Below are positions 1 through 51,131 of a stretch of DNA of 51,131 nucleotides, one piece after another. The stretch is from a virus, in the IMG/VR virus record IMGVR_UViG_3300025133_000157, positions 1-51,131 of that record, one strand, 5' to 3'. A program made the translations under genes and the position numbers. Numbering within the stretch: position 1 is the first letter of the stretch; each line of letters starts with the position of its first letter. Below the pieces are notes generated by a model. It saw only the letters and a program-made list of their open reading frames with translations. It was not told the origin of the DNA and did not search any database.

Positions 1-78
1 AGCTTCTGCCTCCGAAAACCCTTCAGTAAATGATTTTGCATTATGTATTCTAAATTTATTTGTTGCAATTGTAGCCAT
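1..78 (-). CDS. 8: Baseplate wedge protein gp8-like, N-terminal fragment
   Basis: The minus strand from 78 encodes MATIATNKFRIHNAKSF and runs off the left edge after 26 codons. This opening is typical of gp8-type baseplate wedge proteins in marine T4-like phages, and the gene lies where T4 has gene 8 (after 6 and 7). A TATAAATA late promoter lies 18 nt upstream, and the leader carries a CCGGAG ribosome site 6 nt before the ATG. Only the start is visible, so the assignment rests on the N-terminus and gene order. Confidence 0.6.
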   Translation of the reverse strand, partial: MATIATNKFRIHNAKSFTEGFSEAEA

Positions 79-96
79 AGTTTCTCCGGTTCCTAA

Positions 97-104
97 TATT
101 TATA
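97..104 (-). promoter_or_regulatory. T4-type late promoter for gp8-like gene
   Basis: Reverse complement reads TATAAATA, the exact T4 late promoter core. It overlaps the end of the upstream gene. The ATG of the gp8-like gene is 18 nt downstream, so the transcript would have a leader of about 13 nt that holds a Shine-Dalgarno (SD) sequence. Confidence 0.7.
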
Positions 105-2655
105 ATAAATTTTCTTCTTTCAAGTAAATCTCTGAGTTCACATCTTCACATAAAGAAGTGGTCATCTCCATAGTATCATCATCCACTACAGATTCTATGA
201 TCATCTTTTTCCCGTCAAATATGATATAATCCCCATCCTGGAAGTCCGTTGTGAATGTAGTACCAGATCCAATTACGAATATATCACCCTGAGAACCGGA
301 AATATCACCGCTTAATACAGTTTGTTTTATGTGTTCTTCTGTTGCATCAACAACCAGAGAAATATCACCGCTTAATACAGTTCGGTGTTTTTGATAGAAG
401 ATGTGTTCTTCTGTTGCATCAACAACCAGATTCCTATATTTTATTTTATATGTTTCGTAATCCAACCAAGGCCAGTCTTCTATCGCTATATCTCCAAAAT
501 TTGAAATAGCATTTACCAATACAAATACTAAATTATCTTGTGATGTCACGTTTTGTAGTTTTGCGTCAACTATCCTCAATGATTTTTCAACGCTGGTTGG
601 GAATACTAATTTTGGTAGAAATCCCCCATGAATGGAGTCTGGTTTCATTTTTACAATCACATTAGATATAATTTTTAACCATCGCTCATAACTATTTTTC
701 GTCTTTAAATTGAGATTTGTTATTATCTTTAGTATGCTTGTTCTGATATTTCTTCTTTGCTTTAGATCCAAATTAGTCTGAGTTGAAATCTCTCCAAACA
801 TTTGAAAACCAGCGGGGTGAACTAATCTTTTTACAATATTTTTATAACTGTTCGTCGCTAATCCTATTTTAAGAACATATGAATACTCTTGATAATATAG
901 GGAGTCTATCAAGTATTTTTTATCAGAAAGGAATCCAGAATTGTTGGTAAATGATCCACCATCATCGTAAATTGTCCCAAATTTTGCGGTAACATTGTAT
1001 GTTCCAGAATCATTAAGATCTAATAATGTATCACCGAGAGTAAAATTTATTCCGGGATCTTTGATGTTTATATTTTTTATGCTTCCGACATTTTGACCAA
1101 TCGGAGTTAAAACTGCTCCAGTACCACTGACAGTTGACACTGTTAATGTTGGTAATTTTATATAACCGACTCCTGGGTATAGTATTCTTATCTTCGTAAT
1201 AGCGCCACCCCCATCAATTTCTAAAACTTGCGCTTTAGCGGAACTGAATTGGATCAGCGCAGTATTCGAATCTGTGTTGTCAAATACTATTTCATCATAT
1301 ACAGCATAATCAGCGCCACCATCATCAATTGTTATATCGGTGATTTCTCCTGTGTTCAAGTCTCCTGTGCATATGTGCAATCTAGATAAAAATGGTTGTT
1401 CAGCAGCTGGTTCGTCACCTTTTTCGACAACTTCACCAGATTTGTTGACATAGAAACTGGTTTCCTCTGAAAATCCTTGCTCAGATGAAATAATATCAAG
1501 ACTTTTCATCAATCCATAAGCATTTCCGATGGGTATTTTGGTTGTTCCATCAAGATAGTATAATTCCTCGTTTATATTGAACTCCCCAAGAATACTATCA
1601 TTATTTAAAATCGTTTCATAAATGTCAAGATCGCCAATTCTAACCTGAGTTATTTTTTCCACTGCAGCAGTTGCACCCGTGATAGAACCGAGTATAAACC
1701 TTGAATCTACGTCTGTTATTCCCCCAATTAGAGGTTTTATGTACATTTTCTTTACTTTCGACCATCGACCATCAGATGTCCTTAAAATGTCATCTTTTGG
1801 ATAATAGAACTCTAACTCTTCATTACTAAACACTGTTCGGAACAAATAACGAAATGAATCTTCTGTTCCCTTTGTTTGATAGAATTCCTTTGACTTCTTA
1901 ACCATTATTCGTTTAACATCCGGTGCTATATCTCTTGGGAATGCTTCTAATAATTCGATCATAAAATAGTCTACAAAATCATCAAGTGTCCTATCAATAT
2001 CGTTTAATGTCAGTATATTTTCAATTGAACTGATTAATTGTGGAGTATATTTTGTAATTTTGGGTGAATATCCTGTATAAGGTTCTTCCAAAAATTGAAC
2101 TGTTTCGCCGACTTTAAATCCTCTTGCTGATTCTTTTGTTGGATCAGTTGTTGTTTCATCAACGAAAAATGAACGAAAACCATCTAAATTTGTGTAATCT
2201 GATAGTATTTTCCCGGTTGTGGTTGTCGTCAATCCTTTTATATTTGTAGCGTACGTTATAACGTCTGTTATAACTCCAGTATGACCCGACGTTGATCCCG
2301 TTACAGTCTCAGTATTTTGGAATGTTCCTAAGACATCGACGAAATAATACACTCCGCTGATTTTCTTTACGACAACACCTGTAGCATTTGAAGTTGATCC
2401 CGTCACAATCTCAGCATCAAGGAAAGAACCGAATGTTCCACCTTGAAATGGTTTTTCTGCGTCAGTGAGTGTCATAGTAACGCTCGTGACATTTTTACTG
2501 AAATATGGTATCACTGTGTCCAGTTCTACCTTGGAAGATTCCAACCATTCATAATATTTTTGTATAAATTCTTTTAATTTTGGCGCTTCATCTAGTACAA
2601 AACCGGGTAATTGGTCCTCAATAAAGTTCGTTATTTTATTTTTGTTTGTAGTCAT
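100..2655 (-). CDS. Baseplate wedge structural protein in the gp7 position (851 aa)
   Basis: This large virion protein lies between gp6 and gp8, the place of T4 gene 7 (1032 aa). The N-terminus (about residues 11-40, FIEDQLPGF then KYYEWLE) is a signature of large structural proteins of marine T4-like phages. The middle is rich in Gly, Asp and Thr with repeated GSTS and TGVV motifs, suggesting beta-rich domains. Near the C-terminus two 20-24 residue repeats (LVVDATEEHI ... TVLSGDIS) occur side by side. Its start overlaps the gp6 stop (TAATG), so the two genes are translationally coupled. Assignment to gp7 is positional; sequence similarity to T4 gp7 cannot be claimed from inspection. Confidence 0.6.
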   Translation of the reverse strand: MTTNKNKITNFIEDQLPGFVLDEAPKLKEFIQKYYEWLESSKVELDTVIPYFSKNVTSVTMTLTDAEKPFQGGTFGSFLDAEIVTGSTSNATGVVVKKISGVYYFVDVLGTFQNTETVTGSTSGHTGVITDVITYATNIKGLTTTTTGKILSDYTNLDGFRSFFVDETTTDPTKESARGFKVGETVQFLEEPYTGYSPKITKYTPQLISSIENILTLNDIDRTLDDFVDYFMIELLEAFPRDIAPDVKRIMVKKSKEFYQTKGTEDSFRYLFRTVFSNEELEFYYPKDDILRTSDGRWSKVKKMYIKPLIGGITDVDSRFILGSITGATAAVEKITQVRIGDLDIYETILNNDSILGEFNINEELYYLDGTTKIPIGNAYGLMKSLDIISSEQGFSEETSFYVNKSGEVVEKGDEPAAEQPFLSRLHICTGDLNTGEITDITIDDGGADYAVYDEIVFDNTDSNTALIQFSSAKAQVLEIDGGGAITKIRILYPGVGYIKLPTLTVSTVSGTGAVLTPIGQNVGSIKNINIKDPGINFTLGDTLLDLNDSGTYNVTAKFGTIYDDGGSFTNNSGFLSDKKYLIDSLYYQEYSYVLKIGLATNSYKNIVKRLVHPAGFQMFGEISTQTNLDLKQRRNIRTSILKIITNLNLKTKNSYERWLKIISNVIVKMKPDSIHGGFLPKLVFPTSVEKSLRIVDAKLQNVTSQDNLVFVLVNAISNFGDIAIEDWPWLDYETYKIKYRNLVVDATEEHIFYQKHRTVLSGDISLVVDATEEHIKQTVLSGDISGSQGDIFVIGSGTTFTTDFQDGDYIIFDGKKMIIESVVDDDTMEMTTSLCEDVNSEIYLKEENLL
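299..430 (-). repeat. Imperfect tandem duplication inside the gp7-position gene
   Basis: Bases 299-322 equal 359-382, and 329-358 equal 401-430. The two units are 60 and 72 nt and differ by 12 nt in the middle, so both stay in frame. The protein carries LVVDATEEHI and TVLSGDIS twice. The near identity of the DNA suggests a recent duplication. Confidence 0.9.
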
Positions 2656-4478
2656 TATAGATTAACTTGGTTTAGAAATTGTTCTGAAATGTTTGTCATA
2701 GTTATTGTTATATCATCTTTATCTATAGTTAGTATCTGATTTCTAACAGGAGTTACGTCTAAAACTGATGGAGTGGTTGATAGTTTTATCGTAGTTGTTC
2801 CATCCGTTATGAGACTGGGTGTCAATTCTGATAGATTAACGAATCCAGTTAAATAATCAACGGTTCCCATATTTTTCTTGATCGTCATTTCCGCTCCATT
2901 AATCATACTGACAACGCTTACATTCCCAACTGAATCATCTTTTAAATAACAGTTTGTTGTCCCATTTTGGGAAAATTTTGTTGATGTAACCGATCCAGTT
3001 TTAATGGAATTATGAAATCTTATCTCAAATGCTGAAGTTGCAGCGAGAACTGGAGTTATAGTTTTCTTTATCGTCAATACCAATAAACTTGATTTTATAG
3101 CATTTTCCAATCCGTCTATACTTGTTAATAAGTTTGAATGACGAAAATATGCGTCAAAAACATCTAAATTTGTAGTTCCGAACAACGTAACCGCATCAGA
3201 AACCTTGGATTTGAGACTATTTTCTCCAGCTGGAACCTCTTGTAAATTATATTTTACCGTTAGATTTGGTACTAACCATGTTATTTCAGGATCGACGAAT
3301 TTTGGAACGATAGAACCGACATTATAGGGTTTTATGATGTTCTTCTCAATGTCCAATTTTGCCGCTTCTGTTAGAGTGAATCCCGTCTTTGGTTTGATTG
3401 ACGCAAATACTACTCCAAATTGTTTTGGATCGTTATCTTCCCCACCCCAAGTCGCTATACTTGCAATATTTGGGTATAAATCTGATATATGAGTTTTATA
3501 ATCGGGTGCTGTCACCGCTCGTCTTTGTGTTTCAAATGTTTTCGGCGCCTGGAATTGAATGGTGTTTGTATCCTCTTCATCAGCACCACCGAAAGAATTT
3601 GCAATTGTAGTGAGTTTGAATAGAGCATAATTATCAACTTCATCAGACCATGAAAATGTTGCTATGTTGTTTGCCACGGAACCCGGTGAAACCAAGTATT
3701 CAACGTCGATTAAATTAAGGTCTGACAGTTTCTGTCCCAAAACATCGTTTCCAAATTCTATTTCTCGCTTTCCAGTTTCGGATTCTTGTATCCAATATAT
3801 TTTTGAATCGGACTTGACAGTAACAACATTCCCCGCTGGTTGGTATAATACACCATTGGATTTTAAAGCAAATTGTGTGGCATCAGGATAAACTCTAATA
3901 ACCATTGTCTCAGTATCAGCGTTTTTGTTTGAGACTATGAATCTTTGAACTGGATCTTGAGCATTGAATGTATGTTGTTCATTCACATAGATACCACTTT
4001 TAACATCAAATTGTCCGGTATATACTCTTTTCCCGTTTGAATCCTTTTCATAATCTAAAATACCTTCAGCGATGTTTGTGAATATGTAATTTTTCCCATC
4101 AAGTGTTGCTGAAAATTTTGAATATTGTGGTAATTTTATAAATGCTGGCGGACTAACCGGAGCATAATCGGGATTTTGTATCAAGGATAGTTTCAATGTC
4201 GCTGTTGACGCTTTTACAGAATTTGGTGTATATGACATCTTTTTAGCGCTCGAAACTATATTGTGTCTCAATACTGCACTGTCAAGGAACATTTCATTTC
4301 CTGCCATGTTCACATAGATTGATTGAAGATGAGTATTTGCAGCGAGTAGACTCAATAGAACTTGTAGCGATGATCCATCAAAATCATAATCCTGGAATTC
4401 TGCTTGATCTCGTAAAAAGTTCTTTAAACTCGATTTTAATTCGGTATAATCTAAATCCGTTACTCTAATATTACCCAT
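2655..4478 (-). CDS. 6: Baseplate wedge protein gp6
   Basis: Homolog of T4 gp6 (660 aa; 607 aa here), the J-like wedge protein that forms the inner baseplate ring. The N-terminus (MGNIRVTDLDYTELKSSL, then FLRDQ and DFDGSSLQVLLSLLAANT) is the conserved gp6 opening. The product acts in the virion baseplate with gp25, gp53 and the gp7-position protein. The start codon overlaps the gp25 stop (TAATG), and the stop overlaps the next start in the same way, showing a tightly coupled late operon. No truncation or frameshift is visible. Confidence 0.9.
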   Translation of the reverse strand: MGNIRVTDLDYTELKSSLKNFLRDQAEFQDYDFDGSSLQVLLSLLAANTHLQSIYVNMAGNEMFLDSAVLRHNIVSSAKKMSYTPNSVKASTATLKLSLIQNPDYAPVSPPAFIKLPQYSKFSATLDGKNYIFTNIAEGILDYEKDSNGKRVYTGQFDVKSGIYVNEQHTFNAQDPVQRFIVSNKNADTETMVIRVYPDATQFALKSNGVLYQPAGNVVTVKSDSKIYWIQESETGKREIEFGNDVLGQKLSDLNLIDVEYLVSPGSVANNIATFSWSDEVDNYALFKLTTIANSFGGADEEDTNTIQFQAPKTFETQRRAVTAPDYKTHISDLYPNIASIATWGGEDNDPKQFGVVFASIKPKTGFTLTEAAKLDIEKNIIKPYNVGSIVPKFVDPEITWLVPNLTVKYNLQEVPAGENSLKSKVSDAVTLFGTTNLDVFDAYFRHSNLLTSIDGLENAIKSSLLVLTIKKTITPVLAATSAFEIRFHNSIKTGSVTSTKFSQNGTTNCYLKDDSVGNVSVVSMINGAEMTIKKNMGTVDYLTGFVNLSELTPSLITDGTTTIKLSTTPSVLDVTPVRNQILTIDKDDITITMTNISEQFLNQVNL

Positions 4479-4879
4479 TATCTTATCCTCTCCACAAAAA
4501 GGTTACTAATAGTTATGGGTTCCACAGTATTTTTGATAGCAAAAATTATGTCAACTGCCCATCTATTATTTTGTGGTTCTGGAGTTATAATAACACTTCC
4601 AAGCGTTACACGTGGTTCATGATCCCGAATTAACCTTTCTATTTCCCGTTGTAATTGTTCTGCTGTTATGGAATTGGGTGATTTGAATAGTATCTGTTGT
4701 TTTATGCCAACTCCCGCTTCAAACATCCTATCGTAATATGTCGATTGAACAAGATTCCTGAGTGCTCGTTTTATAGCGATATCATCACGAACCACTGTGA
4801 GGTCGTTTGTTATTGGATTTCTAGTGAACTCAATAGGAAAATCGGAATATTTTTTTGATTTGTCGGTTATTTTTGCCAT
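4478..4879 (-). CDS. 25: Baseplate wedge protein gp25 (GPW/gp25 family)
   Basis: At 133 aa this matches T4 gp25 (132 aa). The sequence reads YSDFPIEFTRNPITNDL, followed by a region preceding the helix AIKRALRNLVQ and then the FEAGVGIKQ segment, the normal order in the GPW/gp25 family. The protein joins gp6 and gp53 in the wedge core that binds the sheath. A GATAAATA late-promoter-like motif ends 7 nt upstream of the ATG, so part of its mRNA may start almost at the start codon. Confidence 0.9.
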   Translation of the reverse strand: MAKITDKSKKYSDFPIEFTRNPITNDLTVVRDDIAIKRALRNLVQSTYYDRMFEAGVGIKQQILFKSPNSITAEQLQREIERLIRDHEPRVTLGSVIITPEPQNNRWAVDIIFAIKNTVEPITISNLFVERIR

Positions 4880-4886
4880 ATCGGGT

Positions 4887-4894
4887 TATTTATC
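4887..4894 (-). promoter_or_regulatory. Late promoter variant (GATAAATA) before gp25
   Basis: The reverse complement is GATAAATA, one base off the T4 late core, with 7 nt to the gp25 ATG. Transcription would start about 2 nt before the start codon. It overlaps the stop codon of the PAAR gene. Confidence 0.4.
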
Positions 4895-5210
4895 ATCCGC
4901 CAGCGAGGACAGTTGAAATTCCTTGTACCGCAACGGAACCACACGCTACAGGGTCACCAATCCTTGCGCAACCTTTCCCATTTACTTTGACCGTCTTCGA
5001 ACCCTGTGCTAAAGTGTCTAGTTCTTCTTTCTCATGATCCCCCGGAGGATTTTGACACAAATCATAATGAGAAGTCCAACTATCACCTTCCCGATGCACT
5101 CCTATACCTCCAGCAATAACATTACTGGAACCTCCATTATTCGCTCTAGGATACCAACCACAACCGTGGCCTGAACCCATTTCACCTTCTCTATGAACCG
5201 GCATCGCCAT
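4893..5210 (-). CDS. PAAR-domain baseplate spike tip protein
   Basis: This 105 aa protein has the PAAR family pattern: an N-terminal MPVHREGEMGSGHGCG, a second VHREGDSW, and the C-terminal GCARIGDPVACGSVAVQG. His and Cys residues in these blocks would bind the zinc at the cone tip. The T4 counterpart is gp5.4, which caps the gp5 spike. It lies in the same operon as gp5 and gp25. A good SD (AGGAG) precedes the start, and the start overlaps the stop of the upstream gene. Confidence 0.9.
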   Translation of the reverse strand: MAMPVHREGEMGSGHGCGWYPRANNGGSSNVIAGGIGVHREGDSWTSHYDLCQNPPGDHEKEELDTLAQGSKTVKVNGKGCARIGDPVACGSVAVQGISTVLAGG

Positions 5211-6172
5211 TATGTAAATCTCCTGACAAATCCATTATCCAAAAGATACTGTAAGTATTCCGATCCTGTTTTTCTAACACCATCCACAATAAAATATTTG
5301 CTGACTTCTTTCCCGTTCACTATTTGGGTATCATATTCCTCTATTTTTGATATTCCAAACGCTAATTCAACTTCTCGGCGCTCTTCTGGGTACGTTTGTA
5401 AGAAAAAATCTCGAAAAGTATTCGGTGATTTTATGATGTATAAAGATTGTTGATTTTCCGATTCTTCATACTCTAAAACGTCCAATTCATCTATCGGGTT
5501 TTCGCTCTTATAATCAGAGTATAACTGCCGAGATGTAAACACCTTTGCATCTATAAAATCGTCTAAATCACCCTCCAAAATCCCCGGTGTTGCGGTTAAA
5601 AAGTCCTCTTCTGTCTTGTAGATGTCAACTACTAATTTCCATGTAAACAGGTATACATTATGTCCAGCATTGAAATATGTAAAATAGTTCCCACCCGCCT
5701 GCGTAGCGCTATCAAATTTTGCTCCAACTGGTAATTTTAACTCTGGTACCCAATTAAATAGATTTGGAATGAGACCAGAATATTTCCACGTTCCATCTGT
5801 TTTGAATTGTAATTTCATACCTTCGGGGAATAGAAATTGATCGAATGACGATTGTGGTTTTGGATCGTCAATGTCTGTAGCAGTTTCCTCTAAAATTATA
5901 CTGAATCTGTAAAATAAATTATCTGAGATGGGATTATATACTCTGGGTGGATCAGTTGGTGGATTGGGTTCATCATAACAATTTAATCCATCTAATGAAA
6001 ATACATCAGATGAAAAGTTCATATCACTTGCAGTCGTTATAAGATAATCCGCTGGAAATGCGTCGGTGTGTTTATTATCTAGAGCGCTACCTTCATCCGT
6101 TGAAAATGGGTTTATTCCCCATCTCAACTCTTTTCCATCTCCTGTAGTGTCACAACCGATAAGTGTTATCAA
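5210..6172 (-). CDS. Unknown protein of the baseplate operon (320 aa)
   Basis: I do not recognise this protein. It is acidic, rich in Phe, Tyr and Asp, has no obvious membrane segment, and opens MITLIGCDTTGDGKELRW. Its start overlaps the previous stop by four bases (ATGA) and its stop overlaps the PAAR start, so it belongs to the baseplate transcript. A virion or assembly role is inferred only from position between the spike proteins and PAAR. Confidence 0.75.
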   Translation of the reverse strand: MITLIGCDTTGDGKELRWGINPFSTDEGSALDNKHTDAFPADYLITTASDMNFSSDVFSLDGLNCYDEPNPPTDPPRVYNPISDNLFYRFSIILEETATDIDDPKPQSSFDQFLFPEGMKLQFKTDGTWKYSGLIPNLFNWVPELKLPVGAKFDSATQAGGNYFTYFNAGHNVYLFTWKLVVDIYKTEEDFLTATPGILEGDLDDFIDAKVFTSRQLYSDYKSENPIDELDVLEYEESENQQSLYIIKSPNTFRDFFLQTYPEERREVELAFGISKIEEYDTQIVNGKEVSKYFIVDGVRKTGSEYLQYLLDNGFVRRFT

Positions 6173-6519
6173 CTTTTCTTGTCCTCGTCATTTAATCGGA
6201 TACAATATGGTTGCTGGGTTAGAGGGTTTGTTTTTCTCCATCCCGAATCAATCCACATTTCTTGAGTGCTAGATAATTTGCCCTCACCTTTTATGAGGAC
6301 TTCAATATCACCCGAAACTTCTAGCGTTCTTGTATCAGGATCGTACTTTAAATGGTTGGACAATGCCAACAATGATTCAAGATCTTCTTTGGGTGTACAG
6401 AATAGTTGTACCATGAGTTCTAGATTTTCTTCTGGTATTTGTTCCAAAATTTGCACAACTCGACCAAGTTTGTGTGCTCTTGCGTTCCATCTTACACTTG
6501 ATTTCAACGGAAATTCCAT
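6169..6519 (-). CDS. Unknown small protein of the baseplate operon (116 aa)
   Basis: No family is recognised. The protein opens MEFPLKSSVRWNARAHKLG, has a predicted helical N-terminal half and a beta-like C-terminal half with TLEVSGDIEVLIKG. A clear AAGGAG SD precedes the ATG. It lies between the gp5-like spike and the 320 aa protein with a four-base overlap to the latter. A role as a small baseplate or assembly component is an inference from context. Confidence 0.75.
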   Translation of the reverse strand: MEFPLKSSVRWNARAHKLGRVVQILEQIPEENLELMVQLFCTPKEDLESLLALSNHLKYDPDTRTLEVSGDIEVLIKGEGKLSSTQEMWIDSGWRKTNPLTQQPYCIRLNDEDKKS

Positions 6520-6529
6520 AATATACTCC

Positions 6530-7576
6530 TTAATTTAGTCTAATTACTTTTCCTGTAAATGCCGAGTTTCCTTTTACATTTTCTGTTTTATCCAGTTCAA
6601 TCGCTCGTGTTTCAGACTTCTTTATATTTATGGTGCTATTTCCATTAACATTTGTAGTATCGTCAATTTCTATAGAAGTTGTTCTGTTTTTTTGGATCTT
6701 TAAATCATCATTTTCAGTTATTTCAACGTCCCTATTCTTTTTTATGAGAACATTTTTATTTTTGTCCACAGTTAAATTTGAATTTCCATGAATTATAATA
6801 TTATCATCCACAGCTACTATAGTATACCGATTATTGAGGAATTTTAATACAGCATCCCCGTTTGGATGAATTTCAACAAAAGAACCGGATCGATGCTGGA
6901 TTGCTAGACGTTCTGCTCCAGGAGTATCGTCAATTTCTATGGAATGACCACTTTCTGTCTGCAAAACCCTGTTATATGGATAAACTGCATTATACTGACT
7001 TTTTGGTTCGTTCCATTCCACACCGTTAGATGTTATCACGCCGGTTTCGACGAAAGAATCCCGTTTTTCAACTGCAGTATTCTCATTTTCAAATTCATCA
7101 GATCTCGCTAATCTCGGCGTATCGGGTTCTTCGATTGATTGTTTCAAATATGCTTCGGTTTTTGCAGGATATAAGTCTGCTTCACCTTCCGTTATTGTTA
7201 CAGCGTTCCCATCAGCGGAGTATTCCAATTCTTTTGGTGGGAATGGTCTGGTTGTTTTGTCCACACCTCTATCATGAAAACCGTGATCGATTGACTCATC
7301 TTCCGCCGCTATTATTGGAATACCTGTAAATTTTAACATGACTAGAGGACTTTGTGCTAATTCTCCATCCAGAAATGTACCGAAAACCCAGTCACCTTCC
7401 TTCAATTTAATTCCATCACCCACAAGAGCCCAGGGTAATTCCTCAGTCGTTAATACTTTTACATTTCTAGAGTGATAACCGAAACATCTCACTTTACATC
7501 GTCCACATTGGAGAGGATCTACTCGACTTTCAACAACACCGGTAAACCATACCATATTTTTTGGCGCATTATTCAT
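6530..7576 (-). CDS. 5: Baseplate hub spike gp5-like (OB fold plus beta-helix, no lysozyme domain)
   Basis: The N-terminal part (about residues 8-86 from the start used here) has the gp5/VgrG OB-fold pattern: MVWFTGVVESRVDPLQCGRC, GYHSRN and LKEGDWVFGTFLDG. The C-terminal 115 residues are short repeats such as NLTVDKNKNVLI and TTNVNGNSTINI, as expected of the triple-stranded beta-helix needle. At 348 aa it is much shorter than T4 gp5 (575 aa), and the lysozyme domain is absent. I chose the ATG at 7576, not 7597, because GGGGA precedes it and it overlaps the upstream stop as ATGAATAA. Confidence 0.85.
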   Translation of the reverse strand: MNNAPKNMVWFTGVVESRVDPLQCGRCKVRCFGYHSRNVKVLTTEELPWALVGDGIKLKEGDWVFGTFLDGELAQSPLVMLKFTGIPIIAAEDESIDHGFHDRGVDKTTRPFPPKELEYSADGNAVTITEGEADLYPAKTEAYLKQSIEEPDTPRLARSDEFENENTAVEKRDSFVETGVITSNGVEWNEPKSQYNAVYPYNRVLQTESGHSIEIDDTPGAERLAIQHRSGSFVEIHPNGDAVLKFLNNRYTIVAVDDNIIIHGNSNLTVDKNKNVLIKKNRDVEITENDDLKIQKNRTTSIEIDDTTNVNGNSTINIKKSETRAIELDKTENVKGNSAFTGKVIRLN

Positions 7577-8918
7577 TACTTTTTCCCCATAATCCATCTT
7601 TTACCGCTGTTATATTCATATTATATTCACCTGGTATCAGTACATGTTCTATTTTTGTTATTAAATATCGACCACTATAGAATTTATCGAATTTTGCACG
7701 GTCTGGTTCTCCTATTTTCATGATTGACGGCAACCACAAATTTATTACTTCCGCTAATTTCCTTTTTGGATTCCCAGCAACAGTAAAAGAAACGGATTGT
7801 GAACCCAAAAGTTGTTTGAATCTAGAATTTCTTATTTGGGGTATTTCTTCCTCTTTCATGTAGAAAACATCATCTTTTCCGTCAATATAACTCGATTTTG
7901 AAGCGCCGAAATTGGTTGTTCCTGTTGTCACTAAACTCATTTCAGATCCACTTGTAAAGAAATCATTTTCAATAGTTCTATAGTTGTCAACATGTGTTAA
8001 ATCGTCAAACTTATCATCATAAGAAAATTCACTTTGGTAATGACGCTTTGTTAATGGGTCGAATGTTACATGAGTTGATCCAAAATGACCACGCAAAGCA
8101 GAGTTTAATATATCAAATGTGTTTTCTATGTTGAAATTCCGCATGGTTCGGACTGAATTGTATGTAATGTCTTCTCCAATATCCGCTTGTCTAAAAAAGA
8201 ATTCTTCAAGTTCGTTATTTCGTTGATCGTCTAACATTTTTTCCAAACTCACAAATTTATACGATTCCCTATCCTCAAAAAATAAAAATGTTGTATTAAA
8301 TGACCCCCTCTTCGATTCCGAATACGCTTCATCAGCGAGATAGTTCATAGTTTTAATGGGTGAAAGTGTTGGAAATGTTATATTTGAATTGTCCAGGGTT
8401 GATTCAACTTCCAGAGTTTTTTGTGTTGTTCTAGATAGATTTGTTAGAGGTAATATGTCTAATCGCCCATCTTCAAACTCATTTTTGAATACTTTTTGCG
8501 CTATTTTTGAAATTTTACCTGAGAAATTTTGAACAACTTTGTTTTTTCTGGAAATCATCTGTTCAACTGAAGCGAAATACAGAATGAAGGATTGCATGGA
8601 TTGCTTACCTTCGGGGTGTCCTCTATCAGATATTTTGTAAATAAATCCCGTATAATCTATTTTATCATCATCAGACCGCATATCACGCTCTTTTGAAAAT
8701 TCAATATGAATATATTCGTCACCATGAATAGGAAATGCTTCTAAAATACCCGATGAATCCGTTATTCTGACACTACCCCGCATGGTGTTTTCTAATACAT
8801 TTTCGACAAGAGTGAGCTCACTGAATACATGGTCAAGTCTAATACTTTTTTGACCATCTCTTGATATTATAGATAAGTCTATAATTGAATAATAACTTGC
8901 TTCTTTTATATTAGTCAT
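7569..8918 (-). CDS. 27: Baseplate hub protein, gp27-like
   Basis: This 449 aa protein (T4 gp27 is 391 aa) precedes the spike gene, as expected for the hub that connects tail tube and gp5. It contains the hub-like segments GSVRITDSSGILEAFPI, FILYFASVEQMISRKN and SGKISKIAQKVFKNEF. These resemble proteins annotated as the gp27 hub in marine T4-like phages. It overlaps gp53 upstream by eight bases (ATGACTAA) and the gp5-like gene downstream. The family call is strong by context and moderate by sequence. Confidence 0.75.
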   Translation of the reverse strand: MTNIKEASYYSIIDLSIISRDGQKSIRLDHVFSELTLVENVLENTMRGSVRITDSSGILEAFPIHGDEYIHIEFSKERDMRSDDDKIDYTGFIYKISDRGHPEGKQSMQSFILYFASVEQMISRKNKVVQNFSGKISKIAQKVFKNEFEDGRLDILPLTNLSRTTQKTLEVESTLDNSNITFPTLSPIKTMNYLADEAYSESKRGSFNTTFLFFEDRESYKFVSLEKMLDDQRNNELEEFFFRQADIGEDITYNSVRTMRNFNIENTFDILNSALRGHFGSTHVTFDPLTKRHYQSEFSYDDKFDDLTHVDNYRTIENDFFTSGSEMSLVTTGTTNFGASKSSYIDGKDDVFYMKEEEIPQIRNSRFKQLLGSQSVSFTVAGNPKRKLAEVINLWLPSIMKIGEPDRAKFDKFYSGRYLITKIEHVLIPGEYNMNITAVKDGLWGKSNE

Positions 8919-9501
8919 TTCTAAAAATGTTATTAACTAAATCCAGGACGGAGTTAATATAAGTCCTGTCTATTAGTTGTATATGTCGTTTCTTTTCATT
9001 TTCTTCTAGTTCATAATCATACGCCGAGACTGTTGATATTATAGATTCCCCAGCATCCGATTTTGTCACACCTTCGCTAATGAGGTCGTAGACCGCTTTT
9101 TGTATTATAATCGGTTCGGGATATTTTATTAAGACACCCGCTTTCAAAATTCCAATTTGTTCGTAGTGATGAATTGTACTTATAGCGGTTGCAATCGATC
9201 CATATTTTGATTGTATATACGCAGTGAATACTGCATAAATCATGGGCCAGTCGTAATACGGGTTTATAATATCATTAGTTAGCATTATTATCCAAGCATA
9301 TTTTGAGTTACCATAATACTTATCAGCAAGAATATCAACCCTTTCTCCATCCTTTATAGTGTAGGAATAGTAATTATACTTGTTTTGCGCCAACGCTTGT
9401 TTAAATTTGAAACGTAGGGTTGTATCGGTTACCTGGATTGGATTGCCGTCATTGTTTATGTCATAATCTATCTTTGGAAAAACTTCAAAATAATTACTCA
9501 T
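8911..9501 (-). CDS. 53: Baseplate wedge protein gp53
   Basis: The length, 196 aa, equals T4 gp53. The sequence has the expected FKFKQALAQNKYNYYSYTIK, a LysM-like segment (DGERVDILADKYYGNSKYAW) and IIMLTNDIINPYYDWP. gp53 joins adjacent wedges to each other during baseplate assembly. The start follows the gp48 stop directly (TAAATG), so translation is probably coupled. Confidence 0.9.
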   Translation of the reverse strand: MSNYFEVFPKIDYDINNDGNPIQVTDTTLRFKFKQALAQNKYNYYSYTIKDGERVDILADKYYGNSKYAWIIMLTNDIINPYYDWPMIYAVFTAYIQSKYGSIATAISTIHHYEQIGILKAGVLIKYPEPIIIQKAVYDLISEGVTKSDAGESIISTVSAYDYELEENEKKRHIQLIDRTYINSVLDLVNNIFRND

Positions 9502-10569
9502 TTAATATCCCGTTTCAATATCTTTTCTGGTTAGTGAGACAATTTCTTTAAATCTCAAGTTCAAATTTGTTTGTACAGCGAAACCATCGTTGAATTGTGA
9601 GAGTCCATCGGATGATTCATATACAACTTCAACGCTTTCTAGAACGCATTTTTTAGTTTTAAATGGTATTTTCTTCCCTTCCTCGTCCATTGGATTATTA
9701 AGTCTGATAATAAAGACATCGGGAAATTTCCAAAATGCGTTAGTTGTATCCTGTGTCAAGGGTTCTGGGTGTGAATATTTTTTAAACATCAATACCATTC
9801 TTTGTATTGTCTCACTCTCTTTTTCGTTTCGTGGTAAAAATGAGAAAGAGAAATCAAATGTTCTGAATTCAGGTCTCGAAAATAGTATTTCCAAATTCGG
9901 ATTTCTGGCGAGACCAAATTGTCCAAAAATCTTCGAACTTGTTTGATTGTCAATAACTTTTTTCGCTAATCCTTGTCCCGCTGCAGTTGCGAACGCATCA
10001 GCAGCGGAAGCATTATTACCCTTCATTTCTGATATTATTTTAGATACAATACCATGCTCTGTCTCATTATAACTCATATTGTACGACGTTTTTAATGATC
10101 CCTGCGGTACGTAAACTTGAATAGTTTTATTATAATCGATACCTTCAGTTGTCTCATCTTTCGACGCTTCTATAATATCGCTAAATGATGCTTGTTGTCC
10201 TTTTGGTTTTGACGCTATCGCTTTCCTGATATTATCACCCACAGCAGCACGTTCAAGTATTTTAAATTCTAATGTTGAGGATTGGGTTGGCATTACATGT
10301 GGATATATCAATGTTTCTGGTGTAGTATCCGCTTCATATTTTTTAAATGCTATTCCCGGATTATTGAAAGATAGACCGAGTATATTGTTAAATGCTTTGT
10401 TCAAAAGTTGATCCTTTTTACTGGCTATTAATGATCTTGGATCTTTGAACGCATCTAGTTTGTCTTCTAATTTATCAAACTTCCCCTTGACTGCATTGAA
10501 TTTGGAGTCGACTTTTCCTTGTATTTTGTTGATCTTCCCGATCATCTTTCCAATATTGATTTTTCCCAT
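9502..10569 (-). CDS. 48: Baseplate tail-tube cap protein gp48-like
   Basis: This is the first gene of the minus-strand operon. The C-terminal half carries the pattern of gp48/gp54-type proteins: FDFSFSFLPRNEKESETIQR, MVLMFKKYSHPE, FWKFPDVFIIRL and a final strand region LNLRFKEIVSL. From the ATG at 10569 the product has 355 aa, close to T4 gp48 (364 aa). A longer ORF starts at 10623, but it would include the divergent late promoter at 10578-10585, so I prefer the internal start. gp54 is the alternative identity. Confidence 0.75.
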   Translation of the reverse strand: MGKINIGKMIGKINKIQGKVDSKFNAVKGKFDKLEDKLDAFKDPRSLIASKKDQLLNKAFNNILGLSFNNPGIAFKKYEADTTPETLIYPHVMPTQSSTLEFKILERAAVGDNIRKAIASKPKGQQASFSDIIEASKDETTEGIDYNKTIQVYVPQGSLKTSYNMSYNETEHGIVSKIISEMKGNNASAADAFATAAGQGLAKKVIDNQTSSKIFGQFGLARNPNLEILFSRPEFRTFDFSFSFLPRNEKESETIQRMVLMFKKYSHPEPLTQDTTNAFWKFPDVFIIRLNNPMDEEGKKIPFKTKKCVLESVEVVYESSDGLSQFNDGFAVQTNLNLRFKEIVSLTRKDIETGY

Positions 10570-10571
10570 AG

Positions 10572-10579
10572 TATAACTA
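10572..10579 (+). promoter_or_regulatory. Late promoter variant (TATAACTA) for gp4
   Basis: TATAACTA, one base from the T4 late core, lies 5 nt before the gp4 ATG. The expected start of transcription is the A of that ATG. It overlaps the opposite-strand TATAAATA, forming a compact divergent promoter. Confidence 0.4.
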
Positions 10580-10585
10580 TTTATA
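10578..10585 (-). promoter_or_regulatory. T4-type late promoter for the baseplate operon
   Basis: The reverse complement is TATAAATA. It is 8 nt from the chosen gp48 ATG, giving a leader of about 3 nt. It overlaps the gp4 start codon on the other strand. Confidence 0.65.
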
Positions 10586-11043
10586 TGTCTTACAAAGGAA
10601 AATACACTCCTAAAAACCCTCAAAAATACAAGGGTTCGGTGTCAAAAATAGTTTACCGTTCATTATGGGAACGAAAGTTTATGCGTTATTGTGATGCTCA
10701 CCCTGGAATCATAGAATGGTCGTCGGAGGAAATAGCGATACCGTACTACTCTCCTGTTGATAGAAAAATGCACAGGTACTTTCCAGACTTTTTAATAACA
10801 ATGAAAAGTAATGGTGGTAATTTTAAAACATTGATGATAGAAGTAAAACCTGCTGCTCAAACGAAAGTCCTGGGTGCTAATCATTATTTGCAAGAAACAC
10901 ACTGGAAAAAGAAACGAAGAAAATTAAAAGAGTTCTTGACATTTAAGACAAACCATGCTAAATGGGAAGCGGCGAAGGTATTTTGTGAACGATACGGGTG
11001 GGAATTTAAGATACTGACTGAGAAGGAGTTGAAAATAAAATGA
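10585..11043 (+). CDS. 4: Head completion protein gp4
   Basis: The product has 152 aa (T4 gp4, 150 aa) and matches it along its length: MSYKGKYTPKNPQKYKG, IVYRSLWERKF, IIEWSSEEIAIPYY and a C-terminal YGWEFKILTE. The RYFPDFLI ... MIEVKP segment has the D and ExK spacing of PD-(D/E)XK nuclease folds. gp4 completes filled heads before tail joining. An ORF start exists at 10519, but homology begins at 10585. The stop overlaps the next start by four bases. Confidence 0.9.
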   Translation: MSYKGKYTPKNPQKYKGSVSKIVYRSLWERKFMRYCDAHPGIIEWSSEEIAIPYYSPVDRKMHRYFPDFLITMKSNGGNFKTLMIEVKPAAQTKVLGANHYLQETHWKKKRRKLKEFLTFKTNHAKWEAAKVFCERYGWEFKILTEKELKIK

Positions 11044-11645
11044 GTTCATTCAAACAAATATTGAAACTAGCCCGATTGAATGAATCCTTTGAAAAATTAA
11101 AAGAGGATAGCGCTAAATGGGCAGAAAGTCGTATGCGTCACGCATCACAAAAAGTCGTTAGAACCGGCAAAATTAGTATTTTTAAAGAGAGAGCTTTACC
11201 TGGTCGGATATACCAATTTGCATATGACGCAAAACATAAAAAAACATTACCATATTTTGACTCTTTTCCGTATGTACTAGTATTAGAAAGTAAAGGTGAT
11301 AGTTTTTTGGGTTTGAATCTTCATTATCTCCCAATATGGTATCGAGCAATATTATTCGATAGATTGAAGGTTCTAGCGCGCCACCCGGATGGACAACCGA
11401 GTGAAACATCAAAATTTTTAATTCGATATGATCTAATAAAAAGTGTCAGAAAATACCGATACCACAAACCAGCGCTCAAAAAATATTTGTATACTCAACT
11501 TCGCAGTCCTTTATTTCATATCCCAGGTAATTATTGGAATATAGCATTATTCCTTCCAACATACGATTTTATGGCAAATGGGTCGCAGATAAGAACAAAA
11601 AGAGTACATTTTGACAGTAGACGCACTATAAATAAAGGTCTATGA
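11040..11645 (+). CDS. Conserved T4-like protein next to gp4 (201 aa)
   Basis: The central part (PGRIYQFAYDAKHKKTLPYF, then FPYVLVLE and FLGLNLHYLP) is a pattern I associate with an unnamed conserved protein of marine T4-like phages. It overlaps gp4 by ATGA, so it is co-translated with a head gene and may be a head or neck factor. DNA end protector gp2, which neighbours gp4 in T4, is a possible identity but not one I can support from the sequence. Basic and aromatic residues are frequent. Confidence 0.8.
   Translation: MSSFKQILKLARLNESFEKLKEDSAKWAESRMRHASQKVVRTGKISIFKERALPGRIYQFAYDAKHKKTLPYFDSFPYVLVLESKGDSFLGLNLHYLPIWYRAILFDRLKVLARHPDGQPSETSKFLIRYDLIKSVRKYRYHKPALKKYLYTQLRSPLFHIPGNYWNIALFLPTYDFMANGSQIRTKRVHFDSRRTINKGL
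11627..11634 (+). promoter_or_regulatory. T4-type late promoter before the gp54-like gene
   Basis: Exact TATAAATA, 7 nt before the ATG at 11642. The gap also contains AAGG, which is either a very close ribosome site or irrelevant if the transcript begins about 2 nt before the ATG. Confidence 0.65.
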
Positions 11646-12283
11646 TATCTTTAGAAAAATTCAAATCGGATATAGGAAGTCGATCAACTACAAAATCGTC
11701 AAGATTCATTGTAGAAATTTTCCCACCCAGTATACTATCGGAGATTGACACTTCACAGTTAACCTTTAGATGTGATTCTTCCGAATTACCGGGCAGAAGT
11801 ATTACTTCGACTGAACATAGGACTGTTGGGCCCGCTCGCAAGCGACCAAATCAGTCTGGTTATGCTGATTTGAATATCACTCTGATTTGTTCGGCGTCGT
11901 TCCAAGAGAAAAAATTCTTCGATCAATGGCAAAATCAAATACAATCCACTGAAGATTTTAAATTTGGATACTACGATGAGTATATATCTACGCTCCATGT
12001 GACACAATTAAATGATGAATTGCAACCAATATACAAAATAGAAGTGTTAGAATGCTGGCCCATGGTGGTTGCTCCAATGCCATTAAATTGGGAAACGACG
12101 AACGACTTACAGAAGGTTCAAATAACATTTGCATACCGAAAATGGGATGAAATGGAAACCACTCTTTTTGGAGTATCCGCTCCTGGTGAGAAATTTAAGG
12201 AAGAGATTAATAAGCGTGTCAGCAGTTCCCTAAGTCGCATAACTTCCTCAAAAATTAATATAAATAAGTTCATTAAATTATAA
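11642..12283 (+). CDS. Tail-tube-fold protein, probably tube initiator gp54-like
   Basis: The 213 aa product contains FRCDSSELPGRSITSTEHRT, ADLNITLICSASF and FFDQWQNQI, the pattern of the tube-protein fold shared by gp19, gp48 and gp54. At 213 aa it is longer than gp19 (163 aa) and shorter than T4 gp54 (320 aa). The position in the hub and tape-measure block favours a tube initiator or baseplate-tube adaptor over the main tube protein. It has its own late promoter. Confidence 0.65.
   Translation: MISLEKFKSDIGSRSTTKSSRFIVEIFPPSILSEIDTSQLTFRCDSSELPGRSITSTEHRTVGPARKRPNQSGYADLNITLICSASFQEKKFFDQWQNQIQSTEDFKFGYYDEYISTLHVTQLNDELQPIYKIEVLECWPMVVAPMPLNWETTNDLQKVQITFAYRKWDEMETTLFGVSAPGEKFKEEINKRVSSSLSRITSSKININKFIKL
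12259..12266 (+). promoter_or_regulatory. T4-type late promoter for gp26
   Basis: Exact TATAAATA inside the end of the preceding gene, 31 nt before the gp26 ATG. The leader of about 26 nt contains the SD AAGGTGAT. Confidence 0.55.
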
Positions 12284-12297
12284 AAAGGTGATATATT

Positions 12298-13029
12298 ATG
12301 GCAACAACCCTACCAAAATTGTCGGTACCAACGTATACTGACTATCTTATTTCTACCGGAAAAGAGTTCAAATATAGAACATTCCTAGTCGGCGAAGAAT
12401 CCAAACTGCTTCTGTTGAAAGAGGGAGCGGAAGAATCCGAAATGTATAATACCATCCAAGAATTGGTTGAAGCATGTACATTCGGGGAATTGGACGTAAC
12501 CAAATTACCAACATACGACATTGAGCATATTTTTGTTCTATTAAGGAAAAAATCTGTTGGTGAAGTTGTGGATCTCGTTGTTAATCACGGTGAGGATGCC
12601 GAATGTAAACATAAGCAAGAAGTTTCGCTGAATTTGAATGATATCGTAGTTGAAAACAAACCCGATGAGTCAAAATCAAAAATATTACTTGATAAGAATA
12701 AGGGTATCGGTATAAAATTGAGACACCCAAATTATGGCGATCTCGCAAATTTTGGAACTATGAACAACCAGTTTGAATTCCTCATGAAGATTATAGTGCT
12801 CTGCACCGAATATATCTATCAGGGTGACCAAGTATTCCATTTAAAGGATTTCACGGACGCTGAAGTAAATGAATTCTTTGCTGGATGTTCAAGCGCTCAA
12901 CAACTGACAGAAGTTGGTAAATTCTTTGAAAACTCACCAAAATTAGTATATAACCTGAAGTGGAAATGTGAAAAATGTAAAAAAGAAGATGAAGTTCGCT
13001 TGGAGGGACTCAAGAATTTTTTATTGTAA
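12298..13029 (+). CDS. 26: Baseplate hub / tail assembly protein gp26
   Basis: Homolog of T4 gp26 (208 aa; 243 aa here). The N-terminus TLPKLSVPTYTDYLISTGKE and FKYRTFLVGEE, and the C-terminal KWKCEKC and RLEGLKNFL, are the family landmarks, with a CxxC pair near the end. It precedes the tape measure, like the tail assembly chaperones of other phages. The last codons read TTT TTA TTG TAA, and the TTTTTTA run lets ribosomes slip into the -1 frame and add 62 residues. Confidence 0.85.
   Translation: MATTLPKLSVPTYTDYLISTGKEFKYRTFLVGEESKLLLLKEGAEESEMYNTIQELVEACTFGELDVTKLPTYDIEHIFVLLRKKSVGEVVDLVVNHGEDAECKHKQEVSLNLNDIVVENKPDESKSKILLDKNKGIGIKLRHPNYGDLANFGTMNNQFEFLMKIIVLCTEYIYQGDQVFHLKDFTDAEVNEFFAGCSSAQQLTEVGKFFENSPKLVYNLKWKCEKCKKEDEVRLEGLKNFLL
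13017..13023 (+). other. Probable -1 ribosomal frameshift site (T TTT TTA)
   Basis: The heptamer T TTT TTA is in the correct register for -1 slippage, two codons before the gp26 stop. The -1 frame is open from 13023 to 13211 and encodes a gp51-like tail. A weak stem (13042-13046 with 13054-13058) lies 18 nt downstream, farther than usual for a stimulator. Confidence 0.7.
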
Positions 13030-13211
13030 CGCTGTCTCATGATAGTATAGAAAACTATTATAGACTGAATTTTTCAATTGTTCATCATACAAATGATTTT
13101 TCACTGACGGAACTGGAGAACATGATGCCATACGAAAGAGAAATTTACGTCAGTTTGCTTGAGACGGCGATACAAAAAGAGAACGAAGAGCGTGCTAAAA
13201 ATAAGTCATAA
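13023..13211 (+). CDS. gp51-like extension reached by -1 frameshift from gp26
   Basis: The -1 frame after the slippery site encodes 62 residues, including LSHDSIENYYRLNFSIVHH, FSLTELENMMPYEREIYVSL and a charged helix ending NEERAKNKS. This pattern belongs to the gp51-like baseplate hub assembly proteins of T4-like phages. There is no ATG before the internal MM, so the N-terminal part can only be made by frameshift or by an unusual start. The fusion would have about 304 aa, arranged like the lambda G-GT tail chaperones just before the tape measure. Confidence 0.75.
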   Translation: MVTLSHDSIENYYRLNFSIVHHTNDFSLTELENMMPYEREIYVSLLETAIQKENEERAKNKS

Positions 13212-13214
13212 ATA
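13207..13214 (+). promoter_or_regulatory. Late promoter variant (CATAAATA) before the tape measure
   Basis: CATAAATA lies 6 nt before the ATG at 13221. The predicted transcript begins about 1 nt before the start codon, and there is no SD in the gap. Confidence 0.45.
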
Positions 13215-13220
13215 AGACAT

Positions 13221-15830
13221 ATGGCACAAAATCTACCCCAATTATCAAATATTCCCGCATCCAAAAAGGATTTAGAGGAAGTTTTACTTGAAATTGCTGA
13301 TCTCATTGTATCGGGATTCAAGACTAATATAAAATCATTCATTAAACCCCTGACAAAATTGGGTGCTGATTTGTCGACTAATATCGAATCTGTAACAAAC
13401 AATCTTTCTTCCAATCTAGAATCGATAATCGATCCAATCGCTGAATCGTTATATAGCATATTATCTGAATTGGGTGCATCTTTACATATTATAGCAAATA
13501 CTCTGTCTGTTATAGGTACTACAATTTGGGATTTTCATAAATCTATGTTTGTTCTTTTGAATAATATATTAAATTTAATGTCCGATTTAATAGGAACTCC
13601 GTCAGATGATACCCAAGACCGGAGTGTCAAATTGATAGAGTATCACCCAACAAATGATAGTTCACCTGTTGATTCGGACACTCAAAGAGAAGATTCTATT
13701 AGAGAACAAAAAACTGAGAAAAGCAGAAAAGACAATGATAAAATAGAGAAAAAAGAGAATGATACTCTAGATGAAATAAAGGAAAATACCAAACCGAAAG
13801 TTGAAAAGAAAAAGGATGATGATGAATTGGGTTTTGGTGTTTTATTCCTCGCTGCAGCGGGACTGGGAATATTATTTGGAACATTGGCTGGTATAATATC
13901 AGCGGTTGTTTGGAGAATTTCGACATTTTTAAAAATTATGAAAGACCTCACAATAACCCTACCCAAAACAATATTAAAAATGTTGGGTTTTGATATTAAG
14001 GATGTTTCCAAATCATTCACAGGAAAATTAGCATCAGCAGCATCTGAATTCGCCGGAAAAATTAAGGATAAGATGAAAATACTGAAAGGGAAAATATTAT
14101 CAGCATTGGAATACCTGTCGAATAAATTTACAAAACTAAAAAAGATTATCATGCCAATCTTTCAAAATTTTGGTAATAAATTTAAGTCCATTGGTGATTT
14201 GTTTGGTGATTTAGGAAAAGATTTATCCCTAATAAAATCATTTCTTCCAAAAATGCCCGGCGGCGGACTTACAAAAATGTTCTCACCCATTACAAAATTT
14301 TTCAATGTATTTAAGTGGTTTTTTAAAATTTTTAAAGGTATATTCCGTACAATCTTGGGACCGATAGGAATAGTGGTAGACTTACTGACTTCAATCCCAC
14401 GCATAATAAAGTCATTTTCCGATGGTGGAATAATAGAAGGATTGAAAACTACTGTAGAAGAGTTTTTTAGAGCATTTATCGGTGATATTGGGAACCTTAT
14501 AAAAAGTGTTGTATCATGGATCGCAGAAAAACTTGGTTTCACCGAATTTTCAAAAATGTTGGATGGATTTGATTTTAATGAAGCTTTCAGTGGTATTTTA
14601 GATGGAATTGAAAATATGATCGGCGGCGTTGTCGATTGGGTAAAAGAAAAATTCGATTCATTCATGAAGCGATGGGAAGAGGATGGTATACTTTCCGCTA
14701 TAGTTGGAACTTACTTTGAGATACTTAAGGATGAATTGAATTTCTTGGGTGCTATATTCGATTCAATAGTAAAAACCGTAACCGGTTTCGTTTCAAGTAT
14801 TTTTGGTGGAGCGGAGGGTGCAGAGGAAACTAAATCGGAGGGTGCAGAGGAAACTAAATCAGAAGATGGCATCTTCTCCAAGATTTCAAATGGTTTCAAG
14901 TCTGTCATGGACGCATTAAAACCGATCGGTGAATCTATATCAACAGTTTTAGATCCATTAATAAACTATTTGAATGGATTTATAGAGGGAGTCCCAGCAC
15001 TCAAGGATATAAAAACTAAAGTTATGGGTATGTTTGATGCTTTCGTTGATACCATAAAATATGTCATAGATAAAATAACGACGTTAGTGAAAATGATGAA
15101 TCCATTAACATTGGCGGGAAAAGCTGTCAGCGCTGTATCAAATATATGGGGGGGTGCTAAGAGTTTTTTTGGTATGGGTGGTGACGAAAGACAATCAAGT
15201 ATCGAAAAGGCGAGCGAATTAAAACAAAATACAAAATCATCTCAAACTAACAACACATTAGAAAAATCATCTCAAACTAACAACACATTAGAAAAATCAT
15301 CTCAAACTAACAACACATCAGAAAAATCATCTCAAACTAACAACACATCAGAAAGAGTTTCCATAGCTGATAGGGGTTTTAATTCTGTTACAAATAACGA
15401 TGAAAAAACATCTCAAACTAACAACACATCAGAAAGAAAAAATGAAAAAGTTAGCGCTCTAGTATCAGAAACAGTCAGATTGCAAATGGAAAGAGATAGA
15501 ATTGCATCACAAACAAGCGGAAAAATAGAATATAAAAATATGACTGTGGGTGATTATCTAAAATACATAGAACCAAACCAAGAGGAAAAAGATCGTTTCT
15601 TACAACAACAAAAACAAATAAAACCCATTCAAAAGAATAGAGGATCAGGAGTAGTTTCCAATTTAGAAGATAAATTTCAGTTGGATGGACTTACAGGTTC
15701 TCAGGCTCCATCAACTATTATAAATAACGTCACAAATGTCAATTCACCAAGCAATACGAACACGAATATAGTACATTCACCGAATGATTCGAATATACTT
15801 GGTTCACATGACAGGACAAGTGCGAGGTAA
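13221..15830 (+). CDS. Tail tape measure protein candidate (gp29 position, 869 aa)
   Basis: The protein follows the gp26/gp51 assembly pair, as a tape measure should. It is long, mostly helical, with a charged coiled-coil-like region near residues 150-200 (many Lys, Glu, Asp), a strongly hydrophobic segment at about 205-230 (FGVLFLAAAGLGILFGTLAG) and repeated amphipathic stretches with GVVDWVKEKFD-type motifs. The C-terminal quarter has SQTNNT repeats. T4 gp29 is shorter (590 aa). Another large internal tail or head protein is possible, but position and composition fit a tape measure best. Confidence 0.65.
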   Translation: MAQNLPQLSNIPASKKDLEEVLLEIADLIVSGFKTNIKSFIKPLTKLGADLSTNIESVTNNLSSNLESIIDPIAESLYSILSELGASLHIIANTLSVIGTTIWDFHKSMFVLLNNILNLMSDLIGTPSDDTQDRSVKLIEYHPTNDSSPVDSDTQREDSIREQKTEKSRKDNDKIEKKENDTLDEIKENTKPKVEKKKDDDELGFGVLFLAAAGLGILFGTLAGIISAVVWRISTFLKIMKDLTITLPKTILKMLGFDIKDVSKSFTGKLASAASEFAGKIKDKMKILKGKILSALEYLSNKFTKLKKIIMPIFQNFGNKFKSIGDLFGDLGKDLSLIKSFLPKMPGGGLTKMFSPITKFFNVFKWFFKIFKGIFRTILGPIGIVVDLLTSIPRIIKSFSDGGIIEGLKTTVEEFFRAFIGDIGNLIKSVVSWIAEKLGFTEFSKMLDGFDFNEAFSGILDGIENMIGGVVDWVKEKFDSFMKRWEEDGILSAIVGTYFEILKDELNFLGAIFDSIVKTVTGFVSSIFGGAEGAEETKSEGAEETKSEDGIFSKISNGFKSVMDALKPIGESISTVLDPLINYLNGFIEGVPALKDIKTKVMGMFDAFVDTIKYVIDKITTLVKMMNPLTLAGKAVSAVSNIWGGAKSFFGMGGDERQSSIEKASELKQNTKSSQTNNTLEKSSQTNNTLEKSSQTNNTSEKSSQTNNTSERVSIADRGFNSVTNNDEKTSQTNNTSERKNEKVSALVSETVRLQMERDRIASQTSGKIEYKNMTVGDYLKYIEPNQEEKDRFLQQQKQIKPIQKNRGSGVVSNLEDKFQLDGLTGSQAPSTIINNVTNVNSPSNTNTNIVHSPNDSNILGSHDRTSAR
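14813..14860 (+). repeat. Two tandem 24-nt units in the tape measure gene
   Basis: Units at 14813-14836 and 14837-14860 are almost identical and encode EGAEETKS twice. The repeat is in frame and lies in a linker between hydrophobic helices. Confidence 0.85.
15241..15436 (+). repeat. 30-nt repeats encoding SQTNNT[L/S]E
   Basis: Four contiguous 30-nt units begin at 15241, 15271, 15301 and 15331. A fifth partial unit lies at 15412-15436. Each encodes KSSQTNNTLE or the SE variant. Units 1-2 and 3-4 share the same T/C difference, suggesting pairwise expansion. Confidence 0.95.
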
Positions 15831-15832
15831 TA

Positions 15833-16174
15833 ATGGCAACAACAAAAACAATATTAAAAAATGTGGATAAATTATTAGTAGTATCACTAGTTGGTGATAC
15901 AGGAAGCGGAACAGTTGAACTTACAGATGGAACTCTAAATGCGGTTACTCCGGATGGATACTATATAAAAAGAGTTTGGGTTACACAGGATGATACTGGT
16001 GTCGTCGCTGTTACTAGAAACTCTATTGATATTTTGTATCTTTGTGGAAATACTGATGTCAACTTCGGCGACTTCGGAATCAAGATGGAACCCCTCGATA
16101 CGTTCCCAGTTGTCCTCACTCAAACCGGCGGAAAATTCTCAGTGGTGATCAAGTTAGAAAAAGTTTTCGCATAA
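15833..16174 (+). CDS. Unknown small late protein (113 aa)
   Basis: No family is recognised. It is a beta-rich sequence with GDTGSGTVELTDGTL and a hydrophobic, soluble-looking C-terminal half. It starts 2 nt after the tape measure stop with GAGGT as SD, so it is co-expressed with that late gene and is probably a virion or decoration-type component. That role is inference from position. Confidence 0.75.
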   Translation: MATTKTILKNVDKLLVVSLVGDTGSGTVELTDGTLNAVTPDGYYIKRVWVTQDDTGVVAVTRNSIDILYLCGNTDVNFGDFGIKMEPLDTFPVVLTQTGGKFSVVIKLEKVFA

Positions 16175-16177
16175 GGG

Positions 16178-16206
16178 TTGACTAAACGTCAAGTAAGTGT
16201 TATTAT
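16178..16206 (+). promoter_or_regulatory. Sigma70-like promoter with ATG at the predicted +1
   Basis: TTGACT, 17 nt, TATTAT, then AGTAAT and the ATG at 16213. The predicted +1 is the A of that ATG, so the mRNA would be leaderless. Confidence 0.7.
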
Positions 16207-16212
16207 AGTAAT

Positions 16213-16401
16213 ATGAGTGCTAATGAAACAGCTGGGGCGTCGTACCTCTTTGAAGTCCAGTGTCCAAGTTGCGCTCAATGGGTGACAATATGTGTTAGTG
16301 TCAGTACTTACCACACATGGAAATATCACCGTGATTGTAAATGTTGCAAATATAATATAAGATTAGAAAGATCAAAAGTTATAAAGAGTTGTCCGTCGTG
16401 A
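16213..16401 (+). CDS. Small zinc-ribbon-like protein (62 aa)
   Basis: The product has CPSC at residues 17-20 and a later HRDCKCC cluster, a pattern able to bind zinc. No specific family is recognised. Its ATG coincides with the predicted first transcribed base of the upstream promoter and no SD is present, so initiation is probably leaderless. The next gene starts at a GTG that overlaps its stop (GTGA). Confidence 0.65.
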   Translation: MSANETAGASYLFEVQCPSCAQWVTICVSVSTYHTWKYHRDCKCCKYNIRLERSKVIKSCPS

Positions 16402-16589
16402 GATGCTCCATAAATTTTGAAAGAACTGGATCGAATATAGTAGCAACTATAGTTCACACATGCAAGGAAAACCATAGTACTACTAGTACTAGAGAAAATA
16501 ACATGGCATCATTCTCAACTTTGATGGGAGAAATAATTGATGAAGATTTTGACAAGTCCTGTAAAATATGTAGCGAAAAGAATAAATGA
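16398..16589 (+). CDS. Unknown small protein with Cys pairs (63 aa)
   Basis: I set the start at GTG 16398, which overlaps the preceding stop as GTGA; a TTG at 16389 is the alternative. The end contains CKICSEKNK, and further Cys residues lie near the start (RCSINF) and middle (HTCKEN), so a metal site is possible. Function is unknown. It overlaps the following gene by about 50 nt in another frame. Confidence 0.5.
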   Translation: MRCSINFERTGSNIVATIVHTCKENHSTTSTRENNMASFSTLMGEIIDEDFDKSCKICSEKNK

Positions 16590-17211
16590 TTGTTATTGGT
16601 GGGTAAGATACCGCACAATAAACAAAATGCACGTGGTTAAAACTAGTCTCAGACCGGGTTATCACGATAAAGATGAAATCATGTTGTTTGCGTGTTTTAC
16701 CCTCTTACAATCGTATGTAGAGAACGAATTATCAGTATTCTATGATTTTAATGTAAAGATCCCAGAACCATCTAGAAATAGGAAAAAAGATGGTTTGGGA
16801 TTCTTGGAATTGCAAATTCAAAAGTACCACAGTAAATTGAAGGAACTTGAGGAATTAGACCGAGAACCGGATTTGGATGAAATGTCTCAACTGGATTCAT
16901 GGAAAAGATATGAGATTATAAAAGACCTTTATTTGTGGTGGACAGAAAAGAGACCAACAAGAGGCGATCCTGGTGATGTAACTGGTCATAATCAGATGTT
17001 CGAAGCATTATCTAAAAAATATGGTACGAAGAAAGTTATGGGAATCTATTTAAACGACGACGAAACTACGGTTAGCGCCCAGTTTGGTTATGAAATGGAA
17101 ACTCTGCGAAAACTTGGTGAAGATGCTTTATATGTTGAAGAGGAATGGAACGACGAGGACCAAGTGATGTTAGAACAACTAATTTCGGTCCGCAATTCTC
17201 TTTGGACATAA
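16540..17211 (+). CDS. Conserved phage protein of unknown function (223 aa)
   Basis: The N-terminal part (CYWWVRYRTINKMHVV, KTSLRPGYHDKDEIML, FTLLQSYVENEL) resembles a widespread uncharacterised phage protein family. The rest is acidic and helical, ending in EEEWNDEDQVMLEQL. The ATG at 16540 has GGGAG nine bases upstream and is preferred to the TTG at 16537. It is probably transcribed with the two small genes before it. Confidence 0.8.
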   Translation: MKILTSPVKYVAKRINDCYWWVRYRTINKMHVVKTSLRPGYHDKDEIMLFACFTLLQSYVENELSVFYDFNVKIPEPSRNRKKDGLGFLELQIQKYHSKLKELEELDREPDLDEMSQLDSWKRYEIIKDLYLWWTEKRPTRGDPGDVTGHNQMFEALSKKYGTKKVMGIYLNDDETTVSAQFGYEMETLRKLGEDALYVEEEWNDEDQVMLEQLISVRNSLWT

Positions 17212-17264
17212 ATATACGAAATGATTTTACGTGGAATTTTAAATAATTTTTATTCTCTCACCCA

Positions 17265-17337
17265 GCGGGTGTGGTGTTTAATGGTAGCACAAGTGATTTC
17301 CAATCATTTAGTTCCAGTTCAAGTCTGGACTCCCGCT
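17265..17337 (+). tRNA. tRNA-Gly (UCC)
   Basis: The loop TTTCCAA gives anticodon TCC at 17299-17301. D stem GTG/CAC, anticodon stem AGTGA/TCATT and T stem TCCAG/CTGGA (loop TTCAAGT) fold well. The acceptor GCGGGTG/CTCCCGC has one T-T mismatch at position 6. CCA is not encoded. It reads GGA codons. Confidence 0.85.
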
Positions 17338-17401
17338 CTCTCAAATTCATATACTAGCGTCCTTTCGGCGCATACTCAACAAAATTTATCCTAATTAGGG
17401 G

Positions 17402-17430
17402 TTGACAAACTGCCCCAAAAGCGTTAATAT
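17402..17430 (+). promoter_or_regulatory. Sigma70-like promoter for the tRNA cluster
   Basis: TTGACA, 17 nt, TAATAT, followed by TAGTAGTATAG as in the other early promoters of this phage. It lies about 70 nt before tRNA-Ala. Confidence 0.65.
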
Positions 17431-17497
17431 TAGTAGTATAGAAATAAAAATAAAAATGTATAAATTTGACAGAAGGAGGTTGAATGCCAATAAAATC

Positions 17498-17569
17498 GGG
17501 GTTGTGGTGCTAACGGGAACACATCGGTTTTGCACACCGAAATTGAAGGTTCGATTCCTTTCAACTCCA
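17498..17569 (+). tRNA. tRNA-Ala (UGC)
   Basis: Acceptor GGGGTTG/CAACTCC pairs with one G-T wobble. Anticodon stem TCGGT/ACCGA holds loop TTTGCAC, anticodon TGC at 17531-17533. T arm is GAAGG, TTCGATT, CCTTT. The D stem is three pairs. It reads GCA codons. Confidence 0.85.
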
Positions 17570-17578
17570 TATCGCATA

Positions 17579-17653
17579 CTGGCGTTAGTTTAGTCCGGAT
17601 TAGAACATTGGACTGTGAATCCGAAGACGCCGGTTCAAATTCAGGTCGCCTGA
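17579..17653 (+). tRNA. tRNA-His (GUG), poorly paired
   Basis: Anticodon stem TTGGA/TCCGA with loop CTGTGAA gives GTG at 17615-17617, and the D arm is normal. The acceptor CTGGCGT/TCGCCTG has two T-T mismatches, and the T stem GCCGG/TCAGG has C-A and G-G mismatches. It may be a degenerate or edited tRNA. The usual G-1 of tRNA-His is not encoded. Confidence 0.6.
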
Positions 17654-17680
17654 TATTTGACAATTGAATATAGAAAATTC

Positions 17681-17754
17681 GCCCGCTTAGCTCCAATTGG
17701 TAGAGCGTCCGTCTTGTAAACGGAGTGTTGAAAGTTCGAATCTTTCAGTGGGCA
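17681..17754 (+). tRNA. tRNA-Thr (UGU)
   Basis: All stems pair: acceptor GCCCGCT/AGTGGGC, D stem GCTC/GAGC, anticodon stem TCCGT/ACGGA with loop CTTGTAA (anticodon TGT at 17715-17717), T stem GAAAG/CTTTC. It reads ACA codons. Confidence 0.93.
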
Positions 17755-17758
17755 TATT

Positions 17759-17842
17759 GCCTCAATGGTGGAATGGGTGACACGACCGGCTTAAGACCAG
17801 TTATCCGTTTAGGGCGTGTAAGTTCAAATCTTACCTGGAGTA
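17759..17842 (+). tRNA. tRNA-Leu (UAA), mispaired acceptor
   Basis: Class II tRNA with long variable arm. Loop CTTAAGA gives anticodon TAA at 17792-17794, and T stem GTAAG/CTTAC is perfect. The anticodon stem ACCGG/CCAGT has one C-A mismatch, and acceptor GCCTCAA/CTGGAGT has two more (C3-A70, A7-C66). It reads TTA codons. Confidence 0.7.
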
Positions 17843-17852
17843 TTATGTAAAT

Positions 17853-17939
17853 GGAAGAGTGGTCGAGTCTGGTTTATGACGACAGTCTTGAAAACTGTTG
17901 AGTAGAGATACTCCGTGGGTTCGAATCCCACCTCTTCCT
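17853..17939 (+). tRNA. tRNA-Ser (UGA)
   Basis: Class II tRNA with perfect acceptor GGAAGAG/CTCTTCC, anticodon stem ACAGT/ACTGT, loop CTTGAAA (anticodon TGA at 17889-17891), a long variable arm and T stem GTGGG/CCCAC. It reads TCA codons. The T-rich run just after may help end transcription. Confidence 0.93.
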
Positions 17940-17964
17940 CTTTTATTTTCTTTTCAAATAACCC

Positions 17965-17993
17965 TTGACAAACCATCTCAAAACCCTTATAAT
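17965..17993 (+). promoter_or_regulatory. Early sigma70-like promoter
   Basis: TTGACA, 17 nt, TATAAT with the full phage consensus (AACCC before -35, AAAACCC before -10, ATAGGGTTAAGG after). Drives the gene at 18025, whose leader has AAGGACAACCAA before ATG. Confidence 0.92.
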
Positions 17994-18024
17994 AGTACTA
18001 TAGGGTTAAGGAAAGGACAACCAA

Positions 18025-18279
18025 ATGATGAGAATAGAACTAACAGATCAAACGAAATCAATTAGATTTGAATTGAATCATGGTTATAAGGCGACCAGAG
18101 TTGCTCTACGGGGTAAATTGACTCATGATGAACCTTTAATGAAGGTTTTAAAAGAATTATATGAAATTGATGGTGCTATTATTGATAACAGAATTGAATA
18201 CAAATTAACGAAAACTGCAATTCGAGTATACACTAGGAATAAAACTAAACGGGGAATAAATGAACGTCTATGGTTTTAA
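18025..18279 (+). CDS. Unknown small protein (84 aa)
   Basis: Function unknown. It is basic at the C-terminus (RNKTKRGINERLW) with a mixed alpha/beta look. It is the first gene behind a consensus early promoter with a good AAAGGA ribosome site, so early expression is likely. Its end overlaps the start of the next gene by 20 nt. ATG 18028 is a possible second start. Confidence 0.7.
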   Translation: MMRIELTDQTKSIRFELNHGYKATRVALRGKLTHDEPLMKVLKELYEIDGAIIDNRIEYKLTKTAIRVYTRNKTKRGINERLWF

Positions 18280-18487
18280 ATTTACAGAAAACGAACCGGA
18301 ACAATATTACATCACCTCTATCATTTACAGTTCAGAGGATGATTTAACAAGTTTCTCTCAAAATTTCTTTAATCTTGCTCCATCAAGTGAGTTTTATGAT
18401 GGATTAGTTTTTGGAACTCCAGAAGCGAGCGATAGATTTACATATTTGAAATCTCGTCCATATTTGAGATACCTTAATTTGGAATGA
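18260..18487 (+). CDS. Unknown small protein (75 aa)
   Basis: No family is recognised. It is acidic and aromatic-rich (NEPEQYYITSIIYSSEDD), with no membrane segment. It overlaps the previous gene, and the ribosome site GGGGAA lies before its ATG, so it is probably translated from the same early transcript. Confidence 0.7.
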   Translation: MNVYGFKFTENEPEQYYITSIIYSSEDDLTSFSQNFFNLAPSSEFYDGLVFGTPEASDRFTYLKSRPYLRYLNLE

Positions 18488-18512
18488 TGTTTGAAAAATA
18501 TAATTAAAATGG

Positions 18513-18541
18513 TTGACTATTTGTCGTAAATACGTTACCAT
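18513..18541 (+). promoter_or_regulatory. Weak sigma70-like promoter before tRNA-Ile
   Basis: TTGACT, 17 nt, TACCAT. The inferred start is about 10 nt before tRNA-Ile. The -10 matches the consensus in four of six bases. Confidence 0.45.
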
Positions 18542-18557
18542 TAAATATAAGTCAAAC

Positions 18558-18631
18558 ACGAGTGTAGCTCACCGGGTGAGAGCACCATTCTTATAAAGTG
18601 GAGGTAACGGGTTCAAGTCCCGTCACTCGTA
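18558..18631 (+). tRNA. tRNA-Ile (UAU)
   Basis: Perfect acceptor ACGAGTG/CACTCGT, D stem GCTC/GAGC, anticodon stem CCATT/AGTGG with loop CTTATAA (anticodon TAT at 18592-18594), T stem ACGGG/CCCGT. It reads ATA directly, without needing the lysidine-modified CAU tRNA of most bacteria. Confidence 0.93.
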
Positions 18632-18632
18632 T

Positions 18633-18640
18633 TATAAATA
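18633..18640 (+). promoter_or_regulatory. T4-type late promoter before the zinc ribbon/PhoH block
   Basis: Exact TATAAATA directly after tRNA-Ile. The expected +1 (about 18646) falls just before a strong hairpin at 18649-18687. Confidence 0.6.
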
Positions 18641-18648
18641 GACATATA

Positions 18649-18687
18649 TCCGAGTGTGGGAAAGTCTGGTTATCCACTCGACTCGGA
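18649..18687 (+). other. Two-part hairpin in a 5' leader, tRNA-like remnant
   Basis: TCCGAGT (18649-18655) pairs perfectly with ACTCGGA (18681-18687), and inside it GTGG (18656-18659) pairs with CCAC (18674-18677). It resembles an acceptor stem plus D arm with the rest of a tRNA missing, and is followed by CTTTT. It would sit at the 5' end of a late mRNA. Confidence 0.6.
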
Positions 18688-18712
18688 CTTTTAAAAATAA
18701 AGTGAGAGTAAC

Positions 18713-18967
18713 ATGCCTGCTTATGATTACAAATGCGAAAATTGTCAGGAAATAATTGAACAGTTTAAATCTATATCAGAACGGGAAACCCCCGATCCTT
18801 GTACAAAGTGTGGTTCAAAAAATGTCAAGCAATTATTCGGAAAAAACCCGATTAGAATTGGTGACCCAGTTCACCTCGGTATTAAAAAGAATGATACAGC
18901 GTGGACAGAAGTACTCCAACGAATCAAACAGGGACACCCGGGCGGAAATGGCATTAAAATCAGATAA
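18713..18967 (+). CDS. FmdB-type zinc ribbon protein (84 aa)
   Basis: The N-terminus MPAYDYKCENCQ followed by PCTKCGSKNVKQLFG is the FmdB/zinc-ribbon regulatory pattern, with two CxxC pairs at about residues 8-11 and 30-33. The C-terminal 40 residues are specific to the phage. Proteins of this type often act as small DNA- or RNA-polymerase-associated factors, but that is not shown here. It overlaps the PhoH gene by 20 nt. Confidence 0.8.
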   Translation: MPAYDYKCENCQEIIEQFKSISERETPDPCTKCGSKNVKQLFGKNPIRIGDPVHLGIKKNDTAWTEVLQRIKQGHPGGNGIKIR

Positions 18968-19715
18968 ATCTAAACCGACGAAGAAAAAACCAATAAAAAA
19001 AGTTGAGAAAGGGAAGAAAATGGTACCTCCAAGGACTCCGAAAGTTACCCCACCCCAAAAGCGTGATTTGCGCCATATTGATCCAAAAAATAGAACACAA
19101 GAATCAGTTTTTCAAGAATTCCAAAAAGGAAAACATCTTGTGTTACATGGTTCCGCTGGGACAGGTAAAACATTTCTTTCAATGTTTTTGGCATTACAAG
19201 AAGTTCAACGAAGAGAAACGAATCATAGAAAAGTTATCATAATTCGATCCGTTGTTCCAACTAGAGAAGTTGGTTTCCTACCTGGAAGTCTCGAAGAAAA
19301 AATTAGTGTGTATGAAGTTCCCTATGAGAATATATGTAGCGATCTTTATTGCAACAAATTAGCATACTCAGAATTGAAGGAACAAGAAAAGTTATATTTT
19401 TCCTCTACTTCTTTTGTTCGTGGTGTTACATTCGATAATGCCATTATTATAGTAGATGAGTGTCAAAATATGACGTTTCATGAATTGGATTCTATTATCA
19501 CTCGATGTGGTAACAATTGCAAAATATTGTTTTGTGGAGACTGGTTTCAATCCGATCTCAAGAACAGTGGTTTCAAGGAATTCATGGAAATTTTGAAAGC
19601 GATGAGTAGTTTCAAATGTATTCAATTTAGCATTTCTGATATCGTTAGATCCGGCATTGTGCGGGAGTATATCTTAGAAAAGCAAAACATACAGAAAATA
19701 GTTAGTCCTTTATGA
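18948..19715 (+). CDS. phoH: PhoH-like P-loop ATPase
   Basis: The ATPase domain has Walker A GSAGTGKT at residues 68-75, Walker B IIIVDECQNM at about 166-175, and the PhoH signatures RSVVPTREVGFLPG and FCGDWFQSDL. The first 40 residues are a Lys/Pro-rich tail. Phage PhoH proteins are common in marine T4-like genomes; an RNA-related or phosphate-stress role is proposed but not settled. I set the start at ATG 18948; ATG 19021 has better SD spacing and is possible. The stop overlaps the next gene by ATGA. Confidence 0.88.
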   Translation: MALKSDKSKPTKKKPIKKVEKGKKMVPPRTPKVTPPQKRDLRHIDPKNRTQESVFQEFQKGKHLVLHGSAGTGKTFLSMFLALQEVQRRETNHRKVIIIRSVVPTREVGFLPGSLEEKISVYEVPYENICSDLYCNKLAYSELKEQEKLYFSSTSFVRGVTFDNAIIIVDECQNMTFHELDSIITRCGNNCKILFCGDWFQSDLKNSGFKEFMEILKAMSSFKCIQFSISDIVRSGIVREYILEKQNIQKIVSPL

Positions 19716-20377
19716 TATTTAATCACATAGAGTCGGGGTTACCGATTCAAAAAATAGAACAAATAAACGGCGAAATACGAACATATAAAATTGATGGTGA
19801 AAAAGAATATCCATCAATTACTACTGTTCTATCCTCGCAGGAAAAACCATTTTTGAAGAAATGGAAGAAAAGAGTCGGCGAAAAGGAAGCGGAACGTATA
19901 CGAAATGAGTCCGCTGAAATTGGGACGATACTACACGAATCTGTAGAACAATATCTTCAAAATGATTTTATCGTTAGTTCGGTATTCCCACATATACGGG
20001 AACTATTTTTAAGCATAAAACCACATCTAAACAAGATCAATAATATCAGGGTTCAAGAAGAAATTTTAGTTTCTGATGCACTTGAAATTGCGGGGACGGT
20101 GGATTGTATCGCAGAATTTGATGGCGTCCTTTCTGTAATAGATTTCAAAAATTCTAGAAGACCGAAGAAATTAGAATGGGTTCAGGATTATATTACTCAG
20201 TGTACATTCTATGCTATGGCATATTTTGAAATGACTGGGACAAAAATTAAACAGATTGTCTTACCAATAGCGGTATGGGATTCTGAACCACAATTATTCA
20301 CATCGGCGATAAAAACCGAACATATGAGTAAATTACTTGAAATTAGAAAAAACTTTAGGTTGACAAGAGGAATATAA
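19712..20377 (+). CDS. PD-(D/E)XK exonuclease, RecB/Cas4-like
   Basis: The protein has the RecB-type nuclease order: GTILHE at 71-76, AGTVDCIAEF from 127, DFKNSRRPKK from 144 and YITQCTFYAMAY at 160-171. Asp131, Asp144 and Lys146 are the likely metal-binding and catalytic residues. Such exonucleases occur next to replication genes in marine T4-like phages and may process DNA ends in recombination. It overlaps PhoH by ATGA and precedes gp33. Confidence 0.88.
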   Translation: MIFNHIESGLPIQKIEQINGEIRTYKIDGEKEYPSITTVLSSQEKPFLKKWKKRVGEKEAERIRNESAEIGTILHESVEQYLQNDFIVSSVFPHIRELFLSIKPHLNKINNIRVQEEILVSDALEIAGTVDCIAEFDGVLSVIDFKNSRRPKKLEWVQDYITQCTFYAMAYFEMTGTKIKQIVLPIAVWDSEPQLFTSAIKTEHMSKLLEIRKNFRLTRGI

Positions 20378-20378
20378 T

Positions 20379-20606
20379 ATGATAAAATCACTAGAAGAAA
20401 ATATGAAAACATTCTCGGCGGAAGTGGAGAAGCGTGTAGTTATATACAAGTTGGATTATATGGAAGCTATTCTAGACATTTGTGAAGAAACAGGAATGGA
20501 ACCTTCAACTATCAAAAAGTTAATGTCGGATAACATAAAATCAAATTTGTTCGAAGAAGCGCAACGAAAAAATTATATCACGAAAGTGGGTTCCTTACCT
20601 CTATGA
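20379..20606 (+). CDS. 33: Late transcription co-activator gp33-like
   Basis: The 75 aa protein (T4 gp33, 112 aa; marine versions are shorter) matches the core IYKLDYMEAILDICEETGME, followed by a helix and EEAQRKNYI. gp33 bridges host RNA polymerase and the sliding clamp so that gp55 can fire TATAAATA promoters, which fits the late promoters seen here. Order gp33-gp59-gp32 is as in T4. ATG lies just after the exonuclease stop, and the end overlaps gp59 by ATGA. Confidence 0.8.
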   Translation: MIKSLEENMKTFSAEVEKRVVIYKLDYMEAILDICEETGMEPSTIKKLMSDNIKSNLFEEAQRKNYITKVGSLPL

Positions 20607-21211
20607 AACTAGATGCTTCAGAATCTTATAATATGTACCGGGGAATGAAACTTCATTTCAATGGTGGATATGATTATCTGAAATATAGGGGAACCTTGAA
20701 GAGCACAGGGAAACCAATCAAGGACACACCCCAAAATAGAACGAAAATAAGATTCGCCGGCAAGTTATTAAAAAAATACGATTACAATCTAAGAGATTTT
20801 TATTTGGCGAATTTTATAGATAATCCGAAAAAAAGTTTACCTCAGATGGTTGACAATGAAGCGGAAATTGTGTACTATAGTTGGAAGAGTAAAATAGAAT
20901 CATTGAATTATGTTTTCTCTAAAGACATGGAGACATTGAAAGATAAGGGTATAAAATTTCCCCATTTATTCAATTTTTCAGATAACGGTGAAATGCCACC
21001 AATATTAGAAAGTTTTTTATATGGAGAAATTTGCATAGAAACCCTGTTAATAATCGGGATGATCCTGCCGATTAGAAAGAAATGGAAGGACTTAACAAAC
21101 CCGAAATGGGATCAAATACAAACATGTTTAGATAATTATACATCATTTTTGGACGTTGATTTGGTAGAATACACGAAAATAATCAAGCAAACCTTCGAAA
21201 AACGATTATAA
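20603..21211 (+). CDS. 59: Replicative helicase loader gp59
   Basis: Homolog of T4 gp59 (217 aa; 202 aa here). The N-terminus ASESYNMYRGMKLHFNGGYD and YLKYRGTLK match the loader's DNA-binding domain, and FIDNP followed by EAEIVYYSWKSKIESL matches the middle. gp59 loads helicase gp41 on gp32-covered forks. It lies between gp33 and gp32 as in T4. The last codons overlap a TATAAATA late promoter. Confidence 0.87.
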   Translation: MKLDASESYNMYRGMKLHFNGGYDYLKYRGTLKSTGKPIKDTPQNRTKIRFAGKLLKKYDYNLRDFYLANFIDNPKKSLPQMVDNEAEIVYYSWKSKIESLNYVFSKDMETLKDKGIKFPHLFNFSDNGEMPPILESFLYGEICIETLLIIGMILPIRKKWKDLTNPKWDQIQTCLDNYTSFLDVDLVEYTKIIKQTFEKRL

Positions 21212-21214
21212 ATA
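21207..21214 (+). promoter_or_regulatory. T4-type late promoter upstream of gp32
   Basis: Exact TATAAATA overlapping the gp59 stop, 94 nt before the gp32 ATG. It gives a long leader that contains the 19-nt repeats at 21228 and 21275. No consensus early promoter is visible just before gp32. Confidence 0.55.
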
Positions 21215-21227
21215 ACTCTAAACAACT

Positions 21228-21293
21228 TATATTATGTGAAAGTGGATCAAACCGATACTAATCAACAATTTAACTATATTATGTGAATGTGGA
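21228..21293 (+). repeat. Paired 19-nt direct repeat in the gp32 leader
   Basis: TATATTATGTGAAAGTGGA (21228-21246) recurs at 21275-21293 with one change. T4 gp32 represses its own translation by binding an unstructured leader next to a pseudoknot; these repeats are good candidates for such an operator, though this is inferred. Confidence 0.6.
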
Positions 21294-21308
21294 CAAGGAG
21301 TAAACACT

Positions 21309-22235
21309 ATGGGATTTGCCGATCTCAAGAAAAACCGCAAGAAAAGATTTGACGAACTTCAGGGGAAAATTGAAACCGCTGAGGAGTCAAAAAACAACAA
21401 TGACGACCCCAATTTTTGGAAACTCACAGTTGACAAAAAGAAGGAACGAGGAACCGCAGTAATCAGGTTCCTACCCGAACCCGCTGGTGAAGATATGCCG
21501 TACGTAAAGTATTGGGACCATTTCTTTCAAGGAGCAAAGGGTTATTATGTCGAGAAATCCCTAAACACGCTTGGAAATGCCGATCCATGTTCAGAGTATA
21601 ACTCAGAATTGTGGAATACTGGTATTGAGTCTAATAAGGATATCGTTAGAAAGCAGAAGCGTCGACTTCATTATGTTGCAAATGTATACATCATTGAAGA
21701 CCATGGCGATCCATCAAATAACGGAACTGTCCGCCAATTTCGTTTTGGGAAAAAGATTTGGATGAAAATTAATGGTGCTATGAAACCAGATTTTCCAAGC
21801 AAAGCACCCGTAAATCCTTTCGATTTGTGGGATGGAGCAAACTTCAATCTTTGTATGGTTAAGAAAGATGGTTATTGGAATTATGATGATTCATGTTTCG
21901 ATAGTGCATCGACACTCACGAAAAACGATAAAGATCTTGAAAAGATTTACGAACAAGCAGAACCACTGTTTCCGTTCGTTGATCCAAAGGGATTTAAAAC
22001 GTATGATGAACTCAAAGCAAGACTTTTCAAAGTTCTTGGTGTCGGTAACAATCCAGTTGTACCCGCTGTAGAACAAGAGAGGGCGGTAGTTGCATCTGCA
22101 ACAACTGCTGAAACGGTTGAGGGTTCCTCGGTCGCCGATCTTGTAGAATCAGGAGCATCTAATGAAGTTATTAATATCTCAAGCGATATTGAAAGCGATT
22201 TAGCGCTCTTTGACGATCTAGTCAGCAACGACTAA
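21309..22235 (+). CDS. 32: Single-stranded DNA-binding protein gp32
   Basis: 308 aa (T4 gp32, 301 aa). A basic N-terminus (LKKNRKKRF) for cooperative binding is followed by the core (FWKLTVDKKKERGTAVIRFL, then HFFQGAKGYY) and an acidic tail ending SDIESDLALFDDLVSND. The zinc site of T4 gp32 (one His, three Cys) is not conserved: only Cys94 is present in DPCSEYNSELW. It coats ssDNA in replication and repair with gp59. The ribosome site AAGGAG lies 9 nt before ATG. Confidence 0.92.
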   Translation: MGFADLKKNRKKRFDELQGKIETAEESKNNNDDPNFWKLTVDKKKERGTAVIRFLPEPAGEDMPYVKYWDHFFQGAKGYYVEKSLNTLGNADPCSEYNSELWNTGIESNKDIVRKQKRRLHYVANVYIIEDHGDPSNNGTVRQFRFGKKIWMKINGAMKPDFPSKAPVNPFDLWDGANFNLCMVKKDGYWNYDDSCFDSASTLTKNDKDLEKIYEQAEPLFPFVDPKGFKTYDELKARLFKVLGVGNNPVVPAVEQERAVVASATTAETVEGSSVADLVESGASNEVINISSDIESDLALFDDLVSND

Positions 22236-22243
22236 GGTTTATA

Positions 22244-22354
22244 ATGGACAGCTCGGTTACGTTACTTGATGATGGAACTTTTTGGTTATACGTAGCCGGG
22301 TTGACTTTTATAGTGTATTCATGTATAATGGTGTTTGAAAGGTTGAAGAAATGA
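22244..22354 (+). CDS. Single-span membrane microprotein (36 aa)
   Basis: The ORF has AAGG before its ATG and encodes a protein with one hydrophobic helix (FWLYVAGLTFIVYSCIMV) and a basic end (ERLKK). Its stop overlaps the next start by ATGA. A consensus promoter for the next gene lies inside it. The function is unknown. An accidental ORF is possible, but the coupling and the membrane pattern favour a real gene. Confidence 0.5.
   Translation: MDSSVTLLDDGTFWLYVAGLTFIVYSCIMVFERLKK
22301..22329 (+). promoter_or_regulatory. Sigma70-like promoter inside the microprotein gene
   Basis: TTGACT, 17 nt, TATAAT. The leader carries GAAAGGTTGAAGAA before the ATG at 22351. Confidence 0.75.
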
Positions 22355-22839
22355 CCGGAACAGTAGAAGGACAAAAAATAATTGACGAATCCGAACAACA
22401 ACGGAAAGATCGAATTAATGCTCTAAATGAACATAACAGGCGAACAAAGATTTCTAAAAGATTGGAAATTCAAAGATTACTTTTACCAGAAAATTGGCAA
22501 GAAATTGATGAAGCAACAATCCAAAGTCTCTACTCATATTGTGTAGAGGTTATTCAACAAAGACCAGACGAAAATTTCATAAATGTCGTTTTGGATTTGG
22601 AGAGAAAACTATTACCACTCAAACGAAAGGGTGATATTTACAGCGTAAGACACCAAAGGAAAATCTTGGGTGATTATGGTGTAAAAAGATTCAAAACTAG
22701 TATTAATCGATCATACGATAAGGTTATCAGTCTTTTGTATAAGTCCTTAATAGACACTACTGCTGAGAGACTTAGACAGGAACAAGACGATATAAATACG
22801 GTACATGAAGATGAAAAACAGGAAAACGAAACCACATAA
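22351..22839 (+). CDS. Unknown charged helical protein (162 aa)
   Basis: I do not recognise a family. The protein is rich in Arg, Lys, Glu and Gln with long predicted helices (QQRKDRINALNEHNRRTKIS) and an acidic end. It follows gp32 and has its own early promoter, so a role in replication or transcription control is conceivable, but nothing in the sequence defines one. Confidence 0.75.
   Translation: MTGTVEGQKIIDESEQQRKDRINALNEHNRRTKISKRLEIQRLLLPENWQEIDEATIQSLYSYCVEVIQQRPDENFINVVLDLERKLLPLKRKGDIYSVRHQRKILGDYGVKRFKTSINRSYDKVISLLYKSLIDTTAERLRQEQDDINTVHEDEKQENETT
22791..22798 (+). promoter_or_regulatory. T4-type late promoter core
   Basis: Exact TATAAATA, 6 nt before the ATG of the small basic ORF at 22805 and 100 nt before the gene at 22899. 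Confidence 0.4.
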
Positions 22840-22942
22840 AGTGAGAGTATTAATTAAATTTAACACTGGAACATCGGTTCATACAGCAAAAAATAAGTAT
22901 GGAAAGAAGAACCGGAAAGATAACAAAGTTAGGAATTGGTAA
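22805..22942 (+). CDS. Possible basic microprotein (45 aa)
   Basis: The ORF encodes a very basic peptide (MKMKNRKTKPHKVRV, then KNKYGKKNRKDNKVRNW) that overlaps the ends of both neighbours in another frame. It begins 6 nt after a TATAAATA core, so a near-leaderless late transcript could express it. No SD is present. It may also be chance, because overlap with two other genes is extensive. Confidence 0.35.
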   Translation: MKMKNRKTKPHKVRVLIKFNTGTSVHTAKNKYGKKNRKDNKVRNW

Positions 22943-23189
22943 TATGTATAGAGTGAAATATAATGATCGATATGGATCAACTGGAATCGATGAAACATTT
23001 TGGACAGAAGAGGGCCGTGCTAAGCAAGAATTCGCCGCCGCTAAGGATCATATCAAGGGGGCGAAGAATCTCGCCGAAGTTGAATTGCATGAACTGAATG
23101 TTGATAGTCAAGATGTCGATCATAGATTAGTTGAAAAATTCAATGGGTTTGATGAAAGTCCAACATTTAAAGTTGCTATTTTGTGTTGA
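22899..23189 (+). CDS. Unknown protein (96 aa)
   Basis: No recognised family. The first 40 residues look like a small beta domain (GKITKLGIGNMYRVKYNDRYG) and the rest is helical and acidic. The start at 22899 has no clear SD; an internal ATG at 22944 is an alternative. Its TGA stop forms part of the -35 box of the next promoter. Confidence 0.65.
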   Translation: MERRTGKITKLGIGNMYRVKYNDRYGSTGIDETFWTEEGRAKQEFAAAKDHIKGAKNLAEVELHELNVDSQDVDHRLVEKFNGFDESPTFKVAILC

Positions 23190-23211
23190 CACCATGACAA
23201 AACCTTATAAT
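23186..23211 (+). promoter_or_regulatory. Degenerate early promoter with ATG at predicted +1
   Basis: TTGACA and TATAAT are present, but the spacer is only 14 nt. After the -10 come AGTAAT and ATG at 23218, exactly where the other promoters have their +1 A. Activity is less certain because of the short spacer. Confidence 0.45.
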
Positions 23212-23217
23212 AGTAAT

Positions 23218-23352
23218 ATGAAGGTTAAGAAATTGAATCTGTTCAAATTAAAAATATCAGTGTTAACCAGAAGACCTCAACCTTTGCCAAGTGGTCACAG
23301 AACCGGAATTGGTACGGAGAGTTGGGGCAAAACATTTAGGATTTTGCTATGA
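23218..23352 (+). CDS. Small basic protein, possibly leaderless (44 aa)
   Basis: The ATG falls at the predicted +1 of the promoter just upstream. The sequence starts MKVKKLNLFKLKISVLTRR and has no recognised motif. The first codons coincide with the conserved early-transcript element (AAGGTTAAG), so this ORF could be a by-product of that element. Expression is plausible but unproven. Confidence 0.4.
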   Translation: MKVKKLNLFKLKISVLTRRPQPLPSGHRTGIGTESWGKTFRILL

Positions 23353-23414
23353 AGAATATTAGAGATATTCTATGAATAATTTGTCACATATGCGACATTT
23401 TAATTAATTTAAGT

Positions 23415-23813
23415 ATGAAAAAGATAGTCCAAATTACAGACCGAAATATGTTCCTTCTTGAGACAATAGACCTTAGATATTGCTATGTTGTCTCAAGAGA
23501 AATGAGGGGTGAAGTTGCCACTTTAAACTCCTGTTATAATGACGACGTTTTATTCAGCGGATATAAGTGGTGTATTATAAACGGTTCAACTATTTTTGAT
23601 CGTAGATTTTCATCGATAAGACGATCAGTCGAAGAACTTATTACCGATCAAGTTGGAGCAAATTGGAAAGTTTATCTCATATTTACTACCAACGAATTTT
23701 TAGAATTTATTTCAAAATGGTTGAAAAAACGTGACAATGTTCTCGGTGATATAAAAATATTACCCCCGACATGGAACGATGAAATACCCGAAAAAGATCC
23801 AAGAACCCCTTGA
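23415..23813 (+). CDS. Unknown protein (132 aa)
   Basis: No family is recognised. It looks like a compact alpha/beta protein with hydrophobic strands (KWKVY-like segment ANWKVYLIFTTNEFLEFI) and several Cys. The upstream 60 nt contain a near-palindrome (TGTCACATATGCGACA), but no clear SD or consensus promoter. Its TGA stop lies in the -35 box of the promoter for the HD-Pnk operon. Confidence 0.7.
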   Translation: MKKIVQITDRNMFLLETIDLRYCYVVSREMRGEVATLNSCYNDDVLFSGYKWCIINGSTIFDRRFSSIRRSVEELITDQVGANWKVYLIFTTNEFLEFISKWLKKRDNVLGDIKILPPTWNDEIPEKDPRTP

Positions 23814-23838
23814 CAAACCAACATAAAACTGTTATAAT
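23810..23838 (+). promoter_or_regulatory. Early promoter of the RNA-repair operon, ATG at +1
   Basis: TTGACA, 17 nt, TATAAT, AGTGGT, then ATG at 23845. The +1 coincides with an in-frame ATG, with a second, SD-preceded ATG nine codons later. Confidence 0.9.
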
Positions 23839-23844
23839 AGTGGT

Positions 23845-25002
23845 ATGGAGGTTAAAGAAAGGACAGAACAAATGAATATGACCGAATTGGTTGTTTTTCT
23901 TCAAACTGAATATCCCGAATTAGTACAATCTATGAAGGACTCGAACCATCACTACGATGAAGAAAATTTGAATCCTTATCACCTCGAAGGTGACGTATGG
24001 ACTCATACAATGTTGGTTACACAGGCGCTCGAGAAGTTTAAATTTCATAATCAATTTGATATTGTGAAAATTGGAGCGATCCTTCATGACCTGGGAAAAC
24101 CCCTTGCAAGAGAAGAAGTTCACGAAAAAAAGAGAGCTAGATTTATTGGACATGAGGGTATCTCTTTTCACCTTGCTGTTGACGTTGTAAACAAGATTTT
24201 TGATCGTTTTAAACCGTTCGATGCCGAATCACACAGTAATGTGAATAAAAAGATCCTTCTTGAGGCGATTGCTCTTCATGGGACTCTCTTCAAAATGTCC
24301 AAAACAAAATTTGAAAAATCTTTCAATAAGATGTTTCAATATAATCCAGCATTGGCACAAACTGTTTTGGGAATTGCTCTTGCTGATGGAACCGGTCGAT
24401 ATTACCAAGACGAAGCGCCCGAAACGATGGAACAATTTGAAAATAAAGTTGCTCCTCTCATTAGCAAATTGGATTCTAAAATTCAAGTTTTGACTGACAG
24501 GGATATTGGTCCTTTCGCTGGCGATATTAATGATAGACCATATGTAAAAATTATGGTTGGATTGCCCGCTTCTGGGAAATCGACATATGCACAAAAAGAA
24601 GCAAAAACGACTCAAGCAAAAATTATTTCAAGGGATAATTTGGTTGAAGAACTTTCTGAAGTTAAAGGTATCTCTTATGATGATGCTTGGAAGAGTGATT
24701 TTCCTTTCGATGAAGTTATAAGGGATTCCATTAGAACTGCTGTAAAAGATGGAAGATCTATCATTGTTGATATGACTCACATGGGTCCTAAATCTAGACG
24801 ACGTTCTATGGCATCTATCCCAAAAGAATATATTAAGATTGTTACTGTTATTACGGAACCTTTTAATACTATCGTTGAGAGGAACGCAAAAAGAGTGGGT
24901 AAAACTATCACTATGAAAACTTTGGTTCGAATGATGAAAGAATTTGTTCCACCAATGTATAATGACTTCGATTCCATCGAATACCCAAACCTTGGAGTTT
25001 AA
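23845..25002 (+). CDS. HD-Pnk: HD phosphohydrolase fused to polynucleotide kinase
   Basis: Residues about 30-230 form an HD domain (His54, HD at 81-82, HE at 103-104, a later Asp in ADGTGRYY). Residues 232-385 form a P-loop kinase with GLPASGKST at 239-247, ISRDN, DMTHMG at 309-314 and RNAKRVGK. This order matches bacterial HD-Pnk enzymes such as that of Runella slithyformis, which remove 2',3' phosphates and add a 5' phosphate. Here HD replaces the HAD phosphatase of T4 Pnk. The gene overlaps the Rnl2-type ligase that would seal the healed ends. Start is 23845 if leaderless, or 23872 with AAAGGA as SD. Confidence 0.88.
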   Translation: MEVKERTEQMNMTELVVFLQTEYPELVQSMKDSNHHYDEENLNPYHLEGDVWTHTMLVTQALEKFKFHNQFDIVKIGAILHDLGKPLAREEVHEKKRARFIGHEGISFHLAVDVVNKIFDRFKPFDAESHSNVNKKILLEAIALHGTLFKMSKTKFEKSFNKMFQYNPALAQTVLGIALADGTGRYYQDEAPETMEQFENKVAPLISKLDSKIQVLTDRDIGPFAGDINDRPYVKIMVGLPASGKSTYAQKEAKTTQAKIISRDNLVEELSEVKGISYDDAWKSDFPFDEVIRDSIRTAVKDGRSIIVDMTHMGPKSRRRSMASIPKEYIKIVTVITEPFNTIVERNAKRVGKTITMKTLVRMMKEFVPPMYNDFDSIEYPNLGV

Positions 25003-26087
25003 TGATGACTAAAGTGCATCCAGAATTTAAAAGATATAGTTCAATTGACAATATAACCAGGGAAAAGTGTATCTTACAGATATACAAACTTGGATACTCA
25101 AAACCAGATATAATGTGGACAGTGAGCGAAAAATTCCATGGTTCCAACTTTTCGGTTATATTGAAATATGATAAAAATGGTGAATTTAAAATTGTTCCCG
25201 CAAAGAGAAGCGCCGTCTTGGGATTGAGTGATAATTTCTTTTCGTTTCAAAATGCTCTTAATCCGATCAAAGAAGAGTTAAAAACCCTTTTTGATGGATT
25301 ACACAATACAACCGAATTATCAGCGATACAATTATACGGGGAACTTGTCGGTGGAAGATATGAGGGGTGCAAGTCTGGACCAATTTCTTCTTTGGTTCAA
25401 AAAGAAGTTCAATATCACCCGGACAATAGAATAATTTTCTTTGATTGTGTGATTATAGACGAGGAAGCGCGGTTTTTCATGGATGCTGACACTTTAGAAG
25501 AATTAGTCGCAAGAATTATGCCCTCAGCATATTTCGCTAAATCTTTGTTCACTGGAACATTCGAGGAAGCGATGGAGTTTTCAAAAACACAATATGATAA
25601 ACCAACGCTCGCTTCTGAGATGTTTACATTAACTCCCATTGAAAATAATATTAGAGAAGGTCATGTTTTGAAACCGGTTATCGCTCGCTTTCATGCGTGT
25701 GGTGGGCGCATAATCCTAAAACACAAAAACAAGGCTTTCAAAGAACGACACGACAAAAAGGGTAAAAAAAAATTGAAAGAACTGCCTTTAGGTATTTTAT
25801 CCATAATAAATACCCTTAATGAGTTTATAACAGAACAGCGACTGAATAATGTTCTTAGTAAAATCGGAGAAGTTACATCAAAGGATTTTGGTAGAATCTT
25901 GGGCGATTTCACTGATGATATTATAGAAGACTTTAAGAAAGAGGAAGAGGATTTAGTCGAAGAATTTGAACTGAATTTTAAATTGGTTTCAAAGCGTTTA
26001 AAGACAAATGTCGCTATTTTCTTGCGGGATCGTTTTTTAAATGTTTTGGATCGACAGGAGAATAGATGCCCGCACAATTCAAAATGA
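25002..26087 (+). CDS. rnlB: Rnl2-type RNA ligase
   Basis: The nucleotidyltransferase motifs are in order: motif I EKFHGSN at 43-49 (Lys44 is the AMP attachment site), YGELVGG at 112-118, DNRIIFFDCVI at 141-151, motif IV EGHVLKP at 219-225 and motif V IILKHKN. The C-terminal helical region has about 110 residues. T4 Rnl2 has 334 aa; this has 361. It joins 3'-OH and 5'-phosphate RNA ends. Overlap with HD-Pnk makes a heal-and-seal pair for tRNA or other cleaved RNA. Confidence 0.9.
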   Translation: MMTKVHPEFKRYSSIDNITREKCILQIYKLGYSKPDIMWTVSEKFHGSNFSVILKYDKNGEFKIVPAKRSAVLGLSDNFFSFQNALNPIKEELKTLFDGLHNTTELSAIQLYGELVGGRYEGCKSGPISSLVQKEVQYHPDNRIIFFDCVIIDEEARFFMDADTLEELVARIMPSAYFAKSLFTGTFEEAMEFSKTQYDKPTLASEMFTLTPIENNIREGHVLKPVIARFHACGGRIILKHKNKAFKERHDKKGKKKLKELPLGILSIINTLNEFITEQRLNNVLSKIGEVTSKDFGRILGDFTDDIIEDFKKEEEDLVEEFELNFKLVSKRLKTNVAIFLRDRFLNVLDRQENRCPHNSK

Positions 26088-26281
26088 AATGTACAGCTTG
26101 TAATGAAATCACAGAAACCGGAATGAATTATGATGATTTAGAGTCTGCTAATTTTAGGGGAAATATCCTTATGACTGACTGTGAACACTGTAAATCATTT
26201 ACATCGGTTGACCCGAAACAACTAATGGAAGAAACAACACAAGTAGTAGAAAATGTCAAGCGACGAAAAGGATTTAGATAA
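26066..26281 (+). CDS. Small zinc-ribbon protein (71 aa)
   Basis: CTAC at about residues 9-12 and CEHC at about 39-42 form a typical zinc ribbon. The C-terminus is a charged helix ending RRKGFR. AGGAGAATAG before the ATG is a strong SD, inside the end of the ligase gene. It overlaps the next zinc-ribbon gene. Function is unknown; it may be a nucleic-acid- or enzyme-binding adaptor of this operon. Confidence 0.8.
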   Translation: MPAQFKMKCTACNEITETGMNYDDLESANFRGNILMTDCEHCKSFTSVDPKQLMEETTQVVENVKRRKGFR

Positions 26282-26673
26282 TGATTGAATGTAATATTTG
26301 CACAAAAAACACCAACGTTCACACTTTACCGGAACTCAATCTAGAGTTTGAATTTTGTTCAAGTTGCGAACCTTATGTACCAGCAAAAACACGAAATAAA
26401 ACGAGAAACATTCTGAGTTTTCCCAAAGTAGAAAAATATCTAGGAAAAAAGGATTTCCGTTTATTGTGGAGTAAGATCAACCATGAAATTTTTCGGACCG
26501 ACTCAGCGAAAATAGTTGATCTTTTTGTCACTTATTCACTTGACAAAAACGCTCTAGAGTTGTACAATATTATTGTAGATAAAAAATTTGAAGAGGGTTA
26601 TTTTCTTCAACATGGTAAAACCACTTTGCGTGGACATACTGTATATTGGTCCCTAGTTGTTAGGTCAAACTGA
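26281..26673 (+). CDS. Zinc-ribbon protein of unknown function (130 aa)
   Basis: CNIC at residues 4-7 and CSSC at about 27-30 make an N-terminal zinc ribbon, followed by a helical region (YLGKKDFRLLWSKINHEIF) without a known match. The start directly follows the previous gene (TAATG overlap) and the stop overlaps the next start, so the three are translationally linked. Two zinc-ribbon genes in a row in this operon are notable. Confidence 0.75.
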   Translation: MIECNICTKNTNVHTLPELNLEFEFCSSCEPYVPAKTRNKTRNILSFPKVEKYLGKKDFRLLWSKINHEIFRTDSAKIVDLFVTYSLDKNALELYNIIVDKKFEEGYFLQHGKTTLRGHTVYWSLVVRSN

Positions 26674-26963
26674 TGGGTCTACTATACTCTATTTGTATAA
26701 TGAAGGACACAAACAAGGAAGAGAACTTTGGGTTATACTATTCGGGTTATAAAGAATTATTAGACGGTGGAGTACATGTCGTTAATGATTTGACTCGAAA
26801 AATAATAGATGGCGAGTTCACTATGGAAGAGTGTGTTCCTTTGGATGGAAGTTTAAGCGTGAAAGGTCAATGTTGGCACGATACAGTAATGTTTTGCTGT
26901 GATGATTTGATAACGACAACCGACAATACAACAAAACTAAATTATGATTTTAAAAAAGAGTGA
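26673..26963 (+). CDS. Unknown protein (96 aa)
   Basis: No family is recognised. It has several Cys and His residues near the end (KGQCWHDTVMFCCDD) that might bind metal. ATG overlaps the previous stop (TGATG). ATG 26700 is an alternative start. It overlaps the next gene by 20 nt in another frame. Its place in the operon suggests co-expression with the RNA repair and modification-like genes. Confidence 0.65.
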   Translation: MGLLYSICIMKDTNKEENFGLYYSGYKELLDGGVHVVNDLTRKIIDGEFTMEECVPLDGSLSVKGQCWHDTVMFCCDDLITTTDNTTKLNYDFKKE

Positions 26964-28068
26964 TGCCGAATATGCGGCGCAGTATTTTATAGATTATTAT
27001 GGTCCTATCAATAGTATCGAAGATTACCAGCGAAAGGTAAAACTTTCAAGGATGGTGGATTATTCAAGTCCGCTGTTGGGAATGGGTGGATTAGAAGACG
27101 ATTTATTTGACGAATATGATATTCACCCAAAAGACATGAAATTTAAAATTATTGATTGTTCAAAGGATTCATATTATAACGCTTCACATTGTAATGATTT
27201 ACTTGAGATAACAACTAGCGCTCCCGTTGAGGCGGGTGCGCCCGTGAGGATGTTACGCTGGATTTTATTAGAAACCACTACAAATAAAGTTGTGGGTTTT
27301 ATTAGATTGTGTTCACCCGTCATAAATTGCAAACCTAGAAATGATTGGTTGGGAAGTGTGCCGGAATTGTTCAGATTTAATGAACATGTAAACATGGGCA
27401 CAATTATCGTTCCAGTGCAACCTTTTGGATACAATTTGATTGGTGGAAAACTGTTAACGCTATTGTGTTGCTGTCATGAAACCAGAGAAGCATTCAATAA
27501 AAAATATGGTTGTGATATAACACTTTTTGAAACGACGAGTTTATATGGTTCGACGAAGCAGAGTTCACAATATGATGGAATGAAGCCCTTTGTTAGATTC
27601 AGAGGATTAACCGATTCTAATTTTGCACCCATGCTTCATGATGAATATTTTCGAAATTTGGAGAAATATTTTATTGATCGAAATGACGGGAAACCATTAG
27701 TAACGTCAGCATCGAGCAGGAAAATGAAAGCGCAAAATAAGATGATTTCTATTATTCGTGCTTCTCTCCCAAAAGATCATAAACTGATTTTAGAATTTAA
27801 TGAAGTTTTGAAAAAATCAAAAGGGATAACAGAACAGAAAAGATATTATCAATCAACGCTCGGATTTTCCAATTCCAGGGAAGTCATTTTGGGACAAGAG
27901 GAACCGAAAATCGATCCAGTAAACCACCACAAATTTCATTGGGAATTTATGTTAAATTGGTGGCAGAAAAAAGCAGGAAACCGGTTTGAAAAACTGAGGA
28001 AAGATGGACGAATGAGAACTGAGTTAGAAGTATGGAACCGTGACATGGACATTCAGATTATACGATGA
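26944..28068 (+). CDS. DUF4338-like (DruA/Mom-related) protein (374 aa)
   Basis: The central part reads VGFIRLCSPVINCKPRNDWLG, MGTIIVPVQPFGYNLIGGKL, FNKKYGCDITLFETTSLYG and later a YDG. This arrangement resembles DUF4338 (present in DruA of the Druantia defence system) and GNAT-like Mom proteins, where a ...LLETF...YG segment forms the core. The C-terminal 130 residues are charged and aromatic. The reaction is unknown. A glycosyltransferase follows 12 nt later, so a nucleic-acid modification cassette is possible. Family assignment is from pattern recall only. Confidence 0.6.
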   Translation: MILKKSDAEYAAQYFIDYYGPINSIEDYQRKVKLSRMVDYSSPLLGMGGLEDDLFDEYDIHPKDMKFKIIDCSKDSYYNASHCNDLLEITTSAPVEAGAPVRMLRWILLETTTNKVVGFIRLCSPVINCKPRNDWLGSVPELFRFNEHVNMGTIIVPVQPFGYNLIGGKLLTLLCCCHETREAFNKKYGCDITLFETTSLYGSTKQSSQYDGMKPFVRFRGLTDSNFAPMLHDEYFRNLEKYFIDRNDGKPLVTSASSRKMKAQNKMISIIRASLPKDHKLILEFNEVLKKSKGITEQKRYYQSTLGFSNSREVILGQEEPKIDPVNHHKFHWEFMLNWWQKKAGNRFEKLRKDGRMRTELEVWNRDMDIQIIR

Positions 28069-28080
28069 ATGGTGTGAAAT

Positions 28081-29439
28081 ATGAACCTAGACCAATTTTT
28101 TGAAGACGAAGACGGAAGCATTAAAAAGACCATACGAATCTTGGTGTGGCCCAACATTACTTTCTCAAAAGATCTAGAGAAAGACAGTTACATCCAAGTC
28201 ATAAAAAACATGATAACTGAGTTGAATAAGATTAGAGATGATTTATATTTCTATCTTATTTTACCCAAAATGGTTGAATCCCTTTTATTCCATAATGCAA
28301 GTCAGCATTATACAACATTTCCGACATATCCACCCACAATGCGAAGTCATTTTGACGTAGAGTGGTTTCGGAAATTCGCTAGTCAAGATCTCGACTTTGA
28401 TTTAGTTTTTTCCCATCTCCCAGAACATACACACCAAATTAAAAATACTTTGTACAATGTGACACATCACACTCCACCAATTTTTGGTTATTGTCATTGG
28501 TTCGATTTTAATAACATCGTCACTTGGAGTCTCGACTGTTTCAATCAAAACATGCTTGGACTTTTAGAAATGGATCGATGTTATTTAAACACTCAAGCGC
28601 AAAAAGATTTGGTATTGGAACAAGCGAAAAAGACTTTTAACGCTGAGATTATCTCAAAATTGGATGAAATTTTAACTGTTCAACATTTGGGTGTAAAAAG
28701 AGAGGATATAATAGACGACTTTAGAGACACAAAAGAGGAATATATTATAGTCTTTAATCACAGACCAGACACTTATAAAAATTACAACCATTTTGTCAAT
28801 CTCATGAGAAAATTAAGAGTTCAGCGCCAGGATTTTACAGTCTGGGTCCCTCTATTAAACGGGGAAATGCCAGAACCATATTTTACAAATGAGAAATTTG
28901 ACAAAGAAGGATACTACGCAAAACTAAGAACATGCAGAGTTGGATTTTCACCAAAGCAATTATATGGAGGATGGAGCGTTTCAACTACTGACGGTTTAAT
29001 GAACGGTTGCCCATATATCATGTACGATGCTCCATATTATAGGGAATTGAACCCAACGGCGCACTTCTTTACAAGTGATGAAGAGGCATTAGAATTATTG
29101 GACTACTATTTGTCATTTCCTCAAGTCAGACATTTTCAATCTGGTAGAGCAAGAGAGCACTTGAAACAAAAACTTCTTTATGAAGATGAAATACAAAAAA
29201 TGAGTGTTTATATAACCGATCTTGTGGATAGAGTACCCAGAGAAATATCAGGATCAACACAAAAAATGGTTGACATTATAAAGAGCGAGCGGGTTATTAC
29301 AAAGGAAGATCTTTGTAAATCGATGAACTGGTTTGGGTCCCGCCGAATAAAGTTTACCTCATACCGAAAAAAGTTGTTGACACACCCGAACATTTATGAT
29401 AATATTAGTGCTATACCTAATTACATATGGAGAGAGTAA
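28081..29439 (+). CDS. GT-B type glycosyltransferase (452 aa)
   Basis: The C-terminal domain has a GT-B donor-site pattern: EYIIVFNHRPDTYKNY at the start of the second domain, then YAKLRTCRVGFSP, GWSVSTTDGLMNGCPYIMYD at about 301-320 and a following acidic DEEALELL. The N-terminal half (IRILVWPNITFSKDL, HWFDFNN) would bind the acceptor. The acceptor is unknown; modified DNA bases are a reasonable guess because phage GT-B enzymes often glucosylate DNA. It follows the DUF4338-like gene closely. Confidence 0.75.
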   Translation: MNLDQFFEDEDGSIKKTIRILVWPNITFSKDLEKDSYIQVIKNMITELNKIRDDLYFYLILPKMVESLLFHNASQHYTTFPTYPPTMRSHFDVEWFRKFASQDLDFDLVFSHLPEHTHQIKNTLYNVTHHTPPIFGYCHWFDFNNIVTWSLDCFNQNMLGLLEMDRCYLNTQAQKDLVLEQAKKTFNAEIISKLDEILTVQHLGVKREDIIDDFRDTKEEYIIVFNHRPDTYKNYNHFVNLMRKLRVQRQDFTVWVPLLNGEMPEPYFTNEKFDKEGYYAKLRTCRVGFSPKQLYGGWSVSTTDGLMNGCPYIMYDAPYYRELNPTAHFFTSDEEALELLDYYLSFPQVRHFQSGRAREHLKQKLLYEDEIQKMSVYITDLVDRVPREISGSTQKMVDIIKSERVITKEDLCKSMNWFGSRRIKFTSYRKKLLTHPNIYDNISAIPNYIWRE

Positions 29440-29441
29440 TC

Positions 29442-29675
29442 ATGTTAGATTTTTCACACAAAGAGTTGCTTAGAAGAGCTACCCAAAATTTATATAACGA
29501 ATTGAGATCAACGACAACAAACGTCGCTATAGTATATTCACAGGATCAGAATCCAAATGAATTAGAATTGTTGTTGCAGTTGGAGCACTTAAAAGTCTTT
29601 ATGAAAGAAACATATAATGTTATTCGAAACAATAAAGAAATAGATAAGGTTACTTCAGAGGAAGATTTAATTTAA
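29442..29675 (+). CDS. Unknown small helical protein (77 aa)
   Basis: The protein is predicted to be helical (HKELLRRATQNLYNELRS) with an acidic end. I set the start at ATG 29442, which has GGAGAG eight bases upstream; ATG 29427 is inside the preceding gene. It closes the operon that begins with HD-Pnk: the next consensus promoter starts 4 nt later. Function unknown. Confidence 0.7.
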   Translation: MLDFSHKELLRRATQNLYNELRSTTTNVAIVYSQDQNPNELELLLQLEHLKVFMKETYNVIRNNKEIDKVTSEEDLI

Positions 29676-29678
29676 CCC

Positions 29679-29707
29679 TTGACAAACCACTTTAAAACCG
29701 TTATAAT
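29679..29707 (+). promoter_or_regulatory. Early promoter of the NAD+ salvage genes
   Basis: TTGACA, 17 nt, TATAAT. Downstream sequence departs from the usual ATAGGGTTAAGG element, and the leader is about 60 nt. Confidence 0.88.
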
Positions 29708-29748
29708 ATTGGTACAAATAAATACGATCTAAGAGATAGACTCTAAGA

Positions 29749-29767
29749 CCTACAGAATGTTAGGAGG
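29749..29767 (+). promoter_or_regulatory. Leader hairpin touching the SD of the NMNAT gene
   Basis: CCTA (29749-29752) pairs with TAGG (29761-29764), extended inside by CA/TG with one bulged T. The SD AGGAGG (29762-29767) is thus partly paired, which could lower translation. Confidence 0.35.
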
Positions 29768-29773
29768 CCTGAC

Positions 29774-30829
29774 ATGAATAGCAAAGAATTTGACGCTATA
29801 GTCTTCATTGGAAGATTTCAACCCTTTCATAAGGGACACAGAACAACTTTAGAAAAAGCCTTGAAATTATCAAAAAAAGTGATAGTTTTTATAGGATCTT
29901 CAAACAAACCACGGGATATTCGAAACCCATTCACCTACACCGAACGTAAACAAGTGATCCAGTCAACATTCCCGGATGAAAATATAAGTTTCCTTCCAAT
30001 AGAAGACGAAACTTATAATGATGATTTGTGGTCTGATAATGTACGCCAACAAGTTAATTCTGAAGTGTTGGTTGATAGCAAAATTGGAATCATCGGAGAG
30101 AAGAAAGACCACACTTCATTTTATTTTGACTTCTTTCCAGAGTGGGATCATGTCGAAGGTGAAAAATTCATCTCTGAAATTAACGCCACCCAAATCCGAA
30201 ATCAATATTTTGGAGAGGGTGTCATTGATGATAAGTGGTTGGACTCACAAACGATACTTTTCCTCGAAAAATTCAAAAGACTTGAAGGTTCCCATGGTTC
30301 TATCGTAAGTCCAACGTATAAAAACTTAGTTCGTGAATATGAATATGTTGAAATCTATAAAGATTTATGGAAATCAAACGGAACTGAGATTTATGGTGGA
30401 CCAATTCATCACACCGCTGATGCTATCGTGCTCTGTAAGGGACACACTTTATTAGTAAAACGCAGAGCGCACCCAGGAAAAGGGACATACGCTTTCCCGG
30501 GTGGATACGTAAACAATAATGAGCGGGTCCTAGATTCAATGCTCAGGGAACTCAAAGAAGAAACAAAAATTGATGTCCCACCCGGAAAACTCAGAGGATC
30601 GATAGTCGATTCGAAAACTTTCGATGATCCAGAAAGATCGGTGAGAGGACGAGTTATCACAAATGCTTATTTCATCCATTTAACCGATGAAGTTGGATTA
30701 CCAAAAATTAAGGGAAGTTCAGACGCTGACAAAGCGGTTTGGGTTCCACTCAACAAATTTTATCAAATGCGTGGTGAACTATTCGAAGATCATTACCATA
30801 TTGGAAAATACTTTTTTAGGGGAAGATAG
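29774..30829 (+). CDS. nadM: Bifunctional NMN adenylyltransferase / Nudix hydrolase
   Basis: Residues 1-170 carry the nucleotidyltransferase signatures GRFQPFHKGH (13-22) and INATQIRNQ (136-144). Residues 210-345 carry a Nudix domain with box GGYVNNNE ... RELKEET at 243-264. NadM-Nudix fusions convert NMN and ATP to NAD+, with the Nudix part probably acting on ADP-ribose-type compounds. Together with the NAMPT gene downstream it forms a two-step route from nicotinamide to NAD+, as in phage KVP40. Length (351 aa) is normal for the fusion. Confidence 0.93.
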   Translation: MNSKEFDAIVFIGRFQPFHKGHRTTLEKALKLSKKVIVFIGSSNKPRDIRNPFTYTERKQVIQSTFPDENISFLPIEDETYNDDLWSDNVRQQVNSEVLVDSKIGIIGEKKDHTSFYFDFFPEWDHVEGEKFISEINATQIRNQYFGEGVIDDKWLDSQTILFLEKFKRLEGSHGSIVSPTYKNLVREYEYVEIYKDLWKSNGTEIYGGPIHHTADAIVLCKGHTLLVKRRAHPGKGTYAFPGGYVNNNERVLDSMLRELKEETKIDVPPGKLRGSIVDSKTFDDPERSVRGRVITNAYFIHLTDEVGLPKIKGSSDADKAVWVPLNKFYQMRGELFEDHYHIGKYFFRGR

Positions 30830-30849
30830 ACTGACCCGAACAATTTAAC

Positions 30850-30866
30850 TTGTAGGAGGACTACAA
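30850..30866 (+). promoter_or_regulatory. Hairpin presenting the SD of the NAMPT gene
   Basis: TTGTAG (30850-30855) pairs with CTACAA (30861-30866), leaving GAGGA in a five-base loop. The last stem base is the A of the ATG. The ribosome site is displayed in the loop and the start codon adjoins the stem. Confidence 0.6.
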
Positions 30867-32299
30867 TGAATATGAGAAATCACTTAAAAAACATTATTAA
30901 CGACTTTATTGACGAAGACTATAACCCAATCCTTGATACGGATTCCTATAAACTTTCCCACTTTAAACAGTATCCACCTGATGCTCACGGGTATTATGGA
31001 TATTTGGAATCTAGGGGTGGAGAGTATGAGAATGTTGTTTTCTTTGGATTGCAATATTTCATGAAGAAATACTTGACCAAGCGTGTAACAATGGAACACA
31101 TCGAAGAGGCGCAAGAATTCGCTGCTCTCCATGGCGAACCATTTAATAGAGAAGGTTGGGAATACATCGTAAACAAGCACGGTGGAAAATTCCCTATCAG
31201 GATCAAAGCAGTTTCAGAAGGTTCGGTTATTCCGACTCATAATATCTTGCTCTCTTTGGAAAGTACAGATGATGAGGTATTTTGGGTGGCTTCTTTCCTC
31301 GAAACTATGATTGTTCGCGCTGTTTGGTATCCAACCACAGTCGCTACTATCAGTTTCCACGTTAAGAAATTGCTTGAAAACTATCACAATATGACAGAAG
31401 GAAATACCGACGCAGTTCCATTTTCTCTACATGATTTTGGTGCTCGTGGCGTTTCATCCTATGAATCGTCTGCTATCGGAGGCGCTTCTCACCTTGTGAA
31501 TTTCATGGGTTCAGATACTGTTGCTGGTGTTAGACTTGCAAACAAATATTATGGAGTTTCTGGGAAGATGGCGGGGTTTTCAATTCCTGCAAGTGAACAC
31601 TCTACAATGACTTCATGGGGAAGAGATGGAGAAGAGGATGCTTACCGAAATATGCTCAACGCATACGGGGAGGAAGGTTCTATTTTTGCATGTGTCTCGG
31701 ACTCATACGATATCTTTAAAGCGACGGAGTCGCTGTGGGGCGATAAATTACGTGAGGAAGTTATCAAATCTGGTGTTACTCTTGTTGTTCGTCCAGACTC
31801 GGGTGATCCAAAAACAGTTGTTACAAAACTCATTCAAATCCTAGAACAGAAATTTGGTTCGATTGTGAATGATAAGGGATATAAAGTTTTGAACTATGTT
31901 AAGATCATTCAGGGTGATGGCGTCAATCCGAAATCGATTCATGATATTCTAGAAGCGATAACTGGATTGGGTTTCAGCGCTTCAAATATTGCATTTGGAA
32001 TGGGTGGAGGATTACTACAACAACTGGATAGGGATACCCAGAAATTTGCTTTGAAATGTTCCTCAATTCAGCGTGATGGTATTTGGCATGACGTTTATAA
32101 GGAACCAGCGACCGATCCTGGGAAGAATTCTAAAGCGGGCAAATTGGTGCTTGTGAAGGAAGGCGGACAAATTAAAACCATTCGAAAATCCGAATTTAAC
32201 AGGGAAACACAAGAATCAATGCTAGAAACGGTATTTGAAGATGGAAATATTTTGAAGACTTATACATTCGACGAAGTTAGAGAAAATTCTAACCGTTAA
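30866..32299 (+). CDS. nadV: Nicotinamide phosphoribosyltransferase (NAMPT, NadV)
   Basis: Near the N-terminus LDTDSYKLSHFKQYP (24-38) and YGYLESRGG are family signatures. HDFGARGVSS (189-198), the active-site region ASEHSTMTSWGRDGE (from 242, His245), VRPDSGDP and IQGDGVN follow in order. The length (477 aa) is normal. It makes NMN from nicotinamide and PRPP, feeding the NMNAT gene upstream. Phage pairs of this kind rebuild NAD+ destroyed by defence systems (the NARP2 pathway). The SD lies in a hairpin loop. Confidence 0.95.
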   Translation: MNMRNHLKNIINDFIDEDYNPILDTDSYKLSHFKQYPPDAHGYYGYLESRGGEYENVVFFGLQYFMKKYLTKRVTMEHIEEAQEFAALHGEPFNREGWEYIVNKHGGKFPIRIKAVSEGSVIPTHNILLSLESTDDEVFWVASFLETMIVRAVWYPTTVATISFHVKKLLENYHNMTEGNTDAVPFSLHDFGARGVSSYESSAIGGASHLVNFMGSDTVAGVRLANKYYGVSGKMAGFSIPASEHSTMTSWGRDGEEDAYRNMLNAYGEEGSIFACVSDSYDIFKATESLWGDKLREEVIKSGVTLVVRPDSGDPKTVVTKLIQILEQKFGSIVNDKGYKVLNYVKIIQGDGVNPKSIHDILEAITGLGFSASNIAFGMGGGLLQQLDRDTQKFALKCSSIQRDGIWHDVYKEPATDPGKNSKAGKLVLVKEGGQIKTIRKSEFNRETQESMLETVFEDGNILKTYTFDEVRENSNR

Positions 32300-32315
32300 T
32301 CGAATATAGATCACC

Positions 32316-32323
32316 CATAAATA
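32316..32323 (+). promoter_or_regulatory. Late promoter variant (CATAAATA)
   Basis: CATAAATA lies 6 nt before the ATG at 32330. No SD exists in the gap, so a near-leaderless late transcript is expected for this gene and its downstream neighbour. Confidence 0.5.
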
Positions 32324-32329
32324 ACTGCT

Positions 32330-33742
32330 ATGGCAAAGTTAACTTGGGGCGATCTTTCTAAGTCCTCGAAATCCGGTGGAACAAGAGGATTAGTTTTACT
32401 GGAAAAAATACAAAAATCTATCGAATTGGAAACGGACAAGGGTAAAGCGATAATAACCGCTCCTGCTGAATTCCTCAAACTCTTAAAAAAAGAGGATTAT
32501 TCGGGTATACAAAAGCAATACCAAAAATCTGGTAAACAGGGAAAATTCTTGACTGCTATCCTAAAAAATGGTAAGATAGAAAACATGAGTGTAACCAACT
32601 TAATGAAAACGAAGGATTTTGGTTCGTCGGGTGGATCAGGTGCGGGCGCTGCCATGACGAAACTTGGGGAATCCGCACAATGTCTCTATGCCGCATTATT
32701 ATTTTATATCCTCAAAAAAGAGATATCACCGGAACAAGAAATTTCAAAGGATGATCTAAAAAAAGCATTGAGATATACCGATACTGATGAAACCGAAACA
32801 AACTTGCTTACAAAAGTGCCGGAGGATTGGGTTAAATCTTCAATTTCAGGAGCAAATTCTCTCTTCCATTTATATTTTAAGAAGAATACTACTAAGAAAT
32901 ATACGTTCCATCGTGGATCGAAATTTATCACAAGAATTGAAAAAACATTTACAAAAATAAACTCAAAAGAAAAGGCATTTGGGAATTTGAATAAATGGAC
33001 ACCCGCCGATATGTATGTCGTTTCAAAAGAGGGTGAAAAAGCATTATTCGATTCAAATACCATCGGAGAATTGAACAGTAAAATTTTCACTCTCTATTTG
33101 TCCGGTGATTTGATCGGAGTTTCTCTCAAAAAAATAGTTGGAAAAAAGAGGGGTTCGATAGATTATCTTAATATTGATAAAAAGGTTGAAGCAACATTCA
33201 TAGAATCAAAGGGTGTGAAATATAGAGGAATGAGAGGTCATTCTACCCGTGGAACTATGTTTGATGGTATCGATGTTTATTTACAATGGGGAAATGGATC
33301 GACAGACTCCATACAATTCAGAAGTTTTGCCGGTGATACTCTTACGGGTTGGCAGGGAGAAGTAAAAGGTGCTCATGCAAGTCAGGGTAAAATATCATTG
33401 GGTCCACTGAGTTATATTTTGAGACAAAATGGTATTAATATGCCAACTTCAGCAGATTCAGCAGACTTGGCGAGGAGTATGCCGGCCGGATATTTTAAAG
33501 ATTTTCATATGATGGTGAAAAAACTGAAGTTAATTGACGCCACTCTTGATGTGATGGAATTCGAAGGTATTATAAAAGCGCTGTCACCAAAATGGCGATA
33601 TTCCAAATATCTTGGAATAAAATTGATGTATGAATTATCAAAAATTAAAGATCAAAAGAAGTTGAATACCTTAGTTGAGGACGTTTACTTATATGCTTCA
33701 TCCAGAACAAGGTATAGCGCTCCTTATATAAAGTTGAGTTAA
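32330..33742 (+). CDS. Late protein with possible nuclease-like core (470 aa)
   Basis: No named family. The segment NKWTPADMYVVS (about 221-232) followed by GDLIGVSLKKIVGKKRG (260-276) has the P-x-D ... S-x-K-K arrangement seen in diverged PD-(D/E)XK nuclease folds. A Gly/Ser-rich segment (SSGGSGAGAAMTKLGESAQ) near residue 105 precedes the core and YRGMRGHSTRGTMFDG follows it. Expression seems late because of CATAAATA at 32316. It is followed after 1 nt by a possible ADP-ribosyltransferase-like gene, so both may be packaged effectors. Enzyme activity is a guess. Confidence 0.6.
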   Translation: MAKLTWGDLSKSSKSGGTRGLVLLEKIQKSIELETDKGKAIITAPAEFLKLLKKEDYSGIQKQYQKSGKQGKFLTAILKNGKIENMSVTNLMKTKDFGSSGGSGAGAAMTKLGESAQCLYAALLFYILKKEISPEQEISKDDLKKALRYTDTDETETNLLTKVPEDWVKSSISGANSLFHLYFKKNTTKKYTFHRGSKFITRIEKTFTKINSKEKAFGNLNKWTPADMYVVSKEGEKALFDSNTIGELNSKIFTLYLSGDLIGVSLKKIVGKKRGSIDYLNIDKKVEATFIESKGVKYRGMRGHSTRGTMFDGIDVYLQWGNGSTDSIQFRSFAGDTLTGWQGEVKGAHASQGKISLGPLSYILRQNGINMPTSADSADLARSMPAGYFKDFHMMVKKLKLIDATLDVMEFEGIIKALSPKWRYSKYLGIKLMYELSKIKDQKKLNTLVEDVYLYASSRTRYSAPYIKLS

Positions 33743-33743
33743 T

Positions 33744-34547
33744 ATGAAAAAATACAATGTAAAAACATACTTGGACGAAGTAAAACTGTCTGATTTGGGT
33801 CACAGTGATTTTGATACTGTTTTGGGTTATATTGGTAAATCATATTTTCCATTGTCAGAGAAAATGATAAGCAGGATATATGGTATCCGGCAAAAAGTTA
33901 GAGCGGGACACGTTACAACCTCAAAGAAATTATCAAGTTTAAAAAAGCTTCAAAATTCTGCAAAATCTATTCCAACATTTACGAAATACAATGATGAGGG
34001 ATTACCCCGACTTTTGAGACTTTTTGGTTTTAGTCCAGGAACTATACCTCTCATAGTGATAGCTGAGGGTGTGGAGATATACAAATTCCCTGGTGATATT
34101 TTTTCGGGTGTGGATCAGCAGGGTCGACGATGGACGAAACCTGGCAATTTTATTCCGAGAGCACATATTTTACATTCTAAATTTAGACCGGAGTTGGACA
34201 AGTTTGCCCTGAAAGTTGCGGAAATGATTAGAGAACCTGGTGCAGATAACAAAACGAAACAAAAAGCTATAAAGTTTTATTTTGACGAATCGGAGAAATT
34301 GCTTATAAAATTATTACCGGATATAAAGAAAGCTTGGGAAGATCAACGTGTACCAGAATATGAATCATATAATGAAGTCGTCCTTTCCAAATTTAAAATA
34401 AAAGTAGTATATGCTATAAATTTCAAAGAGACAGCAAATGGTGATGAAATATTAGAAAAGTTGAGAATCGACCACAAAGAGTATGGCATAAGAGAACTGA
34501 AAACCCCAGAGCAATTAAAAAGTAATCTCAAAATGTTTTTTAAATAA
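33744..34547 (+). CDS. ADP-ribosyltransferase-like late protein, paralog A (267 aa)
   Basis: Paralog of the gene at 44339. Shared blocks are YNVKTYLDE at the start, KSIPTF (74-79), GVDQQGRRW (122-130) and YNEVVLSKFKI (209-219). A central S-T-F block and a later NE(V/L)VL...F block resemble motifs 2 and 3 of ADP-ribosyltransferases. The first motif (Arg) is less clear. Transcription probably comes from the late promoter at 32316. T4 Alt, a packaged late ADP-ribosyltransferase, is the model that comes to mind. Fold and activity need structural confirmation. Confidence 0.5.
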   Translation: MKKYNVKTYLDEVKLSDLGHSDFDTVLGYIGKSYFPLSEKMISRIYGIRQKVRAGHVTTSKKLSSLKKLQNSAKSIPTFTKYNDEGLPRLLRLFGFSPGTIPLIVIAEGVEIYKFPGDIFSGVDQQGRRWTKPGNFIPRAHILHSKFRPELDKFALKVAEMIREPGADNKTKQKAIKFYFDESEKLLIKLLPDIKKAWEDQRVPEYESYNEVVLSKFKIKVVYAINFKETANGDEILEKLRIDHKEYGIRELKTPEQLKSNLKMFFK

Positions 34548-34550
34548 CCC

Positions 34551-34579
34551 TTGACAAACGTGAATGAAACCGTTATAAT
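34551..34579 (+). promoter_or_regulatory. Early promoter of the Rnl1 operon
   Basis: TTGACA, 17 nt, TATAAT, AGTACT, ATAGGGTTAAGG. The leader that follows (AATTGATATAAACACCAATG, then AGGAAGG) resembles the leader at 46838. Confidence 0.92.
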
Positions 34580-34634
34580 AGTACTATAGGGTTAAGGAAT
34601 TGATATAAACACCAATGAGGAAGGAACACTAGAT

Positions 34635-34928
34635 ATGCAATTTTTCTATGGAGACCGAGATAAATTTGATAGGGAACAATTTCTTGTGAACACGATGGAC
34701 GAAATTGAAAATGACTTAATTTCCTGGAAATTGGGAAAAAACTTAAAGGGTCAAAAAACAGTATCATATCAAACACCCTTTGACACTTATGTGGTTACGG
34801 AACTTGACGGTTGTTTTGAATTGAAAACATTAAGAAATCCAAAAGCGACTATAGTCAATGGAAACACTATCGATTGTATCGGAAAATTATTTTTACTGAA
34901 ACCAGAAAACTTGAGGAAGAGAAAATGA
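34635..34928 (+). CDS. Unknown protein before RNA ligase (97 aa)
   Basis: The start has GAGGAAGGAA upstream. The protein looks like a small mixed alpha/beta domain (QFFYGDRDKFDREQFLV; VSYQTPFDTYVVTELDG) and is not recognised. It is first in an early operon, and its stop overlaps the ATG of the Rnl1-type ligase by four bases, so the two are co-translated. Confidence 0.75.
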   Translation: MQFFYGDRDKFDREQFLVNTMDEIENDLISWKLGKNLKGQKTVSYQTPFDTYVVTELDGCFELKTLRNPKATIVNGNTIDCIGKLFLLKPENLRKRK

Positions 34929-36115
34929 AGTTGCCTACGTATCAAGAAGCGAAAGCGATTTGCAAAGCGAATCCGGTTTTCTTCGAAAAAGTAGAAGTTT
35001 TAGAAAATCATACCCAAGTTTTCATATTTGGAAGTCGGTTACCTAGTTATACTGATTTCTATGATGAAAATGGAAATGAAACTCATGCTCTAGAATTGCG
35101 TGGATTATCGTATGTTCAAAATACCCATATGGATTATGAGGTTTACCCAGCACTACGGAAGTTTTTTAATATAGATCAAACTCCGGGTTCTATGATTGAA
35201 GATGTACAAGATTTGGAAATCCAACGAATCCAAGATAAGTGCGATGGTTCTATGATAAACTTCGTCTATACTGGAAATCGTTTTCTAGCAAAATCTAAAA
35301 TGACTTTTAGTTCAGATCAAGCGAAACTAGCAAATACAATTTATCATAACCACGGTGGAATTCAAACATTTTTGCGCAAGTGCGCTGATGGAACATTCGG
35401 TCGAGTTATATATCCAATTTTTGAACTTGTAAGTCCTCTAAACAAAATTGTTTTGGATTATGAAAATACGGAATTGATCTTGCTACAAATGCGAGATGAA
35501 AATGGTGATATAGTTGATTTTTATGGATCGGATTGGCAAGACCGGTTGTATGATTTAAGCATTCCTATGTCCGCCGATTTAACCAGACAAAATACACTCG
35601 ATAATATTTTGAATATAAAAAGACGATTATCGACAGAAATCGAAGGATGGGTAGTAACTTTTACAAATGGAAAGCAAATCAAGATCAAAACTGATTGGTA
35701 TTTTCAAATGCACAAGTTGGTTACCGAAAATCTGGTTGCTGAGAATGGTATCATAGAAATGGTTTTAAATGAAACTTTGGATGATGTTATTTCGCAAGTA
35801 GATGCTAATGATCCTCGTCGCAAATATGCTGAGGCGATTGCTTCGGGATTCAATCAATGGTTTGCAAAGTCGATGAAAACTATCGAGCGAATGATTAAAT
35901 TGTATGGAACTTATGACGACAGGAAGACATTTGTTAAAGCGTTTAGCGATACAAAATTCTTTTCTATCATCATGGCATCTCTGAATAGGGGAGATGCTGA
36001 GGATAACTTGAAAAAGTATATGCTCAAAAAGACTCGAAAGTTAACTGCTGCTCGTGAATTTGTTGAGAAAGAATTAAATATTTTAAATAAGGGGTTGACT
36101 TTGGATGGAGAATAA
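34925..36115 (+). CDS. rnlA: Rnl1-type RNA ligase
   Basis: Motif I KCDGSM (105-110, Lys105 the AMP site), FELVSP at 166-171, motif IV EGWVV at 240-244 and motif V IKIKTDWY at 252-259 match T4 Rnl1 (374 aa; 396 aa here). ELRGLSYVQNT upstream of motif I fits the family. T4 Rnl1 reseals tRNA cut by host anticodon nucleases. With HD-Pnk and Rnl2 this phage has two different RNA ligases. I chose ATG 34925 (GAGGAAGAGAAA before it); ATG 34874 lies inside the upstream gene. Confidence 0.9.
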   Translation: MKLPTYQEAKAICKANPVFFEKVEVLENHTQVFIFGSRLPSYTDFYDENGNETHALELRGLSYVQNTHMDYEVYPALRKFFNIDQTPGSMIEDVQDLEIQRIQDKCDGSMINFVYTGNRFLAKSKMTFSSDQAKLANTIYHNHGGIQTFLRKCADGTFGRVIYPIFELVSPLNKIVLDYENTELILLQMRDENGDIVDFYGSDWQDRLYDLSIPMSADLTRQNTLDNILNIKRRLSTEIEGWVVTFTNGKQIKIKTDWYFQMHKLVTENLVAENGIIEMVLNETLDDVISQVDANDPRRKYAEAIASGFNQWFAKSMKTIERMIKLYGTYDDRKTFVKAFSDTKFFSIIMASLNRGDAEDNLKKYMLKKTRKLTAAREFVEKELNILNKGLTLDGE

Positions 36116-36123
36116 TGTATAAT
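36095..36123 (+). promoter_or_regulatory. Early promoter overlapping the ligase stop
   Basis: TTGACT, 17 nt, TATAAT, AGTACC, ATAG. The stop of the Rnl1 gene lies in the spacer. Confidence 0.85.
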
Positions 36124-36144
36124 AGTACCATAGTTGTAATGGTT

Positions 36145-36167
36145 GTGGGTCTGACTCAGACTCCCAC
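36145..36167 (+). promoter_or_regulatory. Strong leader hairpin before the gene at 36190
   Basis: GTGGG (36145-36149) pairs with CCCAC (36163-36167), extended inside by TCT/AGA across a two-base bulge, with loop GACTC. It starts about 15 nt after the predicted +1 and lies 22 nt before the ATG. Confidence 0.6.
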
Positions 36168-36189
36168 GTATTGATAATGGAAGTGATGA

Positions 36190-36570
36190 ATGAAACTGCG
36201 TGAAAATTTACCAATGGGAGTCATGAAACCATACGAAGTACATGACGCTATATATTTTAGAGTTCAATGTGATTGTATGGGTGAAGATCATGATTTAACA
36301 ATTTACAGTGAAGAGGAACATGGTTCGGGTATTAATTTTTCATATAAATCATATATCCCAATTACAAATAGTTCCATAACAAAATGGGAATGGTTGAAAA
36401 ATTTCTGGACAAGAATAACAACCGCTACAAGAATTATTGTTTATGGTTACATTGAAACCGATAATGAGTTTTTTCTTGGAAAACAAAATATTGAAGGATT
36501 ACTACAAGCGTTGAAAGAACTCTCAGAGAAAGAATTAAACAGGAAAGTTACTATAACGATTGAAGATTAA
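36190..36570 (+). CDS. Unknown protein (126 aa)
   Basis: The protein looks beta-rich with an early CDCMGEDHDLTIY segment and a charged end, and no family is recognised. It is the first gene after an early promoter and a leader hairpin. The next gene (metallophosphoesterase) follows after 3 nt, so the two are probably expressed together. Confidence 0.75.
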   Translation: MKLRENLPMGVMKPYEVHDAIYFRVQCDCMGEDHDLTIYSEEEHGSGINFSYKSYIPITNSSITKWEWLKNFWTRITTATRIIVYGYIETDNEFFLGKQNIEGLLQALKELSEKELNRKVTITIED

Positions 36571-36573
36571 ATT

Positions 36574-37164
36574 ATGGATTGGTTTACATCTGACCATCAT
36601 TTTGGTCATAGAAATATTTTGAAATTCGCCAATAGACCTTGGTTTGATGTTCATGAAATGGACGTGGATTTGATTAACAACTGGAACTCAGTTGTCAAGG
36701 AAAATGACACAGTATACTACTTGGGCGATTTTGCATTGACTGGAAGAGACAATATCCAAAATATTCTTGATCAACTTAATGGAAATATCAAATTTATACC
36801 GGGGAATCATGACAAGAGAATCACTTTAGACTTAATTGCTAAATCTGGAGCAGAAATAAAACCACTTGTATTCGAGTATACAAATTATGTCAAAGGAAAT
36901 AAATTACCAATAGTTTTGTGTCATTATCCAATGAGAAGTTGGAATAGATCATTTCATGGATCATATCATTTCTTTGGTCATACTCATGGAAATGCAGAAC
37001 CACACTACACTTCGATTGATATTGGAGTGGACAGTGTATCTAGACATTTACCGGGTGGTTCTAGTGTAAAAGAAAATTATAGACCTGTAACTGCCCAAGA
37101 GGCGATTAATTTTATTAATGAATGGAGAAATAAAAATGTTGGAAAATGTGAAATTGAAATTTAG
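36574..37164 (+). CDS. Calcineurin-like metallophosphoesterase
   Basis: The metal-binding motifs are complete and in order: SDHHFGH (6-12), GDF (51-53), GNHD (77-80), CHYP (116-119) and GHTHG (135-139). At 196 aa it is a minimal single-domain enzyme of the type common in phages. The substrate is unknown; a phosphodiester or 3'-phosphate is possible, given the RNA repair genes nearby. It overlaps the following membrane protein gene by 29 nt. Confidence 0.9.
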   Translation: MDWFTSDHHFGHRNILKFANRPWFDVHEMDVDLINNWNSVVKENDTVYYLGDFALTGRDNIQNILDQLNGNIKFIPGNHDKRITLDLIAKSGAEIKPLVFEYTNYVKGNKLPIVLCHYPMRSWNRSFHGSYHFFGHTHGNAEPHYTSIDIGVDSVSRHLPGGSSVKENYRPVTAQEAINFINEWRNKNVGKCEIEI

Positions 37165-37429
37165 TGATTTGGTTGAAAAAATTAAAGAGGGTTCTGGCGA
37201 ACTTTTTACAAAATTGGGTGGAAGTAATACAGTATCAGTGATCTTTATTCTGTTTATTCTCGCAGCTTTGTTTGTGGGATTTGGGACACTTTTTGGTTTT
37301 ATTGTATCAGCAATTTATGGCGCTCTCGCCGCAATTTTTGGATTCACACCCGCAAGCATCACAATCTTTCAGGGGCTTGTGATTTGGGTTGCTGTTCTTT
37401 GTCTTGGTAGAGTCTTTCGAAGGGATTAA
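37136..37429 (+). CDS. Membrane protein (97 aa)
   Basis: Two or three hydrophobic segments (VIFILFILAALFVGFG, IVSAIYGALAAIFGF and FQGLVIWVAVLCL) follow a charged amphipathic N-terminus. I chose ATG 37136 with GGAG upstream rather than 37118. The function is unknown; inner-membrane location is inferred. Neighbouring small genes continue the operon. Confidence 0.75.
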   Translation: MLENVKLKFSDLVEKIKEGSGELFTKLGGSNTVSVIFILFILAALFVGFGTLFGFIVSAIYGALAAIFGFTPASITIFQGLVIWVAVLCLGRVFRRD

Positions 37430-37433
37430 TATA

Positions 37434-37643
37434 ATGGAAAAATTTAATGTTATCAGTAAAAATGAAAAACGAAACATGCAACAAGTTGTAACTGTAGATG
37501 GTCGAACTTTTCATATCGCCATCGACAAGAACAAACCAACAAAACCAAAAACAAATCTATCTGCATCATTAGCGGAGAGCAAGCAGAAAGACAAGAAGTC
37601 AAAATCTTCTAAAAACCGACCAGCGAAAAGGAAACAAGAATAA
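37434..37643 (+). CDS. Small basic protein (69 aa)
   Basis: The start has AAGGGATTAATATA upstream. The first 30 residues look like a short beta domain (QQVVTVDGRTFHIAID); the remainder is Lys/Ser-rich (KQKDKKSKSSKNRPAKRK) and likely disordered and nucleic-acid-binding. No known family. It follows the membrane protein by 4 nt. Confidence 0.65.
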   Translation: MEKFNVISKNEKRNMQQVVTVDGRTFHIAIDKNKPTKPKTNLSASLAESKQKDKKSKSSKNRPAKRKQE

Positions 37644-37652
37644 TACAATAAT

Positions 37653-37772
37653 ATGAAACGCCATAAAAAGATAAAAGAAATAGTTGAAGTTGTCGGTATA
37701 ATCATCGCTGCAATCACATGGACGAAAACTCTATACGATGCTTATACTGACGATAGGACGAATGATAAATAA
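37653..37772 (+). CDS. Membrane microprotein (39 aa)
   Basis: The ORF encodes a basic start (MKRHKKIKEIVEV), a short hydrophobic helix (VGIIIAAITW) and a polar end. It lies 9 nt after the previous stop in a run of small genes, and its end overlaps a GATAAATA late-promoter-like site. No SD better than ACAATAAT is visible, so it is less certain. Confidence 0.4.
   Translation: MKRHKKIKEIVEVVGIIIAAITWTKTLYDAYTDDRTNDK
37764..37771 (+). promoter_or_regulatory. Late promoter variant (GATAAATA)
   Basis: GATAAATA lies 5 nt before the ATG at 37777, so the expected +1 is the A of the ATG. No SD exists between them. Confidence 0.5.
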
Positions 37773-37776
37773 CTAT

Positions 37777-38079
37777 ATGAGTTTAATCACAGAATCTAGC
37801 AAATATCTTTCTTCTGGTCCCTCTCAGTTCAAAACAGCAATGGTTCAAGCTGTGGAAATCCTGGAGAAATCTAGTTCAGACCCGGATATCAAGAAAGCAT
37901 TAAACGATTTAAAAAATGGACGATTACCCGATCAACATTGGATGGGACAACTCAAAGAACCGAAAAGGGACGCTATACTTAAAGCGCTTCATGGTTTGAG
38001 TGATCGTGATTTCATCGCTTACGCTAAAGATTCTCAACCCCAACAAAAACACTTAAAAAGAAACTTCGGTAAGTTTTAA
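37777..38079 (+). CDS. Unknown late protein (100 aa)
   Basis: I chose ATG 37777 because it lies 5 nt after GATAAATA; an upstream in-frame start at 37738 would put the promoter inside the gene. The protein is helical (FKTAMVQAVEILEKSSS; DAILKALHGLSDRDFIAYA) and basic at the end (KHLKRNFGKF). No family is recognised. Apparent late expression in an early-gene region suggests a packaged or assembly-linked role. Confidence 0.65.
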   Translation: MSLITESSKYLSSGPSQFKTAMVQAVEILEKSSSDPDIKKALNDLKNGRLPDQHWMGQLKEPKRDAILKALHGLSDRDFIAYAKDSQPQQKHLKRNFGKF

Positions 38080-38086
38080 ATAACCC

Positions 38087-38115
38087 TTGACAAACCCCTT
38101 CAAAACCCGTATAAT
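38087..38115 (+). promoter_or_regulatory. Early promoter of DNA ligase
   Basis: TTGACA, 17 nt, TATAAT, AGTACC, ATAGGGTTAAAG. The leader ends with AGGAAGGAAATTCGTT before ATG. Confidence 0.92.
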
Positions 38116-38156
38116 AGTACCATAGGGTTAAAGAAAACACAGGAAGGAAATTCGTT

Positions 38157-39482
38157 ATGCACGCACCCACAATGATGAAAGATGTTTATGGTGTTGATGA
38201 AGAGAACTCACTAGATAGAATCTTTCAACTGGAATCCATCTCAAGCACACTCGAAAAGCAGAAAATTATCAGAGAATTAAATGGTGCTGAGATGTTATTT
38301 TTCCACCTTATGTTAGATCCATTTCAAAAATACAATGTAACAGCAAAAAGGGTTGATGCAGATTTCAAAAAGGTTATTGCAACTAAGGTTACAGACCCAG
38401 TTTCAATCAATGTTCTAACACTGCACAACCTAAAATACATCCTCTTTGAATTGAATCAGAGGATCGTAACCGGAAATTCTGCAGTCAAGAGGATCAAAGA
38501 CTTCTATGACAAACAAGAATTACCACTCAAAAAACTAATCCTCTCTATCCTTAATAAAGATTTTGGAAAGGGTGTTGGTAAAAGACTCATCAACAAATCA
38601 CTCGCTCCCGGACAAAGGAAAATCCCAACATTTGAACTGATGCTATGTGACAACATGAAGACAAAAGAACTTCATAATGATTGGTCTAAACTTTCTTTCC
38701 CTTGTTATGGGGAACTGAAACTAAACGGTGTTCGTGTTATCTACATGAAGAGGAACGGGAAAATCGAATGCCTCTCAAGAGCGGGCAAGGAATATTTAAA
38801 CTTCCATGCGATCAATAAAGAGGTTGAAACTATTCTCCAAGGTGTTGATAATGTATTCCTAGATGGAGAAATCCACGGCGAAACATTTGATAAGGTTATG
38901 GAAGTTGCCAGAGCGAAAACTTTGGACACACCAGACATCGATACAACGTTTGAATTCACTGCTTGGGATTATTCAACTACTGAATTATTCGATGGTGTGC
39001 AGGATAAAACACCTTTACACGAACGAAGGAAAAACCTCGCTGAATTAATTGGCAATAACAAATTGGTTAATATCACACCCCAATTTCTGGTTGAAAATGC
39101 AGAAGAAGCACAAGAATTGCTTCAGACATGGCATGATGCTGGTGAAGAGGGTGCTGTTTTCAAAAATATCAATGGATTGTATCGAACAAAACGCCACAAA
39201 GATTGGATGAAAGGGAAACTGTTTTTTGAAGATACTTTCGAGGTAATCGGAACAACGGAACACAGCAAGAAATTTGGACAATTGGGCGCTTTGATTTGTA
39301 AAATGGATGATTCAGATGAAACTTTCAAAGTTGGTTCTGGGTTTTCAGACGAACAGCGTATTGATTATTGGAATCGTCGAGAAGAATTGGTTGGGATGGA
39401 AGCGGAAGTTCAATACAAGGAACGATCAAAAAATACCCTTCAATTTCCTGTTTTGATTAAATTAAGGACTGACCGACTATGA
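38157..39482 (+). CDS. 30: ATP-dependent DNA ligase
   Basis: The protein (441 aa; T4 gp30, 487 aa) has an N-terminal helical domain, motif I ELKLNGVR at 186-193 (Lys188), LSRAGKEY (motif Ia region), DGEI at 236-239, EGAVFKN (motif IV) at 331-337, WMKGKLF (motif V region) from 350 and an OB domain. Motif I is KLNG, where most DNA ligases have KxDG. It seals nicks in replication. It has its own consensus promoter, consistent with early expression. Confidence 0.88.
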   Translation: MHAPTMMKDVYGVDEENSLDRIFQLESISSTLEKQKIIRELNGAEMLFFHLMLDPFQKYNVTAKRVDADFKKVIATKVTDPVSINVLTLHNLKYILFELNQRIVTGNSAVKRIKDFYDKQELPLKKLILSILNKDFGKGVGKRLINKSLAPGQRKIPTFELMLCDNMKTKELHNDWSKLSFPCYGELKLNGVRVIYMKRNGKIECLSRAGKEYLNFHAINKEVETILQGVDNVFLDGEIHGETFDKVMEVARAKTLDTPDIDTTFEFTAWDYSTTELFDGVQDKTPLHERRKNLAELIGNNKLVNITPQFLVENAEEAQELLQTWHDAGEEGAVFKNINGLYRTKRHKDWMKGKLFFEDTFEVIGTTEHSKKFGQLGALICKMDDSDETFKVGSGFSDEQRIDYWNRREELVGMEAEVQYKERSKNTLQFPVLIKLRTDRL

Positions 39483-39501
39483 GAATACAATTATTTTTTT
39501 C

Positions 39502-39509
39502 AATAAATA
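39502..39509 (+). promoter_or_regulatory. Possible late promoter (AATAAATA)
   Basis: AATAAATA lies 16 nt before the ATG at 39526. If used, the transcript starts near 39515, inside the hairpin loop described at 39507-39527. Confidence 0.35.
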
Positions 39510-39527
39510 GTTTCGGAGGATAACTAT
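39507..39527 (+). promoter_or_regulatory. Hairpin presenting an SD next to a start codon
   Basis: ATAGTT (39507-39512) pairs with AACTAT (39522-39527), with GGAGG in the nine-base loop; the last two stem bases are the AT of the ATG. This is the same design as at the NAMPT start. Confidence 0.55.
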
Positions 39528-39858
39528 GCACGGCACGAACTTAATAAATACAACACTTGACATTCTAGATGAGACAAAGAACTCAAAATCCGACTATGTG
39601 ATATACCACGATACTATGCACAGCGTCGAAAGGTCAGTGCTTGATTTTGTGAAGAAATCACCCTTTGATATTGACAAAGACGATTGGTTTCATAGTTTTA
39701 CTTCGGGCCCGGGTAAACCATCTGAGGGAAAGACAACCCCATTTCATATAAGACTTCTAAAGGGCGGAAAAGAACAAAAGAAACAACTACATTTTCAAGT
39801 ATTCAATAGAGGGAACAATATTACCAATAGATTTGAACTTAATATGTATATTCTGTAA
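39526..39858 (+). CDS. Unknown protein (110 aa)
   Basis: The protein has no recognised family. It looks soluble, with KSDYVIYHDTMHSVERSVL in the first half and a beta-like second half (QLHFQVFNRGNN). Its strong GGAGG ribosome site is displayed in a hairpin. A late-promoter-like motif lies upstream, and the next gene has its own early promoter, so it may be a single-gene unit. Confidence 0.7.
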   Translation: MHGTNLINTTLDILDETKNSKSDYVIYHDTMHSVERSVLDFVKKSPFDIDKDDWFHSFTSGPGKPSEGKTTPFHIRLLKGGKEQKKQLHFQVFNRGNNITNRFELNMYIL

Positions 39859-39865
39859 ATACCCC

Positions 39866-39894
39866 TTGACAAACCCCTTCAAAACCCGTATAAT
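39866..39894 (+). promoter_or_regulatory. Early promoter
   Basis: TTGACA, 17 nt, TATAAT, AGTACC, ATAG followed by TGAAGGAAAC instead of GGGTTAAGG. Confidence 0.9.
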
Positions 39895-39933
39895 AGTACC
39901 ATAGTGAAGGAAACATTTATTAATGAAAGGTAT

Positions 39934-40791
39934 ATGATGGAAGATGTAATTTTGGATAATACAGACGACACAAAAACTGAACTGTCAGTTGGAGCAAATT
40001 GTTCTGTCAAAAATTGTGGTAAATTCTTCGATTTTTCTAGAGATAAAGATGGACGATTTATACATTGGGTCAGTAAAAAAGATAAGGATGGTGGATTTTC
40101 GAGGAAAAGTTCAAAACATAGAGCATGTTTTAATGCTGATGTGAGAAAAAAATACTCAAATAAACATAAAAATTCCCCACAAAAAGAAACGAATATACCG
40201 GGATTATCGCAGTTGGAACTTATTAAGCAGTTGGAACGATTCAAATCTATAAAACCCAACATGAAAATTGCTGAAATAGAGTCCCTTCACAATTCCATGT
40301 TATTGTGTATCCGTAGCGCTTCCAAAAAAAAACAACCCACTGAAAGACGAGAACAACTTGCTAAATCGGCGAGGATAGGAATACTCGCTGGATTCGACCA
40401 ACTATTTCGCCAAAATCTATGTTCATACTACAACAAAAATAAAAGATTTGATGCTCATATTAAAACCGGACCATTTAAAATCTCGCTTGAACGCTTGAAT
40501 TGCCATGAATTATATAATGACATGTCGGTTAATGGTGGCAATTGTGTTTGGGTTTTCTCTAATGAAAACCAACAAAAATCATCATGTGAGAAATCAGATA
40601 AAGAGAATGGTTTTACTAATTACATCGAAATATTACTTGAAAATAATATTGAACCGAGTGACGATGCTCTCGAACTTTATTTTGAAACGTTAAAAACTTC
40701 AACGGTGATAAGTTTTATAAATGAGCAAGAAAAAATCATAAAATTGTACAGAAAAATGCTAAATGTACAGGAGTATATTAAAAAAATATGA
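39934..40791 (+). CDS. Unknown Cys/His-containing protein (285 aa)
   Basis: No known family. The N-terminal part has CSVKNCGKFFDF and HRACF, which could form a zinc site; the remainder is helical and basic. I set the start at ATG 39934 (or 39937), with AAAGG upstream; the GTG at 39904 lies only 3 nt after the predicted +1. The stop overlaps the next ATG (ATGA). Confidence 0.7.
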   Translation: MMEDVILDNTDDTKTELSVGANCSVKNCGKFFDFSRDKDGRFIHWVSKKDKDGGFSRKSSKHRACFNADVRKKYSNKHKNSPQKETNIPGLSQLELIKQLERFKSIKPNMKIAEIESLHNSMLLCIRSASKKKQPTERREQLAKSARIGILAGFDQLFRQNLCSYYNKNKRFDAHIKTGPFKISLERLNCHELYNDMSVNGGNCVWVFSNENQQKSSCEKSDKENGFTNYIEILLENNIEPSDDALELYFETLKTSTVISFINEQEKIIKLYRKMLNVQEYIKKI

Positions 40792-41075
40792 AAACGCTTA
40801 AACCCCTTAAATTGAACGAACTAGACCAATTTTTTGAAGACGACACGAAATTTTTGTATGTTGAATCCGATGAGTATGGCGAAATCATGTTTTTCCATGT
40901 CGCTGGTTTTGTTGAGAAACAATATACAGTATTAACTATGAAAGAAAATTCAACTGCTAATGTAAGAAATAAGCGTGAACTTGAAGATATTTTAGACATC
41001 CTGAGAGTTGAGCGTGTGCATTTATGTGGAGACTTCATTGAAACAATGGAAATTATCGGCGAAGGGAATTTTTAG
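40788..41075 (+). CDS. Unknown acidic protein (95 aa)
   Basis: The protein is acidic and alpha/beta-like (KFLYVESDEYGEIMFFHVAG) with no recognised family. It overlaps the previous gene by ATGA, and the next ATG follows after 1 nt, so it belongs to the operon driven from 39866. Confidence 0.7.
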   Translation: MKTLKPLKLNELDQFFEDDTKFLYVESDEYGEIMFFHVAGFVEKQYTVLTMKENSTANVRNKRELEDILDILRVERVHLCGDFIETMEIIGEGNF

Positions 41076-41076
41076 A

Positions 41077-41337
41077 ATGGAGGAAACGCCCCAAATCACA
41101 ATCGAAGAACTGAATGGAAAATTAGTCCATATCGGAAGATCGCTCGATGAATTCCTAAAACTCATCCAAGGTTATAATGAAAATGTGACAACCACAACCC
41201 ATATAAAACAGTTTTGGTTTACTTCAACCGTGCTCGAACAATTTAGAGAAGTTGTCAAAAGTCTTGAAAATGAAAGACAACAACTAACCGAAATAATCGA
41301 CAAATTAAAACAGAAAAGGGTTGACAAGACCCCTTAA
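41077..41337 (+). CDS. Unknown coiled-coil-like protein (86 aa)
   Basis: I chose ATG 41077 rather than 41008, because the latter lies inside the preceding gene and GAAGGGA precedes 41077. The C-terminal half is a charged helix (FREVVKSLENERQQLTEII) likely to form a coiled coil. Its last codons overlap the next early promoter. Function unknown. Confidence 0.7.
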   Translation: MEETPQITIEELNGKLVHIGRSLDEFLKLIQGYNENVTTTTHIKQFWFTSTVLEQFREVVKSLENERQQLTEIIDKLKQKRVDKTP

Positions 41338-41349
41338 AACCCTTATAAT
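41321..41349 (+). promoter_or_regulatory. Early promoter of a small-protein operon
   Basis: TTGACA, 17 nt, TATAAT, AGTACT, ATAG. The -35 lies inside the end of the upstream gene. The leader carries CGGAGGACGAGAAA before ATG 41388. Confidence 0.9.
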
Positions 41350-41387
41350 AGTACTATAGAATTAACCATTAAACGGAGGACGAGAAA

Positions 41388-41543
41388 ATGTCAGATCTTC
41401 AAATTTTACAGGAACTGAAATTGGAACTTGGGGAAATAACCATTGCTATTCGTGGACTCGGAGATGTTGAGACCGTTGAACGAAAAACCCTGGTTGAGAA
41501 AAAGAACGAACTCAAGGAAAAAGTTCGGTTGATGGAACGATAG
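41388..41543 (+). CDS. Small helical protein (51 aa)
   Basis: A strong GGAGGA SD 8 nt upstream and a consensus promoter support this short ORF. The product is an amphipathic, charged helix (LQILQELKLELGEITIAIRG, then KKNELKEKVRLMER), probably a coiled coil. The next ORF starts directly after its stop. Confidence 0.7.
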   Translation: MSDLQILQELKLELGEITIAIRGLGDVETVERKTLVEKKNELKEKVRLMER

Positions 41544-41669
41544 ATGAAAGTTAGAACAAGACAATTCTATTGCTTTGGTTTTTGGGAAGATGGTTGCTCT
41601 AGATGCTATAATGATGTAACTTTCATCGAAGCTGAAAGCGAATCCCAAAGCAATAGAAATCCTGGGTGA
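41544..41669 (+). CDS. Cys-containing microprotein (41 aa)
   Basis: The ATG is adjacent to the preceding stop (TAGATG). The peptide has three Cys and several aromatics (FYCFGFWEDGCSRCYND), suggesting a small metal-binding or redox element. It is not recognised. Coupled position in the operon supports translation. Confidence 0.5.
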   Translation: MKVRTRQFYCFGFWEDGCSRCYNDVTFIEAESESQSNRNPG

Positions 41670-41684
41670 TGTGGTTAATACTAC

Positions 41685-41715
41685 GTGGACAGCATTTAGG
41701 AAAATATTATGGAAA
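41685..41715 (+). repeat. 31-nt repeat, copy 1, at a microprotein start
   Basis: A perfect 31-nt match to 42424-42454. It begins GTGGACAGCATTTAGGA, contains the ribosome site AGGA and ends within the first codons (ATGGAAA) of the small membrane protein at 41709. Confidence 0.95.
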
Positions 41716-41855
41716 TGATTTTGGTAAATTTAGTTTTAACAGTACAAGCATATTTAGCATTTTACCTCTTTTACTTTATTGCAGTCACTTGTTTGGCGTT
41801 GTGCTTCTTCTTATTTTTATTTTATTTTATGTGGAAAAATCATAAAAACCCTTGA
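41709..41855 (+). CDS. Membrane microprotein (48 aa)
   Basis: Most of the product is hydrophobic (VNLVLTVQAYLAFYLFYFIA, TCLALCFFLFLFYFMW), enough for one long or two short membrane helices, with a basic end. The SD AGGA lies in a 31-nt repeat shared with the start of the gene at 42448. Its TGA stop is part of the -35 box of the next promoter. Confidence 0.55.
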   Translation: MEMILVNLVLTVQAYLAFYLFYFIAVTCLALCFFLFLFYFMWKNHKNP

Positions 41856-41879
41856 CAAACGCCGGTAAACCCTTATAAT
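41852..41879 (+). promoter_or_regulatory. Early promoter
   Basis: TTGACA, 16 nt, TATAAT, AGTAGT, GTAAGGTAAACAAAGG. The spacer is one base shorter than in most copies. Confidence 0.88.
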
Positions 41880-41911
41880 AGTAGTGTAAGGTAAACAAAG
41901 GAAGGGACAAG

Positions 41912-42202
41912 ATGAAATTAACAAAAGAAGATATCAGAGAAAAGATGGAAACAAACGACAAATGGTTGATTCGTGGACTGATCGCCATTTATGATCGCCA
42001 GACCGCAGATGAGCAGGTTTCGGAAGATACGAAGCATAATAATACCATCGGATTCAACGGCGGAGACGGTCGCTGGGGTGCTAATTTCGCTGCCTTCTAC
42101 AAGCAGAGGAATTTCCTAACCAAGAAGCAAATCAATTACATTCGACCAAAAATGTTGAAATACTCTGGTCAATTATTAAAGATAGCGAACGGTGAGATAT
42201 GA
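41912..42202 (+). CDS. Conserved phage protein of unknown function (96 aa)
   Basis: The pattern NDKWLIRGLIAIYDRQTADEQ, GFNGGDGRWGANFAAFY, FLTKKQINYIRPKMLKY and LLKIANGE is a widespread small phage protein family without an assigned activity. The ribosome site GGAAGGGACAAG is strong. It overlaps the following coiled-coil gene by ATGA. Confidence 0.8.
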   Translation: MKLTKEDIREKMETNDKWLIRGLIAIYDRQTADEQVSEDTKHNNTIGFNGGDGRWGANFAAFYKQRNFLTKKQINYIRPKMLKYSGQLLKIANGEI

Positions 42203-42438
42203 GCATCGATATAACCATTTTGAATCACCACGTTAAATTTGTTAAAAATAAAATAAAACAAAAGACAGTGTTACTAAACACTCTGGAAAATGAAGTCAAA
42301 AATCCAAATGTTCCAGAAGACCGGGTCAGATTATACCTTGAAACTATAGATTCTATGAATCGCAAAATCAAAACATTGAATAGAGAAGTTGAAATCTTGA
42401 ACAGGAAAATTTCTCAAATTATAGTGGACAGCATTTAG
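42199..42438 (+). CDS. Coiled-coil protein (79 aa)
   Basis: Almost entirely a charged heptad-like helix (VKNKIKQKTVLLNTLENEV; NRKIKTLNREVEILNRKIS). The ATG overlaps the previous stop. Its last codons include the start of the second copy of the 31-nt repeat. No family recognised; oligomer formation is likely. Confidence 0.7.
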   Translation: MSIDITILNHHVKFVKNKIKQKTVLLNTLENEVKNPNVPEDRVRLYLETIDSMNRKIKTLNREVEILNRKISQIIVDSI

Positions 42439-42454
42439 GAAAATATTATGGAAA
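42424..42454 (+). repeat. 31-nt repeat, copy 2, at a microprotein start
   Basis: Identical to 41685-41715. It spans the stop of the coiled-coil gene (TAG), the SD AGGA and the start ATGGAAA of the membrane protein at 42448. Confidence 0.95.
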
Positions 42455-42672
42455 AAAACGATATACTGGCCCTATATACACTGGCAACCTCAATTTTGAT
42501 TAATATAATAACTTTAATTGTCATATATTGCATGAACGGTCAAATTGATGATATGACTCAATGGACCAGAAGTTATTTGCAAAATGATAAAATTGAGTGG
42601 AGTCTTGATAAAAAGACTTTTATTTTAGAAGAGTCTCTTGGTATTAATGTTCGAGCGTGTGAGGTTGAATAA
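42448..42672 (+). CDS. Small membrane protein (74 aa)
   Basis: An N-terminal hydrophobic helix (LATSILINIITLIVIYCM) is followed by a polar domain (DDMTQWTRSYLQNDKIEW). The 5' end of the gene is shared with the microprotein gene at 41709 through the 31-nt repeat. Its stop overlaps the next start (TAATG). Function unknown. Confidence 0.65.
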   Translation: MEKNDILALYTLATSILINIITLIVIYCMNGQIDDMTQWTRSYLQNDKIEWSLDKKTFILEESLGINVRACEVE

Positions 42673-42860
42673 TGAAAACTACAGAAATAGGACTGTTGAG
42701 ATCGTCCATTAGGGACTTGGATCTAAGGATAAACATGCTGAATGCTATGGGAGACACAGTTGTAGCAAAAGGAATGATGAAGGTAAAAAATAAAATGTTA
42801 TTGAGATTGGACAGATTAACCGGACTCATTCCAAAGAAAATCACAAGGACTGGGAAATAG
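42672..42860 (+). CDS. Small basic protein (62 aa)
   Basis: A mostly helical, basic peptide (LLRSSIRDLDLRINMLNAMG; KVKNKMLLRLDRL) ending IPKKITRTGK. It overlaps the previous stop and the following GTG start. Not recognised. Translation coupling in the operon supports it. Confidence 0.65.
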   Translation: MKTTEIGLLRSSIRDLDLRINMLNAMGDTVVAKGMMKVKNKMLLRLDRLTGLIPKKITRTGK

Positions 42861-43576
42861 TGAAATTTAAAATTACTTACAAAAGTGGGAAAGTTTATAA
42901 TAAAAGCGAAGAGGATTTAAAAGACTCTTTAAATTTAGAATCCATTACAGATGAAGCGCTCAAAAAAATCGGTGATATTGAATCCATCGAACCCATTAAT
43001 TTTAAAGTAGAGAAAAATGTTTTAATTGACGTTGGATCTATTGCAGATGCTACAACTGTGTTAAAATTTGTTCAGAGTTTGAACCAGAAAGGTGATTGGG
43101 TTATTTACATTAGTACAAACTCTGAACATGTTATAGCACCCGATCATTGGGGCAGTGGTTATAGCGTTTTTAACGATTATAGTAGCGGTCGTGATAATCA
43201 GGATGAAATGATAGAAGATATAACTGGGAATACAATAATAGTAGTTCCCCATAATGTCGGATTCAGACTGCTGGGTGATAAAGATTATTTGAAAGAATAT
43301 ACCGAAACAGTCTCACCAAAAAAGTTTTGGGTCGCTAAAGATAAACATCGTCACATAAGCGGTCATTGGGTCCATATCTATGATTCGAAACCAATTAGGA
43401 ATAATCCTATTCAAACAGATGAAGACAGAATTTGGGTGCGGGATTCTGGAACTTTTTGGAATATTGAAGCATTCCCGCATATGGACTTACTAACAGATGA
43501 GCAAAAAATTCTTTTAGAAAATATGAGTTGGTTTACTCCAGCGCAATCATTTATAATTGAGGCGCCGGTAAAATGA
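42860..43576 (+). CDS. Unknown protein (238 aa), GTG start
   Basis: Translation starts at GTG, which overlaps the TAG stop before it. The first third is a small domain followed by VLIDVGSIADATTVLKFVQS; the centre has a Gly/Ser-rich stretch and TIIVVPHNVGFRLLG, and the end is Trp-rich. No family is recognised. It ends the operon that begins at 41852. Confidence 0.7.
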   Translation: MKFKITYKSGKVYNKSEEDLKDSLNLESITDEALKKIGDIESIEPINFKVEKNVLIDVGSIADATTVLKFVQSLNQKGDWVIYISTNSEHVIAPDHWGSGYSVFNDYSSGRDNQDEMIEDITGNTIIVVPHNVGFRLLGDKDYLKEYTETVSPKKFWVAKDKHRHISGHWVHIYDSKPIRNNPIQTDEDRIWVRDSGTFWNIEAFPHMDLLTDEQKILLENMSWFTPAQSFIIEAPVK

Positions 43577-43598
43577 AATTTATTTTTTATCAAACCCC

Positions 43599-43627
43599 TT
43601 GACGGTCACCGGTAAAACCCTTATAAT
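43599..43627 (+). promoter_or_regulatory. Early promoter with ATG at predicted +1
   Basis: TTGACG, 17 nt, TATAAT, AGTAGT, then ATG at 43634 with AGGTTAAAG. The first transcribed base would be the A of the ATG. Confidence 0.88.
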
Positions 43628-43633
43628 AGTAGT

Positions 43634-43780
43634 ATGAGGTTAAAGAACAGGACCACGAAACAACTTCGCAGGACCTTGACTATCATGACACTCATACTCG
43701 CCGCTTATGTCACAGAATACAACGGCGGATATAAAACTGGAAATGTTAAAACTCAAATCGCTTCTCTTAAAAAAGGATAG
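43634..43780 (+). CDS. Basic microprotein, probably leaderless (48 aa)
   Basis: The ATG is at the predicted +1 and there is no room for an SD. The peptide is basic at first (MRLKNRTTKQLRRTLTIM), then has a short hydrophobic stretch (TLILAAYV) and a basic end. Its TAG stop is 3 nt from the next ATG, and its end carries AAAAAGGATAG, the SD of that gene. Confidence 0.5.
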   Translation: MRLKNRTTKQLRRTLTIMTLILAAYVTEYNGGYKTGNVKTQIASLKKG

Positions 43781-43783
43781 GAA

Positions 43784-44068
43784 ATGACTAAGGAACAAAT
43801 CAAATTACAACTTCAACCGGATATTGACAGATTAGCAGTACTCGGATATCATGTCAGCGTTACTAGTACAACACCATTAGTTTTTGATGATGAGATTGAG
43901 CAATTTGAAATTCATCAAGGACTTTGTGAAAAACTAGTATTAGAATACGAAAATATTTATAACAAAGTACAAGAATTTGGTGCTGATGCTTCTGTTATAG
44001 TAAACACCATGGTTAAGTTAGATTTTGAAGCCCGGGCAGAACTCTTCCCACAAAAAGAGAATGTATAA
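43784..44068 (+). CDS. Unknown protein (94 aa)
   Basis: The protein is soluble and helical (KEQIKLQLQPDIDRLAVLGY; EARAELFPQKENV) with no recognised family. AAGGATAG gives a good ribosome site. The stop overlaps the next start (TAATG), so it is in an operon with two microproteins. Confidence 0.7.
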   Translation: MTKEQIKLQLQPDIDRLAVLGYHVSVTSTTPLVFDDEIEQFEIHQGLCEKLVLEYENIYNKVQEFGADASVIVNTMVKLDFEARAELFPQKENV

Positions 44069-44217
44069 TGTCACCAGAATTAGTAAACCAATGGATTAAT
44101 GTGGTGATGAATGTATTTGGAACTTCGTTTGTAACTTTAATACTTATGTTGATTGCCATCTTGGGTTCTATGGGAACAAGAACCCTCATAAAAGAAATGC
44201 TGGAGTTGAAGAAATGA
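44068..44217 (+). CDS. Membrane microprotein (49 aa)
   Basis: One long hydrophobic helix (VFGTSFVTLILMLIAILGSM) is followed by a charged tail (TLIKEMLELKK). Both ends overlap neighbouring genes (TAATG upstream, ATGA downstream), strong evidence of coupled translation. Function unknown. Confidence 0.6.
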   Translation: MSPELVNQWINVVMNVFGTSFVTLILMLIAILGSMGTRTLIKEMLELKK

Positions 44218-44330
44218 GTACATGGAAACGAATTGACAAGCTGAGTGACCGGATGAATCAGTCTAGACGCAAGTACGCCGAGCAGATTTCTTTCCTAGAC
44301 TTTCAGAAGTATTTGAATGGTAGAACCTAA
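44214..44330 (+). CDS. Basic microprotein (38 aa)
   Basis: Encoded directly after the membrane microprotein with ATGA overlap. GGAGTTGAAGAA provides an SD. The sequence (WKRIDKLSDRMNQSRRKYAE) is a charged helix without a known match. Short, but coupling supports it. Confidence 0.5.
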   Translation: MSTWKRIDKLSDRMNQSRRKYAEQISFLDFQKYLNGRT

Positions 44331-44338
44331 ATATCTTA

Positions 44339-45271
44339 ATGAAGTATACTGTTAAGAATTATTTGGATGAAAAGGTTGACAATTTAAAAACATCTAGGGT
44401 TAGATCGAATGATAACTTAGTGTTTGATAGATTTGAACGTGTTGAAACATGGCGTCCGGGTTCTATCATGATACCCTGGACTGCCAAAATGATGCAGAGG
44501 ATACAGAAGGGTAAAAAGGTTAGATCTTTACATATCACCGATTTAAACTCTGTCAAAAACTTGGTGAAAATCCAAAATACTTCAAAATCAATATCAACAT
44601 TTAACAGAGTTGTAAATATTCATACATTCATTTCGCTCATACGGACATACTCTGGTGGTGATGATATGGGTGTTGAAAACGATGAGACAAATAGCGTCGC
44701 TGTAGTCCTTTTATCTGGTAAAAAACTCTTGAGCGTAGATGAAGATATTTGGACCAGTGTTGATGCTCAAGGTCGAAGGTGGAGCAAACTAAGTGATTTA
44801 GTACAGCATAAGGATAATTTTCGAAAACGCTTGGAAAATGAATTACTAGAAATAAGAGAGAAAATATTAAAAAAGTTCATGAAAAAATACAATATAAAAG
44901 TTGAATGGAGAGATCTAGCACAACTTGAAGACAAAAAGTTGAAAGGTAAAATTATTGGTGAATATCACAAGCAGATGGCAAAATTCCTAAAGAAAAACGT
45001 CGAAGAAATAGAAGCGTCTACTAATGTCCAAAACTCATACTCCGGTTATAATGAACTCGTTTTATCCAACTTTAAAATAATGAAAATTTATACAACTAGA
45101 TTTCCAAGAGAAATCTTTAGCGGCGGTCCATGGTTTTCTAAACCCAGTCCAAAACAAAAAGACAACATGATGAACTATAGTCACGTTGCTCCGCTGGAGT
45201 ACGTCGATCCTGAAAACGACTATTCAACCCTCTTCAAAAAAGTTGTAAAATATATAAAAGTTACAGGTTAA
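44339..45271 (+). CDS. ADP-ribosyltransferase-like protein, paralog B (310 aa)
   Basis: Paralog of the 33744 gene: YTVKNYLDE at the start, KSISTF (83-88), SVDAQGRRW (140-148) and GYNELVLSNFKI (236-247). It has an insertion of about 40 residues before the last block and a longer C-terminus. The S-T-F and NE(L)VL blocks resemble motifs 2 and 3 of R-S-E type ADP-ribosyltransferases. A weak late-promoter-like CCTAAATA lies 5 nt before the ATG. Target and activity are unknown. Confidence 0.5.
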   Translation: MKYTVKNYLDEKVDNLKTSRVRSNDNLVFDRFERVETWRPGSIMIPWTAKMMQRIQKGKKVRSLHITDLNSVKNLVKIQNTSKSISTFNRVVNIHTFISLIRTYSGGDDMGVENDETNSVAVVLLSGKKLLSVDEDIWTSVDAQGRRWSKLSDLVQHKDNFRKRLENELLEIREKILKKFMKKYNIKVEWRDLAQLEDKKLKGKIIGEYHKQMAKFLKKNVEEIEASTNVQNSYSGYNELVLSNFKIMKIYTTRFPREIFSGGPWFSKPSPKQKDNMMNYSHVAPLEYVDPENDYSTLFKKVVKYIKVTG

Positions 45272-45274
45272 CCC

Positions 45275-45303
45275 TTGACAAACCACTCCAAAACCCGTAT
45301 AAT
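45275..45303 (+). promoter_or_regulatory. Early promoter of an intergenic transcript
   Basis: TTGACA, 17 nt, TATAAT, AGTAGT, ATAG. The transcript starts near 45310 and has no ATG before 45459. Confidence 0.9.
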
Positions 45304-45309
45304 AGTAGT

Positions 45310-45400
45310 ATAGTTCCACAAAGTACAACGTGGGAGCCGCGGTGGCACCTGCAGTAAATTCTGTAGCGAGGTTGAAATAGTTTAAAATAGTTCATTTAAC
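45310..45400 (+). ncRNA. Candidate structured small RNA or long leader
   Basis: This stretch between two consensus promoters has no good ORF. It can fold GGAGCC with GGCACC (45333-45338 and 45344-45349, one mismatch, loop GCGGT) and CTGCAG with CTGTAG (45349-45354 and 45361-45366). It is GC-rich for this genome. It could be a small RNA or an extended leader of the gene at 45459. No clear terminator is seen. Confidence 0.4.
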
Positions 45401-45402
45401 CC

Positions 45403-45431
45403 TTGACATAACCAGGTAAAACCCTTATAAT
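45403..45431 (+). promoter_or_regulatory. Early promoter of the CobT-like gene
   Basis: TTGACA, 17 nt, TATAAT, AGTACT, ATAGGGTAAAG. The -35 is 100 nt after the -10 of the preceding promoter. The ribosome site is AAAGGGAATT. Confidence 0.92.
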
Positions 45432-45458
45432 AGTACTATAGGGTAAAGAAAGGGAATT

Positions 45459-46772
45459 ATGAAAAACACTAAAACATTCAAAAAGAACTCCAAGGACCTG
45501 CTTGCCACTCTAATGTCAGAGCAGAATTTAACTATCATTGTTAAACCTGGAGCAAGGACCGCCTGTATCAATGTCCAAACAAAGACTATCACCATCCCAG
45601 AATTCGCTTCTGAGGATGAAAATGTATACGATATGTTCCAGGCACACGAAATTTCCCACGCCATGCACTCTGATATGGTTGATATCCACAGGATTTTTGA
45701 AAACGACAGACGACCTGGATTCCAATCTTATATCAATATCACCGAAGATTCTAGGATTGAAAGGGTCATACAAGACAAATTCCCAGGACTCAAAATCGTG
45801 TTCAAGAGGGCATACAAGAAATTGACTGAAGACGGTTGGTTCGGGGTAGATCCTCATGACCAAGAAACACTCGACGATATGCTACTTATTGATCGTGTCA
45901 ACCTTGAAGAGAAAAGCGCCGGATCATTCCCTGTAAGATTCTTCAATGAAACGGAAACTGCACTTCTGAAAGGCGTTCAAAGCGCCGCCACTTACCGGGA
46001 CGCTCTAAACGCCGCAGAAAAGATATACAAATATGATGAGGCAGCGATCCAACAAAAGATGGACGAAGCAAAGAATCAACAAGAGGATGAAGGTCAAGAC
46101 ACACCAGAAGATGGTGAGGGTCAAGAGGCGCCAGAAGCACCAGAAGCACCAGAAGCACCAGAAGTACCTGACTCTAACACAACTTCTGATGATGCTGACG
46201 GTGAAGACTCAGAGGATTCAGAAGACTCAGAAGATGGTGGGGACACCGAGGATGGTCAATCCGGTCCGGGTGAAGATGGTAAAGACTCAGAGGATACCGA
46301 AGAGACTGAAGACGGTGAGAACTCAGAAGATGGCGAATCCGGTGATGACTCTGATGACTCTGATGACTCTGAAACTTCTGATAAAACCACCGAAGATGCT
46401 GGAGAGAATGAATCCACAAAAACCGGCGGTGACTCAATTGTACAAGAGACACCAGAAGGACCAGAATCCGCAACTGACAAGGCATTCCAGAAAAAACTTG
46501 ATGAACTTGCCGAAGAGACTGAAACTGAAAACACAGGAAATGAGGAACCAACCTCATACTCTCTTGAAATGCCACAGTGGAATATGAAAACTACTGTGGT
46601 TGGATGGAAGGATATTTATAACGAACAAAATACCGATACTCTCCAGAAGATTTCCAAACTCAAAGGTGCGGATTTCTTGGATGAGGAATTCTTCAAATCA
46701 ACCGAAGAATGGGTTGATGATGAGGAAGAGGAAAACGACGATGAAGAATACTACGAAGAGCAAGGATACTAA
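45459..46772 (+). CDS. Zinc-peptidase-like CobT N-terminal protein with acidic linker (437 aa)
   Basis: Residues 1-200 carry HEISH (63-67) and a downstream NITEDSRIERV (93-103), the HExxH plus Glu pattern of zincin-like peptidase domains at the N-terminus of CobT/VWA-associated proteins. Residues about 205-360 are a very acidic linker of Glu, Asp, Ser, Gly and Pro with short repeats such as APEAPE and EDSEDSED. The end (from about 370) is a short conserved region. The VWA domain that normally follows in CobT is encoded by the next gene. Cobalt chelation is not implied; the peptidase activity is inferred from the motif. Confidence 0.75.
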   Translation: MKNTKTFKKNSKDLLATLMSEQNLTIIVKPGARTACINVQTKTITIPEFASEDENVYDMFQAHEISHAMHSDMVDIHRIFENDRRPGFQSYINITEDSRIERVIQDKFPGLKIVFKRAYKKLTEDGWFGVDPHDQETLDDMLLIDRVNLEEKSAGSFPVRFFNETETALLKGVQSAATYRDALNAAEKIYKYDEAAIQQKMDEAKNQQEDEGQDTPEDGEGQEAPEAPEAPEAPEVPDSNTTSDDADGEDSEDSEDSEDGGDTEDGQSGPGEDGKDSEDTEETEDGENSEDGESGDDSDDSDDSETSDKTTEDAGENESTKTGGDSIVQETPEGPESATDKAFQKKLDELAEETETENTGNEEPTSYSLEMPQWNMKTTVVGWKDIYNEQNTDTLQKISKLKGADFLDEEFFKSTEEWVDDEEEENDDEEYYEEQGY

Positions 46773-46808
46773 GATGGAGGAAATAAAAAAATAAAGTTTG
46801 AGAAACCC

Positions 46809-46837
46809 TTGACATAACCCGGTAAAACCCTTATAAT
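46809..46837 (+). promoter_or_regulatory. Early promoter of the VWA gene
   Basis: TTGACA, 17 nt, TATAAT, AGTACT, ATAGGGTAAAGG. The leader (AATTGATTACACCAATAAG, then GAAGGGAAACCAA) resembles that of the gene at 34635. Confidence 0.92.
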
Positions 46838-46887
46838 AGTACTATAGGGTAAAGGAATTGATTACACCAATAAGGAAGGGAAACCAA

Positions 46888-48081
46888 ATGGGATATTACA
46901 GAAGACCTTCAAAGATAAGTTTAAAGAAATCGTTTGTTTATGCGAAGAACACCATAAACGCCATTGACGCAAACTACAAGGCAGAAATCAATCACATGTC
47001 AAATGTTTTCATTCGAAAGCAAAGAGCACTCGCTGCTAAGATGGTGTCCCATAATGAAACGGGTAGGATTGACACAAACTTAATCCACCAATACAAATAC
47101 TCAGACAAAATCTTCGGAAGAAGCGAAAATCACACTTCTGGGAACAACCATGGTTTACTTGTCATGCTTGACAGCTCTGGTTCAATGGCCCGGGATAACA
47201 TCGCCGGATCATTAATCCAAATCAGAAACCTTATCAAATTCTGCACTAAATCAAATATCCCATTCAGGGTTGTAATATTCAAAAATGTTGGTGGGGCAAG
47301 GGGCAAGGACTCTAAAGGGAATGTAGTAACCTCTAGAGCGACATTGAGAGAATGGTTTTCCTCTCAAATGAATAAAAAAGAACTTGACGCCATGACCAAC
47401 TATGTGTTTAGAAACAATGGTTGTGGATCGTCTCACTGGCTTGACAGCATGGGCGGGTGTACACCACTCGCCGACTCAATCACAATGTTGAGACAATATG
47501 CTTTCAACTTTGTCAAAGAAGAGAATATACAACTTGACAAATTGACTACTGTTATAATTACAGATGGCGCTTCAGGTGCATATAGCGCTTATAACTCAGA
47601 ACATGTATCCAATGATAATCAAATACACCGGGCATCACAAGACACCCACGGACTGGGTCAGATAAATGGAACCATTGTTGATCCAAAATTTAACACCACG
47701 ACTAAGGTTGACACTAGGATAAACTGTGCAACACTGCTTAAGCACTACAAGAAATTACTCCCAGGCAAATTGATGGGATATTACATTGGAAATAACCCGG
47801 GTTTGGGACTCTCAACTTATGACGAAGAGTTTGGAACTGGGAAAGAGAGGACAGAAGTTAGAAATGAAATTTATGACAAAAAATTCGTCTCACTGAAAAA
47901 CTTCGCTGGATATGATGAAATGACCTTTATTGACATCGACATGATGAAGGTTGGAGGACAAAATGTACCACACAGTTTCCGCACTTACAAGCATCAAGAG
48001 AAGACGGATTTCATGGATGAATTGAAGGAAAAGAAAAACAGGAAAAAGATCCTGGTCGACTTTGTAAACTCGATGGCATAA
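46888..48081 (+). CDS. VWA-domain protein, CobT C-terminal-like (397 aa)
   Basis: A metal-ion-dependent adhesion site is complete: LDSSGSM (94-100), GGCTPLADS (189-197) and ITDGASG (224-230). The first 85 residues form a basic, helical region. I chose ATG 46888 with AAGGAAGGGAAACCAA upstream instead of 46858. In cobaltochelatase-like and MoxR systems, VWA proteins pair with an AAA+ ATPase; the phage ATPase is encoded at 48594. The preceding gene supplies the N-terminal CobT-like half, so CobT seems split. Confidence 0.85.
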   Translation: MGYYRRPSKISLKKSFVYAKNTINAIDANYKAEINHMSNVFIRKQRALAAKMVSHNETGRIDTNLIHQYKYSDKIFGRSENHTSGNNHGLLVMLDSSGSMARDNIAGSLIQIRNLIKFCTKSNIPFRVVIFKNVGGARGKDSKGNVVTSRATLREWFSSQMNKKELDAMTNYVFRNNGCGSSHWLDSMGGCTPLADSITMLRQYAFNFVKEENIQLDKLTTVIITDGASGAYSAYNSEHVSNDNQIHRASQDTHGLGQINGTIVDPKFNTTTKVDTRINCATLLKHYKKLLPGKLMGYYIGNNPGLGLSTYDEEFGTGKERTEVRNEIYDKKFVSLKNFAGYDEMTFIDIDMMKVGGQNVPHSFRTYKHQEKTDFMDELKEKKNRKKILVDFVNSMA

Positions 48082-48108
48082 AATAAAAAAATAAAGTTTC
48101 AAATACCC

Positions 48109-48137
48109 TTGACACAACCCGGTAAAACCCTTATAAT
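48109..48137 (+). promoter_or_regulatory. Early promoter
   Basis: TTGACA, 17 nt, TATAAT, AGTACT, ATAAGGTTAAAG. The leader ends AAAGGGAGAAACCAA before ATG 48171. Confidence 0.92.
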
Positions 48138-48170
48138 AGTACTATAAGGTTAAAGAAAGGGAGAAACCAA

Positions 48171-48506
48171 ATGGAAATTGAAATCACAGAACTACTGGAA
48201 AAGATCAAAGAGGATTACTTAAATTTCAAACTGGCCAGCGAATATGCTCACACCGAAATCTCAAAGAAGATGATTGTCGAATTCAATGATGGACTCAAGG
48301 TGCTCACCGGGAAGAAATATATCAAAATCGAAAAAGAAAACTCGGTATGGGGTTTCATCGTCAACACTGAGACCGATAAGAAATTCCGCAAAGGTGATAT
48401 CCTCATGGCTGCCAGCTTCAAGGCACCCGCAAGGAATCACGCTCGGGGAAATATCATCGATGGAGATTACCAAATTAATTGGACTGGACCAAACTATTTG
48501 ATATAA
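48171..48506 (+). CDS. Unknown protein between VWA and AAA+ genes (111 aa)
   Basis: A helical first half (EITELLEKIKEDYLNFKLAS) is followed by a small beta domain (KKYIKIEKENSVWGFIVNT, GDILMAASFKAPA, IIDGDYQINWTG). The gene is single, with its own consensus promoter and a strong ribosome site. Codon use is GC-richer than in most genes of the window, as in its neighbours. A partner of the VWA/AAA+ proteins is possible but untested. Confidence 0.75.
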   Translation: MEIEITELLEKIKEDYLNFKLASEYAHTEISKKMIVEFNDGLKVLTGKKYIKIEKENSVWGFIVNTETDKKFRKGDILMAASFKAPARNHARGNIIDGDYQINWTGPNYLI

Positions 48507-48510
48507 ACCC

Positions 48511-48539
48511 TTGACAAACCACTAGGAAACCGTTATAAT
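48511..48539 (+). promoter_or_regulatory. Early promoter of the AAA+ gene
   Basis: TTGACA, 17 nt, TATAAT, AGTACT, ATAGGGTTAAGG. The leader can pair AAAACG with CGTTTT before the SD AAGGAAAGG. Confidence 0.92.
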
Positions 48540-48593
48540 AGTACTATAGGGTTAAGGAAAACGAACCAAAACGTTTTAAGGAAAGGAAACAAA

Positions 48594-49814
48594 ATGGCTC
48601 GAAGGAAAATTACACAAGAACTACTAGAAAACTTCACCGCTGTTGTAGACGCCTCAATTGATGGAAACGCTATCAAAGAGGTAACAAAGAATGAGGTAAT
48701 CAGACTTGCTGAAACATTCCTCGCTGAAAATCCTACCGATATCGCTCCTGCTACACTGGCGTGGAACACTATCAAGGACTTCAAGGTTGGAAGAGGACGA
48801 TTCACCACCGCAAAACATTTTAATAGCGCCCTGGTTGAAACTTCCTTTCCTACCTTACCTTCTAACGACACTCCTGCCCCTGCAATCGGGGCGCTACCTC
48901 AAACGGGGGCAGGAACTAAAAAATTGGATGTAGAGACAAATCAAAACTTTGTCCCTTCAATAGATCCAAACTACGTTGCTGATGATGTTTACAAAACTAT
49001 CAACAAGGTTTTAAAATCCAACCAATTCTTCCCGGTCTATATTTCAGGCCCTTCTGGGATTGGCAAAACCACCGCTGCTGAACAAGCTTGTGCTAAACTG
49101 AAGAGGGAAGTTTTTATTCCTGCCATCACCACTGAAACTAATGAGGATGACTTACTCGGTGGATTCAGACTTGTTGACGGAGAGACTGTCTGGTTTGACG
49201 GACCTGTTGTACAAGCGCTGAATCGGGGTGGGGTTCTGGTCCTTGATGAGATTGACCTCGCTTCCTCGAAAATCATGTGTCTTCAGGGCATTCTTTCTGG
49301 AAAGGGTGTTTTTCTCAAGAAGGTCAATAAAATGATCAAACCCGCTCCTGGATTTACCGTTATCGCAACTGCCAACACAAAAGGTCAGGGCGATGACTCT
49401 GGGAAATTCGTTGGAACTACAGACCTAAACGAGGCCTTCCTAGATAGATTCCCAATCGCTCTAGAGGCAAATTATCCTACTGATGTTACTGAAACTGAAA
49501 TCCTTCGAAGGATTTGGATTTCAACCGGGAATGTTGTTGATGAAAATGCCGCTGCTACTATCAAGAACTTGGTTGCTTGGGCAGGAATGAACCGACAGGC
49601 TTACATGGAAGGACTTTCGGACGATGTAATCTCTACACGCCGACTGATCAATATTGTTCAAGGACTTGGAATTTTCGGACTGAAGTCGATCAAGAAAACC
49701 TTGGGAATGGTCCTGACTCGATTCGATGAGGACACCAAGAGCGCTCTTGTGGATCTCTACAGGAAGATTGATGCCCGCTTTGATGAACTTGAGAAGGAAG
49801 AGACTAACGCATAA
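48594..49814 (+). CDS. cobS: AAA+ ATPase of the CobS/MoxR type (406 aa)
   Basis: Walker A GPSGIGKTT (152-160), ETNEDDLLGGF (181-191), Walker B GVLVLDEID (213-221), sensor ATANTKGQG (258-266) and the arginine-finger segment LNEAFLDRF (278-286) are all present. The N-terminal 110 residues are helical, then a Pro/Ala linker. In marine phages this family is annotated cobS. It probably works with the VWA protein upstream as a remodelling ATPase; no CobN is seen in the window. Codon use is GC-rich for this genome. Confidence 0.88.
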   Translation: MARRKITQELLENFTAVVDASIDGNAIKEVTKNEVIRLAETFLAENPTDIAPATLAWNTIKDFKVGRGRFTTAKHFNSALVETSFPTLPSNDTPAPAIGALPQTGAGTKKLDVETNQNFVPSIDPNYVADDVYKTINKVLKSNQFFPVYISGPSGIGKTTAAEQACAKLKREVFIPAITTETNEDDLLGGFRLVDGETVWFDGPVVQALNRGGVLVLDEIDLASSKIMCLQGILSGKGVFLKKVNKMIKPAPGFTVIATANTKGQGDDSGKFVGTTDLNEAFLDRFPIALEANYPTDVTETEILRRIWISTGNVVDENAAATIKNLVAWAGMNRQAYMEGLSDDVISTRRLINIVQGLGIFGLKSIKKTLGMVLTRFDEDTKSALVDLYRKIDARFDELEKEETNA

Positions 49815-49874
49815 ACACTACGGTTCCAATGGTTCTGGACGACATTAAACTCTGAACCACCTTTCCTTACCTTT

Positions 49875-49903
49875 GGGAGGCGCTACCTTTCCTGGCGCTT
49901 CCC
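49875..49903 (+). terminator. Possible terminator hairpin after the AAA+ gene
   Basis: GGGAGGCGC (49875-49883) pairs with GCGCTTCCC (49895-49903) with an 11-nt loop and one G-T pair. Only TTT follows, so termination may be inefficient. Confidence 0.55.
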
Positions 49904-49921
49904 TTTAAGGAGTGTAAATAG

Positions 49922-49966
49922 ATGGTTCTAAGCGATTTTAAGCAAGGTTTAAGAGGGTATAAATGA
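49922..49966 (+). CDS. Possible 14-residue leader peptide
   Basis: ATG with AAGGAG nine bases upstream encodes MVLSDFKQGLRGYK and stops as ATGA at the next gene. A coupled leader peptide is possible, but the ORF is too short to be certain. Confidence 0.3.
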   Translation: MVLSDFKQGLRGYK

Positions 49967-50115
49967 AAGCAGAAGACATACTAAGAGAAATGGTTCGGAT
50001 ACACGAACTCATAGAACCACACAAAAAGAGGATCGCTGAATTATCGGACTTATGGTATGATTTGGATATGAGTACTGAAGAGCAGGAAAGACTTTTCAGC
50101 GAAATGGAGAGGTAG
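49963..50115 (+). CDS. Small acidic helical protein (50 aa)
   Basis: The ORF has AGAGGG upstream and encodes a charged helix-loop-helix (ILREMVRIHELIEPHKKRIA; STEEQERLFSEMER). It resembles the short helical hairpin proteins of many phages, but no specific function is known. It is coupled to the 14-residue ORF before it. Confidence 0.6.
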   Translation: MKAEDILREMVRIHELIEPHKKRIAELSDLWYDLDMSTEEQERLFSEMER

Positions 50116-50399
50116 AGATGGTGGAAACGCAAACGCATATAGAAAATATGGTTGGTTTTATAAGGGTTCAGCACCTGTACGCGGTGAACATTAATGGGAA
50201 CTAAACCCAAACAACCCAGAATTTGCGGCCGCTTATCCAGGCAATACTGTCTTAGCGGATCTAAATTTATTAGAATTCCCATCGGCGTTGACAGAGTTTT
50301 TTAAAGGGTAGAACTTGGAAAGATGAACCTTTGAAACTCGAATTTAAAGTCACCCACCAACAAACCACTAGAGTTGAAATAAAGGTGAATGAAAAATAA
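50090..50399 (+). pseudogene. Probable decayed coding fragment
   Basis: One frame reads a protein-like sequence (GGNANAYRKYGWFYKGSAPV, then a TAA stop at 50188, then NNPEFAAAYPGNTVLADLNL). Near the T6 run at about 50298 coding sense passes to another frame (RTWKDEPLKLEF, then KVTHQQTTRVEIKVNEK) up to a TAA at 50399. One stop and one frameshift in an otherwise gene-like stretch suggest a broken gene. No family is recognised. Intact short ORFs also exist here (50118-50204 and 50194 onward) but look less protein-like. Confidence 0.35.
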
Positions 50400-50423
50400 A
50401 CCGAAAGTATTTCCGATAAAGGG

Positions 50424-50452
50424 TTGACGAACCACTTCAAAACCCTTATAAT
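50424..50452 (+). promoter_or_regulatory. Early promoter
   Basis: TTGACG, 17 nt, TATAAT, AGTACT, ATAAGGTTAAG. Confidence 0.9.
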
Positions 50453-50499
50453 AGTACTATAAGGTTAAGAAAATGAACATAACTGAGAAGGGAAACCAA

Positions 50500-50799
50500 A
50501 TGTCCAGATTAGAAAACCTAGATCTCACAGCAATCACCCTCGAAGAGTGCCTCGCCGAAATCAACGACGAAGCTGCAGACCGCCAGGCTGCAAACGCTGA
50601 GGGTTGGTACCCAGGTCTTGTCTCGGACCTTGCTCACTGGGCAGAATACGGAATTACCACTGCAGTTGAACTCGGGGAATACCTCGGCGCTGCAGTGGCG
50701 CAGGAAGAGGATAAATGTGTATTTATTGCTCTTGATGCCGCTTTTGAGGATTCTAGGACATTCACTTCTGCTGACCTGGAAGTTGATCAGGTCTGGTAA
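50500..50799 (+). CDS. Unknown acidic protein (99 aa)
   Basis: I chose ATG 50500 with GAGAAGGGAAACCAA upstream; ATG 50473 lies too near the +1. The protein is acidic and Ala-rich (CLAEINDEAADRQAANAEGW; ELGEYLGAAVAQEEDKC), a soluble helical protein without a known match. Its codon use is clearly richer in C- and G-ending codons than most of the window. Confidence 0.75.
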   Translation: MSRLENLDLTAITLEECLAEINDEAADRQAANAEGWYPGLVSDLAHWAEYGITTAVELGEYLGAAVAQEEDKCVFIALDAAFEDSRTFTSADLEVDQVW

Positions 50800-50816
50800 A
50801 TAAATTAAAAAAACCC

Positions 50817-50845
50817 TTGACAAACCATCTCAAAACCCTTATAAT
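50817..50845 (+). promoter_or_regulatory. Early promoter
   Basis: TTGACA, 17 nt, TATAAT, AGTACT, ATAGGGTTAAGG, identical in the core region to the promoter at 17965. Confidence 0.92.
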
Positions 50846-50883
50846 AGTACTATAGGGTTAAGGAAATGACAAAGGATAAGGAA

Positions 50884-51096
50884 ATGAATTTAATCACCGG
50901 AACAAATGACAGGATTACAGACGTTATACTAGGACTCTCCCAGGGCGACAAAATGAAAATCGCTTTCGAAACTGTTTCCGATTACACAGGCATTGTAAAT
51001 CGTGATACTCTTCGATCCATATTACTACGAAGGGATGCAATCAAGAACTCGGGCAAAACTCTCACCGTTGGAACTAAATGGGTTTCTTTGAAATAA
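50884..51096 (+). CDS. Unknown small protein (70 aa)
   Basis: The ATG at 50884 has AAAGGA at proper distance; ATG 50866 is in frame but only 2 nt from AAGG. The protein looks like a small helical domain (RITDVILGLSQGDKMKIAFE; RDTLRSILLRRDAIKNSG) ending in KWVSLK, a little like a compact DNA-binding fold, but no family is recognised. Confidence 0.65.
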   Translation: MNLITGTNDRITDVILGLSQGDKMKIAFETVSDYTGIVNRDTLRSILLRRDAIKNSGKTLTVGTKWVSLK

Positions 51097-51112
51097 GGAA
51101 GGGATAAACCAA

Positions 51113-51131
51113 ATGTTCAAGCTAGATTTCA
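51113..51131 (+). CDS. Start of a further gene, cut by the window end
   Basis: ATG at 51113 is preceded by GGAAGGGATAAACCAA, the ribosome-site cassette common to early genes here. Only MFKLDF is visible. Confidence 0.55.

Follow-up and report, generated by a model that had tools for sequence, protein, structure and literature searches.

Does the gp26 gene of this marine T4-like phage end at its stop codon, or do some ribosomes continue past it into the gp51-like reading frame that overlaps its 3' end? A preliminary description of the window (the whole 51,131-base IMG/VR virus record) had proposed a programmed -1 frameshift between the two, and the comparison of relatives lends this proposal strong support. 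At the sequence level, that comparison demonstrates conserved coding in the -1 frame, an invariant heptamer, an enrichment of Shine-Dalgarno (SD)-like motifs and RNA structure around it, and full-length homology with T4 gp51. Very probably, then, a programmed -1 frameshift joins gp26 to the gp51-like tail and yields the long form of a tail assembly chaperone (TAC).

gp26 and its genomic neighborhood

The upstream ORF of the pair (Table 1) encodes 243 residues and belongs to the T4 gp26 family; its match to the Pfam T4_baseplate profile spans the whole protein, from residue 17 to residue 242 and from profile position 9 to 218 of 219. The closest predicted-structure neighbors of its AlphaFold model are gp26-type baseplate hub proteins as well. 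A Foldseek search of the model against the PDB gave no significant match. After realignment, the best two solved chains were 3fgx (Z 7.0, rmsd 4.1, 85 aligned) and 3klu (YqbN; Z 6.5, rmsd 5.4, 87 aligned), both over residues 1–97 only and with Z scores that fall within the noise range of the tool and are too low to settle TAC membership. We take both chains to be XkdN-type tail assembly chaperones of the TAC family. A sequence search of solved structures returned chance matches only for gp26 and coiled-coil matches only for the tail. In addition, a Pfam search of the tail found no TAC family, and the best PDB match of the tail model (Z 2.6) is uninformative.

The genes of this region run in the order DNA end protector, tail tube family, gp26 with its tail and tape measure, and the same order, with one additional small gene, occurs in HTVC008M. 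The gp26/tail pair is thereby placed between tail tube and tape measure, as are TAC genes of the G/GT type. The tape measure ORF does follow, as had been proposed, and starts 9 nt after the end of the -1 tail.

Farther along the window, positions 26944–28068 match Pfam DruA (Druantia; E=7e-12) and phrog_19197 (E=4e-147) in a phage-borne setting, and positions 30866–32299 encode a nicotinamide phosphoribosyltransferase (phrog_448, E=9e-161), a phage-carried NAD-salvage gene.

Table 1. Features of the gp26/tail locus, with positions in the window.
Feature	Position	Strand	Evidence or remark
Tail-tube-family protein, gp54/gp19-like	11642–12283	+	Upstream of gp26; phrog_45 E=7e-32
gp26, TAC-N-like short form	12298–13029	+	PF12322 E=2.5e-49; phrog_150 E=3.6e-53; AlphaFold pLDDT 88.5
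GGAGGG, SD-like putative upstream stimulator	13002–13007	+	9 nt before heptamer; anti-SD duplex -9.8 kcal/mol
T TTT TTA slippery heptamer	13017–13023	+	0-frame register; TTTTTTN in 74/75 loci examined (T4-type set aside)
-1 frame tail, gp51-like, 62 aa + stop	13023–13211	+	phrog_634 E=1.3e-22; third-position bias from codon 1
gp26 0-frame stop TAA	13027–13029	+	One sense codon (TTG) separates heptamer from stop
Hairpin GCUGUC-UCAU-GAUAGU, putative downstream stimulator	13031–13046	+	7 nt after heptamer
Tape measure protein ORF, 869 aa	13221–15830	+	phrog_5493 E=3e-12

A slippery heptamer and a tail in the -1 frame

At its end, gp26 is read in the 0 frame as AAT TTT TTA TTG TAA. The preliminary description had reported a T TTT TTA heptamer in the right register near the gp26 stop, followed by a gp51-like -1 frame that is open for 62 codons and has no usable start of its own, and these observations hold. 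The heptanucleotide TTTTTTA alone is common in the window, with 16 forward and 30 reverse occurrences. Among the 74 ORFs that span 100 or more codons from stop to stop, gp26 is the only one with an in-register TTTTTTN near its end and a long -1 ORF thereafter.

A C CCA AAC heptamer also occurs in register within positions 24985–25002, 5 codons before the stop of the ORF at 23845–25002. The next gene lies in the -1 frame and overlaps this ORF by ATGA (ATG at 25002), and given this overlap, ordinary coupling is more likely there than slippage.

The gp51-like tail ends at a TAA at 13209–13211 and matches the phrog family of gp51, 'baseplate hub assembly catalyst'. Joined to gp26, it would give a predicted fusion of 242+62=304 residues, with the predicted junction peptide NFLIVTLSHDSIENYYR. 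In addition, the tail has a weak match at the C terminus of the gp26 profile, phrog_150 (E=5.9e-6), so that some members of that family may carry the tail fused. Followed upstream from the tail, the -1 frame runs into a stop codon at a distance of 10 codons.

Annotators have treated gp51 as a separate small protein, which would have to arise by reinitiation after the gp26 stop, and it is in fact annotated as a separate gene in S-PM2, P-SSM2, P-RSM6 and S-CAM7. For the window, a separately reinitiated gp51 is rejected because no ATG, GTG or TTG occurs before codon 34 of the tail; the first start is the ATG ATG at 13122/13125, past the most conserved block.

Conservation among relatives

A search with the tail alone recovered 56 environmental loci in viral contigs, a set thus selected by tail similarity, and every one of the 56 has its tail in the -1 frame relative to gp26 and a run of T where the two meet. 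The junction in relatives had been named at the outset as a place where the proposal could fail for want of conservation, and the heptamer proved to be conserved there. An independent start for the tail, which would likewise have told against the proposal, did not turn up either. With isolates added and T4-type loci set aside, the sole locus without an in-register TTTTTTN among the 75 examined was that of Vibrio phage Kuja.

The T6 run is also absent from three isolates added later, SS3, D504 and Cygsa01. These phages and Kuja keep the -1 tail behind endings such as ATT TTC or CTT TTT C, and the junction of Cygsa01 carries TAATG. These four may slip at another site or rely on stop-start coupling. 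Since they keep the tail without T6, the mechanism is not uniform among relatives.

Counted as distinct at <80% identity, the loci represent 43 lineages with a median pairwise identity of 36%. The wobble base before TTT is a T in 43/43 lineages, despite a residue that may be D, S, N, A or G (P ~1e-11, from own-gene codon use), and the first Phe codon of the slip site is TTT in all 43 (P ~5e-11); these P values take lineages as independent, clustering being the sole phylogenetic correction, and are thus overstated. The last codon of the heptamer varies across lineages and may be TTC, TTT, TTA or TTG (Phe or Leu). Because the residues vary while the slippery T's do not, the protein is less constrained than the nucleotides at this site. 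Of 43 FF dipeptides elsewhere in the gp26 genes, 3 are slippery, and in a codon-by-codon scan both T-run codons rank near the top for constraint on synonymous change.

The start of the tail bears further on reinitiation. Over tail codons 1–12, relatives differ in proportions of 0.32, 0.19 and 0.51 at the first, second and third codon positions, the pattern found in gp26's own frame. An ATG, GTG or TTG does occur somewhere before codon 12 in 26 of the 43 lineages, as reinitiation would need. The 17 others, the window included, have no start there, yet these codons are coding-constrained, which suggests that ribosomes reach them by continuing from gp26. Reinitiation also leaves the invariant T's unexplained, and we consider it highly improbable.

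Such an arrangement could also be generated if an indel from sequencing or assembly had split a single ORF, and a homopolymer does lie at the junction. The window and a second contig, L001, do differ by 2 nt, but elsewhere. At 10092, within the gp48-like gene at 9502–10623, L001 is without 2 nt of the window's T5 run, an indel in one contig. Across the junction itself the two are identical, and the same frame relation recurs at 74 loci, isolates among them. Contradicted by these isolate genomes, the indel is a vanishingly improbable explanation.

Putative stimulatory elements

Across lineages, anti-SD pairing peaks ~9 nt upstream of the heptamer. At the best offset, pairing of <= -4 kcal/mol is reached in ~84% of the 43 lineages vs 6% of background positions. 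Where the peptide EG is encoded at the SD-like site, the codon is GAG in 21 of 28 cases vs 8.4 expected (P=2e-7, with clustering again the only phylogenetic correction), and this excess makes the motif more than a mere by-product of protein sequence.

Downstream, a 60-nt stretch that begins 10 nt past the heptamer's first base has a mean structure z of -2.40 over the 43 lineages (P=2e-11, with the same limit on phylogenetic correction), vs values of -0.8 to +0.2 (about -0.3) in 16 other such stretches, and the majority of predicted hairpins begin 5–8 nt past the heptamer. The hairpin energy is weak in our record (-6 to -10 kcal/mol), for which an alternative, larger hairpin is predicted at 13034–13065. 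The 6-bp hairpin is shared by the locus L006, where G-C stands in place of two G-U pairs. No universal covarying hairpin was found across lineages, and an Rfam search of 12900–13300 gave no match. Since structures differ by lineage, only an enrichment of structure is claimed. Together, the SD-like motif, the heptamer and the downstream structure would amount to a complete bacterial -1 cassette with putative stimulators.

These elements also weigh on transcriptional slippage, by which RNA polymerase would produce mRNAs of altered length from the T run, and hence a fusion without any ribosomal slip. The homopolymer is T6–T8, with T8 at four loci. It is T6 only in most lineages, the window included, and T6 is a short run for RNA polymerase slippage. 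The codon register, the SD-like motif at 9 nt and the structure would all be left unexplained, and transcriptional slippage is accordingly a very improbable source of the fusion.

Reconciliation with T4 gp51

In T4, Aeromonas 31, Klebsiella KP1 and Serratia 92A1, genes 26 and 51 lie on opposite strands, and gene 51 is full-length. The gp51 of these T4-type phages aligns with the whole gp26-tail fusion profile, N-terminal domain included, and for T4, Aeromonas 31 and Klebsiella the alignment to the fusion is end-to-end. For T4 gp51, residues 16–246 match fusion profile positions 24–284 (best domain E=4e-14), and full-length homology to it was found for the fusion only, not for the tail alone. 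T4 gp26 is thus the homolog of the short form and T4 gp51, a single ORF, that of the entire fusion. T4 differs in that short and long forms come from separate genes and gp26 is without a slippery site; the gp26 of T4, KP1 and Serratia keeps the FF end but codes it as TTC TTT, which is non-slippery. An in-frame version of the fusion also occurs, in a Campylobacter phage.

This homology bears on several earlier statements about gp51. The protein of cyanophages was described as 'missing its first ~200 residues' (Sullivan 2010; PMC3037559), and its shortness is accounted for because T4 gp51 is the homolog of the whole gp26-tail fusion. Likewise, gp51 was listed as missing from Aeh1 (PMC3037559); that genome does carry the tail, which extends gp26 in the -1 frame and had gone unannotated. 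No joined CDS for gp26 and the tail was flagged in the annotated isolate records examined. Annotation of these genomes has either overlooked gp51 or listed it as a separate, truncated gene.

With modest confidence, we favor the view that the three-part -1 cassette is usual in marine and other non-T4-type relatives, and that the separate genes of T4 are derived, the slip site having been lost after duplication. If true, T4 would represent a secondary loss rather than an exception to the rule.

A model for gp26 and its proposed fusion

The slippage itself, its efficiency, the ratio of products and the chaperone role are what we infer from the above. One tail assembly chaperone gene would have two decoding outcomes. 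Most ribosomes would stop at the gp26 TAA and release the 243-residue short form. A minority would be delayed at the heptamer, by pairing of the upstream SD-like element with 16S rRNA and by the downstream RNA hairpin. These delayed ribosomes would make a tandem -1 slip on T TTT TTA and translate 62 more codons, giving the gp26-gp51 fusion of ~304 residues. If the two forms divide their roles as lambda gpG and gpGT do, the tape measure would be coated by the short form, and the tail of the long form would recruit the tail tube subunit. The lambda analogy, already drawn in the preliminary description, fits both the order of the genes and what the comparison with T4 gp51 shows.

Comparison with known systems

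No sequence relation was found between lambda G/GT, whose slippery heptamer is G GGA AAG, and the window, which has a T-run heptamer, a strong SD-like element and a PF12322 protein. Xu and colleagues, in 2004, reportedly found the lambda G/GT -1 frameshift to be widely conserved. G-T frameshifting is described in a review as widely conserved in long-tailed phages 'except T4' (Atkins et al. 2016, PMC5009743). In the present comparison, the signal is carried by the majority of the sampled relatives that lie outside the T4 group. T4 gp51 itself is needed for assembly and absent from the particle (PMC3004832).

The preliminary description had considered the extension of the chaperone frameshift to T4-like phages as possibly new, a reading that needs qualifying. 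The TAC genes of T4-like phages, gp26 and gp51 in T4 itself, were reportedly identified by Vladimirov, Gautam, Davidson 2022 (Virology 566:9-15). That work is credited with poly-T slippery sites in the TAC-N genes of T4-like phages (PMC12846349), and a summary of it ascribes a short gene plus a fused long gene to some T4-like phages (PMC10885494). A frameshifted TAC is therefore a known kind, not new for T4-like phages. The present analysis adds weight through its broad comparison, through the putative stimulatory elements and by reconciling the locus with T4, and it supplies exact sites and a predicted junction peptide for testing.

The TAC of Pakpunavirus Adele and the Vandenendeviridae likewise uses a -1 shift at a conserved poly-T (GTTTTT), and was earlier annotated as a separate gene (PMC12846349). 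These phages are of a different family from the window phage, and the likeness is one of mechanism, not a protein comparison. The -1 cassette of E. coli dnaX combines an SD-like motif ~10 nt upstream, a heptamer and a downstream hairpin, a layout shared with the window locus. The two differ in that the window has the heptamer T TTT TTN and in that its slip would add a C-terminal tail, whereas the dnaX slip truncates the protein.
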